This document shows, in pieces, positions 1 to 64,000 of a DNA stretch of 64,000 bases. Numbering within the stretch: position 1 is the first letter of the stretch; every line of letters starts with the position of its first letter. Made by a program: the position numbers and the translations under genes. The stretch comes from Parietichytrium sp. I65-24A (Eukaryota > Sar > Bigyra > Thraustochytrida > Thraustochytriidae), in assembly GCA_012862575.1 (NCBI GenBank), contig BLSF01000021.1:1-64000 (forward strand), read 5' to 3'. Below the pieces are notes generated by a model, which worked only from the letters and a program-made list of their open reading frames with translations, was not told the DNA's origin and did no database searches.

Positions 1-207
1 CCTCTAAGACCGCGCGTACTTGTCCCGCAGACCAGCTTGAGGGCACAGGCCGACTCGCCGTTTGTTTGTGTGTGTGTTTCTGTACTAGCTAGCAGGCTCC
101 TATAGCTAGGGTGCTCGCGAAGGTGGTGCGGTGTCCGCGAGGACAGGTGGCGTACGCGGAGTGCGCGGTGTCGTAGGGTGCTGTTGTGAGGAGGAAAGGC
201 TGGGAGA

Positions 208-2088
208 ATGTTCTCCTCGGGCGCGAGCTCCGGGGGCGGAGGGTTGTTTGGGAGTTCCAACACGTCGGGGCAAAGTAGTGGAGGATTGTTTGGAAACTCG
301 AATACTTCGGGACAGAGTAGTGGAGGATTGTTTGGGAATTCGAATACTTCTGGACAGAGTAGTGGAGGATTGTTTGGGGGTTCCAATACTTCGGGCCAAA
401 GCAGTGGAGGTTTGTTTGGAGGTTCCAATACTTCGGGCCAGAGTAGTGGTGGGCTGTTTGGAGGCTCGACGACGAATAATACAGGTGGCGGAGGGCTGTT
501 TGGGAGCTCGACGACAACAAGTAATGCAGGGGGTGGCGGGTTGTTTGGCTCAGGAAACAGTGGCAACTCTGGCGGATCTTCGCTCTTTGGCGGGTCCAAC
601 ACAGCGACTAACACGAATACCGGCGGAGGTTTGTTTGGAAATAACAATGCATCGGGTAACAGCTCTGGCGGGGGGTTGTTTGGAAACACGAGCTCAGGGG
701 GCGGCGGGTTATTCGGCGGTCAACAGCAACAACAGTCATCTCTATTTGGAAACTCAGGGACGGCTGGCTCGTCTGGCCTTTTTGGCGGGCAGCAGCAACA
801 ACAGCAACAACAACAACAACCGGTAGCTTTTCCTGGCGCAATTCCGCTTATGGGATCAGCAGACGCGAGTGACCTACGTTTCGGTGTGATTCCGGAAGGT
901 GTCACCAGTCTGGAGGACTGCACTCGCGTTCGTGTTATACCAGAACCACTTCACGGTGAACTAGTCGCTCAACAAGTAGAGATGAACAAGAGTGGGATTA
1001 AACTAGATGAAATACTTAATCAGTCGAACCGAGAGCTGGTAATGCTTCTCGAGAAAACCGCAGAGATGGACCAAGGAGTGCTCAAGCTTCGAAATGAAAT
1101 TGCAAGGCAGGAGCAAATGGTGAAAGGGCTCAAGGATGACGCCAAATCGCTCAAGGCTGTAGACACGGCTCTTCACGAAGCTCGAAGGATGAGCAATCCA
1201 GCGAGATTCACCGTCAATAAAGCGGTGCCGTCAGATTTCTTCTGGCAGCTCTTGTACGATCTCGAGTCCCGACTTTCGGAGTACGATCGCCGGACGAAGG
1301 AGTTAGTTGCTGTGTTGCAGAGTCGCTCCGTGGCCCGTGGCAAAGCTCCCATGCAGCTCATTGTATCTATTCTTCGGCAGCAATACCAAGCATTCCGAGC
1401 CATTGCCGCTCAGGTTGCGGACATGCACGACCGCATGGACGAGCTCCGTGAACAATACAAAGACTGGCATGTTGTGGTGCACGGTGACACCCCTCGAGAC
1501 TTTGAGCAAGAGGACAACAAGGAGCGCGAGCTGAGACGCAAGCTGCTTCGCAAGGTAGAGGAGCAAGCCTCAAGTTGGACCGGGCCGGAGTCAAGTCAGC
1601 AACCTCAGCAGCAGCAGCAGCAGCAGCAACCTCAGCAGCAACAGCAAGCGGGTGGACTTTTTGGCGGCTCAAATGCCACCTCCGGTGCCCCGGCCTCAGG
1701 AGCTGGGTCTTCTTTGTTTTCAAACTCAACGGCAACGAATACCAATTCAGGGTCTTCGCTCTTTGGTGGAGCGCCGGCGACTTCGTCTACAACACCCGCG
1801 GCTGGAGCAGGCAGCTCCACGGGTGGACTATTTGGCAGCCAGCCTTCCTCCTCTACGACCTCGTCAGGAGGTGGATTGTTTGGCAGCCAACCCAGTGGGA
1901 CCTCTACCGGAGGTGGTGGTCTGTTTGGCAATCAGTCCAGTGGGGCATCGTCAGGAGGGGGCCTATTTGGCAGCGCGTCGACTTCATTCGGAAACCCATC
2001 TGCAACCCCTCAGCAGAGCCAGGATTCGGACCTAGGGTCTGGACGGCATGCTCCGAGAAAGAACTCCAAGCATCACAGAAGAAAGTAG
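208..2088 (+). CDS. NUP58: Nucleoporin Nup58 (yeast Nup49 counterpart), 626 aa
   Basis: FG-nucleoporin of the central channel (Nup62-Nup58-Nup54 complex). Residues 1-200 are about fifteen GLFG-type repeats in Gly/Ser/Asn/Thr spacers, ending in a polyglutamine run. Residues about 215-450 form an alpha-helical region; its part with FFWQLLYDLESRL, then QQYQAFRAIAAQVADMHDRM and LREQYKDW, matches by eye the conserved helical core of vertebrate Nup58 (YFRVLVQQFE, YQTFVALAAQL, LKEQYLGYR). A second glutamine run and a second GLFG block (about 480-600) follow, then a basic tail. FG blocks on both sides of the core are typical of Nup58. In other organisms this core pairs with Nup62 and Nup54. The ATG at 208 opens directly into the FG repeats and is the natural start. 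Polyglutamine tracts are encoded by mixed CAG/CAA. Confidence 0.85.
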   Translation: MFSSGASSGGGGLFGSSNTSGQSSGGLFGNSNTSGQSSGGLFGNSNTSGQSSGGLFGGSNTSGQSSGGLFGGSNTSGQSSGGLFGGSTTNNTGGGGLFGSSTTTSNAGGGGLFGSGNSGNSGGSSLFGGSNTATNTNTGGGLFGNNNASGNSSGGGLFGNTSSGGGGLFGGQQQQQSSLFGNSGTAGSSGLFGGQQQQQQQQQQPVAFPGAIPLMGSADASDLRFGVIPEGVTSLEDCTRVRVIPEPLHGELVAQQVEMNKSGIKLDEILNQSNRELVMLLEKTAEMDQGVLKLRNEIARQEQMVKGLKDDAKSLKAVDTALHEARRMSNPARFTVNKAVPSDFFWQLLYDLESRLSEYDRRTKELVAVLQSRSVARGKAPMQLIVSILRQQYQAFRAIAAQVADMHDRMDELREQYKDWHVVVHGDTPRDFEQEDNKERELRRKLLRKVEEQASSWTGPESSQQPQQQQQQQQPQQQQQAGGLFGGSNATSGAPASGAGSSLFSNSTATNTNSGSSLFGGAPATSSTTPAAGAGSSTGGLFGSQPSSSTTSSGGGLFGSQPSGTSTGGGGLFGNQSSGASSGGGLFGSASTSFGNPSATPQQSQDSDLGSGRHAPRKNSKHHRRK

Positions 2089-2669
2089 TGTCTTGCACTC
2101 TTCTCTCTCATGTCCTGACGACTCTTTCAAATTATACTTACCACTGTCATCATCAACTCAATTCCACATTTTGCTCACCTTGCCCACTGTGATTGACAGT
2201 GAGCCCCTCCGCCTTTCCACTTCCGCCTCGCAAGTTCACTTGCTCATCTATCATCCGTCCCACCATTGGGCACTTTACTGGGGAGGCTAGCTAACTCTAG
2301 AGAGCTCGCCCATGTTACATCCAATGTCAGGGTCTCTTCTTCGCCAACCAAACAAAACAAGACAATTTGGCTGTGTGTTGAGAGTGTTGAGACCTCCTCG
2401 GGTATAGCACTGATACTCGAGCACACTGACCCGCGGCCCTGGCGAGCGGACCCAGTCCAACAAGCAGGAGACCAAGCCCAAAGTCACAAGTCGCAAGTCA
2501 GAAGCCAGAAGCCAGACGAAAACTCCGTCATCAGAAAGAAGGGATCTCAGCGCTGGTGTGGCGAAGGAGTTGGAGTTGTTCGGGCGCTGTCAATCAAGAA
2601 GTTTCTGTTCCCGTGGGCGTTTGTGCGTTTGTGCGTTTTGGCGCTGGAGCGGCGGTCTGAGGAGAAGGG
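2089..2669. other. Spacer between Nup58 and the EFM7-like gene
   Basis: About 580 bases with no supported gene. It should contain the Nup58 3' end and the promoter of the next gene. A short run of overlapping near-repeats built on caagt/cagaag occurs near 2485-2520. No RNA gene was recognised. Confidence 0.5.
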
Positions 2670-3482
2670 ATGGGCGACGGCGGCGAGTACGTGGTGGCCC
2701 TGGACGCTCTGTTCGGCGTGGAGCGCGTGAACCATGGTGACCCTGACGAGCCTTTCGAGTGGAAGTGGCCATCGTTCGGCAGCGGCACAGCGCACGGCGC
2801 GCTGCGGCCCTGCGTGCAGCTGCACCTGGCGGAGGGCAACGTGCATCTGATGGCTCAGCACGTGTGGCAGTCCTCGCTGACGATGGCCGAGGAGATGGTA
2901 CGCGGCCGGGTGCCCGTTGCGGGTTCGAACGTTTTAGAGCTCGGTGCAGGAGCTGCACTGCCGAGCATTGTGGCCAGGAAGCTGGCTGCCAAGATGGTGG
3001 TGGTAAGCGACTACCCGAGCGAGGCCATCGTGGACAACATGCGCGTGAACGTGGAGGCCAATGTCGCGGAAGGGGACGGGCCAGCGGTCGTGCGCGGTTT
3101 CAAGTGGGGCGAGGACATCCAGGAGTTGCAAGCCTGCCTCGCGGAGGGCGACAAGTTTGACGCGGTAATTCTGGCGGACACGCTCTGGCTGGAAGACCAG
3201 CACCCTTTCCTGCTCAAGTCGCTTCGGGAACTGTGTGAGCGAAATGAGGGCCTGAAGCTTTTCTTCACATTCATGAACCACGACAACGGGCGCGGAGTTG
3301 CGGGCAGATTTTTTAAGCGAGCTACAACCGAATTTAATCTTGAGATTATTGAGGACAGAAAGCTCGGCTGGAAAGCAGATGAAGTGGACATCGACAACCC
3401 CGAAGACAGCGACGCATCCGATCCAGAAAGCTACGGGCCGGTTTATCTAAAGGTCCTCAAGCTGGCTTCCATGTCTAAGTAA
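2670..3482 (+). CDS. EFM7: EFM7/NNT1-like protein N-terminal/lysine methyltransferase, 270 aa
   Basis: Class I SAM-dependent methyltransferase of the Methyltransf_16 group. Motif I is VLELGAGAALPS (about residues 87-98). The post-I acidic motif is VVSDYPS (about 111), a D-Y-P signature typical of the EFM7/NNT1 branch. The substrate-loop motif is DAVILADTLW (about 167-176), where family members have an (A/S)D.(L/I)(W/Y) stretch. Yeast EFM7 methylates the N-terminus and adjacent lysine of elongation factor eEF1A; the same substrate is inferred here, not shown. Length matches the family (about 260 aa). The ATG at 2670 gives a full-length N-terminus with the GxGxxxG context intact; an upstream open stretch is non-ATG. 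Confidence 0.8.
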   Translation: MGDGGEYVVALDALFGVERVNHGDPDEPFEWKWPSFGSGTAHGALRPCVQLHLAEGNVHLMAQHVWQSSLTMAEEMVRGRVPVAGSNVLELGAGAALPSIVARKLAAKMVVVSDYPSEAIVDNMRVNVEANVAEGDGPAVVRGFKWGEDIQELQACLAEGDKFDAVILADTLWLEDQHPFLLKSLRELCERNEGLKLFFTFMNHDNGRGVAGRFFKRATTEFNLEIIEDRKLGWKADEVDIDNPEDSDASDPESYGPVYLKVLKLASMSK

Positions 3483-3588
3483 TAAGCCCTAGTAAATTAT
3501 CCGGCGCTCTCGCCGAGCTACAGCGTGCGCTGTGTAGTGCAAGAGGAGGGCCGGCGCAATGCGCGTATGATGAATGTATGTTGTGTCT

Positions 3589-3592
<4 letters not shown>

Positions 3593-3619
<27 letters not shown>
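3593..3619. repeat. (CT)n microsatellite
   Basis: About 13 perfect CT units in the narrow space between the convergent EFM7-like gene and the coiled-coil gene. Confidence 0.95.
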
Positions 3620-3624
<5 letters not shown>

Positions 3625-3648
3625 TTACCTACCTACCAGTCTCTACCT

Positions 3649-6102
3649 TTACATTGAAGAGAGCTCTTTGTACAGTTTCTTGAGCGTGTCGCGCCTTTGG
3701 CTGCTGCTCATTGATCGCTGGAGGTGAGCGTCTTCGGCTGAAGAGTAGCCCGAGGACGAGGAAGTAGACATACTGCGGGCTCTCTGCATCGGATGGCTCA
3801 TAGGAGCGTTCCAAGGAGGTCGACCCTCGGACGCAGATTCGTTGCCTCCGTCCCGAAGGATGCTACGCGGAGCCCACGGGTCCACGTCTGGCGTTCGTAC
3901 GGAACCCTCGTGGTCCTCGTAGCCATCTGCGGTGCGGCTCATGTTCGTCAAGTGGATGCTTCGACCTTTCTTACCACCGCCATCTTTGACATAACGAACA
4001 CTTTTACGAAACCTTGAATCATACGGGTCAGATAGGTCATCGCCCAAAGTTGAAGACGACGACTTTGCTTCTTGTCTCAACCGATAGCTGGAACTGATTG
4101 TATGTCGCTCGTGTGGTTTTAGATCTGGCTCAGCAGATAGGGCCCTTCGGCGCGAGCGAGAGGTTGACGCTGATCCCAAGCTCCTCGAACGCCGCCTAGC
4201 GCGCAGAGGCGTCCGGCTCACGGAGGCGGATCGCGTCGAGTGTCTATGAAAAGCATTTGGGTCCCTGCGGATAGATCTTCTCGAGCCGTCCTCTGCCTCG
4301 ATGCCCACACTTTTATTGCTCTTCTTTTTCTTTGTTGAAAGCGGCAATGACTCTTCTGGGTACTTCTTTTTCCTTGACTGCTTGCTTTTTTTGCTAGCGC
4401 TAGACTGCTTCTTGTTTTTGACCAGTTTGCTTCTATTGTGGCCCTTCCTTTCTATCGTATCTACCATCTCAGTCAGCTCATCAAAGGCCATTTTGAATGG
4501 ACTTTGGCGTTTTGCGAGCGTTTTGCTGACGGCCTGATAATCAGCCACTCCTTGCTCCTCTGCTTCTAGCGACAAAGAGGCCTGCTCAATGAGCTTTTTA
4601 AGCCGCTGTTGGTGCTCGCGCCCAGTCGCCAGACGATCTTTCAGATCCCGCTGTGTGGAAAAGTAAATTTCCATAAAGTGGTCCAGCTTGTCGGTGTTGT
4701 CTGTTAGTTGTGCGTCCTGCTTCGCCACCTTGGCCTGTAGATGCTGCATCGAAGACTCCAGTTTACTCTCCAATTGGGTGACAGCAGTGTTGATGATCTG
4801 CTCCATTCCGATGCCACCGCTACGCCTTGGGCTCTGCTGCTTTCTCTCGCCACTTTCTGCGCTGCTGTCAATTTGCATCTCGAGTATGTGGTCTTCCAAG
4901 GCGCTGAGCCGCTGGGTAACTTGTTCGATGTCGAGCTTCCACGATCGAGAAGTCTCCTCGTCCTCGGCTGCTCGAGCGGCCGAATTCGCTTTTTGAGCAG
5001 TCAAGACCTCGCCACGCAGGAATTCGTTCTCGAGCTTGGAATCTCCAAGAGCGACTTCAAGTTGCTCGACGCGACTTACGAGTCGACCAAGCTCTTGCTG
5101 TAACCGGTTGACGTCATGCTGCTGCGGCCGTCGCTTCTCGGCCTCCTCAACACGTTGTTCAAGCTTTCGCAAAATCTCCACAACTTTTCGGGTACTCTGC
5201 TCGCTCATACTGGCTGCGTTTTGGCGCACATCCTTCACTTCTTCGCGCAGCCGCGACTCAATCTGGCTCACGTATCTCTCTAAAGCTACAGATCCTCCGA
5301 GCATGCTTGCCTCTCCTTCGCTTATATTCGCCAGATGGGGCAACGACCGAATCTGCTGCACTGCATTTGCCAACCTCGCTTCAAGGGCAGAATAACGCAT
5401 GTCGCCCTGTTCAGCTAGCGCTTCCGTGCGCAATTCGAGAACGCTTTGCACCTTCTCCACGGCTGTCCGAGTTTCTTCACGCACCACGTCCCCAAGCGCG
5501 GCAAGCTTGGCCTCTGCGGCATTTCCGCGGGCCTCTGCAGCAGACAAGCGTGCATCAATTTCTGATGCCGAACGATCATACCCTCGCCTAATCTCGGCAA
5601 TAGCGGCACTTCGCCTCGTTTCAGCCTCGCTCGCCGCTCTCCTGATTCCGTCCGCGGCTTCCAGCGCCAGCTCAGCGCGCTCGGTAGCCAACGCCGCAGC
5701 GTCCTTGGCAGCGTTGAGATGCGCCTCCACGGCATCCTGATGCGACGAACGGGTTTCGCTCGCGCGGATTCTTTGCGCCAGCTGGTCAACGCGTTCGTCT
5801 TGTGCCAGGGCGGCAGACTGGAGCTGGTCTACTCGAGAACAAAGCGCTTGCGACGCCAGACAAGCCGCTGACACGCGCTCCAGCTGCACTTCTAGAAATG
5901 TCACGTAAGCTGATCGGTCCGTCATTAGCCGTTCTTGGGCAAGCAAGTCTGGTCTCCGCTTCGCGACTCCATGCTGATGTTGAAGTTGATGCTGCATTTC
6001 CGTTTGTTGCTGCCCATTCCCGTCTTGCTCTTGCGACCCCGATGACTTCTGCCGCGAGCGCCGAAACTCTTCGTAATACGATCCACTGTGCTGTGGCAAC
6101 AT
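3649..6102 (-). CDS. Large coiled-coil protein with basic Ser/Arg-rich C-terminus, 817 aa, function unknown
   Basis: No family recognised. Residues about 50-520 are rich in Ala, Glu, Gln, Lys and Arg with heptad-like spacing of hydrophobic residues, indicating long coiled coils. Residues about 545-590 are a lysine-rich block (many KK and SKK clusters). Residues about 590-800 are Ser/Arg-rich and probably disordered, with several RSxS sites that could be phosphorylated. There is no signal peptide or membrane segment. The ATG at 6102 is preceded by AT-rich non-coding DNA. The architecture is like cytoskeletal or centrosomal scaffold proteins, but that is only a resemblance. It converges on the EFM7-like gene with about 170 bases between stop codons. 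Confidence 0.75.
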   Translation of the reverse strand: MLPQHSGSYYEEFRRSRQKSSGSQEQDGNGQQQTEMQHQLQHQHGVAKRRPDLLAQERLMTDRSAYVTFLEVQLERVSAACLASQALCSRVDQLQSAALAQDERVDQLAQRIRASETRSSHQDAVEAHLNAAKDAAALATERAELALEAADGIRRAASEAETRRSAAIAEIRRGYDRSASEIDARLSAAEARGNAAEAKLAALGDVVREETRTAVEKVQSVLELRTEALAEQGDMRYSALEARLANAVQQIRSLPHLANISEGEASMLGGSVALERYVSQIESRLREEVKDVRQNAASMSEQSTRKVVEILRKLEQRVEEAEKRRPQQHDVNRLQQELGRLVSRVEQLEVALGDSKLENEFLRGEVLTAQKANSAARAAEDEETSRSWKLDIEQVTQRLSALEDHILEMQIDSSAESGERKQQSPRRSGGIGMEQIINTAVTQLESKLESSMQHLQAKVAKQDAQLTDNTDKLDHFMEIYFSTQRDLKDRLATGREHQQRLKKLIEQASLSLEAEEQGVADYQAVSKTLAKRQSPFKMAFDELTEMVDTIERKGHNRSKLVKNKKQSSASKKSKQSRKKKYPEESLPLSTKKKKSNKSVGIEAEDGSRRSIRRDPNAFHRHSTRSASVSRTPLRARRRSRSLGSASTSRSRRRALSAEPDLKPHERHTISSSYRLRQEAKSSSSTLGDDLSDPYDSRFRKSVRYVKDGGGKKGRSIHLTNMSRTADGYEDHEGSVRTPDVDPWAPRSILRDGGNESASEGRPPWNAPMSHPMQRARSMSTSSSSGYSSAEDAHLQRSMSSSQRRDTLKKLYKELSSM

Positions 6103-6813
6103 ATTTCAACTCAATCTACTCCGGATTTTCAACCGAGAAATCGACGATTCGATCTAATCCAGATCTCCACTCCGCCCTCCAAAGATATATATATTTCACA
6201 AAGCCAAGTATGGTCTCCGCCCCTCCAAAGCAGCCCCAAAATCTCAAAACGATTTCAACATCCAGCCAACGCACTCACCCACCACTGGCTCAAGCGAAAT
6301 CAGATCAACCCTGTTGCGCCCGTTGCTCCCGAGCTGATGAAATTCAGCTACGCCGCGCGACTCCTTTGGACCACCACGGGGCCGTTTCTTCTCTTCCTTC
6401 CTCGCGGGTGTCCCCGCGTACCCTCTTCTATCTCCAATAGACCTGCGCCTCGGCCTTTTGCACACGTACGTCACTGTCACTGGCCCAGGTTCAAACCACC
6501 GGACACGCCCTTTTCATACCCAATCTCCGGAACCCTTCTGCAGAACCCATTTAAACAACGCCTTGCATGCATCTATCATTTATTCTACTGTGCATTGTCT
6601 ACCGTACATTACAGTACGGCACTATTGTTACTATCATTATCTATCATTTACTATCATTCACTATCGCAACCTTGGCTGCCTTAGCTGCCTTATCAAAACC
6701 GTTTTGAAAAAGAGGATCATGATGAACTTTTGAAAGGACCGAGAAGAAGGCAAACCTTCTCTCTCACCGCTTTCACCCTCAGCGCCCCCGCCGCCAGGGC
6801 GGGTTCCCGTCAC

Positions 6814-6870
6814 AAGAACCGAAGAACCGGAGAACCAGAGAACCGGAGAACCGGAGAACCGAAGAACCGG
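6814..6870. repeat. Tandem repeat, nine-base unit agaaccgga
   Basis: About six copies of a nine-base unit with single-base variants, in the leader region of the ubiquitin-like gene. Confidence 0.9.
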
Positions 6871-6919
6871 AAAAGCAGAGCAAAGAGTTCACTAGGCAGG
6901 TGCCTCTCTTCCGGGTGCT

Positions 6920-6955
6920 CAGACTCTTCAGACTCTTCAGACTCTTCAGACCCTC
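6920..6955. repeat. Tandem repeat, nine-base unit cagactctt
   Basis: Four copies (the last one variant) of a second, unrelated nine-base unit, about 170 bases before the ubiquitin-like gene's ATG. Confidence 0.9.
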
Positions 6956-7126
6956 AACTCGGAGGCGCTCGAACGCAGTCGAAGTCTCTGTTAGTCGAGC
7001 GCCGTCAGTCCCGGTCGAACGCACTTGACCGCTCGACGGGGAACCGAAGCTCCATAGACCGGACACCGGAGACAGGAGACAGGAGATTCGCTCGAAAAGC
7101 AAGTCACACGAAGACGCAAAGTCCGA

Positions 7127-8101
7127 ATGGCGAGAGCCGTCACCGTGCGCGCCGCTGTGGGCCGCACGACGGTGGAAGCTTCGCTGGCGCAAGGCCCTGC
7201 GAGCACGCTCGGTGACGCGAAGCTGGCGCTCTTGGCCGCGGCACTCGGCGAGCAGCGGGCCGCGCAGGTGGGCGCACGGGCGCGGCTGGTGCTCAAAGGA
7301 AAGTCGCGCGAGGACGTGCTCCTCCGCGAGTGCATGTCGGCGGCGGATAATGAGCGCGAGGATACTGTGGTGCTCAAGGGCAGACTCATGCTGCCACCGG
7401 AAGTTGTCGAGGAAGCCGAAAAGGCGCTGGTGCACGTGGAAGAAGATGCTGGTCGCAAGGCCGACAATGTTGAAGAAGCGCAAGAGAGATCCGCTGACGG
7501 GGATAGTATCAACAATGAGGACGAGAATGAGACAAAACCGCAGTTGGGCGACATGGACGAAGCGGCGGTGTTGGTGACGGTAAGATATGGAAGCAGAACT
7601 GTGTACGTAGTGGTGCACTCGCAAGGCTCGGAGGAGGCCAAGGTAGAGGACGTGAAGGAAGGCATTCGAGCGAAGCTCGGTGTGCCTCTTGCTCAACAGA
7701 GGTTGGTGATCAAGGGAAAGGTGCGGGAGAATGGCGAGGTGCTGTCTACGCTGGGACTGGCGAATAGAGAGCTGAAGGCAAAGCTTCTTTTTACGGAGGG
7801 ATATCATCTTGCTGAAGATGGCGCTGAGTATCTCAGGTCCGCTCAGCACGCCTTGAGCGGCGCAAGACAACTCTATGACAAACTGCAGAATCACCTTCGA
7901 CATCGAATTTTGGACGGCGCAGACATGGTTGTCCAGATTGATGTTGCGGTTGATGGACTCGAAAACGCCCTGTATGGCCTTGACGGACGAGCTGTCCCAT
8001 CGGCGCAAATGGAGCAAAGGTCCCAAACCGTTCAAGAGATGCGCGAATTGTGCGAGAAGCTCAAGAATTTCAAGACTTATAACCTGCATGGAACTCGCTG
8101 A
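7127..8101 (+). CDS. Double ubiquitin-like protein with helical C-terminus (BAG-like?), 324 aa
   Basis: Two beta-grasp, ubiquitin-like stretches are visible. The first, residues about 3-90, ends near RLVLKGKSREDVLLRECM. The second, about 145-225, is clearer: VTVRYGSRTVYVVV, then VEDVKEGIRAKLGVP, QQRLVIKGKVR and AKLLFTE, the usual ubiquitin-like order of strand, helix, (R/K)L(I/V)xxGK and final strand. An acidic linker separates them. Residues 230-324 look all-helical and end in MRELCEKLKNF, placed where BAG-family co-chaperones carry their Hsp70-binding helices. If BAG-like, it would regulate Hsp70 nucleotide exchange; this is inference. There is no C-terminal GlyGly, so it is not a conjugated modifier. 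The ATG at 7127 is the first that includes the first domain. Confidence 0.65.
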   Translation: MARAVTVRAAVGRTTVEASLAQGPASTLGDAKLALLAAALGEQRAAQVGARARLVLKGKSREDVLLRECMSAADNEREDTVVLKGRLMLPPEVVEEAEKALVHVEEDAGRKADNVEEAQERSADGDSINNEDENETKPQLGDMDEAAVLVTVRYGSRTVYVVVHSQGSEEAKVEDVKEGIRAKLGVPLAQQRLVIKGKVRENGEVLSTLGLANRELKAKLLFTEGYHLAEDGAEYLRSAQHALSGARQLYDKLQNHLRHRILDGADMVVQIDVAVDGLENALYGLDGRAVPSAQMEQRSQTVQEMRELCEKLKNFKTYNLHGTR

Positions 8102-8597
8102 AGTGTCTTGTGCGCGGCAAGATGCTGATCGGAATCAGATGCTTTGATTCTCTCCCGCGCAAGCGCGAAACCTGAGCACAAGATAGCAACAGTGTTTCAA
8201 TGTTCGGCTTATAGTCGACATAGAGCCCATATTGCCATGAAGGGCAAGCTTCCGCGACGATTGCTCGCTAGTGGCGAGGATTGCGTCGAGCGAAGCGAAA
8301 AGAAAACTTCAACTTGAATAATAAATTGCTGTCCATCTTCTCAATGCTTGGTAATGCTTTGAAAAAATGCAAAATCGATGCAATGGAGGAGATGTGAAGC
8401 ACAAGGTCGTTTGTATATGGGGCGTCTTTGTGCGCTTCAAAATTTCGGTTGAAGGTTAAAACAAATCAACGTCGGTACTCATTCATCCATAAATTTAAAA
8501 AAGAGGGCAAAAGAAGTTGCTGCGCAAACCGGAGTGAATACACAAGTGCAGGCTTTATGAAATAGAGAAAAACGACAGGAGGGGGGAGAGCAACCCA
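8102..8597. other. Convergent spacer
   Basis: About 500 AT-leaning bases between two convergent genes; expected to hold both 3' untranslated regions. No gene or RNA was recognised. Confidence 0.5.
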
Positions 8598-10721
8598 CTA
8601 CTCCTTTTTCGCGTGACCTGGAAGTGGGGTTGGGTCCAGGTCTTCCAGAGCTGGGCCAAAGAGGAATCCAGAGACCTTACTCTTCCGCGAGGTCCATGCT
8701 GTGGTTTTGAGCCCGTGGCGGAACAGCTGCCACGGTGAGGGCTTGTCGTCTCCAAACCTCCCGCTCATGTGAACCATCTCCAAAATATGCCATGATGTGA
8801 GCCTGTAAATGCGCATGGCGCTGAAATTGACATAAAATTCGAAGAGGAGAAAGAGAACATCTCGAAGCAGAAAGGCGAGCTCTTTGCGAGAGAGAGGCCT
8901 ACTCCATTCCTCGTCTCCGCTCGCAAGGCCAAGGATGGCGACCATCGCCTGGACTGCCGTCGCCGTACGGATCAGCGCCACGATGTAGAACGCATAGACC
9001 TCGTACACAAATTCTGTATAGTGAGGAAAGTGTATTGCAGCCCACCCGATAAGGAATAGCTCGGCGCCGTAGGCACAGCTGAATGAAAATGTGTCAAAGG
9101 ACGGCGTGTATTTTCCAGACAGAATGAGCGTCATGCACATAACATTCAAAACAGCAGCTACCCGTGCGCCCTCCCAGATACGCGAGACAGACGACACATG
9201 TGTCTTGTTCTTGTCCCTGAATCTGTTCCACTTTGTGTTGTGCGCCCAGCGTACGAAGGAGAGAATGGTGTGGCTCCCCGATCCACATTTCTCCATGGCC
9301 GTACCAAGAGGCTCGTAGCGATAGGCGTGATGAAGCCTACCGGCAACGGCAAAACCGTCCGAATTACCACTGGGCACGAGAAGGTCCCCCTCGTTCACCG
9401 GGCCAATCACTTTGACCGGAACCTGTCCCAGAAACCCGCACAATACACCTGCCCGCTCTGCGTCTCCAAAAGGAACCCCGGCTGCCACAGACGGTTTCGT
9501 AGAAACCACCATGATGGGGCCCTGGCCGTTCGTCGAAAGGGTGACTTTCTGCTCAGGGGACCGAAGCTGTACGACATCGCCGGGCTCGATCTTCTCGTCC
9601 GGGTCAAGCTTTGCGAACCACTCTGCGTAGTCGGCGGCCTCCGGCGGGGTGACGAGCTGACCATTGATTCCGCCCTCCACCGTCAGAGAGCCCTGTACAT
9701 GCAAACTTCGAACGGACAAGTCCCCGAGGAACGTAGCCGCGCCATTGACCTTGAGCGCACCGTTGATCACAACGATGCCCTCGTCCTCTTTCCTCTCCCG
9801 AATACACTGAATCATGTTGCTCGTATCAACACTTTTTACAGAATCTGCGTCGTCCGTCATGTCAGCGGCGGACACGGCCGAGTTGTGCGGCGAGTTGACC
9901 GAGTTTCTGCTCTCCTCCTCGGCGTCTTTACTTCCAGCTCTCCTGCGCTTGCGGGACGGGAGATTGGCGGTCCAGAACTGCACGAGACTCGGGGCGTCAT
10001 TCACCACGAACGACCTGCAGTTGCTCTTACTGACCACTTCGTCGGGCCGTTTGCGCCGCAGGAGCGAGTAGCACTTGCCGCTGTAGCCGTGGTCAGTGGC
10101 CGAGCAAGCCTTCCCCGAACGCACTTTGCGGGACATGTTCCGCGCCACCACGCCAACAGTATAGTGATACCGCTCGGACCACCACACCTCGCCGTTGCTG
10201 AACGACTGAAACTTGACGCCGATCAGCGAATCAGGGTCGCCCAGCTGCTTGAGCCGGTCTTCCTCGGTAAGCGAGTTGCTGTGGGCCACCACGAAAAACA
10301 GTTTGGTGTAGATCGAAATCGGCGACGCCTGCGGCCGCACCGGGATGCTTGGTGCAAAACGATTGTTCTCGGCCGCGATCAGCAGATCAAACACCTGCTC
10401 GAACGTCAGTCGCCGCGTCACGCCGGCCTCCACTGTCGCCATCTCCTCTTTCAGTATCGCGCCGCCGTTACCGCCGTCCTCGCCGTTACCAATCCCGTTT
10501 CCGAAGAGCATTTCCTCCAACTCGTCCGCGTCGCTCAGCCCGCCGTGTCCGTCCAGCGCGCACAAGAACCGCAATTCGTCCGCATGCTCGTCCCCGCACA
10601 GCCCTGGCCTGTCCTCCGAAAACGCGTACCTGCCACTGTCCTCGCGCATACCTGTGGGGTCGAAGGTCCCCGCGCAGGAAACGCCATCCGCGACACTCGG
10701 GCTCGGGCCCGCAGTGAACAT
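8598..10721 (-). CDS. Membrane-tethered protein with beta-helix/Peptidase_G2-like autoprotease domain, 707 aa
   Basis: Residues 1-110 are acidic and low-complexity. Residues about 110-245 are a globular region I do not recognise. Residues about 252-262 contain the basic cluster PSRKRRRAGSK, a possible nuclear-localisation signal. Residues about 320-355 show short repeating strands (VVINGALKVNGAA, VRSLHVQGSLTVEGG) like the end of a parallel beta-helix. At about 365 comes ADYAEWF, then IEPGDVV, VVS.KPSVAAG and GQVPVKVIGPVNEGD; this resembles by eye the Peptidase_G2/intramolecular chaperone domains that trim phage tail spikes. Residues about 515-645 hold roughly four hydrophobic segments likely to span a membrane. 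DNA-contacting domain plus autoprotease plus membrane anchor is the plan of animal MYRF. Whether this one is cleaved or nuclear is untested. The ATG at 10721 is the first in frame. Confidence 0.6.
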   Translation of the reverse strand: MFTAGPSPSVADGVSCAGTFDPTGMREDSGRYAFSEDRPGLCGDEHADELRFLCALDGHGGLSDADELEEMLFGNGIGNGEDGGNGGAILKEEMATVEAGVTRRLTFEQVFDLLIAAENNRFAPSIPVRPQASPISIYTKLFFVVAHSNSLTEEDRLKQLGDPDSLIGVKFQSFSNGEVWWSERYHYTVGVVARNMSRKVRSGKACSATDHGYSGKCYSLLRRKRPDEVVSKSNCRSFVVNDAPSLVQFWTANLPSRKRRRAGSKDAEEESRNSVNSPHNSAVSAADMTDDADSVKSVDTSNMIQCIRERKEDEGIVVINGALKVNGAATFLGDLSVRSLHVQGSLTVEGGINGQLVTPPEAADYAEWFAKLDPDEKIEPGDVVQLRSPEQKVTLSTNGQGPIMVVSTKPSVAAGVPFGDAERAGVLCGFLGQVPVKVIGPVNEGDLLVPSGNSDGFAVAGRLHHAYRYEPLGTAMEKCGSGSHTILSFVRWAHNTKWNRFRDKNKTHVSSVSRIWEGARVAAVLNVMCMTLILSGKYTPSFDTFSFSCAYGAELFLIGWAAIHFPHYTEFVYEVYAFYIVALIRTATAVQAMVAILGLASGDEEWSRPLSRKELAFLLRDVLFLLFEFYVNFSAMRIYRLTSWHILEMVHMSGRFGDDKPSPWQLFRHGLKTTAWTSRKSKVSGFLFGPALEDLDPTPLPGHAKKE

Positions 10722-10790
10722 CCCGCACGTCTAATTCACTGCGACGCTGCTGCGAAAGGTCTTTACTCAAACTTGCTGCGGGGCGTTCAG

Positions 10791-10831
10791 GTGTGGGGTG
10801 TGGGGTGTGGGGTGTGGGGGATGGTGGGGGG
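10791..10831. repeat. G-rich tandem repeat gtggggt upstream of the autoprotease-like gene
   Basis: Four to five copies of a seven-base G-rich unit, starting about 70 bases upstream of the minus-strand ATG at 10721. The G-runs lie on the plus strand, the template for that gene, and could form a G-quadruplex. Confidence 0.85.
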
Positions 10832-12619
10832 TGCGCGCTGCCTGTAGGTGTGGGAAGATGGGTGCCGGGCCCTAAACGGTTGCTAGCCTGGACGCTAAAG
10901 TGGGACTGAGGAGTCGGGGTTGTGCAGGGAGAGCGTAAGCAGGTGCTAGCGTATATTAGCGCATAAAGTGGACAACGAACACTGAATTCTTCCTTCTTAC
11001 GAGACATTTCTCTTTCACAGCTTTCACAGTCAAGATCTCTCCACACAAGACGCTCTTCTTCTTCTCCCTTCTCCTTACCATTCGCATATACTCATGGTTA
11101 ACAGTCAAGCAAACTTTATTTTGGGAAGCTCTAAAGTCCACCTCCCTTTTTCTAACCCATCGTAAGAATAGTCAGTCCCTCAAATGCCTTTGTCACCTTT
11201 GCATTTGCATGTGCATTTGCATTTGGATTAGCAATTACAATTTACCACTTTGCTCCAGCGCTCAGGCGTTCTGTTCTCTGTTCTGTGTTCTGTGTTCTGT
11301 GTTCTGTCAGACAGGCAGTGTTTCAGTGTTGCGTTGTTGGCACGAGCTCCCAGTGCAATTCGCCCTCATTCATTTCTTGACCTTGCCAACTTGCCTGGCG
11401 AGTTCAGACTCACTCGATCACCCCTACTATTTCTGATAAATAGCTGCTACAACTACATCAGTGAGTCATTAGTTCAGGTTGGTCGCCTTTTCTGAATTCT
11501 GGAACCCAATGTGCCATGAACTGACCTGCGAGTTCTAACAGTACACAGTTTGTGCTGTAAGATTTATCGAGCTCCCTCCACACCCCAAATTTCGAAGAGC
11601 ATCGCAAACAAAAACGGTAATAAAAATGGACACGAAGAAAACATTGCCCCTCACAGGCGCAGAGCGGAAAAAAAAAATGTGACGGCTATAGCACAGCATA
11701 GAAACATGGCCTACGACCTCCACACCTGGTTTGTGGGAGGTCTCTATGGTTACTGATAATACTCATATGTTAGTGATTTTGGTACGACGAGTACGACGCG
11801 TGAGAGAGTGTAGAAACGAGAGTTTGGGTTCCATAGTTCTTTTTCCGGTTCTCGGGTGGAGAACCCATTCCGCCTTGCCAACAGGATGCACCGCATGCAC
11901 TGCGCCGCTAATGACTCGCACTCCCTCTTTCCTTCCTGCTGCTGCTGCCGCACCGTGACGCTCTGCTACACAACGCTCATCGCCTGCGGCCCTTCCCGAC
12001 CCTATCGCGGAACGCATTCTTGCCCGCCTACGAACAAAGAAGGGCCACCTTTTTACAAACAATTCAAAATTCAAAAAGCTTTCGGCCACTTTTTCAGCCC
12101 CGCGTTGATAGCAGTTATATACCGAATTTAATAACCCTTGGGTCACAGCGTCACAGAGTTACAGACACAAACAAGTGTAGTGCGTACACCAGCACATGGT
12201 ACGCGCGTACGCATTGCACGCACACCGGTAGAAACACATAGAACATACGGTAGCGAACAAGGAAGGCAGCCCTTTTGCAACGTACGCACCCACATACAGA
12301 TCATACAAATCATACAAATATCATACAAATAGAGCGGGGGAGAGTGGGGAGAGTGAGGATAAGTAGTTTCCCGCTCCGGGAGTGGGTGAGATAATCGAGA
12401 TAATAAGCGAAGAAGAAGAAGAAGAAGAAGAAATAGCAAGCAGCGAAGCAGCCATCTATCTCTAGCGCTCCTCTTCTCTGCGTCTGGTGTTGAAAAATCT
12501 TTTTGTTGATTTGCTGTTGACTCACTGCCATCTCTCCCGGTCTTCGGTCTTGACTGCGTAGTGGAACCCAAGAGCACTCCGATAAGAGCAGCTGCGGATC
12601 ATCATCAGAATTCAGGAAA
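10832..12619. other. Intergenic region with tandem words
   Basis: About 1.8 kb between two divergent genes. It contains repeated gcatttgcat words at about 11199-11226, repeated gttctgt words at about 11268-11308, and a (GAA)n run just before the WD-repeat gene. No coding region or RNA gene was recognised. Confidence 0.5.
12409..12432. repeat. (GAA)n microsatellite
   Basis: Eight GAA units about 190 bases upstream of the WDR76/CMR1 start codon. Confidence 0.9.
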
Positions 12620-14116
12620 ATGAGCGACTACGAGGCGCAGCGATTGGCTCGCATCCGCGCTAATGCAGAGTTCCTGGAACAGCTCGGCGTGCAGGAAGAT
12701 GTGTCGCGGCAGAAGCGCGAACACGCGCTGGCGAACAAGGCGAACAAGGCGAGCACGTCTCATGCGGCGCCCAAGCGTCGGAAGAGGGTCACGGCACAGG
12801 AGCCACAGCCCCGACGCAAATCCTCTCGGCTGCAAGGCGTGGATGCGGAGGACCTGTATATTCTGTCGGCGTCCCGGGGCAAGGTTCTGGTGGGCGGCAG
12901 GCCGCCCACGATGATGGGCAGCGGGGAAACCCCTGTTACGATGCACGAGCTGGGAAAAGAAGTGCGGCGCGAACGAACCAAGCTGGAGGACCAAGTGCTT
13001 GACCTGGGTTTGGAGGAGGAGGACATGCAGCGGTCAGGAAAGGAGTTTTTCGAGTCGCTCATGAAGAAGAATGGTGCGGTGAACGGCACAGTGGCACAGA
13101 CAAAGTCAGAGTCTTCCCTGGAGTACTCGGAAAAGCTCTCCGCGCTCTCGTGTGAGGTTGCCATTAAGATCACGCCTTCGAGGATATACTCTGTTGGGTT
13201 CCATCCGACTCTGCCACTGGTTTGCTCCGGAGACAAGGAAGGCAATATTGGCCTGTTCCAGCTTGACAAAGATCCTGCGCTGACTGATTCGATCCAGTCC
13301 TACAGGCCACACATGAGCACAGTAAATGTCGTCGAGCTCTCCGAAAACAGCTTGTTGTCATACTCTTACGACGGAACAATACGCTCGATGGACATGAATC
13401 GGCCGGACTTGTTCGACCTAGTCTATAACCACCAAGAAACAGAGGAGGGCGTGTGGCTGCAGCACGGCCTTCAAAATAGCGATCGCTCCGCGCTTTATAT
13501 CGCGCTATCTGACGGCCAAGCCGTCAAGGTCGACAGAAAGAGCAAAACTGCGGCCTGGCGATTCACGCCGCACGACAAGAAGGTTCAAACCGTAAGCCTT
13601 ACCCCCGATGAACACTACTTGGCTACTGCGAGTCTAGACCGCTCCATCAAAATTTGGGACCTTCGTAAGATGCCTTCAAAGTCCGCGGAACCAGGCTCCG
13701 GAGCGCTTTCGACTTTTAACACCACACACAGCGTCAGCGGCTGCTTTTTCAATCCGACGGGGGACAGAGCAGTGGCGGTGACTATGGCCAATAAGTTGCA
13801 CCTCTTTAGCAAACCACAGGATTGCTCCGGTGATCTGGAGCCAGCTCACTCAGTATCTCATGACAATCGAACCGGGCGCTACCTTGCAGTGTTTCACGCT
13901 GCTTGGAACCCGAAGTACCCTTCGTCGTTTATAATAGGTTCGATGGCGCAGCCACGGCGAGTGGAGGTGTACGACTCTGCTGGCGCCAAAATCAAGCTGG
14001 CTATGAACCTCTCGGGAGATTTAGTAGGCTCAGTGCAGAGTCGAAACGCCTTTCACCCTACTTTAGACTACATTGCGTGTGGCAATGCTAGCGGCAAACT
14101 GCACATCTTCAGTTAA
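12620..14116 (+). CDS. CMR1: WDR76/CMR1-type WD-repeat DNA-damage-binding protein, 498 aa
   Basis: The N-terminus MSDYEAQRLARIRANAEFL followed by a basic linker and RRKSSRLQG is the hallmark order of WDR76/CMR1 proteins (E.xR..nI..N..fL, then RRSSRLQ). From about residue 180 onward WD repeats are visible: IYSVGFHPTLPLVCSGDKEG, VNVVELSENSLLSYSYDGTI, VQTVSLTPDEHYLATASLDR, CFFNPTGDRAVAV and a last blade ending NASGKLHIFS. Yeast Cmr1 and human WDR76 bind chromatin and act in DNA-damage and replication-stress responses. Length agrees with the family. The ATG at 12620 has a good A-rich context. It converges on the Roco-protease gene, whose second exon ends about 240 bases away. Confidence 0.85.
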   Translation: MSDYEAQRLARIRANAEFLEQLGVQEDVSRQKREHALANKANKASTSHAAPKRRKRVTAQEPQPRRKSSRLQGVDAEDLYILSASRGKVLVGGRPPTMMGSGETPVTMHELGKEVRRERTKLEDQVLDLGLEEEDMQRSGKEFFESLMKKNGAVNGTVAQTKSESSLEYSEKLSALSCEVAIKITPSRIYSVGFHPTLPLVCSGDKEGNIGLFQLDKDPALTDSIQSYRPHMSTVNVVELSENSLLSYSYDGTIRSMDMNRPDLFDLVYNHQETEEGVWLQHGLQNSDRSALYIALSDGQAVKVDRKSKTAAWRFTPHDKKVQTVSLTPDEHYLATASLDRSIKIWDLRKMPSKSAEPGSGALSTFNTTHSVSGCFFNPTGDRAVAVTMANKLHLFSKPQDCSGDLEPAHSVSHDNRTGRYLAVFHAAWNPKYPSSFIIGSMAQPRRVEVYDSAGAKIKLAMNLSGDLVGSVQSRNAFHPTLDYIACGNASGKLHIFS

Positions 14117-14358
14117 ACTTTTACAACAATGACTGCTTTCACGCGGAATTGACAATTTTATAGAAGAAAAACTCGAAAAATAATTTTGCAAGTTTTGATA
14201 TCCCAGGTCTATCTCTCTGAGAAGCAACTGAAAAGACAGGTAAACAAACATTCTTTATCCGACCACGTGTCAAAGTTTTCAAAAACTCCATGCACTTCAC
14301 GTCCATTAGAGCACACGAGGGAGGGTTGCAAGCAAATGCAACGCCTTGTCGCCCCTGC

Positions 14359-17300
14359 TCAATTTGCGTGGGGCCGGATCGATTGCAAAATTGGAACTAG
14401 CTTTGAACTCGAAAGATGCACGCCAAGATCACCTGGAACGGCCTTGGACATAATTCCGACCACTTCGCCCCTCGAGTTTATCAGAGGTCCTCCCGAGCTA
14501 CCGCTATGATTATACGGGGTGGCGTGAATTGCATCCCTGTTATTCGCAAACCCAACGACAAAACCATTATCTACACAAATATCCAGCAGGCGTTAGCAAT
14601 AAAAAATTCAAAAAGAAAAAAAGACAGAATCGCAAGGCCCCGCCTTGTAGAAGCTTTTTGACTTACCCATGCAAATTGTTTCGCCGCGGCCAAGAGGAAA
14701 GCCAAGCAAACTGACAGGATTGCCGATATGCACAAGATCGGAATCTCCAACTCGGGCTTCCGTGGGCAGAGGAAGATCTGCTGGGCCCTCACGAACGAGC
14801 TGGGTGTTTCCAAAGAGCGATGAGAGCTCTTTGTCCCCTCGGGGATGCTCGGAGATTCGGTGTGTCACGCGAAGGACGAGAACATCCAAAAACTCTTCCA
14901 TCTGGTCCCCAGCCACCAAAATTTCGGCCTCGTAGCGCCACGGGGGAATCCTGTCCTCAACTTCAAAGCATCCTATGATCAAGCGATGTGGAGCTCGCGG
15001 CCCGAAAAAGAATTTGCGTTGCTTCTCCACAGGCTTGTAGATAAGATGACAGGCGGTAACGATGATGCCTTTATCCTTATCTGTAACGAATGCAGTCCCC
15101 TGCTCCATGAACCGCTTCGTCACCTCGCAAAAGATAGCAATTCGGCAGATGCAGCGGGCGTCGAAGATCATACCAGACCATAACCTCAGCTCGAAAGGCC
15201 GCAAATGTTGATCAGAATGATCAGCGTCCAGTCCTCCGCTAGAGGTCCGTCGGGGTAGAATGCTCGTGGACTCTTGCAAGCCGGACGGAAGGCGCTCCGG
15301 CGAAGTACTTGGGGCCTGCAACTTGTGGGGGTCGTGAACTTGCACAGGCGTTCTTGGAGGCGTCAAATTACTGCTTGCTCTGTTCACCAACTCATGAGGT
15401 TGCACTCCAAGGCGACTCAGAAACTCTGTTTTAGAGGCAGGTGGAGGTAGCAACCACATGAGAGGACAGTCGTGGTCGCTTATTGAGCTTCTTCGCACTT
15501 CGCACATAATAGAAGTCATTTGGCTTCGGTTCACCACATAGTTGGTGTTGTACATCCCAGAACTTGCGACGGAGTTTACCGACACCTGCCTGATCAGACT
15601 CATTTGGTCAGGATTTCCAGGAAAATTCAATAACTGGCTAAAATGGTTCTCCCAATCTTGCATCAGATCGTCCTGTTGGTAGTAGGCAAAGTTGTCCACG
15701 TCCATGAGCTGAAAAGCGTGCGCATGCCCGAGAGGTTCGTCCGGCTTGAGCCGGGATAGACAGACTGGGCAGCGAACCATGTATACCCAAGTAACACCCA
15801 TGTACTCGTCGATCAAAATGGTTTCGATCACGTCCTTCAGTTTCGTCAGTTGCTCCCACATTTCAAAAAGGGATACTTGGTGGCCCCTAGCGCAAACGTC
15901 CAACACAGCGCGCTCACGATCGTACTGCTCATCGTCCCCGTCGTCAGAACTGTCTGCTTCACGCCCCATTTCGCCTGCAAACGTCTTCTCTTGATGAAGA
16001 TACAGCAAGAGCTTGATTTGTTTACGATCTGCAAGGCGAATGCGAATAATTGAACCGTCGTTCCACGTCCTCGTCTCTGTAGTCTCAGGGTTGAACATTT
16101 CTGAGATCCGTGTTAAAATCTTGGCAATCATGCCCGGTGGACGAAAGCGCGTGAAAACGAACGTCCGCCCAATTTCGATCTCGCCAAGATCCTCCGAGCA
16201 CGATAGTCTTGGCCAACGCTGGTCCAAGTCGATTGACTTTGTGATCAGGCACGGAACCAGCCAGCGCCGAGAGCGGTTGCTGGATGACCGCAGGGGGCTG
16301 CAAACATCGAACTGCTCCAGAACGTTAAACAAGCTATCATAGACGTCCCTGTTGCGGACGTGCGGAAGACCTCTCCTGTCCCTGAAAAATAGCTCTGGCC
16401 AAATATACTCTACCAAGGTCTCGTGCAAGATGCCCTTTTCGGTCAAGTTGACAATGTCTCGGGCAATAATGGACTCTTTGTTAAGGATTGCGCCTTTGCT
16501 GCGCATCCTCTGGGAGTGCGACGTGGAAGAGAGCCTCTTGGCAATGTTGTGGTCCACAACTCGTTTGATGCAGTCCACGATCCACTTGGAGTCAAGGAAG
16601 AGCATACTGCTTGTCCCGCGGTTGTGCACAATTTCGCCAATATCATTGAGGAAGTTCACACTCTGGTGCATGTCCTCAGGCGTCACGGAGAGCCCTCTTT
16701 CGCTTGCAAGGAGCTCCACTTTCGTTTGGAGCTCGTTCCAACTGCAAACCGGCTTGTCCTCGCGCTCTTTGCGGAGTTGGCATATGGCGTCCTCGACGGT
16801 TGCCCAAGTCATGGGGATGCAAGCGAGGCTGCTCACGTGAGGAAACAGAGTATCGTTCGTAACCAGGTCTCGGAGAGCCAGGCGGAGAGCGGGAAAGCCA
16901 TCCAAAGTCACTGCAGAGACGAGAATGACATCGTCCATTACCTGGGGTCTCTGTCGAAGTAGGACCTGGGGCCGCATGTCGTGATATTCGCTGTCATTAA
17001 TCTCTGGAGAAAATTCATCTTCGCCGTCGCCAGCTCCGTTAAGAGACGGCCCAGTAATACTGCTGGCGGCGTACCCCGTCGTCCAGATTCCTCGCTTTGA
17101 GTACGCAGAAGTAACACTCACGGTAGAAGCAAAATCCCCCCCGCCCCCTGCGCCGCCGCGCGCTTCTTCCTCTTCCTCGTAAATTACAGCCTGAAGGTCA
17201 TTCTTTTGCCACGTTTCTTGTTGCATCACCCTCTTCTTTAACAAGCTGATTCGCTCCTGCGCCTGCTCTGGCGTGACGGTGTCGCACTTGGATGCGATGA

Positions 17301-19923
17301 TCTGGATGACGGCGCCAGGAACTCGAGCTTGCACGGAATAGATCCAAAAGCAAACCTCGGAATCTATCTCGGCTACGCTGCACTTGTTAATATCCCAGAC
17401 AATCAAGTACAAAGTCCTTCGCGACAAAAATAGCTGATGCGATCTGTAGTAGACGGACTGCCCTGCAAAATCCCACAACGTGAGCTTATAATTCCCGCCA
17501 GACACATCACCAGGTGCAGAATCACAAGATTGGAACTCTCCGTCTGAGAGCACAGAGCAATTGTAGATGTCAACACCAAATGTCCGGGCCTCCTCCGCCA
17601 TAGTTTCACTCTTCCCGTTAACTAAACTTCGAATCATAGAAGTCTTCCCCGCTTCTTCATGTCCAAGAACAACGACCTTGAATTGATGATTTGATCCGTG
17701 CTGAACGGCTCCGACTTGCTCTTGAGGCTCCTGAACACTAACAATTTTGTCTACCGCGCTTGCTCGAGGAATTGCAAGAGCTGGAGATGGATCTGATCGC
17801 AACTTAGAAACTGGATCTCTGTCAGAAGCTTTCGCGCGACTAAGCCCCGAACTTGTGGTCAAGGGAACGCTTGATATTCCAGAGCTCGATAAAGTACGGA
17901 TGGAGAACGCAGGGCTGAAATGAGAGTGATAACCTTGCCCGCCATGAACCGGCAACGCCAACAGTGTCGGCAACTCTTCTGGGGCACCGAGGCCATGGAT
18001 CATCTCACGAGAACCTACGTCCTTCGGAGCTGCTTCGTCTTGTTGTTGAGATATGTCCTGCTTCTCTTGCTCTTCTTCGTCCTTCTCAATTTCCTCCAAA
18101 TCGGTCTCTTCCACGCTGAACACGCCCAGCATCGATGGCTGGTGAGATACAGGGGCGACATCGATGGTTTCAGCAGCATTTGATTGTCCACTTGACGGCC
18201 GTGGGTCTTGCGGGGAAACCTGCTGCTGCCCAACGTTGAGAAGTCGCGCACCGTCATTGGTAAGACTCCAAAAAAACCTTCGCACAGATTCAGGGCCACT
18301 GAGAGCCACACTCAACGGGGGAAGCTGCAGAGGATTACCATTTGCGCGCAAGACCTTGAGTCGGTCCATGAATTTGAAACAAGTTGGCAGAGCCGTGATC
18401 CCATTCGTGTGTATTGAAAGTTGCTCCAGCTTTAAAATTGCCTCAAAGAAGCGGGAGTCCAGAAGTCCACTCAGATTATTCATCCCGAGGTCCAGATTTT
18501 TTAACGACTTTCCCAATGTGCCGCACAAAGTCGTGATGAATTCCCTTGAGACCTCCTCTGAATCACTTGGGATTAGCTCCTTGATGTGGTTGTCTCTCAG
18601 ATCGAGTGTTTCGATCCGAGGGGCAGTGATAAGTTGTCTTGGGAATGCGCGCAGATTGTTGTGGCTAGCTGATAATACACTGAGGCTGAATAATTCGCTA
18701 AAGTCAGGGAAGGACATCTCCGTGAGGCGGTTATAGTCCAGTATGAGATGTGCGAGGTTGTGCAAATTCGAAAGGTGTCGAGGGAGTCGACGCAATTTGT
18801 TTCTACTGAGGTCCAAGATAACGAGCCGGGAGAGAAAATTTGGCTCGCGGACAACCCGCCGCAAACCATGTATAGTATAAAAGCCACCTCCTCGAAAGCT
18901 CAGTTCCACAGAGGTTTCCGTGCCCCACTTTTGAACAATCTTTTTGCACTTGCCTTTGAGTGAGCGAAGGAGTTTCGAGTCCTTCACCCTGCGATGGTGG
19001 TGATGCCGAATGTTGCCATGCTCATCCAGTTCCGACATGCAGCCGACTTCTTCCGAGCCTACGCTCACAAGATCGTTTTGCTTACCTTCTAGCCCCAAAT
19101 GCTCTTGGCGCCCATCCTCATCAAAAGAACCCGACTGCTTGCGAGCTGAGGGGCTCAGAGATGAACTTATCCTGGTTGAGTTTTTGAGGAAATGGTTTTT
19201 GGTTGTCTGTGTAATTGCAGACTCCTCCACGGAGTCTACAAAGTGGTGAAAAACATCTAGGTTATCAGAGGAAACCGAGTCATCCAGCTCCGTGGAAGCA
19301 AGGTTTCTCAGTTGGCTTGTCCCGGTGCTATCCCCATAATGATCGTGTTCATCGTCAGATTGCGAACTAGAATCTGATTCTTCTGACGAAAATGACTCTG
19401 AAGAAAGTGAGCTCCCGCTCGAAAATCTCCGCAAGCGCGGCTCAATATGTGCTTCCAAGTCCTCGTCCCCGTCGTCGACTACGCCATCCGAGCCATCGTC
19501 AACAGACTCATCAAACTCTGTTGACTCTAGCACCCTCATGCCAGGCCGGTAGGGCGGTGGCCAGCCAATGGATCCTGGACTGGAGCTCAAAATGGGGGCG
19601 GCGTTGTAGCTCTTCGACCCCGACTTCTTCTGCTCGTACCGTTTGCTCCTCGTGGTCCACCTTCTTCGGGAGCGACTGTTGTAATTTGTGGAGGCACTTG
19701 TCACCGCGGTCCTAGCGCTCGCTGAGCTCATTAAAGTGTCTGCTGATGCGTTTGTCGCCGCCGATGGCGACGGCCTCCTCCGAGTAGGTTTTGGCGTTGC
19801 CCTTCTCTTCCCATTCCTGCTCATCCTGCGGTTCATCAGGTCATCTTCGATTTCCAGCGCGTTCTCCACCAGCTCGTTCATGCCCTTGTTCTGCTTGCCG
19901 CCGCCCACGATCCTGTCCTCCAT
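14359..19923 (-). CDS. LRR-Roc-COR (Roco) GTPase fused to a trypsin-like serine protease, 2 exons, 1822 aa
   Basis: Join of exon 1 (19923 down to 14667) and exon 2 (14570 down to 14359). Residues 1-330 are low-complexity, Ser/Asp-rich. Leucine-rich repeats lie at about 355-530. The Roc GTPase domain (about 750-905) has P-loop GHEEAGKTS, switch-II DFAGQ and SKCD for guanine recognition. A COR-like region follows to about 1310. The C-terminus (about 1605-1822) is a chymotrypsin-fold protease: His in IVTACHLIY, Asp in FLDVLVLRV, and Ser in SGSSGGPLIN, which lies entirely in exon 2. All three catalytic residues are therefore present once the intron is removed. Roco proteins act in signalling and often carry a kinase; none is seen here. 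The frame opens at a GTG (19935), but the first ATG is 19923. Without splicing the frame would end 59 bases into the intron and lose the catalytic serine. Confidence 0.85.
14571..14666 (-). other. Spliceosomal intron, 96 nt, in the Roco-protease gene
   Basis: On the minus strand the donor is G|GTAAGT and the acceptor is TTTGTGTAG|ATAATGG. A TGCTAAC branch-point-like box lies about 20 bases before the acceptor, close to the fungal/algal TACTAAC consensus. Removal joins phase 1 to give an Asp codon and continues the protease fold through its catalytic serine to a stop at 14359. It is the only intron I can support in the window. Confidence 0.85.
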
Positions 19924-21682
19924 CTTGCCCGGCACGCTTTAATCGACGCAAAATCCCACTGTTGGCTACCTCTCCTTACAGCAAAACGGCAATCTCTCCC
20001 TTCTCAACAATGACGTTCAGCGACCGCCGATCTGGCGTCCTCCAAGCGCCGAATTTATGTCGAAAAAGCCAACCAAACGAGCAGCTCTTTCCCCCGCGCG
20101 CTACAATTCATGCTCCTCCTCGAGCCCCACACCTTCTTTGCTCAATGCCCAACAAAAAATACGTTCGCGAAGCCTGACTCGCCGCCAGTTCCGCTCCCAG
20201 CTCCCTTTGGTCAACTTGCAACTTGCGCAACTCCTTTCGTTCCCTCGCCCAATTTTTTTTTCCAATTTCCTCCTTTCCCTCTCTCCCTTTCCCTTCCTGC
20301 GGGAGAAGTAAATGGAGATGAAGATGTAGATTGAGAAGGAGAAGGAGATCAGGGCCAGCTGTGTTAGCTGGGAGCGAGATAGGTAGAGAGGCGGGTAGAT
20401 AGGTGGATGTGGATGGGTGGAGAGAGAGAGAGGGAGAGCGCTCCCCGCAGCTGGCGTTAAGCTCCTGCCTATGGGCTGGGCGTACGCGCGGCGATTTCTT
20501 CACCTTTTTTCCCGAGACTTTTCGCGCGTTCCTCTGATGTGGCCGTGTGAGGGGGAGAGGAAGGCTATGAGTGAAGGTAGATGGTGCGGTAAGACTCGTT
20601 GCAAGTGGGAGGAAAAGTGGAATCGAGTGGTCTGAGAAGGGGAATACGGTAATTCAAGACCTTTCAAGAGTGAATATTGAATTTCAGTGGTTGTCAAGGG
20701 GTTTCAGGACTTTTCCGTTGAGTAGATGGTGCGCCGGCGGCGGCGGAGCGATTTGGAAGCAACGTTTGGCACAATTTTGAACATCGCCCTCACAGCGGAG
20801 TTGATTCTTCAGTTGCTCACGGTCAGAGAGCCAACCCCAGGGCTTTGAGGGAACGCACCACGCGCAAAAGTGGCTGAGACGTTCAGATGCAGAGGGATGC
20901 AGAAACCTGCAATCACTGTCGGAAGAATTACTTGAGATTCTGCTCTGAGCTACTGCATAGTGTAGTATCTGCTAGAGCAGGAGGAGCGGCCAACACACAT
21001 GTTTACTCTTGAGATGAGAGCGGTGAAAATTTCATCTTGTGGTGATGAAAATGAAAGGATTTCAGGTGCGGAGTAGCACAATCCGTGCGAGAATGAATGA
21101 AATCAAGTGCGGGCGGGACTTTCAAAGCAGAATCCGTGCGAGGGCAATCGCACCAACCACTTGCAAGAGCAAGTACTGCATGTAGCCTGCTTGTGATGCT
21201 TTCCGCCGCATTCCGACGCGAGCAGCCGAAGGGACATACTACTGCGCTCGGCGAAAGAATCTGTTCGTTGGTCGACCGAGTTGCTAATGTGTAGATCGTG
21301 TTTAAATCTTGCCAGAAAACAAGGTCATGGAGCAGTTGGAGGTCTGTGCAGGAGTTCGTCATTCTTGATAGCCAACCGATAGTGAAAAGCTGTGTCTACT
21401 CAGGCTCCCTGAAGGGAGTCAGCCACAAGAAGGTCTCGAGAGAGAAGCAAAGCATTTTGTGGTATTGACTTGACTTGCAACCAGCTTTATCGAGCTATTA
21501 AATACCCCACTGGTCTAAGGAGGTAGGCAATGTGAATGGTCTGAACTTGCAGTACTATCGCTCACAAGCTCGGTGTAGGCGTGTGCGCGGTACACGGGCT
21601 GTCTTCTTCTGAAGACAGACGTCCTCGCCTTGAGCGAAACGCGGCGACGGCGGAGTGTTCTGGCCGCGCCTTGGTTACTATC
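19924..21682. other. Intergenic region before the ammonium-transporter array
   Basis: About 1.75 kb separating the divergent Roco-protease and first ammonium-transporter genes; both promoters must lie here. The left third is pyrimidine-rich on the plus strand, followed by a GA-rich purine tract near 20320-20440. No coding region or RNA gene was recognised. Confidence 0.5.
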
Positions 21683-22945
21683 ATGAGCTCCAGCACCACG
21701 AATAGCACGTTGGAAGAAAATGTCGTTTACCTGCAGGCGAAGCTCGCCTCCGAGCTCGCGCTCGTGTGGGGTCTATTGAGCGTTTGTAAAGCCCTGGCGC
21801 TAAAGACAAGCGTTGCCGTGCTCGAAGCGGGGAGCTCGCCCGTGATTCAGCTCGACCTCGTGATGGTCAAGAGCCTGCTGGATTACACAGCAGGACTGAT
21901 TGTATTCTTTGCATTCGGCTTCGCCGTATATTCCAGGGAAAACTATTACGCGCCGAACCGGGACGACTTATTTTTAGAATTCTTGTCGGCATATACGATC
22001 GTCAGCGCGGCATCGACCGTCATTTTAGCTGGGTTTTCCGGGAGGATACAAATCAGGGTGTTTCTAATTCTGAGCATCTTGTGCACAGGTCTCATTGTGC
22101 CGTTCACTGCTCAGATTGTCTGGAAGAGCAATTACTTTGACAGACTTGTTGATCAATCTGGGGCTATGGCCGTGCATGGCTGTAGTGGCATTGGTGCCCT
22201 CTTGGGAGCCAAAATTGCTGGTCCAAGGGACTCCAGATTCACAAAACTTCCGGACGGGGTTTTGGGAAAAGGAGTCCGCGCGAGACGGGGTGTGGTCGAG
22301 CACAGCCCGAGCAGCGTGCCTTTGCAAGTGGGAGGCGGAATGTTGCTTTGGCTGAGTTGGCTGCAGTTCACTATAGTACATCCGATCGCAACCTCTCGGA
22401 GCGAGGGAGTGTATAAAGAGTACGAGTATTCCAAGGACATTGTCTCAGGTTTAGTTGCGTCTTGCTGTGCTGCCTCAGCAGGGTTCGTCTATGACAGATG
22501 GCGAATTGGTTATTACGATATTATTCGTTCGATGAATTGCCTTATTGCTGGCGTTGTGTCAGTTTCATCTTGCGCCGGGTCCTTAAGTATCCCATCTGCC
22601 GCCATAATCGGGTGCCTGAGCGCGGTCGTCATGTTAGCAGCAGAAAATTTCGTTCTGTACGTGCTGCGGATCGACGACCCTATGAGTGTGTTTGCAAAAC
22701 ATGGCGCCGTCGGGGTTTTTAGTAGCGTCTGCGCCGGTCTCTTTCATGATGAGGAAGGCCTTTTCACGACTGGGAGTGCTTCAGTCCTGTTCACGCAGCT
22801 ATGGTTCACTTTTCTCTTGACAGTGTCTTCGGTTGCCGCGTACGCTGTGGTGTTTGCGCTCGTTGATAAAGGTGTGGGCCCGATGGCATCTGACCTTGAA
22901 GACCAGGCTGATAGTTTCGGGACCAAGCTCACGAAACTTAGTTGA
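21683..22945 (+). CDS. Ammonium transporter-family protein A, divergent, 420 aa
   Basis: Member of the Amt/Mep/Rh channel family in the plasma membrane, expected to have 11 membrane helices. Seen: AVHGCSGIGALLGAKIAGPR with the first pore histidine (His165) and the family Asp eight residues before it; QIVWKS with the conserved Trp; LNCLIAGVVS-type helix (here MNCLIAGVVS); and LRIDDPMSVFAKHGAVG with the second pore histidine (His340). Odd points: where Amt proteins have the outer gate Phe (FA.TA.TI.SG), this one reads IVSAASTVILAG, so Ile sits there by eye alignment; and the cytoplasmic tail after the last helix is short and lacks the LGLD..xH signature of the other three copies. It may be a weak transporter or a sensor. 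The start is the ATG at 21683, matching the MS...N.T openings of the paralogues; the longer frame begins with GTG. Confidence 0.8.
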   Translation: MSSSTTNSTLEENVVYLQAKLASELALVWGLLSVCKALALKTSVAVLEAGSSPVIQLDLVMVKSLLDYTAGLIVFFAFGFAVYSRENYYAPNRDDLFLEFLSAYTIVSAASTVILAGFSGRIQIRVFLILSILCTGLIVPFTAQIVWKSNYFDRLVDQSGAMAVHGCSGIGALLGAKIAGPRDSRFTKLPDGVLGKGVRARRGVVEHSPSSVPLQVGGGMLLWLSWLQFTIVHPIATSRSEGVYKEYEYSKDIVSGLVASCCAASAGFVYDRWRIGYYDIIRSMNCLIAGVVSVSSCAGSLSIPSAAIIGCLSAVVMLAAENFVLYVLRIDDPMSVFAKHGAVGVFSSVCAGLFHDEEGLFTTGSASVLFTQLWFTFLLTVSSVAAYAVVFALVDKGVGPMASDLEDQADSFGTKLTKLS

Positions 22946-23531
22946 AAGTCCAATTTGCGTCTCTCTTTTTCCCTTGACCGGAAACGCCTTCATGCTCATT
23001 AGCTTATTTTAAAAGAGCTGCGCGCTCAATCATTCTCAACATTTGTTTCGCTCTTCCATCATCACCGATCCATCGAGGGCACTTGATCTTGCTGGAAAAC
23101 TCTGCCGCCTGACGAGCCACGCATCACTTCGTCGAGGACCAAGACATCCGCATTCATTGTTGATTGACCACCAATGGCCACGGCTACTAGTGCTACTAGT
23201 GCCGAAGCCGTAACGGATATATAAGTCGAAGTGAGAGTCTAAGTCTCCTGCGCTCATACGCCTTCGTGATTTGCGGCTCCGTGGCGGCTGCGAGACACAA
23301 GGGCGAGGCCACTTGTCGACGCTGTTGCCCAACGGAGAGCTCGCGGTCTCAGCACGCCCAAAGGGACTTCAAGGCATCTCAAATTCTTGTTGCAAGCTCA
23401 TGGTGGTTGACGAGATCAACTGCAGCAAGTGAGCAGCCTCCAAGGACGTGCCAGTGGTTGCAAGGTGGGCTGAGGGTGTGTGTGTGCGTGCGGGCGTGTG
23501 GGCGCGCGGACGTGTGAGCGCGAGGGATATC
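22946..23531. other. Spacer between ammonium transporters A and B
   Basis: About 590 bases. A ctactagtg word is repeated near 23187-23204 and a GT/CG-rich run precedes the next ATG. No gene is supported. Confidence 0.5.
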
Positions 23532-24983
23532 ATGTCTTTCAACAACACATCTTGCGTGTCCGAAAACGATCTCGTGACGATGAACAGAGCCGTGTCAACT
23601 TCCATACATGCCCTTTGGCTCGTCCCAAACTTTATCAACGCTCTGTCAATGCAACTTGGTTTCGCTCTGCTTAGAGCTGGGACGCTGAAGGCAAAACATT
23701 TGAAGAATGTGTGGGTGAAGAGTTTGGCGCTTCTCTCATCGTCCATCCTCTGTTGGAGTTTAGTTGGGCACAAGATAGTGCGGAACGATATCGCACAGCG
23801 TGAGCCAATTGGGTCCATCAGCGACTTCAACTACTTTCTCTCGAGCTTAACATTCGCGATCATAATCGGCAATATTCTTTCTGGTGCAGTCGCCGGGCGA
23901 ATGCTCATACCGTCCTATATGATAATGATTTCAGTCGCCGCAGGAATTATATTTCCTTTGTGCGCACGAGAAGTTTGGGGCGACGGAGGCCTGCTTCAAG
24001 GCGTGATTGTAGACTATGGGGGCGGGGCGGTGGTTCATACTTTAGGAGGCGGAATGGCTTTGTCGGCCGCATTTTTGTGTGGCCCAAGACTTGGTAGATT
24101 CACCCAGCTCCAGAACACCGAGGCAGCACCACCGGATACACCGAAAATAGAAGATGGCGTCAGAGATTTTCCACCGTCAAGTGCTTCGCTCCAGACGATA
24201 GGCGCGATGTTTTTGTGGGTGGGCCTTATAAGCGCTGTGTCTATCTCGCCCCAGTTTATGCCCGCTGAAAATGACGAAAACTTGATAAGTGCCTCAGACG
24301 TTGCTGACCGAACGCGGGCAATGGTAAACTGCCTTCTTGCAACAGCCACCTCGACGGCGGTCGGATACGCAATTTTGCGCTTTCAAACAAAGACTTTGCG
24401 GGTGGGACAACTCCTCAACTGTTTGCTCAGTGGAGTTATCGCAGCGTCGAGTTCTGGTGGCTTTATTGATAGCTGGGCTGCGTGCATCATTGGAAGTTTT
24501 GCAGCCCCGGTTTGCTTATGGGCTGAAGACTTTTGCCTCTATAAGCTGACTATAGACGATCCTCTCTCCTCCTTTGCGCTCCACGGTTGTTGCGGCTTCA
24601 TAGGAAGTGTCTTCGTTGGGGTATTCCATCGCGAAAGAGGTCTAATTAGTGGGGAAAGCGAGCTCTTTGTCAACCAGATACTGTACACAAGCATGATCTT
24701 ACTCGCTGGAATAACATGCATGATGGGGTGTCTTGGTGTGCTGAGACTGATAGTTGGGACCCTCGCAGCTTCGTCAGAGGACCAATTGTTCGGGCTCGAC
24801 TACAAATTTCATGAAGAGAACTTGGTCCAAGATATGACACGCATTGGTTCTCGAGACTACCAAGAGGCCAAAGCTGCTCTTTTGAGAGAAAGGGCGGCGC
24901 GAGAGCATTTGAGCGACTATTTCAGCATCGGTTCACGAAAGCCAAAGCGCAACTCCATCACGCCTTCGGACGAATACAAATGA
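23532..24983 (+). CDS. Ammonium transporter-family protein B, 483 aa
   Basis: Amt-family channel. Seen in order: SMQLGFALLRAGTLKAKHLKN (helix 1 signature), FAIIIGNILSGAVAGR with the gate Phe kept, REVWGDGG with Trp, VDYGGGAVVHTLGGG with pore His169, LQTIGAMFLWVG, LLNCLLSGVIAAS, LTIDDPLSSFALHGCCG with pore His351, and a cytosolic tail with FGLDYKFHEE followed by about 65 charged residues. That tail block corresponds to the conserved C-terminal region by which Amt subunits of a trimer regulate one another in plants and yeast. The start at 23532 was chosen because the upstream frame has no ATG and the MSFNNT opening resembles paralogues A and C. It carries up NH4+ (or NH3 plus H+) as in the family. 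Confidence 0.88.
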   Translation: MSFNNTSCVSENDLVTMNRAVSTSIHALWLVPNFINALSMQLGFALLRAGTLKAKHLKNVWVKSLALLSSSILCWSLVGHKIVRNDIAQREPIGSISDFNYFLSSLTFAIIIGNILSGAVAGRMLIPSYMIMISVAAGIIFPLCAREVWGDGGLLQGVIVDYGGGAVVHTLGGGMALSAAFLCGPRLGRFTQLQNTEAAPPDTPKIEDGVRDFPPSSASLQTIGAMFLWVGLISAVSISPQFMPAENDENLISASDVADRTRAMVNCLLATATSTAVGYAILRFQTKTLRVGQLLNCLLSGVIAASSSGGFIDSWAACIIGSFAAPVCLWAEDFCLYKLTIDDPLSSFALHGCCGFIGSVFVGVFHRERGLISGESELFVNQILYTSMILLAGITCMMGCLGVLRLIVGTLAASSEDQLFGLDYKFHEENLVQDMTRIGSRDYQEAKAALLRERAAREHLSDYFSIGSRKPKRNSITPSDEYK

Positions 24984-25326
24984 AGCACTTACACTCTTTG
25001 GCTACCTCGCTCAGCTGTACGATAAACAGTGACTGTTAGTCTCAAGTCAGAAAGTACCTCAAATATTTATATGTCCGTTGTTGAATCACTGTACTACTAC
25101 TAGTACTACTAGTAGTACTGCTACCACGAATTAGTTCAAGTTGCCTTCATCACTGTTGTGAAGGCGCTTGGCGAGGACGGGAAGCGGGGTACCTGCGCAG
25201 ACAATGCAGAGAGAGCACAGCGTGGAACCTGTCCCTGTGTGCTGGTGGGAAGTTTGATCGTCACTTTGAGAGGCTGGGAGCGTGGGGTGGTTCTTTCTAT
25301 TCCCTGGCGTCAGGGCCGATTCAACG
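24984..25326. other. Spacer between ammonium transporters B and C, with palindrome
   Basis: About 340 bases. It holds a perfect 18-bp palindrome (listed separately). No gene is supported. Confidence 0.5.
25102..25119. repeat. Perfect 18-bp palindrome agtactact/agtagtact
   Basis: The 18 bases equal their own reverse complement and sit inside a longer run of act/agt triplets, between two ammonium-transporter genes. It could be a hairpin or a protein-binding site. Confidence 0.9.
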
Positions 25327-26868
25327 ATGAGCTCCAACAGCACCGAATGCTACAGCCAAGAAAGCCTCGAGGCCGTGCAGGACTCGCTGAGCGCATCCGT
25401 TAAGGAGGTATGGGTACTTGCCCACGTCTTGAATATAATTTCGATGCAAATCGGGTTCGCGCTCCTTGAAGCTGGCGCGCTGCAAACCAAGCATCAAAAG
25501 AGCGTGCTGATGAAGAACATGATGGACATGGCAGTCTGCTTGGTCACTTGGTCCGTTTTCGGATATGGTTTGTCCCAAGGCACGATATCGTTTGCACCCG
25601 AGAGAGCGGTCAAGCAGGAGGAGATGATCCTCTCGTTTGCATTTATGTCAACGACTGTCACAATCATCTCAGGCGCCGTTGCGGGGCGCATGCTGTTGTA
25701 CGTGTATATGCTGGAGAGCATCCTTGTCGCCGGCATTGTGTACCCTCTCATTTCCTTTATGGTGTGGAACTCAAATGGCCCCTTGTTTGGAAATTATCTT
25801 GATTTTGCCGGTGGCGTCGTGGTGCACGGTTGCGGGGGAAGTATTTCACTGGTCTCAGCGTATTTCGTGGGTCCGAGACTCGGGCGCTTCACTGATCAGA
25901 AGGACTCGCCTCCTGGGGCTGAAGGGCCGAAAATTGTGGATGGAGTGTGTGAAATCCCCGCATCCAATATTACTCTACAAAGCATTGGTGCAATTATGCT
26001 TTTTACAGCTTGGGTCAGCTTTAATACTGTTTCTGCTGCAGGCATTGAAGGCGAATACCTCGAAAACTCTTTTCGCGCTTGTACCAACACAATCGTGAGT
26101 GCCTCAGTGTCCACCTTGGTGGGTATGATCGCTGTGTCTCGTGGCACCAAAATCTATGACCTCGAGGAGATTCTGAACTGCATGCTGGCGGGTTTAGTGG
26201 CAATCACATCATCGGGTGGGTATGTGGCCGCCTGGGCGGCGTGCGTCATTGGCATGGTCGCTCCACTTCTGTACTTGCGTGCAAGCAAAGTCTTGCTCTA
26301 TAAGGCGCGAATCGATGACCCTCTCCAAGCGTCCGTCTTACACGCCTGCTGTGGGATCTTCGGAGGGATAGCACTTGGTGTGTTCCACAAGTCTAGAGGT
26401 TTGATTGCTGGAGAATGGGAATTGTTTGTTTACCAGGTTTTCGGGTCTCTCCTTTTGTGTGTATCGTCTGCTGTTTTGCCATCCATATTTCTCTACATAT
26501 GGAGCCGTCGCGTTGGCCCTCTGCAGTGCTCAAACGAAGATCAAATTCTCGGGCTTGATTTCAAGTATCATGACGGCAAAATTCTGAAGGAAATTACTCG
26601 CTTGGAGAGCGAATTTGAGGAAGGGAAGCGGGCTTTGATAAAATTCCGTGCAAACCGAAGTCTCATGGACCGCTTTGCGCTTCGTGTTGCCCGGCCAACA
26701 TGGCTTGGCTCGGCGATTGTCCGGCCAGAGACGCCCACGAGGTTGTTTTCGGCACATGAACCGGCAGAGCATCCCAAAGCTGTTCGCAATGCCAATGACG
26801 CTCTGCGCGTGGTTGACTGCTCCAGCACAGAAACGGACCCCAATGATCCCCAACGCCAGGGAAAATGA
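25327..26868 (+). CDS. Ammonium transporter-family protein C, 513 aa
   Basis: Amt-family channel, the most canonical of the four with D. Seen: IGFALLEAGALQTKHQKSV then LMKN, FMSTTVTIISGAVAGR with the gate Phe, FMVWNSNG with Trp, LDFAGGVVVHGCGGS with pore His167, GPRLGRF, LQSIGAIMLFTAWVSFN, LNCMLAGLVAITSSGGYV, RIDDPLQASVLHACCG with pore His339, and the tail signature QILGLDFKYHDGK. After that the tail extends about 80 residues rich in Arg, Lys and Pro. The start at 25327 gives the MSSNST opening, almost the same as copy A (MSSSTT); the longer frame lacks an ATG. The adjacent position and same strand suggest it arose with B and D by tandem duplication, although sequences have diverged well. Confidence 0.9.
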   Translation: MSSNSTECYSQESLEAVQDSLSASVKEVWVLAHVLNIISMQIGFALLEAGALQTKHQKSVLMKNMMDMAVCLVTWSVFGYGLSQGTISFAPERAVKQEEMILSFAFMSTTVTIISGAVAGRMLLYVYMLESILVAGIVYPLISFMVWNSNGPLFGNYLDFAGGVVVHGCGGSISLVSAYFVGPRLGRFTDQKDSPPGAEGPKIVDGVCEIPASNITLQSIGAIMLFTAWVSFNTVSAAGIEGEYLENSFRACTNTIVSASVSTLVGMIAVSRGTKIYDLEEILNCMLAGLVAITSSGGYVAAWAACVIGMVAPLLYLRASKVLLYKARIDDPLQASVLHACCGIFGGIALGVFHKSRGLIAGEWELFVYQVFGSLLLCVSSAVLPSIFLYIWSRRVGPLQCSNEDQILGLDFKYHDGKILKEITRLESEFEEGKRALIKFRANRSLMDRFALRVARPTWLGSAIVRPETPTRLFSAHEPAEHPKAVRNANDALRVVDCSSTETDPNDPQRQGK

Positions 26869-28690
26869 AAACGTTGGATAAAATTAAACAATACATTATT
26901 ATATGAGGACCTGTCGTGCAGGTTTTCTTCAACTGATTTGAACTGTTAGCATGAATTGTGAATTTCCCTCTTTTCCCTTTTCTCATTCTCCTCTCGTTCA
27001 AACTGCAAATCGCAAACCGCAGACTGCACAAACTGCAGGCGAAGTCCTCTGGGGTTCTCGACTGTTACTTGCATTCCTGGTTCCTGGTTCCCGTCATTAC
27101 GTGAGAATACGTCCCATCAAGAGAGGCAGAAGAGGTCAAGCCAGGCGTTCAGCCTGTGCCAGTCTCTTTTTAATCAGACATGTGTGACTGCTTCAAGTTG
27201 TCAGAGTCTTCAACTCGAAGAAGTCGAAGAAGCCTTTCCCTCCAGCGCCATCTTCATCATCGCGAATTGGAGAAAATTGGGAACAACGGCTAGAGAGGCT
27301 AGAGATCATGATCATGATGGGTAAAACATCGAAACTGACTTTTCTGCATCGTTCAGCTCTTTCAGCTCATTGCCTTTTCCTTGTTGGGACCAAATTTATC
27401 CTGGTAATTAGCTGTGAACAAGATGACGGTGGTGGTCAAACTGACAGTAAACTTCGAATCTTCACCTCTGATGAAGATTCCATTCCATCGAGTGACCAGT
27501 AGCTAGTGATAGGTAGTACCTGGCGCTAAGAAAGCAGACAACATTCATTAGAAGGTAAAAGAAATCTTGGTCGCAGGACCAGTTCTCGAACCTAAAGTCA
27601 CACCTTCATACATCAAAGTGGAGCTATGCGACCCGTTCTAAAAGGAGCTCGGCCAGCTCGCTCGTTCTCTGTTAGTCCGTGGCGCAGGGGTATGATTTGC
27701 GGAATTAATTAACAGTAAAGTTCATTTTAAAAGGGATCACTCTCCCGGCATACATGGTTGGTTTGTTGCTCGCGAGCAAACATTGAACTTTTCTTTCTTT
27801 GTTAGAAAAGTTTGGAAAAAGGATCGTTGACTTGCTCGACAATGACAGCAACAGCAGTCCGTCCCAGCACCAACACTGTGTCGACACACTTCTACCGTCT
27901 CACTACGATTTACACTATATAGGGACTACCCAACTTGAAATTGTTTGAATTGCGCGTGTGGGAGGACCACCCGGAGTCCTAAGCACAGCTAATTGGAGGT
28001 GCGGCTCTCCCTCTCACGCATCCTACGGAGAGTACTACCGCACGTCCTATCTCGCCGCTATCAAGTACTTCTTCCGCCGTTTTCCCCCTTACGACCGCAC
28101 ACTGTGTGGCTAGTGATTACAGTAAGTGCACTGGTGGCACCGGATTCTGCTGCCACGGTCCCATGCCTCGCGGGTGACGTCGCAGTGCTACATTTACACA
28201 TAGATGTGTCTCTATTCCTAACCGCCTCTCGTTCGAGGCCTACTCGATGGCCTATCAAGCATCAATAGAATCCCAACATTCTGCTGTCCAGTTTCTTTTT
28301 ACCAGGTATTCCTATGACATAAGTGTATCTCGCGATAGTAACACCTATCCCAAGGGTAAGAGCTTTTCGGCCCATACTCTACCATCACCCATAGAACATA
28401 ACACCTCATAGGCACATGCATAGAGCCTATACCAACTTGCCTAGCATCAGCTAGCTAGCGCAGCGGCTTCAAGAGCGGAAGAAGGTACTCATCCCAGCGC
28501 TAGCGCTCCCACTAATCCTCCCTATCCCTCGCGATACCACACACACGACCACATGTGGCACATTGGCACATGGCGCAGACCTAACCGCGCCTTACCGCCC
28601 TCCATAGCTACTCCTACGCGGCAACCGAGTCGCACTACGCAGGCTTATGGGAGGCCTATCTCGCTGGTATATGGTCCTACGCCTCCGTAG
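26869..28690. other. Intergenic region after ammonium transporter C
   Basis: About 1.8 kb without a supported gene. The part 27.9-28.7 kb is rich in cta/tag words (ctagctagcgca, ctatcccaagg) and has no convincing frame. A tRNA-like stretch near 27675 was examined and rejected. Confidence 0.5.
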
Positions 28691-28692
28691 GT

Positions 28693-28756
28693 AGAGAGAG
28701 AGAGAAAGAGAGAAAGAGAGAGAGAAAAGGGCTCCTTACTTTGGACGCGCGAGCGA

Positions 28757-28790
<34 letters not shown>
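28693..28790. repeat. Two (GA)n microsatellites
   Basis: An interrupted GA/GAAA run at 28693-28728 and a nearly perfect (GA)n of about 16 units at 28758-28790, upstream of the carrier-like gene. Confidence 0.95.
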
Positions 28791-28848
28791 CAGTCCCGTA
28801 GCGCCTGTTGCGGGCACTGGCCGCTGCTCTCCGACTCACTCAATCGCT

Positions 28849-28927
28849 CAGTTGCTCAGTTGCTCAGTTGCTCAATTGGCCAGTGGCCCAGTGGCTCTGT
28901 CGCTCTGTCTCTCAATTGGCCAGTGGC
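28849..28927. repeat. Leader repeats cagttgct x3 and a 17-base direct repeat
   Basis: Three tandem cagttgct units (28849-28872), then ctcaattggccagtggc occurring identically at 28871-28887 and 28911-28927. Followed by GT-rich near-repeats up to about 28990. Confidence 0.85.
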
Positions 28928-29051
28928 TTTCTGCTGGGTGTTGTGTGTTGTGTGTTGAGTGTTGGGTGGTTTGTTTGGTTTGTTTGGTTTGGGTGCGCAA
29001 GGCGGTCGAGGTTGGGAGAATAGGAAAGGAGAGAGGGCAGACGGGGCGAAG

Positions 29052-29909
29052 ATGGGAGAGCCGCACGGGTTTGCGTGCGGTCTGGTGGCGGGGACTACGA
29101 CTGCGGCGGTGTTCACGCCGGTGGACAGGGCGCTGTTCCTGGCGCATATCCACAAGAGACCGTTCCTGCTGAGCGCCAACTTTTCCAGGCCGTTCCAGGG
29201 CGCCAACCAGCTGATTCTGCAGCGGATCATCTCCTCGGGGATGTGCTTTCCGCTGGAGGACTTTGTCAGGAGATCATGCCCGATTGGCGGGCAGCGCGGG
29301 TCGAGCTCGCATAACTTTGTTAGCGGGATCATCTCCGGGTCGGCGATCGCAGCACTCACCAATCCGTTGGCAGTTATCACGGCCCAGAGATGGGCTGCCA
29401 AGTCAGATGGATCAATCTATAGGATTGCGGTCGAGATGTGGTCCAAGGCCGGTGTTGCTGCATTCAACAGAGGCATTGTCTGCACGATCGCTCGTGATGC
29501 TGTGTGGGGCGGGCTGTTTTCGACCTTGCGGCACGGCCTCCCCAAATTTCTTGACAAGGCGGAAACCGACCGGGAGCCCGGGACATACCGCCCAGGGGTG
29601 GTTTCTTTCGCCGCAAACGTCATTGCAGCAGGCATTGCCACAGCCATTTCGTCTCCATTGAACTATGCGCGAAATTTGCAATTTGCTCACGCTGGGGATG
29701 GCCTGCTCTCCTCCAGACAGATCTTTTCCGCTCTCATGGACGATGCTTCTAGGCACCACGAGAGGACCGGCCGATCCAGACTCGCGTTTCTATCTCAGCG
29801 GATGGCAATCGGCTGGGGGACACTCCGCGTCTCCGTGGGAATCGCCTTGTCCTCGCAAATATATTCTTTCGCCATGTTGGAGTTTGCCGGGGTTGACTCC
29901 CAATCTTAA
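29052..29909 (+). CDS. Mitochondrial carrier family (SLC25)-like protein, divergent, 285 aa
   Basis: Threefold repeat of about 95 residues, as in SLC25 carriers of the inner mitochondrial membrane (or peroxisome). The family signature Px(D/E)xx(K/R) is seen in degraded form at the end of odd-numbered helices: TPVDRALF (residues about 22-29), TNPLAVITAQR (about 110) and SSPLNYARNLQ (about 205). Only the first keeps the acidic residue, so it is an atypical carrier and its substrate cannot be told. The length fits the family. The start at 29052 is the first ATG; the open frame upstream has only GTG/TTG and runs into GT-rich repeats. It is the one unrelated gene inserted among the ammonium transporters. 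Confidence 0.65.
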   Translation: MGEPHGFACGLVAGTTTAAVFTPVDRALFLAHIHKRPFLLSANFSRPFQGANQLILQRIISSGMCFPLEDFVRRSCPIGGQRGSSSHNFVSGIISGSAIAALTNPLAVITAQRWAAKSDGSIYRIAVEMWSKAGVAAFNRGIVCTIARDAVWGGLFSTLRHGLPKFLDKAETDREPGTYRPGVVSFAANVIAAGIATAISSPLNYARNLQFAHAGDGLLSSRQIFSALMDDASRHHERTGRSRLAFLSQRMAIGWGTLRVSVGIALSSQIYSFAMLEFAGVDSQS

Positions 29910-31869
29910 AACTGGACTTTAGCAGTCCAACCTGTCCTTTACAAAACTGTACACTGACCACTATCATACTTTTGAGTCGATTTCAATCCGGCGGGCGATG
30001 CGCTATGTCTTCCCGTTGCCTTTCTTCTCGTTATCACACATCATTCTGAAACTGTAAATATAATTGTTCTATGGCTCACACACTGCAATCCTCTTCTGGT
30101 CGATTTATCGCCCAATTTTGCAACCGCGGGAGGTTTACCGATCCGATAATGTTGGTATATGTTGGTTCGTTTCTCGTTACATTTTGTAGACATACATAAT
30201 CAGGTAAAGGCGTCCAAATTGCCACCATGCAAGGTTGAAACGACGTTCATAACAATGAGGGAAACGAGAGTATATAAATCGCAAAACACCAACTACAGGC
30301 GTGTGCGCAATAGTGTTCTCTGTTTACATCCAGCAAAAAAGAGAAAAAAATCTTCACCGGCACAAAGTCGTTCGTGAGTGCATCTCATACCTACCCTTCC
30401 TCCATTCGCATACATTGGCAAGAGAGTGGTATCGGCATGGCGGCTCTTTCCTTTTGTCGATTGGAATTCACCCGAAAACGATGAAGATGCAGATGGGCAA
30501 ATTGGGGGTCGGCTTCACCAATACTCCGAATGTGCCATATTCCGCTCACTAACATCCTAACTCGCGATGTGTTTTTCCCCAAGCAGAAAATAGCGATGGC
30601 TCTTGGTTCTTGCAAAAGTCTCTGATATCAGTCTCGAAATCAGTTTCGTGGAGGGAATCAAAAGGTTTAGATCAAAATAAGATGATGCAAAACCAGTTGT
30701 CCTTTTTCCGGGCCGATCTTCGCAGGGTTAAAAGACGGACAGGTGCAAAACCAACTTAATAAATTGAACCGCCGACCTTTCCGTGTTGGCTCGCAAAAGG
30801 ATCAAAACATTCTTTTTGAGTTTGCGCACGGTCGCAAGGTTCATTCTTACCCGTCTCAATTATTCCCGAGTTCCTCGCAACGAAAATATCAGATCGATCT
30901 TAGAGCTCTCGTTCAGCTAACTGTACATGGCTTGTCCTCTTGTGACACCACTGTTCAGGATTGACGTAGCGTGTTTTTAAGTTTCAATCGTTTTCGCGAT
31001 CAGATCTTCTTTTGCTACTCAGATAGTTGACCACAGACAAGCGAAGCTGAGCTTCGTTTTAAAAGCACTTGTGCATTGGCCGCTCGCGCCATTCGCGACA
31101 TTCTCCCTGCTCCTTCTTCAACGCACGGGAGTCTCTCCATTCCATTCCCTTCGCTTGATCGCTTTCAATTTGCTGCTTCAAAGAAGCTCGCCCAAAAGAG
31201 CCGTTCAGCCTCACTCATTCCAAAACCCGCACCATAGCGAAACATCTCTGCATGAAGTTCGTCTCAAATTTAAAGTTAAGACAAAGGTAAGGATACCGTA
31301 TTATGAAATGCATTTCCCACTATCTATCTTGTTGATGGAGTGGAGCACATTTTGGCGCAGCATCACCTCGCAAGGCTGAGCGTGGGTGGTATTCGGCTGT
31401 TCTGTAAAAAACAAAATTCAATTAATCGCTGATGTGAAGCGTTTTGAATCGACGTGTACTCTCGTGCACTCTTAGGAGCAACGCCTATGGTTCAACTGCG
31501 GGAGGGCCGAAACGGTGCGCTGCTCTCTGATCCCAACGCGTTTGAACCTCGTTTTCTTAGTTCCGTTTGTGCTCACTCTGGCAGGAAATTGTGTAGAGTC
31601 ACCCAAGAGTTGTTTCGAGCTGCACATTTCTGGGCGTGTTTTACATGGAATCGGCCGCGCGTCATCAGAAGTATATGCTACGATGCTATTGTTAGTTTCG
31701 ATTGCCACTCTAGGAGAACATCAAGGAGGTGCAATGAATGGCCTCATCGTTTCGTAGTCGAAAGAAGACATTGACAAATTGACAAGTCAACCTGCGCGGA
31801 CGCGAAGTGACCTCAGGAATCGCGCACAAGTTGCATGGGTGGGACTCCGTCGCGGGAGGTTTCGTGGAG
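29910..31869. other. Intergenic region before ammonium transporter D
   Basis: About 1.95 kb, AT-leaning, with no supported gene, repeat array or RNA. The short open frames here have no compositional support. Confidence 0.5.
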
Positions 31870-33387
31870 ATGTCCGCCGTCAGCGATGACGACCTGATGA
31901 CGCTGGGAAACGTGACGGCCCTGATATCTTCAAGCGTGGACGAAAGACTTTCATCCGTCTGGGTCCTTGTGAACACCTTCAACATTTTCAGTATGCAACT
32001 CGGCTTTGCTCTGTTGGAGGCGGGCACCATTCAGAAGAAGCATCAAAAGAGCTTGTTGATGAAGAATTTTATGGACGGGTGCTTTGGGGGCTTGGCTTGG
32101 TATTTCGTTGGGTACGGGCTGTTCCGGATGAACTCAGGCGGAGCGAATGGTGAACGTTTTGCCTTGAATAGTTCAGCATACTTTCGCGATTTCTTGTGCT
32201 CATATGCATTTGCCATGACGACTACAACAATTGTTTCCGGAGGTATCGCGGCACGCATGAAACTGGAGGTGTACCTCTTCTCGTCCGTGTGCCTGATCGC
32301 TCTGTTCTATCCGATGATGGCGCACTGGGTCTGGACAGAAGGCGGTTGGCTTTACGGAGACTTTTTGGACTTTGCTGGGGGCGTTGTGGTCCATGGAATG
32401 GGAGGGGTTGTAGCCTTTGTCGGCGCATTCGTGGCCGGTCCGAGGGCTGGCCGGTTCAGCTCTGAAGAGAATAAAGTACTCTCGAATGGAGACTACATCA
32501 AGGGCGGGGTGTATGAGTCACCGCCATCAAGTGCTTCGCTTCAGACTCTAGGTACAATGATTCTCTGGGTAGCCTGGTTTAGCTTTAATGCAGTTTCCTC
32601 TGGCGGAGCCACCACAAGTGACCTGGAACTCTCCGAACGCGCAAGTGTAAATACGCTCCTTTCCTCGTCAGCGGCGGGCTGCTGTGGTCTCGTATACGTA
32701 AAACGTTCCGTGGGGTACTACAGTCTTCCAAAGTCACTCAATTGTCTTTTAGCCGGCCTTGTAATCATCACCCCGTGCTGTGCATATGTGGACACCTGGG
32801 TTGCCGTGCTCCTTGGCCTCGTGTCCACCTTTATTTTTCTGGGTTCCGAAAAGTTCATTTTGTTCAATCTCCGGATTGACGACCCGCTCTCAGCTTCTGC
32901 GCTGCACGGCGTAGTGGGTTTGGCCGGTGGGCTAGCCACTGGCGTATTTCACCGCGAGAAAGGTATCATTTGCGGGAAGGCTTCGCAGTTTTTAGCTCAG
33001 CTCAAAGGTGTCGGCGTCATTTTGGTTGTGAGCGCATCGTGCGCCTTCCTTGTATTCTTTCTGGCAAAGTGCCTGGTCAGCGACCTCAACTGCTCAGACG
33101 ATGATCAGGTTTTGGGTCTTGACTTTAAATACCACGATGGAAAACGGCTCGACGACCTCACAGACCAGCAGATCACGGAATTTAACAACACCAAGCGAGC
33201 TTATGCCCGAGCAAAAGCCAAGAAGAAGATGGAAGCTATACAAAGGTACGAAAAGTTGCGCAAGTTTACGCTCCGCCAACCCTCCCTGAAAGCCTTCAGC
33301 ATGAGGTCTAGTAAGAAGAAGTCCGCGGCCCAAGTGCAGCCGCTGTCGAGGGAGCGCGTCGAAGCGGAGATTGTCATTGCAAAGTAG
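31870..33387 (+). CDS. Ammonium transporter-family protein D, 505 aa
   Basis: Amt-family channel. Seen: MQLGFALLEAGTIQKKHQKS with LLMKNFMD, FAMTTTTIVSGGIAAR with the gate Phe, HWVWTEGGW with Trp, LDFAGGVVVHGMGGV with pore His175, AGPRAGRF, LQTLGTMILWVAWFSFNAVS, LNCLLAGLVIITPCCAYV, LRIDDPLSASALHGVVG with pore His346, and tail signature QVLGLDFKYHDGKRL identical in core to copy C. The tail adds about 75 residues, strongly basic. The start at 31870 follows the paralogues (charged short N-terminus before helix 1). It lies 5 kb from copy C, separated by the carrier-like gene. The shared FKYHDGK tail suggests C and D are closest relatives. Confidence 0.9.
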   Translation: MSAVSDDDLMTLGNVTALISSSVDERLSSVWVLVNTFNIFSMQLGFALLEAGTIQKKHQKSLLMKNFMDGCFGGLAWYFVGYGLFRMNSGGANGERFALNSSAYFRDFLCSYAFAMTTTTIVSGGIAARMKLEVYLFSSVCLIALFYPMMAHWVWTEGGWLYGDFLDFAGGVVVHGMGGVVAFVGAFVAGPRAGRFSSEENKVLSNGDYIKGGVYESPPSSASLQTLGTMILWVAWFSFNAVSSGGATTSDLELSERASVNTLLSSSAAGCCGLVYVKRSVGYYSLPKSLNCLLAGLVIITPCCAYVDTWVAVLLGLVSTFIFLGSEKFILFNLRIDDPLSASALHGVVGLAGGLATGVFHREKGIICGKASQFLAQLKGVGVILVVSASCAFLVFFLAKCLVSDLNCSDDDQVLGLDFKYHDGKRLDDLTDQQITEFNNTKRAYARAKAKKKMEAIQRYEKLRKFTLRQPSLKAFSMRSSKKKSAAQVQPLSRERVEAEIVIAK

Positions 33388-34380
33388 CTCGTGAAAAAAT
33401 CTCTGCGCAATTGAAATACCCTAGCACAGCCCGCAGCTCACACAGGGTTGCATTTCCCCGCCGCAGCCGCGCACGTCTCTTGGAAACGGGTTCCAGCCCA
33501 TGACAATATATGTAGTGAAAGCGCGGTCTAGAGCCCGCTCGAAACGAGACGAAAAGAGAAGAACAGTGTAGTTCAAGTTAGAATAAAGTTTTTAGAATTG
33601 TCAGCAAGAAATAAGTTAATTAGTTTTCAGAAAGTCAACTACTTCGAGCAGCATTTTCCCTCACGATTCCGTTTGTTTGTCTCCTCTGCACTCAAACATA
33701 ATCAATCAACAAACACTCATGCGCTTCAGACACACTACCAATGGAACAGTCCAACGTAACAAACCCCTCTGTGTGACTACAACATATATTCTATTCTACC
33801 TACGTATCATCACACATCATCCTCTGTTATCCAGCTACCTTTCACCATAGCCCTCACCATAATCCTCTAATCTTAGTCCTGCTCACTATGTAGGAATAGT
33901 ACATGGTAGCCTCCAATCACTGCGCTCGCGTGCGTCTACTGTTGCATATAATTGACTGATAACCACTAAGACCCTTGCATACTCCTATAGAAGCGCGTAG
34001 GGTCGAGAGGAAGGAAGGAGGGAGGGAGGAAGCAAGTGTCCGCGCTGCGTACACAACAGGAACGAGCATTGAAGGTGAGTTTGCAGCGTTGTTGGAGGTA
34101 TACATATTTGTTAGACACAGAGGTTCGCGCGGTAGGTCGTGCTGCCCCCGAAAGAAAGCGAGAGAGAGAGAGAGAGAGGGAAGATTTTATGACGACAGAT
34201 TGAGAGGCATAGGAAAGAAAGAAAGCAGACTGCGAATGTGATGTAATGAAGGTGCGGAAGGTGTCTGGCTCGTGTGCACAAGCGTGGCATTTTGACTCAA
34301 TGACTGACTGACTGGCGCTGTTTTGAACGCGGTGTAATCGTCTTTTTTATCTGGTGTAGACTAGTGGGAGCGGAGAGAAA
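33388..34380. other. Intergenic region with GA microsatellite
   Basis: About 1 kb. It contains a GGAA/GGGA purine run near 34008-34033 and (GA)n near 34159-34179. No gene is supported. Confidence 0.5.
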
Positions 34381-34722
34381 ATGTTTGCTACGAGGGTTTT
34401 GTTTCAGGCAGCCAGACGGACCACAGGGCTGGTGGGGCTCGAGGTAGTGCCAAATGCGCGCGAGCAGCTGATCAATGTGTACAAGGAGACGTTGGAGAAG
34501 GCCAAGGTGATGCATCCTCAGTCTGGGTACCGCCAGTCTGTGGAAAGCATCATCGCGTTCAGACTCGGTGTAGTGGAGAAGTTCGAAGAGGTGGAAGCAA
34601 TCGAGAAGGAGATTGACTGTGGTGTGATTGAGGAGATCTTGCTGCAGGCGAAGAACGAGCTGACCCTCTTGGAGAAGCTCAAGGACACTCCTTTTGCACT
34701 TTCTTCCGATGATAGCGCCTAA
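34381..34722 (+). CDS. NDUFA5: Mitochondrial complex I subunit NDUFA5 (B13), 113 aa
   Basis: Accessory subunit of NADH:ubiquinone oxidoreductase, in the matrix arm. The whole sequence matches the ETC_C1_NDUFA5 pattern: TTGLVGLEVVPNAREQL near the start, LYKKTL-type helix (here VYKETLEKAK), then YRQSVESIIAFRLGVVEKF and IDCGVIEEILLQAKNELTLL, ending shortly after. Length equals that of animal NDUFA5 (about 115 aa). The first dozen residues (MFATRVLFQAARR) are basic and amphipathic and could serve for mitochondrial import. The ATG at 34381 is unambiguous. Confidence 0.9.
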   Translation: MFATRVLFQAARRTTGLVGLEVVPNAREQLINVYKETLEKAKVMHPQSGYRQSVESIIAFRLGVVEKFEEVEAIEKEIDCGVIEEILLQAKNELTLLEKLKDTPFALSSDDSA

Positions 34723-35139
34723 ACTTGGTCGTGTCGCTGTTTCGGATGCAAGTGTGGCGGGCTGTCGACGCATGGAAATGGCGCTTCTGTCCTTTTTCTT
34801 TACTGCCAAGTCTGGGTGGGGTAGTCAGTGCCGGAAATACACTCAAAATCTTGCGACGGGCAGCTTTACAAAATCCTCCCTTTACTCCCGTTTTTTAAAC
34901 TAAACATCTGACAAAGAGAAAACAAAACGTACATACTCAGAATTTCGTTTCCCCCCCTTCCTTTTCTGTTTTTATTGATGCTGTAGGGTACAGGATTGCG
35001 GAGCAACGTGAGGCAGATCTTTACAGACAACAATTTTACAGTTAAACAGTTAAAATTTGAGATAAATAGGCATATGCATAAACACAACACAAGTAGGTAG
35101 TACAGTTGCTTGTCGCAAGAGAAAGGCAATCAGCGCTAT
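34723..35139. other. Convergent spacer
   Basis: About 420 AT-rich bases between NDUFA5 and the minus-strand membrane-protein gene; probably both 3' untranslated regions. Nothing else was seen. Confidence 0.5.
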
Positions 35140-36369
35140 TTATCTACCCATCATGTGAATGGCGCCTGTTATAGCGAAGCCAACTACACAAAGACAACGA
35201 GCGACGACGAGATCGTCCTGCTGTTGCTGCTGCGCCTCCTTCATCGGAGTGCTACCCATTTTTGAAGGACTGCAAGTCGAAGCAGTGAATGAATGTTTTG
35301 GCGCAGAACTTGCCCTTGGGGTTTCAAACAATGGGTTTCCTTTCGCAAAATTTTCGTCATTGTCTTCAGATCCCTCACACACGGTCTTTAGACTCTCATC
35401 GCAGAGATCTCTTCCCTCCGTCTCCTCGTAATCCAGGTAATCGATCATCTCAAGTTGCGAAGGTTGTTTGGTGGCGGGCAACACATCTTCGACCGCGCTC
35501 TCAGCGTCGGAAATTTGGCTTCTAGCACAAGAATTCTCATCGTCTGAGTATTCTGTGTCTTCTTCTCCTGCGGAAGCGCTTTCAGATTCATCACCTTCGG
35601 GATCAGTGTCCACGTGTTCGGAAGACGGCTGGGGAGGAGTATGTTCAAACGCTTTGGTGGTGTTTTTGTCAACGTGTGTGTCGCATTTTGCAGGCACGAC
35701 CATAGCATGGATGCTTGATTTCGCAAGACGAAGGCGAGCCCATGGCAGAGCCGCCAAAGACAGCGACAACCACATACACACAAGATGGTCAAAAAGCATT
35801 CTCTTGAGGCAGTCGCTGATCCATGACACGGCTTGCGGCCCCTCCAAATATTCGGGTCCGATATTCGCCAACTGCGACTCCACCGAAGAGATACTTGTGT
35901 CAAAATGGGAGTTCAAAGTATAAAATGCCAAACTCTCCAACGCAACGACAATGAAGGCAAACATGCTGACAGGGCTATCAGTGGATGCCAGCAGCACCAA
36001 GTCGACGAAACTTATTGCAACTGTGCCGGACTTGGTAAACATACCTGCGCCAAAGTTGGTCGTAAAGGGCTCTGAGTGATGCCCAGCAACATGCACAACT
36101 TGATGGGGAAGGTACAGACCATCCTCCCCGACAGCTTGTTGGTACGTAGCGATCCGCTCTGCACAGGCGCACGCGATGCTAATTGCACTCAAGCTGGAGA
36201 ACACGGTTAAGATCCACCTGAGATCTGTGTGCGTGTTGGACCCCGAGTTCTCAATACTCAGAGTCTTTTGGCTACTGCTCCCGACTGCATACTGCATCAG
36301 CGCGGATGAACACGAGACCGCGAGGGTTGCCCAGCAAGCGGTGCCAACGTTCTGCAATAAACTTTCCAT
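35140..36369 (-). CDS. Multi-span membrane protein of unknown function, 409 aa
   Basis: No family recognised. About five hydrophobic segments occur in the first 230 residues: VGTACWATLAVSCSSALMQYAV, a ILTVFSSLSAISIACA helix, VAISFVDLVLLAS followed by MFAFIVVALESLAF, and HLVCMWLSLSLAALPW. A long acidic, Ser/Glu/Asp-rich cytosolic-type region follows (about 245-370), then a QQQQQ run and a final hydrophobic segment (VVARCLCVVGFAITGA) that ends the protein. The start was set at the ATG 36369 (MESLLQNVG); the frame extends 13 codons further up to a GTG. Compact membrane bundle plus long acidic tail suggests a membrane adaptor, but nothing specific can be said. Confidence 0.7.
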   Translation of the reverse strand: MESLLQNVGTACWATLAVSCSSALMQYAVGSSSQKTLSIENSGSNTHTDLRWILTVFSSLSAISIACACAERIATYQQAVGEDGLYLPHQVVHVAGHHSEPFTTNFGAGMFTKSGTVAISFVDLVLLASTDSPVSMFAFIVVALESLAFYTLNSHFDTSISSVESQLANIGPEYLEGPQAVSWISDCLKRMLFDHLVCMWLSLSLAALPWARLRLAKSSIHAMVVPAKCDTHVDKNTTKAFEHTPPQPSSEHVDTDPEGDESESASAGEEDTEYSDDENSCARSQISDAESAVEDVLPATKQPSQLEMIDYLDYEETEGRDLCDESLKTVCEGSEDNDENFAKGNPLFETPRASSAPKHSFTASTCSPSKMGSTPMKEAQQQQQDDLVVARCLCVVGFAITGAIHMMGR

Positions 36370-37438
36370 TTCGCTTTGACGTGTGTGCACTATTCTCGCC
36401 ACCCACACTGCCCGCTCGAAGACAAAATGTGTTGCTGCGCTTTGTGTGCAGGGCGATCAACGTTGGCGCCGTGAAGTCCGCGTCCTCTTGTTGCAAGTTT
36501 GCAAGCTGTCTGTGTAACCAAACCGCGTCGTTCCTTTTCCAAACCTTTGACTCTCTTTGCAATACTCTCTCCTCTTTCTTTCACTCTCTCCCTCTCTCTT
36601 AAGGCATTCCGAGGAGTGAAACAAGAGAGATGCGAGAAGCAAGGCGTTTCGCTACTTCTCGTCTACGTCTCCGTATCATAGCCGCTGCCACGCGCTCGCT
36701 ATGCCCTCGGGCACCGTAGGCGAGGCCGTGGCGAAAGTGTCCTAGCCGCGTGAAACTGTCACCTCGTGCAATGCATTCTCGTTGGCATTACTTCCCAGTC
36801 CCGCTTACACCGCTTACTGCTTGAGACGATCTCTCTGCTGGCGTAACCAAGGTGTATCGATAGTATCGATGGTATCGATGTTTCATTTATGTTGTCGTTG
36901 CCTTTCGTGACTCGCTGTGGCACCATGGTTTGTGACAATCTATCTGAGATACCCTGCTTGCGTAACCGAGGTGTATGAGGTCAACGTCTATAAAAAGCGT
37001 GCAGCCAGCGAGGCCAACGTCCTTCTTCGCGCAAGATCCCGGCGGTTTCAAACACTCGAGTCGCATTTGACCGCCTCACTGCCAATCCACACATTGATTA
37101 CATCAATTACATCAATCGATCATCAGAGATGATGACCTTGCATGTGAATCCAACGAAAAAAAAAAAAAAAAGAGTCAGAAAGTCAAATTCCAGGAAGCGA
37201 TTCGTTGCTCGCGTACAACTCGTTGCTCTTTGCTCGTCCTGAGGCGTGTTGTAATTAACGACCACGTGAATCGGTGCATCCTCTTACAAGACAACGCCTT
37301 TGTTTTTCGAAATTCGAGATTTTCGATTGTTGATTGCTTTCGATCGATTTGATCGATCGATTTCAATCATTGACTGACTGACTGACTGACTGTGTTCACA
37401 ATTGAAAGGGAAAAACTTAACGACTTTTGACGCTTCAT
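36370..37438. other. Gene-poor region, left part
   Basis: About 1.07 kb without a supported gene. It contains a gcgtaacc.aggtgtat word at about 36843 and again at about 36960, nested tatcgat repeats near 36856-36880, an A-run at 37154-37171 and a (GACT)n run at 37371-37392. Confidence 0.5.
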
Positions 37439-38399
37439 TCAGTCTATCCAGTCCATCCGGGCGTTCACTTCAAGTCGAGCCAGACGGCAATGGATCTCGG
37501 AGAGGTCTAGCGCAGCGGACTCGTCCAGCCAAGAGACAATAATTTTTGGTTCACCAAGCGCTATGACGCCTTTCGCAAGTAGACCTTCGTTCCGAGCTCG
37601 GTCGAATGGAAGGCGGCATCTGCGGCATCGATGGTGCGACGGTCCGGAAACGTCCACGGTGGTACTGACTGCGAGTCCTGACGCTGATTGCCTAGTACTG
37701 AGCACCGTGGCGGAAGCGTTGTCCGGGAACGGAGGTGTGCGTCAGTCCTTCCTGTGTTGTGAAAGCCTTTCATCAAAGTTCCAACCGACAGCAGACCGCA
37801 CAAAGAAAGCCATGGCTTTGGAATTGATTGATGGGATGGCTGCGGCGCGGCGTTGAGTCTCGGCGAACTTCCGAGTCTCGAATAACTCGAATACTCTATC
37901 CCTCTCTCTCAGTCTCTCTCTCTCTCTAGATTAGTGTGGAGAATATTTTTAGCGCAGACCTTTTTGCCGGAGGACTATTGAGCGACCACACTGCAGAAAG
38001 TCCCGTTCACGGCTTCTCGAACTTGTTGAACAGAGCTTCAAGCTCGCAATGAACGCCAGCGTGAAAGGGTTGGCGGAAATCTGTGAAATGCGTCGAATGC
38101 TTCAAATGGCTGGCCTTCCGGCAAACTCAAGCGCAGCAACTTGGCGAAATGAAAATGGGATCCGTCTATCCGTCTATCCGTCTGTGCAAATCAATTCCCT
38201 GTTCATCGCAAGTCTTGATTGCCGCAGTGAGCAGGTACCAGTACCGGTACTCAGTACTTTCAGACGCAAGATCGGCTTTGTCCAACCAGCCAAGCAAGTC
38301 AACGACCAGCCACGGCGAAAGATCGGTGTGAATCATCCACGCCAACTCGTTCTACAGCTCGAAAGGAATGCGCAAAGTGAATAGCAGCTCCTCCGCCAT
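37439..38399 (-). pseudogene. Probable decayed host gene, family not recognised
   Basis: On the minus strand an ATG at 38399 (context caATGGCGGAGG) opens MAEELLFTLRIPFEL, then an in-frame TAG, then a clearly protein-like stretch: NELAWMIHTDLSPWLVV, DLLGWLDKADLASES and YWYLLTAAIKTCDEQG. The frame closes in an octamer repeat (tccgtcta units on plus, 38161-38183). Just past it the neighbouring frame continues with FAKLLRLSLPEGQPFEAF and RFPPTLSRW, then further stops. A last protein-like block (EPKIIVSWLDESAALDL, ending MDWID and a stop at 37439) closes the region. One stop plus a shift at a slippable octamer looks like a gene that has died. I cannot name the family. An alternative is chance reading frames; the hydrophobic pattern argues against that only moderately. 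Confidence 0.4.
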
Positions 38400-41068
38400 T
38401 GAACAAGTTCCAGCGGCAATCCGCTCGGGAGTGTGTGTTTGTGCGTGCCACATCTAAGGAGTGTGTGCTTTGCCAGACAGAGAGACTCTCAAGGCTTGGA
38501 TGGCTTGCAGGACTAGTGCGCTACGTAAACATACCGTCACCTCGAGAACCTCGAGTGCCCGGAGGGGAAAGAGATGGAAAGAGGCAAAGAAAGAAAGGCA
38601 GACTCTTGTGACTATTGCGCAATGCTCTCTCTCTCAGCGACGTCCTACGCGCTTCGATTTTCTCGGGGTGGGGCAGACAGACCATGTGCTAGCTCTGGAA
38701 AGAACGTGAAGTGCAAAGTACATGCAATTCTTGATGGACTGTGAGAGTGCAGAGCATCCTGATAATCATGATCGTGCGAGCTGCCGAGTCGTATTTCGCA
38801 CTGCGCGGAAGCCATATCCACCAATATCTTCTATCCGTATCTGTCCATATCTATCCATGTGATTCAATTCCTCTGATCCGAGTAGAGAGATCTTTCTATC
38901 TCTCTGTCTCTCTCTACGTCCCAGTCCTTCTCCACCACCTTCCTCCTTGGCTAAACCACCCAGGGACTGACTGCGCAAAGGCATAGGCATGATAGGGATG
39001 TGCATGTGCAAGTGCATGGCAATGTGCGCACAGGCTTTGGTTCCACTTCTCACTTACTAACTCACTCACCCTCTCTCCAGTGAACAACTCAAACCAAATG
39101 CAAGCGAGTTGCCCTTCGTTCTTCATCCAGTAGCACGAGTAGAGAGAGAGAGACATGCCCATCGCCTGTCGCGTCCCAGCTGAGCAAGGCTCCCAACTCA
39201 TCCCAAGCCAGGTTTAGCCAAGTCCGTTTTGGAAAAACAAGAATGTGGCACACGCCTTCGTGAGCGGAGCCCTGCGCAGTACCGGACCCGGCCAGACGGA
39301 TAGGCGCACTCAGACAATCAAATAAGGCATGCGCGAGGCCGCTATTTGGGGAATGGGGGAAAATGGGGGCCAAATTGGATCTTGTTATCCTGGACCAAAA
39401 GACAAGAGGTTTGGAAGAGAAGGTACACCGATACTTTGATCGGTACTAAAAATTCGGCTTGAGAAAAAGGCAGGCAAGCAGGCAATCCTTTCAATTCTTC
39501 CTAATTTTTCTCTCTTTTTGTAATTGTAATTTGAAATTGTAATTCTAGTTTAGTTTTTAGTGAACAACAAGGTTGTAAACCTGTCGAGATGGATGGATTC
39601 GCTGTCAGAGCTTTGCGGCGCCAGAGTTTGGAAGAGCTAGCAAGAGTAAGAGCAAGGGAGAGGAAAGCTGAGGAGAGGGAACTGATAGGTGACAATGAGG
39701 TGTACTTTCTCGTGAGAGTCGGCGCCTGGCGAGCCACGCGTTGTGCGAATGTAGAGGCGACTAAAGCACGCGACGGCCGAGCGAGGGATCTGGGAGATTG
39801 ACTGTGAATTGAGCTGCTGCTGTCTCTGTTGCAGTCTGACTGTCGGTATTGGGATCGATCGAGTCTCTCGAGCCTAGCCTTGCGCCAACTCAGGCTGACT
39901 GTGGATCAATCCAAGTCGACCTTTGTTTTCTTTCTTGCTTCTTCTAGTAGTCAGACTAGTCAGACTAGTCCCGAGGGACCTCGGTGTGGTATTTTTTCGT
40001 CGGTCTTGATTCATCGATTATTTTATTTGATTGACCACAAGAGCAAACAAAACAAGAAATTTGGTTCGGCCTTGGTCCTGAATTCTGAACTCACTGCGAA
40101 GATACTCTCTCGCGCTGTCAGCTGACTCACAGAGTAAGAATTGTGGACGGCGGTGCGTTGCGCTAGCCTACCATCCGCGGTCACTGCTAGAGTCAACGGG
40201 ACCAAATTATATCCGTACGAAGGCTCTCGAGGGTAGCAAGCTTCAGTCGCCCGTAGCGGTCCCGCTATTGCTGTTCGACTCCCATCCCAACCCTCCCTCC
40301 AATCCCCTCCCCTCCAATCCCCTCCCTCCTCCTCTTTGGTGAAGTTACTTTGCTGCACACCGCACGCAATTTGCCTAATGTTACTTGCATTGCGTGTCTC
40401 CAACTCCTCCCCGCCGCATGCTCTCACATCGCATGGGATCCATCCCCCTTCGTCGCGTGTGGGATGCTATTCGAGGCGAAGCTCGCTGCCCGTTGCCGTT
40501 GTCAAAGCAGTAAATTTGCGCAGGAAAAGTATTAGTTTTTCTTGTTTTTGTTTTGGTCTCCACGGCGATGGGAATTGGAAAGTGTTAATTGCATACTGTG
40601 ACGAGGAAAAGAAGGAAGACAGAAAGACAGTTGCTTTGCTTTGTAGAAAGCCAAAGGCACGTTTCCCTCCTTCCTTTGGCGGTTGATTGAAACAAAAAAA
40701 AGAAAAGGAATGAAGTGAGTGACTGAGTGAGAGTGAGAGTGAAAGGAGGAAGTGCTTGGAATCGGTCGCTGGAGGCATACTTCCGTCCGTCCTACTAGAC
40801 TCCGTGCGCTATGTCGGTCTTTCTTTCCTTTCGTCTTTCTCTCATTGCCCCCGTCTGGAGTGCACCTCCAGCTCGCCGACTGACTGCCTGCCTGTCTCTC
40901 GAGTAGCTCGCAAAATCGGTGAACCAACGATGATTTGCAGCTTGAACGTTGGGCAATACCCAAACGCAGATCAACCGCGCATTGCAGCACAGAGATAACG
41001 CGAAAGCAGAGAGGCGCCTCAAACCCAGATCCCGTTTCGAATCCCGGAAAGGGGCAACAGGAGGAAAG
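38400..41068. other. Gene-poor region, right part
   Basis: About 2.7 kb with no confident gene. It includes pyrimidine runs (near 38880-38920), a repeat of cccctcc-type words at about 40297-40332, and tcagactagtcagactagt near 39950. One short ATG frame (39589-39801) is listed separately at low confidence. Confidence 0.5.
39589..39801 (+). CDS. Possible small ORF, 70 aa
   Basis: ATG in a clean context opens a 70-codon frame, rich in Arg, Glu and Ala (MDGFAVRALRRQSLEELARV at the start), predicted mostly helical. There is no family match that I recognise, and no partner exon was found. It may be a small protein, a first exon, or chance. Confidence 0.2.
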   Translation: MDGFAVRALRRQSLEELARVRARERKAEERELIGDNEVYFLVRVGAWRATRCANVEATKARDGRARDLGD

Positions 41069-49950: not shown

Positions 49951-51111
49951 ATGGATTCCGAGCGATGGCTCCTGTTCGGCCCGGCGCCGCCCGAGCTGAC
50001 GATTGCAGAAGCGTGCGAGTTGGCGCGACCTGCTCTGTCGGCGGCTGGCAAGTTGTCTGGGAGTGCGCACGCCGTGTCTAGTGGCAGCGATGATGCTGGT
50101 GCGCAGCTGGAGGCCGCGGAGGTGAAGCGGTCGCAAAACGCCACTTACGTTCTGCGCGAAGGAGACAATGCCGTGGGCATGCTGCGGGTGACGCCCGATT
50201 CACACCTGCAAGAGGAGGAGGTGCGCAGCGAGTACGAGTTTCTCGAGTTTGTGAAGGCGAGCGGGACACCCTTGCACGCGTGCGAGATGCTGGCGCCGCC
50301 TTCGAGAGATGAAGAGCGTGGACTGACCTTTGCGGTGTTTCGGCATGCAGTAGGAACGGCTGTGGGAACGAACTGGGCAGCGTGGAACAAAGACACCGAG
50401 CTGTTCAAAAGGTGGGGTACCTGGCTCGCAGAGTTGCATCTGACCAGTGAAAGATTTTACGCTGATGACTCTAGAAGAGCAGCGTTCAAGCGACCGCACT
50501 GGAATGAGACCCATCATGCCCTTTTGAGCCGCGTTTCTGAAGTATTCACCCAACCCCTTGCGGAACATGAACGGGCAGAGAACTCTCCACCCGTCGATTT
50601 TGCGCTGATTGACCGCCTGGCCAGTATGGAGTGGGAGGGTATGGCAGCATGGCTCAAGGAGTACACCAAAAACCATGGGTTAGACAACCCTTCGGTATAC
50701 GGCCCATGCCACGGGGATCTCATCGTCTCCAATTTCCACCAGCGCGATGACGGATCTTTGGATGTTTACGATTGGGATCAGCTTCAACTCGGGTGGTATT
50801 TGCTGGACGCTTCCGTGCCGCTCTATTCGATGTGGTACTTGTCTACAGCGCTTCAGAGCGTGACAGGAGTTGATTTTGAGATCTTCAAATCCCATTATTT
50901 AGAGGGATATAACTCGATCCGGCCTCTAAGCGATGCCGATCGCGAAGCCATTGAGAAATTTATCACTCTGCGAAAGCTATTCTATGTGGCCTTTTGCAGG
51001 AAGGCGCATCGCGACGCTATTCTATACCCCGGGTCGCAGCGACAATTTACTGGCTTCGAAGCCATGGCCGTGAATGTGATGAAGTTTTATCTCTCTGTTA
51101 CACCTGCTTGA
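49951..51111 (+). CDS. Aminoglycoside phosphotransferase/choline-kinase-fold protein, 386 aa
   Basis: Kinase-like APH fold. Brenner motif is present as CHGDLIVSNF (catalytic Asp near residue 254; HGD....N) and the metal-binding DYDWDQ-type motif as DVYDWDQLQLGW (about 272). A VLREGDNAVGMLRV-type N-lobe (about 65-80) precedes, and VFRHAVGTAVG follows as hinge. In bacteria and eukaryotes such proteins phosphorylate small alcohols or amines (homoserine, choline, fructosamine); the substrate here is unknown. The closing helices include AFCRKAHRDAILYPGS. The first codon of the longer frame is GTG (49942); the ATG at 49951 opens MDSERWLLFG. Confidence 0.7.
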   Translation: MDSERWLLFGPAPPELTIAEACELARPALSAAGKLSGSAHAVSSGSDDAGAQLEAAEVKRSQNATYVLREGDNAVGMLRVTPDSHLQEEEVRSEYEFLEFVKASGTPLHACEMLAPPSRDEERGLTFAVFRHAVGTAVGTNWAAWNKDTELFKRWGTWLAELHLTSERFYADDSRRAAFKRPHWNETHHALLSRVSEVFTQPLAEHERAENSPPVDFALIDRLASMEWEGMAAWLKEYTKNHGLDNPSVYGPCHGDLIVSNFHQRDDGSLDVYDWDQLQLGWYLLDASVPLYSMWYLSTALQSVTGVDFEIFKSHYLEGYNSIRPLSDADREAIEKFITLRKLFYVAFCRKAHRDAILYPGSQRQFTGFEAMAVNVMKFYLSVTPA

Positions 51112-51444
51112 TCCAAGCAAAGCCCGATCTGTTGCTATAAGCAAAACCAACAAGATTTCTCCTCTAAGATTATTCAATCTGCAGTCAAACTTTTGCATCC
51201 GAAAACCTCTTGCCTTTTTGCATCACCCAGATAGGTTGCAGCCCATCAATGAGAAGAAAGCGAGGAGAATAATTCTGAAGTTCTGATTTTCTTCATTGTC
51301 AATGAAAATAAGGGTACTACTACAATGGGGTACATCGTTACAGGAAACCTATCTGACGGTGAGTCTCGAATGAACAAGAGCCCCGGGAGGCGAGGACGAA
51401 ACCTCGCATCCAAAACTGGAAAAGACAATCTCTACATCATTGGG
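51112..51444. other. Convergent spacer
   Basis: About 330 AT-leaning bases, likely the two 3' untranslated regions. No gene is seen. Confidence 0.5.
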
Positions 51445-52716
51445 TCAGGAAGATAAGTCCTCCTTCTCTCTATGCACATGGCGCACGAGATTGGTGGTGT
51501 TAGTCACAACCTCTGTGTTTGGCCACCCGTGCTGGTCATAGTGGCGCTCTGTGTGGCGCTCCAAAAAGTCTACGAGCTTGGCGAGAGCTGATTTGCTGTT
51601 CTCCCAACCTTGCTCCGAAAGCCACTTTGGAGGAAAACCAAAGAAGCAGTGGCGTGCAGAGAACTCGTGATATTCTACGTGGAAATCTCGCGCATTCAGC
51701 TTTTCCAAAATAGATCTGTTGGAACTGACCAAGACATCCTTGTTTCCGCACATGAGCTGCAAAGGTGGCAAGGACTTGACATCATCGAAGATATCCATCA
51801 GAGTGAGTGCGTTGCCGAAACGATCTGCAGGGCAGCGGTACAGACGAAAAGCAAAAGCAATGCAGAACTTTGTCACCTGGTTCTCAAACCAATTGATGGT
51901 GTCCAGATCTTGCAGCCACGCAGACTGGTCCATGATGCCGTAAATGGACGATACACCGGCAATCTTTGGAAGCTTCATGTTGTGAAATGGAAGCCCAACT
52001 TGGGTGGAAAACGATTTCAGCAGCTCTGGATTGCTCACAAGGCTGGCGACCATGCTGACAAGATTTCCGCCGGCGGAGTCGCCGAGCAAGAAAACAGCGT
52101 CATGATGCTCGTGCTCCCTCACATATACAAGCGAGCGCAAGACTGACACTACAGGATCTGGGAATCGCACTGACGGCGCGAGTGGATAGTCAAGCGAGTA
52201 AAGGTCAAAGCCTGCTCGAGCGATCGGCGCTACAGAGTGAAGCAAGCTGGCGGAGTTTGCAGCAATCCAGCCGCCGCCATGCACGTATACTACCCCCGGT
52301 CTCTTCGCCGCGAGTGTCCTGTCCTCGCAGATCAGCGTATCGAGCGTCTCTTTTTCGCCCGGCCCATACTGTGCGGCAAACAACGTCGTCCTGACGCCGA
52401 GGCCCGGCGGTGTCACACCATCCGTCGCCAGGTGGCCGCCGACTTTGCTTTTGCCCTGCAGCTGAGTGCTCTTCTGATACGGCGGCGCCCAATAGTCCAG
52501 CCAACCGTTCACCGCCAGTAGCACCCCGCGACCCAGCACCAGCGCAACCACCCACGCTGCTTCCATCAGCGCCCAGCGCACTGCCACCAGCGCCTTCTTC
52601 CACGCCAGCAGCGCCGCTTTCTTCCTGCTCTCCAGCTCCTCACCGTCGCCTGGCGCCTTCTTCCCGGACTTGCCCCGCGCAGGCAGCTGCTCCGGAAGTA
52701 CGCGCTCGAAATCCAT
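51445..52716 (-). CDS. HSL-type alpha/beta-hydrolase fold-3 esterase, 423 aa
   Basis: Hormone-sensitive-lipase family esterase. Oxyanion-hole motif VYVHGGGWIA (about 142-151), nucleophile GDSAGGNLVS (about 210-219), acid in LMCGNKDVLV (about 322), His in SARHCFFGF (about 355). The full catalytic triad is intact. A hydrophobic segment at about 47-70 (WALMEAAWVVALVLGRGVLL) suggests attachment to a membrane, probably ER. The ATG at 52716 opens MDFERVLPEQ; five codons earlier the frame has a GTG. A 91-bp piece of this gene that codes for the membrane segment and adjacent residues is copied exactly at 54423-54513. Confidence 0.85.
   Translation of the reverse strand: MDFERVLPEQLPARGKSGKKAPGDGEELESRKKAALLAWKKALVAVRWALMEAAWVVALVLGRGVLLAVNGWLDYWAPPYQKSTQLQGKSKVGGHLATDGVTPPGLGVRTTLFAAQYGPGEKETLDTLICEDRTLAAKRPGVVYVHGGGWIAANSASLLHSVAPIARAGFDLYSLDYPLAPSVRFPDPVVSVLRSLVYVREHEHHDAVFLLGDSAGGNLVSMVASLVSNPELLKSFSTQVGLPFHNMKLPKIAGVSSIYGIMDQSAWLQDLDTINWFENQVTKFCIAFAFRLYRCPADRFGNALTLMDIFDDVKSLPPLQLMCGNKDVLVSSNRSILEKLNARDFHVEYHEFSARHCFFGFPPKWLSEQGWENSKSALAKLVDFLERHTERHYDQHGWPNTEVVTNTTNLVRHVHREKEDLSS
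52540..52630. repeat. Source copy of the 91-bp duplication (inside the hydrolase gene)
   Basis: Identical over 91 bases to 54423-54513 in the same orientation; lies in the hydrolase coding region. Confidence 0.95.
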
Positions 52717-54422
52717 CCCCTGCTCTCTCACGGCCCACCTTACTCCCTTTCACCTGTGTGTACCTGGTACTCGGGCACTAGTACGCGGATTTCTAAAAGT
52801 GGACCGCACCGGTACTCGCTACTCGCCGACAGTACCCGAGTACTCGAGTACTCTCCTCTTTCGCTCTTTGCCTACTACGTGTCCCCGCTCCCTCACTTGC
52901 GCAGCGTTCTCTGCTGTTTGTGTCTGAGTTTGTGTTTGTGTTTGTGTCTGAGTTTGTGTTTGTGTCTGCGAGCCTGGGTGTGAGAGTCGCCTGTGCGTCT
53001 CCAAATCTGAGCCAGCTAGCGATTGGCCTAGTAGACCTCTGTTCTGGCTAGAGCTAGAGAGAGGAGGTGTGGGGCTTGGCTGTGGTTGGAACGACGAAAC
53101 CGCGAGATATTAGGATATGGGAAATCGTATTTTGAAATGTTGGACCAATTAGGCGGATGGCTGGGATGGTGATAGCGAGCGTAGTTGAAAATACTGCCCC
53201 GGGGTTTGCGCAATGCTGGTGACGATGCCCATGTTGACGCCATGGAACTCGTAGCGAATCGTCAGTCGCGTTTATCGATTTAGAATAGTCCCATTACTAA
53301 GAAGTCTTTTGTTCCTCCTTTTTCACCCTCCTCATGCATCCACTGTACAATGAACTCATCATTCACATTAATTATTCAGAACATCGTTCACATTCATTAT
53401 TCACATTCACATCGAGGGTTCTTTCTTTCTTTCTTTCTTTCATCCATACCACACCTGTAAGTTACCCACCGGTTCTGAGTTCTCAAGTACCAGCACTTGG
53501 TGGTGGGGGACTATCGAGAGCCAGTTGGCGCGATGACGATTGCCGGGATCCCCACCTTTCTTCCCCACCTTCCCCACCGGCCACTTGTGTCCTGGAGTTC
53601 TGGGTTCTCAAGGCTGTGCCATGCTGTGCCGGTGAGAGCCCCTGCAGCGGCGCGAAGAGCTTGGCCTTCCAACTGGTGGGTTTCCTGGCTTTGGTTTAAT
53701 TTTTTCAACTCGAGTCTTACTTTGCCACTAGACGAAAGTCGAGCAAGATTAGATTTGCGTTGAACTGTTCACAAGCTGAGCGGCGGAAAAGAATCTGCAA
53801 ATTTTCACCCTGCTCTCATTGTCAGGAACCGCGTTTGATTGCTTTCTGGATCACTAACAGTGAAGAAAGAAAATCAAACACTCAACCAGTTCTTGATTGT
53901 GAACGTGAGCCGCAGTACTGAGTACCAGACTCCTTCTCGAGCTCACACAAAGCAAGAAATGCATTTCACCAAGTGGTCTTAGGTCAAGGTGGTTTAGACC
54001 AAGATCTGCTACATAGAACAGAGAAGCGGTTCTTCGCCACATCGCGGACCCCTTCGAAATCCCCACAGCTAAGAAAATTATGGGTTATCGTGCGTGTGTA
54101 CATTCAGGAAACTTCCCACCTTCGACCGTGTCTGCATGCTCATCGCGCCTAACCTAACCTATTTACCTAACCTAACTTAAGTTATACCATACGAATATAG
54201 GATTACTAGGTCGGGATGTCTCGTCTGAGTGCTTGCGTTGGTTCGCGTCAACGAAGTGTTGAGGCGGTCCCACTACGCCAGTTTCCGCCACTCTTACCAC
54301 ATTGCCATATGCACAGTTAACACCTTAGTCAATCACCCCTTCTTCTCCGTTTTGTCCTTTGACTATAAGTTAGTGAGGTTTTGATTGCAATTGATCAATC
54401 AATCAATCAATCATTCAAGAGG
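52717..54422. other. Intergenic region with GTAC-rich palindromes and repeats
   Basis: About 1.7 kb. It contains GTACTC-type palindromes (a perfect 16-base one at 52838-52853), a tandem tgtgtttgtgtctgagtt repeat at about 52916-52968, a (CTTT)n run at 53419-53441, cctaacctaa words at 54148-54178 and (tcaa)n at about 54392-54412. No gene is supported. Confidence 0.6.
52838..52853. repeat. Perfect 16-bp palindrome gagtactcgagtactc
   Basis: Equal to its own reverse complement; about 120 bases upstream of the minus-strand hydrolase ATG. One of a series of GTAC-containing motifs in the spacers. Confidence 0.9.
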
Positions 54423-54513
54423 CAGCGCAACCACCCACGCTGCTTCCATCAGCGCCCAGCGCACTGCCACCAGCGCCTTCTTCCACGCCAGCAGCGCCGC
54501 TTTCTTCCTGCTC
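54423..54513. repeat. 91-bp duplicate of hydrolase coding sequence, in non-coding DNA
   Basis: Identical base for base to 52540-52630, same orientation, 1883 bp away. It sits in a spacer with no hydrolase frame on either side, so it is a non-functional gene fragment, and its perfect identity means it is recent. Confidence 0.95.
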
Positions 54514-56906
54514 CACATTGATGATGAATGAAAAGCAAAAAATAAAAGGAAAAGGAGAGAGTTGACAGTGGATATGAGTTAGTGAATGTAGTCCAAGCGA
54601 CAGCAAACGGGACCTACAGCGCAAGCGAGCAAGAGCATGTAAGTTGGTGGGTGGACATTGTCCACATTGTCCGAAAATTCCGAGTGTGTAACCTAAGTCT
54701 CCTGAATCTCCAGAGATTCTCGGTTTCGTTGCAAATGATCATTCAACTAATCGCAACTTCCAAAAAGGCAAGTACTGACAGTGAGTACCGAGTACTGGGG
54801 ATTAGAACCATAGCCATCTTCTCGGATTATTCCCTCGCAAACATTTGACGTTCGACGTTCGACGCTCGGGCGGTCGGTTCCCGGACGATCGCAATGTCAC
54901 AGCAGTCACAGCGCTCGCATCTTGCTGCATGCGCTTCGCAATCCAGATAGTTCAGGTCCTCCTATGTCCTCTTCGATGAAGCCCGACGCCAACCTTGTCG
55001 TCTGTGTCGTCTGGGAACTCATGCTTTGTTCAATGTCCCAAGGTTCAAGGTTCATTGCTGAAAAGAAAGGGAAAAGAAAAACGCCGGTCACTTCTCCGCA
55101 AACTTGAAGTCACCACCGTGCTGTACTGGTTACGGGCTGACAGTGAGTGTAGTATGCTCCGCAGGAATGCGCAACCCAGCTCGCGAGCAATCAATCAAAC
55201 GAGCCGCGATTGGCCACGCCTGGAGGAGACCGCCACGATTGCCACGGTGCGACGAATGAAAGAAGAGCTGTTTAGTAAAACGTTTTACATGTTTCCACCA
55301 TAGACAGCAGCAAAAGAACGCCCATCGTTGGTCGATGTCCGAGCGCAACGACCGTAACAGCTGACAGCTGACAGCAACAACCAGCAGCAGCAGTCAGGGA
55401 TGCAGCAAGAGACTGCCGCACAGCTAGTGTCGCGGTGAAACAAACCGAAGCAACCGCTAGAAGTGCCGGTAGAAGAGAGCGTCGTGCGAGACTGAGTCGA
55501 AGGCATTCGCCAACACGCAGCGCGGCGCAACCACTAGCCATGCACTACTGCGCAACCTTGCGTGGATTGAAAGTGTTTAGTTAAACCCTTAAACCTGTGG
55601 TTGTTTTTTGTTTTACTTTGTTGTCGTTGCTGTTTTCTAAATTCTGATCGTGACAATCAGTTCGATCCTTGAGCGTCGCCAACCACTCTGACACTACTTG
55701 GCCAACGCAAATTTGCTCGATTCTACGCAACGAGAGACACTTGGAGACGAGCATGGACTCACGGGTTGTTTGGGATGGTTGGGTGTACTGAGTACTGGTG
55801 CTAACGGAGAGTGAAGCGCATTCTTTCGTTCACGCTAGCGGGCTAGTCACCGTGGGACGCACATAGCGACCGGGGTTACTCGTGCGGTACACAGACTACA
55901 CAGACCATGGATGCGCGATCTAGCGCAAAGGCAATGCGTCCACGAAACACTGCAAGGTGAGATTGAGCTCGTCCAAGTCAGATTGCGCTGTTCTCGAGCA
56001 CAGCAATCACAGCAACGGCCTCTCTTCCTTTCCTCTTCCTTCTCGTCGACGATAAAAAGGGAAAGTGTTGCACATTCATAGGTCATCCATCCATCAGAAA
56101 GCATTCACTCCTGTCTTTGTGCTTTCTGCCAGTGCTTGACACTCGAGCCATCTTGAGCCATCTTGAGTCATCCTGAGTCATCTGAGACTGAGACACATTG
56201 AGACACTGAGACGGTGGATTGGTCTGCTGTAAGGGTACCGGTACCGCTGCTACCTCCGCGTACGTCCACAGCCTCTTTTCCTCTCTTTCCATGTTTTCCT
56301 CTCTCTTCTCCCTCTATCGAAAGTATCGAAAGCATCAGCAGAGAGAGAGAGGGAGAGAGAGAGAGAGGAGAGGGAGGGCACCAGTGCTACGCGGGGGACT
56401 GAGAGCGGCGTAGAGGGAGCAGAGCGCGTAGAGGGAGTAGGACTAGGAGGAGGGAAGAAGGCAGGGCTTATGCAACGGTAGTCTGTGTCTTGGCTGTATT
56501 GTCTGTGTAGAGAGAGAAAAAGAGAGTGCCTGCAGTGAGAAACTAAAGCGACGGGTTTACTTACCGTCGAGTAGGTTTGCGAAGTTTGGAAGTAAGCAGT
56601 GTGTCATTGCGCGTTTGTTTGCATCACTGTCGTGTTTGTGTCACCTCGTTGTTCTCGCTTTCTCGCCCTCTCTGCAACTCTCACGCTCGGTGGCCTGCCG
56701 GTAGAGTCGTATTGACGGCACTGGCTTGCTCTTGTATGTTGTGACTGTGGTGGCCTTGCGTTCGGAGTTTGGAGTTCTGCTTGCTGTCGACGGCGGCGCT
56801 TTGGTTTCCTCTTTGCTTTGCTCGTGTCTCTCCGCTGTTGTTCGCGGATTGGAGAAGCCGGCCAGACGGTGACGGTGATCGGGGCTCAGGACTGGCGGCG
56901 AGTTCC
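54514..56906. other. Intergenic region before the acid-lipase gene
   Basis: About 2.4 kb without a supported gene. GTAC-type motifs lie near 54771-54797, 55785-55798 and 56234-56246. GA runs occur at about 56340-56380. An Ala/Leu-rich 89-codon frame on the minus strand (55272-55541) was seen and rejected. Confidence 0.5.
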
Positions 56907-58169
56907 ATGACAAGGCCCGCGGCGGCCAATAGAAGGAGATTGTGCAGCTTCGAGATGCTTTCGAAGCTGCTCTTTAGGAGACAAAAGGCGGCGGCGGCGT
57001 CAGCGGGTGCTCCGAAGAAAAATCACAAACGACATGTGTGCCTTCGGAAGGCTCTTTTTGCGGTTTGGCTGACGTCGGTTTTAAGCCTTGTAATCAGAGG
57101 CCTAATTCGCGCACCGGAGCTTTCGGTGTGCACATTCGTGACAGAGGAGCTCGGTATGCAGTGCGAGGAGCACTTGGTAGCCACCCGAGACGGGTATCAG
57201 TTGTACATAAAGCGGATCCCCAACGCTTCCAAGCCACCTGTGCTTCTCCTTCCCGGGGTGGCAGACTCGTCTGCGACCTGGCTTGTGAGCGGCAAATCAC
57301 AAAGCTTGGCGGTGTTGTTACATGAAGCAAACTTTGACGTTTGGCTGTTGGAGAAGAGGGGTCGCACGCCTTGGCGGCATGATAGGTATAGCGGGCAGGA
57401 GCTCGAGTTCTGGGACTTTAGCTTCGATGAAACGGTCAAGAACGACCTTCCTGCTCTGGTCGAATACGTCAAGAGATTCACAGGTCAAAGTATCGCCTCT
57501 TTGGTGGGTCATTCCGAAGGGGGCATGATTGCCATTGCGGCGCTCGCAGAGAACGAACTGCTTGCAGAAAGTGTAAAGTCCGCAGTTGGTCTCGGAGCAC
57601 CCCTCGGTTCCTGGGGCAAGAATGGTCTTCGCTTTCCTAATATCCCAGACTTTATCGTTCGCAACTTGCACCCTGCCATACCGCTAGGTTTTACCCGGCT
57701 CCTGTTCACCGGGCTCTGTGCGCATGCGCCGGGATTCTGTTGGTCGACTCTTTGCATGGCAGTGGGGTGCTCAAACCCGGATCATTTCGATGCTGATGTG
57801 GTGGGCCGCATCTTTTCGCACTATCCGCGTGAGACGTCCTTAAAAAATCTCCAGCACCTAATTCAGTGCCAGCATGCTGGACGTTTGCAATACTTTGACT
57901 ATGGGCCGGAAGAAAATCTCAAGAGGTACAACTCGGAGACCCCCAAGCTGTATGACCTCTCGCGGTTGAGAACTCCTACGGCGCTCTACTTTGGAACCAA
58001 GGACAATTTTGTGAACCCAAACTCATTCAATAAGACAGAGTCTCTCTTGCCTGATGAAGTCATGACCTATGAAACTGTCCCCTATGGACACACCGACTTT
58101 TTGTGGGCGAAAGACGCCAACACTGTGCTTTATCCATCTGTGATTGAATACATTAAAAAACACCTGTAG
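56907..58169 (+). CDS. Acid-lipase-type alpha/beta hydrolase with N-terminal membrane anchor, 420 aa
   Basis: Related to lysosomal acid lipase/gastric lipase and plant MPL-type lipases. Seen: the AB-hydrolase-lipase N-terminal block (MQCEEHLVATRDGYQLYIKR), oxyanion region LLLPGVADSSATW, FDVWLLEKRGRTPW with family spacing, nucleophile VGHSEGG (Ser near residue 201), acid in YFGTKDNFVNP (about 364) and His in VPYGHTDFLW (about 393). A hydrophobic segment at about 48-66 (ALFAVWLTSVLSLVIRGLI) after a basic stretch is a signal anchor, so the enzyme is likely in the ER, vacuole or lysosome membrane lumen. It probably hydrolyses sterol esters or triacylglycerol. The frame opens with a TTG at 56769; the ATG is 56907 (MTRPAAANRRR). 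Confidence 0.85.
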   Translation: MTRPAAANRRRLCSFEMLSKLLFRRQKAAAASAGAPKKNHKRHVCLRKALFAVWLTSVLSLVIRGLIRAPELSVCTFVTEELGMQCEEHLVATRDGYQLYIKRIPNASKPPVLLLPGVADSSATWLVSGKSQSLAVLLHEANFDVWLLEKRGRTPWRHDRYSGQELEFWDFSFDETVKNDLPALVEYVKRFTGQSIASLVGHSEGGMIAIAALAENELLAESVKSAVGLGAPLGSWGKNGLRFPNIPDFIVRNLHPAIPLGFTRLLFTGLCAHAPGFCWSTLCMAVGCSNPDHFDADVVGRIFSHYPRETSLKNLQHLIQCQHAGRLQYFDYGPEENLKRYNSETPKLYDLSRLRTPTALYFGTKDNFVNPNSFNKTESLLPDEVMTYETVPYGHTDFLWAKDANTVLYPSVIEYIKKHL

Positions 58170-58462
58170 TAATGCTAGCTAGCTAATCTGTGTCTCTCCT
58201 TTGTCAAAGAAAAACTGTTTGTACTTACTGGTCATCCCCCCTTTTCTTTTTTAGAAAAAAAAGTAAAAACATTTGTCGATTGCAAAAGAATTCGTGGTTG
58301 TTTTGATTTCTGTCCTGGTACTTTAATTTCGAAAGGAACCCAAAGGGCATACAAAAGAAAGGAAGATGTTGTACGTATCTGTTGAGTAGTTTTTCTAAAA
58401 AGAGAAAAAAGGTATAGACGAAGGCATCATCATAATCCATCATCTTCGTGAATCACAGCAAA

Positions 58463-60424
58463 TTAAGCCTTCTTCTTTCCGCCCGCTTTCTTCTTGCCGG
58501 CCGCGGCCCCGCCTTTCTTTTTCTTTGCTCCGTCGCCAGTTTTGGGAGCCTCGCTTCCTTTCTTCTCCTCCTCCTCCTTCTGCTTGGCCTGCTCGAGCTC
58601 CATCTCGATTTCCTTTTCACGCTGGGCGGCAACTCGAGGATTTTGCATCTTCTCCCAGTCAACTAGCACGGATCTAATTTCGGACCTGTCTACCAACACC
58701 TTACGGCAAGCGTCCAGGTCGTCGGACGCAAGGTCGAAGCTTGTCTTGTTGTAGCTGTTCTTCACGTATGGACTGCAACCTTTTTCGAGCAAGTAGATCA
58801 GAATCTTCTTGTGTCCATGAAATGTGGCCAGCGAGCAGGCATTCCATCCTTTTGCGTCGCGGGCGTTAATGTTGCTAAAGAATGCCTTTCGATTCTCCTT
58901 GTCGAATTCAGGATCAAACGTCTCGAATTTAGAAAGCAAGAATTCAACCATCTCTTGGTACCCCTTCCACACAGCGATCAACAACAGCGTATTGCCGCGA
59001 TCGTCACGAACTTCTGCGCAACCTCGAAGTCTCTCGTTGTGCTCCGAGGCTTCATCAGCAAGCTCTTGTAGTCGAGCCTCCAGCTCTTGTAGTTTGTTCT
59101 CCGTGGCGAGGCCCACGAGCTCTTGACGGATCTTGTCTCTTGCGTACGCATCCCGCTCCGCGGCAGTTGTGAGGCGCTCCTCCATTCGCTTTTCGTGCTC
59201 TTCTTTTCGCTTCGATAGCAGCTTTTCGGTCTTTTCGACATCCCACTGCTCCAAAATGTTGCGAACCTCCTCTGTCTTTGCAACATCAAATGGAGTCTCT
59301 AGCCCAGCGGTAAGTCTCGGATCCGCTCCGTGTGCCAACAAGAGCTCGACTGTGCTCAGATGACCATTGTAAGCTGCGCGATACAGCGCTGTCCGCCCTC
59401 CATCGTTCTGCGAGTTTGGTTCCGCGCCGAGGTCTAGCAGTTTTTGACAGATTTCATCATGACCTTGGCACGCTGCCTCGGAGAGGGCTGTGTGCTGATG
59501 TGCGTCCTCGCTTTCAATAGAGTAGCCCTGGTCAATGAACTCCTGAACTTCGCTCCATTCCCCGTCGAAAGCGGCTTCTACTAATTTAACCGAGTTCCTC
59601 TTCACGTCTCGTGCCCCGAATGCAGATGCAATTTGGTCTGCACCGGCATCACCGCCTTTGACACGGTTTGTGGTGTGCTTGCTGGGGTCATTTGGATCCA
59701 GCACATGTACGATGGCGAGGTTATGTAGCGCCGCAAGGTCTTTGGCTAGGTCCATGCTTTTTGTCACGATCAAAAACTTGAAGTCGTCCTTGACTTGAAA
59801 ACTCTCCAATGGCGGGTCGCCGTGCTCCTTGCGCAAAAGTTTGGCGTAAACGGGCTCCTGAAAGAGCTCGATCTTTTTTAAGATCTGTTTTGGAAAATGG
59901 TCTGCATCAAAGTACTGGTCCAAGTCCAGCTTCGGGGAGTCGTCAAAGTTGATGGTGAGGTATGCCCCGTTCGCAAGCGCGCCAACGAGCGTTCGCCGCA
60001 GATTTTCGGGTTGCATGTCTACTGGGCTCTGTGCCAGCAGCATTGTCCCTCTTTGGTAGCGAAGAAAGCGTGCACCCTGCCCGCTCGGGTCCACCACAAT
60101 CGGCCACCGCTCAAACTGGTAAATGGCAGCGTCCAGAAAATCCACGATAGTTTTTATCGGAGTTTCGAGCTGAGGGATTTCGTACGACCTGAGCTTTTCG
60201 TGTAGCGCATGAGAAAGCGCTTCATAGGCCTCTTGCACAACCGGGTCTGCGTCCTCCTTGAGCTTGTATCCACAGCATTCCTTAAAATTCTTTGCAGGAA
60301 ACTCCTGCGGCAGCGCATCGCTCATCCCTTGTACTTTGAGCGCTTCGTACTTGTTCAACATCGTCTCGTGCAACTCCATCTCGTCCACATCATGCGGAAT
60401 GTCCGTGGACACAGCGCCGCCCAT
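58463..60424 (-). CDS. Ankyrin-repeat protein, possibly N-myristoylated, 653 aa
   Basis: Begins MGGAVSTD: Gly2 and Ser6 fit the N-myristoylation consensus. Residues about 85-250 include WPIVVDPSGQGARFLRYQ, a stretch like the D(P/E)(S/Q)GQ element in IQ/ankyrin proteins and dynein ATP-binding modules. Ankyrin repeats: HTALSEAACQGHDEICQKLL and RTALYRAAYNGHLSTVELLL (about 310-370), a charged helical insert (about 395-465), then NTLLLIAVWKGYQEMVEFLL and WNACSLATFHGHKKILIYLL (about 475-565). The tail is Lys/Ala/Gly-rich. It resembles IQANK1-type proteins of cilia and axonemes; function unknown. The frame's first codon is TTG (60487); the ATG is 60424. Confidence 0.75.
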   Translation of the reverse strand: MGGAVSTDIPHDVDEMELHETMLNKYEALKVQGMSDALPQEFPAKNFKECCGYKLKEDADPVVQEAYEALSHALHEKLRSYEIPQLETPIKTIVDFLDAAIYQFERWPIVVDPSGQGARFLRYQRGTMLLAQSPVDMQPENLRRTLVGALANGAYLTINFDDSPKLDLDQYFDADHFPKQILKKIELFQEPVYAKLLRKEHGDPPLESFQVKDDFKFLIVTKSMDLAKDLAALHNLAIVHVLDPNDPSKHTTNRVKGGDAGADQIASAFGARDVKRNSVKLVEAAFDGEWSEVQEFIDQGYSIESEDAHQHTALSEAACQGHDEICQKLLDLGAEPNSQNDGGRTALYRAAYNGHLSTVELLLAHGADPRLTAGLETPFDVAKTEEVRNILEQWDVEKTEKLLSKRKEEHEKRMEERLTTAAERDAYARDKIRQELVGLATENKLQELEARLQELADEASEHNERLRGCAEVRDDRGNTLLLIAVWKGYQEMVEFLLSKFETFDPEFDKENRKAFFSNINARDAKGWNACSLATFHGHKKILIYLLEKGCSPYVKNSYNKTSFDLASDDLDACRKVLVDRSEIRSVLVDWEKMQNPRVAAQREKEIEMELEQAKQKEEEEKKGSEAPKTGDGAKKKKGGAAAGKKKAGGKKKA

Positions 60425-61856
60425 CTTGCCTCGTACGCCCTGTACAGGAAGCAGCCAGCCAACGTTCCAGTCCTCGCTCGCCCGCAAAGTCGTCCAAGCG
60501 CTCGCCCAAGTCGACCTAAATCAGTTTCCAATCTCCCTTTTCAGCTGTTCCTCGCGTCTTTCGGGGAACACATTCGACATGCATAAACGCTGCCACAGTA
60601 TCTACTGTATCTGCTGCGTACAGTACCGACCTTGCGACTTGGCCACACTTGTTCGCCCAATCTAATTGCTCATACTTGGAACTTGCGATTGCAATCCACT
60701 GCCGCCGCCGCAGCATTGGCAACGTGAACGGATCAATAGCCAGTCTATGGGCCTATCGCGCGCTGCTAACTCTCTAATTAGTCCCGAGAGCGCAAAAGCC
60801 TAACTAACCATCAGAGCCTAAACAACCAGCCATCCAACCAACTAATCGTCCACGTCTACCAGATTCTTCTCCACGCGTTTCGGAACCCCACTTGAGCGCG
60901 GCTGCAGATTTCGAACCGAAGCAGAATCAAAAATCAAAATGGCGTCCCCGCATTAGCTCCTCCGCCTTCCGCCTCCGTTGCGACCCTCGGTCATCAGAAC
61001 CTCGGCTTCCATAAGCTGAGCGTGTCGCTGTGTTGTGTTGTTGTGTCGCGGTATTTGCCATCACCGGTCGCACAGCGTTGCGTGACAGTGCAATGAACTA
61101 AACAACAAATTGCTTGGCCCTCCCGATCCATCAGCACGACACCGCCGACACAAGACACTCGTTCCAGCTCACAAGCTTACAAGCTTAGAAGCTCAATAGC
61201 TCCGATCTCACTACTATCTTTCCCATCCGGTTTTTGTCACAAACGAAAAGCAAACAAACAACAAGACAATCAACTGACTGACTGACTGTGAGTTCTCAAT
61301 TCTGGAAACAAACAAAATAAAACACAAACAGTTTCCATCATCAAACACATTCCTTTTCCAAATTCCACATTCTCTTTCTGTTCTAAGTTCTAACATTCCA
61401 CTTTCTCCGCCACCATCACTTCCACCACGCTTAACACCCTTCTACTCCAAACCACACGACAGCGCACAGTCCTAGTGCCCAAATACCGCCTTTCGGTAAC
61501 CCTCCACGGTCGCCAACCGTCTCGGCGCATACGAGCAGGAGGTACTCGCGTACCCCTGTGAGCCCGCGTACGCGCCCGTCCCCGCCGTCCCCAACTCCCC
61601 CCCCTATCTCCCCCCACTAGGGAGCCACCTGGCGTCCGCGCCAGCTAACCAGCCGCCACCCCATCCCCAGCGGTTCTCCAGCCGCAGCCGCAACCGTCCC
61701 CTCCCTCCCTCCGGGTGTCCTCGCCCGTTCCTACCAGGTTCCGGGAACGTTCCTCGCTGGCGTCCGGGAACACGCCGGGAACGCGCCGGGAACGCGGAAG
61801 AGGAAGGTGGTGAGGAGGGCCAAGTGGCGACAGTAGCGACAGTGGCGACAGTGGCG
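60425..61856. other. Intergenic region between divergent genes
   Basis: About 1.4 kb containing both promoters. cagcatc-poor, with gactgactgact at about 61273-61288 and cagtggcgaca-type tandem words just before the next ATG (61825-61855). No gene or RNA gene is supported. Confidence 0.5.
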
Positions 61857-62663
61857 ATGGCCAGCTCGGGGATGGTGCTGCGAGGGTACGACCGCCGCAA
61901 CTCTCTGCACGAGAACGCGCGCACACTGGCGCAGTCGCTGAGCGCCTTCCGTCTCCGCGCGGGCGAGCGAGACGACGACAACGACAACGACGGCAACGAC
62001 GACATCGTGGACGAGGGAGAAGCGGCCTGCGAGGACCACGAGAGGCGGGGCGCGAAGAAGGAGTGGGAGGATGAGAGGCGGCTGGTGCGCGCGCTGTTGG
62101 AAGTGCGAGGGCACGTGCGCACACTGCGCAAAGCGTGGCGCGCGCAGGCGAGGGAACTGGCGGCGGTGAACGAGCTGTGCGCGCGGCTGGAGCGGGAGAA
62201 TGCGCGGCTGGTGATGGAGCAGCAGGCGATGCAGCAGCATCTGAGGATGCTGGCGCCAAGCTACGGCGACGCCGAGTCGGTCGCTTCATCCTCGCAGAAC
62301 GACTCGTTCCTGAGGGCGTCGCAAAGGTCATTCACCATCTCCGAGTACCGCTTCCAGCCTCCGAGGCACCTGGAGGCGGACTATTACGGCAACGGCAACG
62401 GCAGCAGGTTCATGGACCCCGGAGACCTCGCCCCAGGATACGCGGACGGCTTAGGCGATGAGCTGCTGGAGGGCGCCGACGAATACGATGACGAGAACCA
62501 AGAAGATGACGTCGGGGACGGGGAGGGTGACGCTGCTCAGGATCCTGATGGTGATGTGTTGGACGAAGAAGAAGAAGATGCTGACGAGGACGACGACGAC
62601 GACGAGGAGTCTTACCGTCAGTACGAAGATCTTGAACCAGTCCCCGTTTTGAAACTTAGATAA
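61857..62663 (+). CDS. Hypothetical protein with coiled coil and acidic tail, 268 aa
   Basis: No family recognised. Residues 1-65 include an Asp/Asn-rich acidic stretch. Residues about 70-145 are strongly helical and heptad-like (RRLVRALLEVRGHVRTL, AVNELCARLERENARL), indicating a coiled coil. The last 80 residues are extremely acidic: runs of Asp/Glu before a hydrophobic close (VPVLKLR). The frame opens with a GTG; the ATG at 61857 (MASSGMVLRG) is used. The acidic tail resembles that of histone chaperones but is not diagnostic. Confidence 0.6.
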   Translation: MASSGMVLRGYDRRNSLHENARTLAQSLSAFRLRAGERDDDNDNDGNDDIVDEGEAACEDHERRGAKKEWEDERRLVRALLEVRGHVRTLRKAWRAQARELAAVNELCARLERENARLVMEQQAMQQHLRMLAPSYGDAESVASSSQNDSFLRASQRSFTISEYRFQPPRHLEADYYGNGNGSRFMDPGDLAPGYADGLGDELLEGADEYDDENQEDDVGDGEGDAAQDPDGDVLDEEEEDADEDDDDDEESYRQYEDLEPVPVLKLR

Positions 62664-63038
62664 GGCCTCGTGCCGCGCTGTCCGTCGCGATTGAATCGCG
62701 CCCTATTGTAAAGCTGGCTGGTATGTTGATTCACCCACTCAGTCACTCAGTCACTCACTTCCTCACTCCCTGCCGGCCCCTGTGCTAGTGTTTCTTCCAT
62801 CCCACTACCGACCTTTCTTCATCTGTCCGTCCATCTTACACGGGGGAAGTCAAGGCTACCATATATTCCATTTTTGCTCCATAAAACTTTTACATACATA
62901 CATTCACAGTCAAACACAAAAAGCTAAAGAATTGATTTCTCCACTCACACTGGACGGACATTTCATCAAACAAAAGGATTGTAGAGAAAAATAAATTTGG
63001 ACATCGTCATTGGCAAGAAAAAGGAAAGGGGTTTACAG
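62664..63038. other. Convergent spacer
   Basis: About 375 bases, AT-leaning, with cactcagtcact repeats near 62740-62765. Two convergent genes flank it; no gene is supported. Confidence 0.5.
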
Positions 63039-64000
63039 CTACAACTCATCACTCATCACTCCATCGTCCATGCACGCCAGGGCGTGGTCGAGCAGGTACG
63101 AGTCCTTCAACAACCTGTCCACCCTCTGGAAGTGTCGCTCACTATAAGAGCGGAATGGGTCAAGAACAGCCCGTGCTTTGCCCGGCGCAGCCAGTGGGAC
63201 GTCCGCCTTCAAAAGCTCTTCCACGACAATATGAGCCAATGCTGAGTTTCTTGCATAGGTGTTCCAGTCGCGCGAGAGCTCCCACAGCTTGAGGAGCTGC
63301 TCGTGGTCGAGAAGCTTTATGAAGGTTGCCAAATCCTGGCCCTCCAAAGGCACCTGGACCATTTGCTCCAACGTTGTGCGCAGTTGGAAAGGACGGTTGA
63401 GCTCCAGCGCGCGGAGGGCAGCCTTCACGAATTCTTTCTTGCGCAAGCTCATAAACATTTCTTGTTCGTGCAGAATGCTTTCTTCGGACCTGGCCAGCTC
63501 CGCCTGAGTGAGCTCTTCCGAGCAATCTCTCCAAATTACCAGACGCGAATCACCGCCTCCGGAGAGCATCTCCTTTCGGCAATCTTCGTCCTCGGCGTCT
63601 CGCGGCATTGCCAGCGCCCAAACCTTGTCGGTGTGGTGCTCCATTGTGGAAACGCACTCCCCAGCCTTAAGGGACCACACCTTCAAAACACCGTTGGAAG
63701 AGCTCGAAAGGAGCTGATTTCCGGCGTGTGTGTATTGCACGCGCAGCACTGAGGCTGAGTGGCCTTCCAAGACCGACAAGCAGGAAAGATCAGAGATGGA
63801 CCAAATACGAATGGTTTTGTCCCCGGATGCAGAAGCAAGGCACCGCTCGACAGGGGAGAACTGTAAGTGCCAAATACCTCTTCGATGGCCCTTTAACACG
63901 CCGCGAAGAGTAAAGTCTGAGACGTTCCACAATTTGATTGTTTTGTCGAGGGCTCCTGTCGCGACCATCGCTTTGTTTGGCGAGGTGGCAATTGCGTTGA
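63039..64000 (-). CDS. UTP13: UTP13/TBL3 WD-repeat protein of the SSU processome, 3' part, runs off the right edge
   Basis: WD blades visible: IATSPNKAMVATGALDKTIK in the codons from 64000 down, GHRRGIWHLQFSPVERCLAS, GHSASVLRVQYTHAGNQLLS and HTDKVWALAM. The C-terminal region reads AALRALELNRPFQLRTTLEQM and LAHIVVEELLKADV, as in the Utp13 C-terminal domain of UTP13/TBL3. UTP13 belongs to the UtpB complex that processes pre-rRNA in the nucleolus. The 5' part lies beyond 64000: an ATG at 63968 is internal, because the WD blade continues in frame up to the edge. About 320 residues are present here; the family is near 800. Confidence 0.8.
   Translation of the reverse strand, partial: NAIATSPNKAMVATGALDKTIKLWNVSDFTLRGVLKGHRRGIWHLQFSPVERCLASASGDKTIRIWSISDLSCLSVLEGHSASVLRVQYTHAGNQLLSSSSNGVLKVWSLKAGECVSTMEHHTDKVWALAMPRDAEDEDCRKEMLSGGGDSRLVIWRDCSEELTQAELARSEESILHEQEMFMSLRKKEFVKAALRALELNRPFQLRTTLEQMVQVPLEGQDLATFIKLLDHEQLLKLWELSRDWNTYARNSALAHIVVEELLKADVPLAAPGKARAVLDPFRSYSERHFQRVDRLLKDSYLLDHALACMDDGVMSDEL

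Follow-up and report, generated by a model that had tools for sequence, protein, structure and literature searches.

The question raised by this locus is whether a single gene of Parietichytrium sp. I65-24A encodes a Roco GTPase that carries its own serine protease, and whether the GTP switch could control that protease. The gene lies on the minus strand of the analysed stretch of 64,000 nucleotides (referred to as the window; contig BLSF01000021.1, positions 1 to 64,000). The positions were rechecked, and the coordinates, intron and motifs of the original prediction were all correct. The gene model is as follows.

19923..14667 joined to 14570..14359, minus strand: two-exon coding sequence, in frame from ATG to TGA, 1822 amino acids
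14667..19923, minus strand: exon 1 with codons 1-1752 and one further base, covering the N-terminus, leucine-rich repeats (LRR), Roc, COR and two catalytic residues of the protease, His and Asp
14571..14666, minus strand: intron GTAAGT...TGTGTAG, 96 bases; the junction matches relatives P0001, P0002 and P0005
14359..14570, minus strand: exon 2, end of the protease including the catalytic Ser, stop codon TGA

The GC content of the intron is 38.5%, compared with 52.1 and 49.5% in the exons. The joined segment TICMDNGFVVGF across the splice junction aligns by homology with TICMDSGSVVGF of P0001, and the intron is supported by this similarity to the relatives. A single uninterrupted frame of 1776 codons runs from the LRR through Roc and COR to the His and Asp of the protease, so that the fusion is independent of the intron and only the Ser depends on it. 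The location of the Ser-bearing end behind the intron could suggest that two adjacent genes, or an assembly artefact, have been taken as one, but the common frame from the LRR to the protease Asp and the identical domain order of P0001-P0005 make this exceedingly improbable, and separate genes were rejected on the basis of the frame and the fused relatives. The objection that cDNA might reveal separate transcripts likewise fails as far as the relatives tell: P0001 is one protein, and the MMETSP transcriptome set is among the sources listed for it.

The spliced protein was scanned with Pfam, and LRR_8, Roc, COR-A and Trypsin_2 each matched above the curated cut-off; with the catalytic triad present, a Roco GTPase and a complete protease domain are confirmed in one gene. 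The features of the GTPase half are as follows.

18919..19923, minus strand: N-terminal region (aa 1-335), charged and rich in Ser, no Pfam domain; poorly conserved (25% identity to P0001)
18244..18918, minus strand: leucine-rich repeats, aa ~336-560 (borders are our own); Pfam LRR_8 (3.3e-12) and LRR_4; 46-58% identical in P0001-P0005
17281..17679, minus strand: Roc GTPase domain, aa 749-881; Pfam Roc, 1.4e-16
17641..17664, minus strand: P-loop GHEEAGKT, aa 754-761
16246..16815, minus strand: COR-A, aa 1037-1226; Pfam, 1.3e-10; genome search, 1.3e-9
15604..16233, minus strand: COR-B-like region, aa ~1231-1440, approximate borders from alignment to P0006; no Pfam COR-B match
15760..15771, minus strand: CPVC, aa 1385-1388, first half of a C-x-x-C...C...H set conserved in relatives

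The Roc domain is followed by COR, which is the Roco order, and the Roco nucleotide-binding motifs GHEEAGKT, DFAGQ and SKCD are intact. The LRR and Roc regions had been named correctly, and the region described as COR-like is a true COR-A match. The P-loop Lys is found in all 109 rows that bear a letter at this position (124 rows in all). The Lys that belongs to the fourth GTPase motif is present in 8 of the 124 rows; it is retained by the window protein and P0001-P0005 and mostly lost in diatom-type members, so that nucleotide handling may differ among the branches. By sequence, the Roc domain of LRRK2 is the best solved-structure match of the window Roc, with DFAGQ of the latter aligned to DFAGR in LRRK2. 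The Roc-COR core is alike in the window protein and in human LRRK2 and LRRK1, whereas the output is a kinase in the human proteins and a protease here. The output of LRRK2 and LRRK1 also includes WD40.

The protease half comprises the following features.

14452..15099, minus strand: HtrA-type serine protease (Pfam Trypsin_2, 4.4e-15), aa 1609-1792, spanning the intron
15046..15048, minus strand: catalytic His1626; His in 121 of 121 proteins
14884..14886, minus strand: catalytic Asp1680; Asp in 121 of 121 proteins
14494..14496, minus strand: catalytic Ser1778 in GSSGGP; Ser in 120 of 121 proteins, the remaining one having a gap

The 121 proteins counted are the window protein and 120 of 125 relatives. 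No protease match was found in 5 of the 125 family proteins, which are possibly broken gene models. The full triad together with the GxSGG glycines is complete in 120 of the 121 proteins. This conservation argues against a protease domain that is dead or has a structural role within the Roco scaffold (binding of substrates or peptides), which we consider improbable. The fold, the loss of which in a profile search was to refute the prediction, was retained in the Trypsin_2 match of the spliced protein. The protease is complete, as had been proposed; judged from its sequence matches (DegP, HhoA and HTRA1; best 3.6e-6), it belongs to the HtrA/Deg type rather than to the classical trypsins. It has the protease fold and triad of the HtrA/Deg proteases (DegP, DegS, DegQ and HtrA1); unlike these, it is fused behind Roc-COR, lacks PDZ and has no export signal that could be seen in a crude test. 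PDZ was absent from the Pfam scan up to an E value of 1 and the protein stops 30 residues past the Trypsin_2 match; since there is no C-terminal PDZ, it is described as an HtrA-like protease domain and not as an HtrA protein.

The usable fold model is that of P0006, a diatom-type member, rather than of the window protein. Its Roc-COR is LRRK2-like: the Roc-COR of LRRK2 gives the best structural match, which extends to model residue 872. The protease of P0006 is DegP/HtrA1-like. A labyrinthulomycete protease-only fold predicted from three sequences was too poor for use (pLDDT 52).

Labyrinthulomycetes are the nearest relatives of the window gene. A profile search gave 230 matches; among the 120 listed, 98 bear both Roc and Trypsin_2, and those of the 98 with an organism name are diatoms. 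The LRR-Roc-COR-protease combination is old and is common in diatoms and their relatives. A quick, profile-based Roc tree without bootstrap was calculated from 110 chosen proteins. In this tree 24 protease Rocos and P0012 form one clade (SH-aLRT 99), in which labyrinthulomycete and diatom members stand together, and three TIR-Rocos of the host genome are sister to it (SH-aLRT 92, not starred, long branch). For the protease tree 23 other loci were submitted (nine from the own genome and 14 bacterial), which gave 17 rows after the others had failed the match or length filter: 13 of bacterial origin and four from the own genome, of which two represent a single gene. The 22 Roco proteases lie on one side of a branch with values of 92/83, which is not starred and which drew a program warning about long branches joining there. 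The trees are compatible with a single old fusion in stramenopiles. The fuller proposal is that one ancient stramenopile fusion placed an HtrA-type protease directly under an LRRK2-like Roc-COR, that PDZ was thereby replaced as the regulatory input and that the triad has been kept in labyrinthulomycetes, diatoms and, according to the literature, brown algae; this is put forward tentatively, with doubt slightly outweighing acceptance.

A bacterial source of the fusion was considered, and no Roco-protease fusion was found in the prokaryotic samples searched. A family profile search of the genome-contig collection found no relative. A scan of prokaryotic DNA with the pattern WDFGGQE gave at least 114 loci, from which 117 Roc ORFs in 113 loci were obtained (L119 had none); no protease fusion was detected among these ORFs, 25 of which lose their 3' end at the locus edge, by a family-profile match at E 0.1. 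The same 117 ORFs gave a single phmmer match with an E value of 0.089 (L122, 4.4 bits) and a single lone GISGG (L136). As controls, searching with three Trypsin_2 ORFs recovered 121 of 126 family sequences; conversely, all three ORFs were recovered by the family profile. In 29 prokaryotic genomes 84 COR-A places and 306 Trypsin_2 matches were found; among the best of the 306 matches, inspection by eye revealed no fusion beside the 84 COR-A places, and four contigs carried one of these matches together with a COR-A place, in no case less than 18.8 kb apart.

The combination had been thought undescribed and is already in print. In the available text of PMC11378527 (2024), a peptidase (IPR009003) is reported at the C-terminus of LRR-ROC proteins from brown algae (ROCO group 3) and other SAR organisms; the three brown-algal genes are covered in a few sentences and are nested with other SAR ROCOs, some of which bear the peptidase. 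These proteins share LRR-Roc(-COR), a C-terminal peptidase and the supergroup with the window protein; the comparison is by description, triad and structure analysis being absent from that part of the text. According to the available text of PMC8195603 (2021), bacterial LRR-Roc-COR proteins bear no fewer than 24 kinds of C-terminal domain, trypsin being one. What is contributed here is the labyrinthulomycete member, the conservation of the triad and the finding of nine of the ten other COR-A places in TIR-ending ORFs.

These ten places were found by a search of the host genome, and the nine ORFs carry a C-terminal TIR_2 match above the cut-off. No LRR was found by Pfam in the ten COR-A ORFs scanned, and those genes may have further exons. 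Matches of the host TIR-Roco include Hondaea fermentalgiana by name (11 of 56). A red-alga setting, which had been assumed, was ruled out: both the gene and the TIR-Roco have their nearest relatives in labyrinthulomycetes, and a search for the light-harvesting family PF00504 gave no match. For TIGR02813 (PUFA-synthase kind) nothing exceeded the cut-off (best 143.8 bits versus 1010.1), which speaks against a thraustochytrid of that kind.

An intracellular immune or self/non-self receptor, in which the LRR would sense an invader, Roc-COR would switch and the protease would execute defence or cell death, is suggested by analogy. Bacterial LRR-Roc-COR proteins (AP-GTPases) with swapped effectors, TIR and trypsin included, are read as counter-invader systems in the text seen of PMC8195603, and that of PMC11378527 treats the ROCOs of brown algae as candidate immune receptors. 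The TIR_2 ORFs of the host genome place an immune-type output on the same chassis. Together with the Roc-COR-TIR proteins of Hondaea and the Chondrus TPR-ROCO-TIR protein (PMC11378527, available text), they resemble the window protein in bearing an effector-type domain C-terminal to Roc-COR, and differ from it in having TIR instead of a protease. The bacterial proteins resemble the window protein in the order LRR, Roc, COR and C-terminal domain, the last being variable in bacteria, and differ in being prokaryotic, with rapidly evolving LRRs and paralogues with different effectors (PMC8195603, same text). Against a receptor of this kind, in P0001-P0005 the LRRs (46-58% identity) are conserved like the GTPase (55-59%), unlike in a diversifying receptor, and no second copy of the protease Roco was found in the host genome: in the P0001 genome search the protease part matched only the window gene (30 of 60 candidates scored). 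No PADLOC model matched window exon 1 at E 0.001, and P0001 and P0006 gave partial matches only, to the RT-Protease and LeoA models; nothing beyond below-cut-off or partial matches was obtained with NCBIfam and PADLOC. We regard the immune receptor as unlikely, though worth retaining as a candidate.

A cytosolic multi-domain signalling protease with LRR input, a Roc-COR switch and an HtrA/Deg output is the reading towards which we lean, with some reserve. The protein is most likely a GTP-gated cytosolic protease, of which we infer both the activity and the gating. The LRRs and the long N-terminus of low conservation would sense a cue, Roc and its COR dimerization domain would together act as the GTPase switch, and the C-terminal HtrA/Deg-type protease without the usual PDZ would be the output. 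The nucleotide state of Roc-COR (dimer versus monomer) may toggle an active protease through its oligomeric state or activation loops, and the protein would presumably serve a conserved pathway of stress response or signalling rather than act as a fast-evolving immune receptor. Control of an attached protease by a GTP switch is plausible, and no study testing the function or GTP control of a Roco-attached protease was found among the open-licence papers searched.

If true, a GTP-gated protease would give the family its first Roco with demonstrated proteolytic signalling, and would serve as a model for Roc-COR driving an attached enzyme; how Roc-COR controls such an enzyme is an open question in LRRK2 biology (PMC11052575, available text). 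A natural, conserved Roco in which a protease replaces the kinase would offer a second output for testing generic coupling, with peptide cleavage as a simple readout. The presence of TIR and protease outputs in the host genome suggests that protists, like bacteria, hold one Roco chassis with exchangeable outputs.

At the COR end of the window protein, the Cys, Cys, Cys and His of the CxxC...C...H set are present in all 40 aligned relatives, and a loose pattern for the set was matched in 118 of 120 relatives; it may form a zinc site.

The window gene was resolved into the following features.

19923-14667, minus strand: exon 1
Between exons 1 and 2, minus strand: intron of 96 bases, starting GTAAGT and ending TGTGTAG
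14570-14359, minus strand: exon 2, bearing the protease Ser tail

The exons join in frame (1822 codons plus stop). A 1776-codon stop-to-stop frame runs uninterrupted from the N-terminus through the protease Asp; exon 2 contributes only the Ser-bearing tail to the protease. The spliced protein was submitted to a Pfam scan, as had been proposed, and LRR_8, Roc, COR-A and Trypsin_2 (PF13365) were matched in that order, each above its own cut-off, confirming that one gene encodes all four. In sequence searches the top solved match of the Roc domain was LRRK2 (9.9e-15) and those of the protease were DegP, HhoA and HTRA1 (3.6e-6 and weaker). The neighbouring gene is convergent, a 520-codon open frame with WD40 repeats (window 12554-14116); roughly 240 bases separate its end from the stop codon of the Roco.

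The source assembly comprises 42.5 Mb in 172 contigs. The five closest relatives of the window protein, which cover 69-100% of the query region at 39-48% identity, include proteins named Mucochytrium quahogii and Hondaea fermentalgiana and one named Durusdinium trenchii; Mucochytrium and Hondaea are labyrinthulomycetes. Among relatives of one TIR-Roco (a Roc-COR protein with C-terminal TIR_2 instead of protease) from the same genome, 11 of 56 were named Hondaea, and a profile search of the genome gave no light-harvesting family match. The red-alga setting assumed originally is therefore wrong, and the host is most likely a labyrinthulomycete. P0002 belongs to the labyrinthulomycete-type clade, but its database entry carries the name of a dinoflagellate, Durusdinium trenchii. 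That name is out of place among these relatives and may reflect contamination or a mislabelled protist. In the source genome, the model for a PUFA synthase of bacterial type scored below its cut-off. On contig C66 (8562-22499), a 5583-codon open frame has four ketosynthase-region stretches that match the PfaA model below cut-off; it probably encodes a modular synthase for polyketides or fatty acids.

Roc, COR-A and PF13365 were present together in 11 of the 12 proteins from the first search, and a family profile built from these 11 gave 230 matches. Among the best 120, PF13365 was found in 114 (precomputed Pfam column) and PF13365 with Roc in 98, some of the remainder being short pieces. The readable organism names in this list were those of the diatom genera Pseudo-nitzschia, Nitzschia, Mayamaea, Epithemia, Cylindrotheca, Thalassiosira, Skeletonema and Odontella; several entries were from transcriptomes. 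Residues were compared in the window protein and 125 family proteins. The family protease profile matched 121 of these 126, the exceptions being P0169, P0171, P0172, P0181 and P0182. The catalytic His and Asp were present in 121/121 and the Ser in 120/121 (P0180 has a gap there). The P-loop Lys was found in all 109 rows with a letter at that place, and the Lys of the fourth GTPase motif in only eight of 124 (window, P0001-P0005, P0131 and P0160); nearly all listed diatom-type members have lost the latter, with P-loop and DFAGQ retained. Identity between the window protein and P0001 was 52-58% across LRR, Roc, COR and protease versus 19-32% in the N-terminus and linkers, which indicates that the four domains have evolved jointly, as one unit.

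A C-x-x-C ... C ... H set lies at the end of the COR region (window 15760-15771; residues 822, 825, 855 and 859 of the diatom-type P0006). It was present in 40/40 aligned protease Rocos, CxxC was absent from the five TIR-Rocos of the source genome examined, and CxxC motifs occur in the coral Roco P0064. The set is a possible zinc site ahead of the protease.

The window protein is best read as a cytosolic receptor-switch-protease. HtrA protease activity depends on oligomerization and loop ordering. In CtRoco, GTP binding produces an active monomer, with the LRR-Roc linker as hinge (PMC11052575). Joining these two behaviours, the nucleotide state of Roc-COR would set the assembly state of the protein, which would then set proteolysis, a testable rule.

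The combination, which the original prediction proposed as new to the family, had already been published twice, as LRR-Roco-peptidase (PMC11378527) and as Roco-trypsin (PMC8195603). The terms protease, peptidase and trypsin have no occurrences in the main text of a general Roco review (PMC6337361), and no functional study appeared among the papers listed by full-text searches of the openly licensed literature. The architecture is thus known but hardly described; it is strongly conserved and easy to test.

A quick tree built from 110 Roc-COR regions placed the 24 protease Rocos together with P0012 (diatom-type, listed without protease) in a single clade (SH-aLRT 99), which divides into a labyrinthulomycete-type half and a diatom-type half (100 each). 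A more careful tree was built from 39 protease domains (22 from Rocos, 17 own-genome or bacterial Trypsin_2 rows); in it the Roco proteases again grouped together, on long branches (92/83, below star). Taken together, the trees are compatible with, and do not prove, a single fusion before the split of the two types. No Roco-trypsin fusion was found in the prokaryotic samples (117 Roc ORFs, 84 COR-A places and the best Trypsin_2 rows of 306); a prokaryotic Roco-trypsin is reported in PMC8195603.

A genome profile search located COR-A at 11 places (10 above cut-off), one being the window gene and the others as follows.

C73, C12, C4, C35 (two), C81, C107, C75 and C10 (loci L020-L027): nine COR-A, with C-terminal TIR_2 above cut-off in the same ORF
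C2: COR-A below cut-off, Roc present, TIR absent

The protein may act in stress, turnover or defence. An immune role may be argued from these TIR-Roco siblings and from immune proposals for bacterial and brown-algal Rocos in PMC8195603 and PMC11378527. The protease part of P0001 matched only the window gene in the source genome (30 of 60 candidates scored), and this lack of a second copy, together with the conserved LRRs, speaks for a conserved pathway. The two TIR_2-ending ORFs on C35 adjoin each other, and relatives of the TIR-Rocos are common in Hondaea; labyrinthulomycetes have apparently expanded their set of TIR-Rocos.
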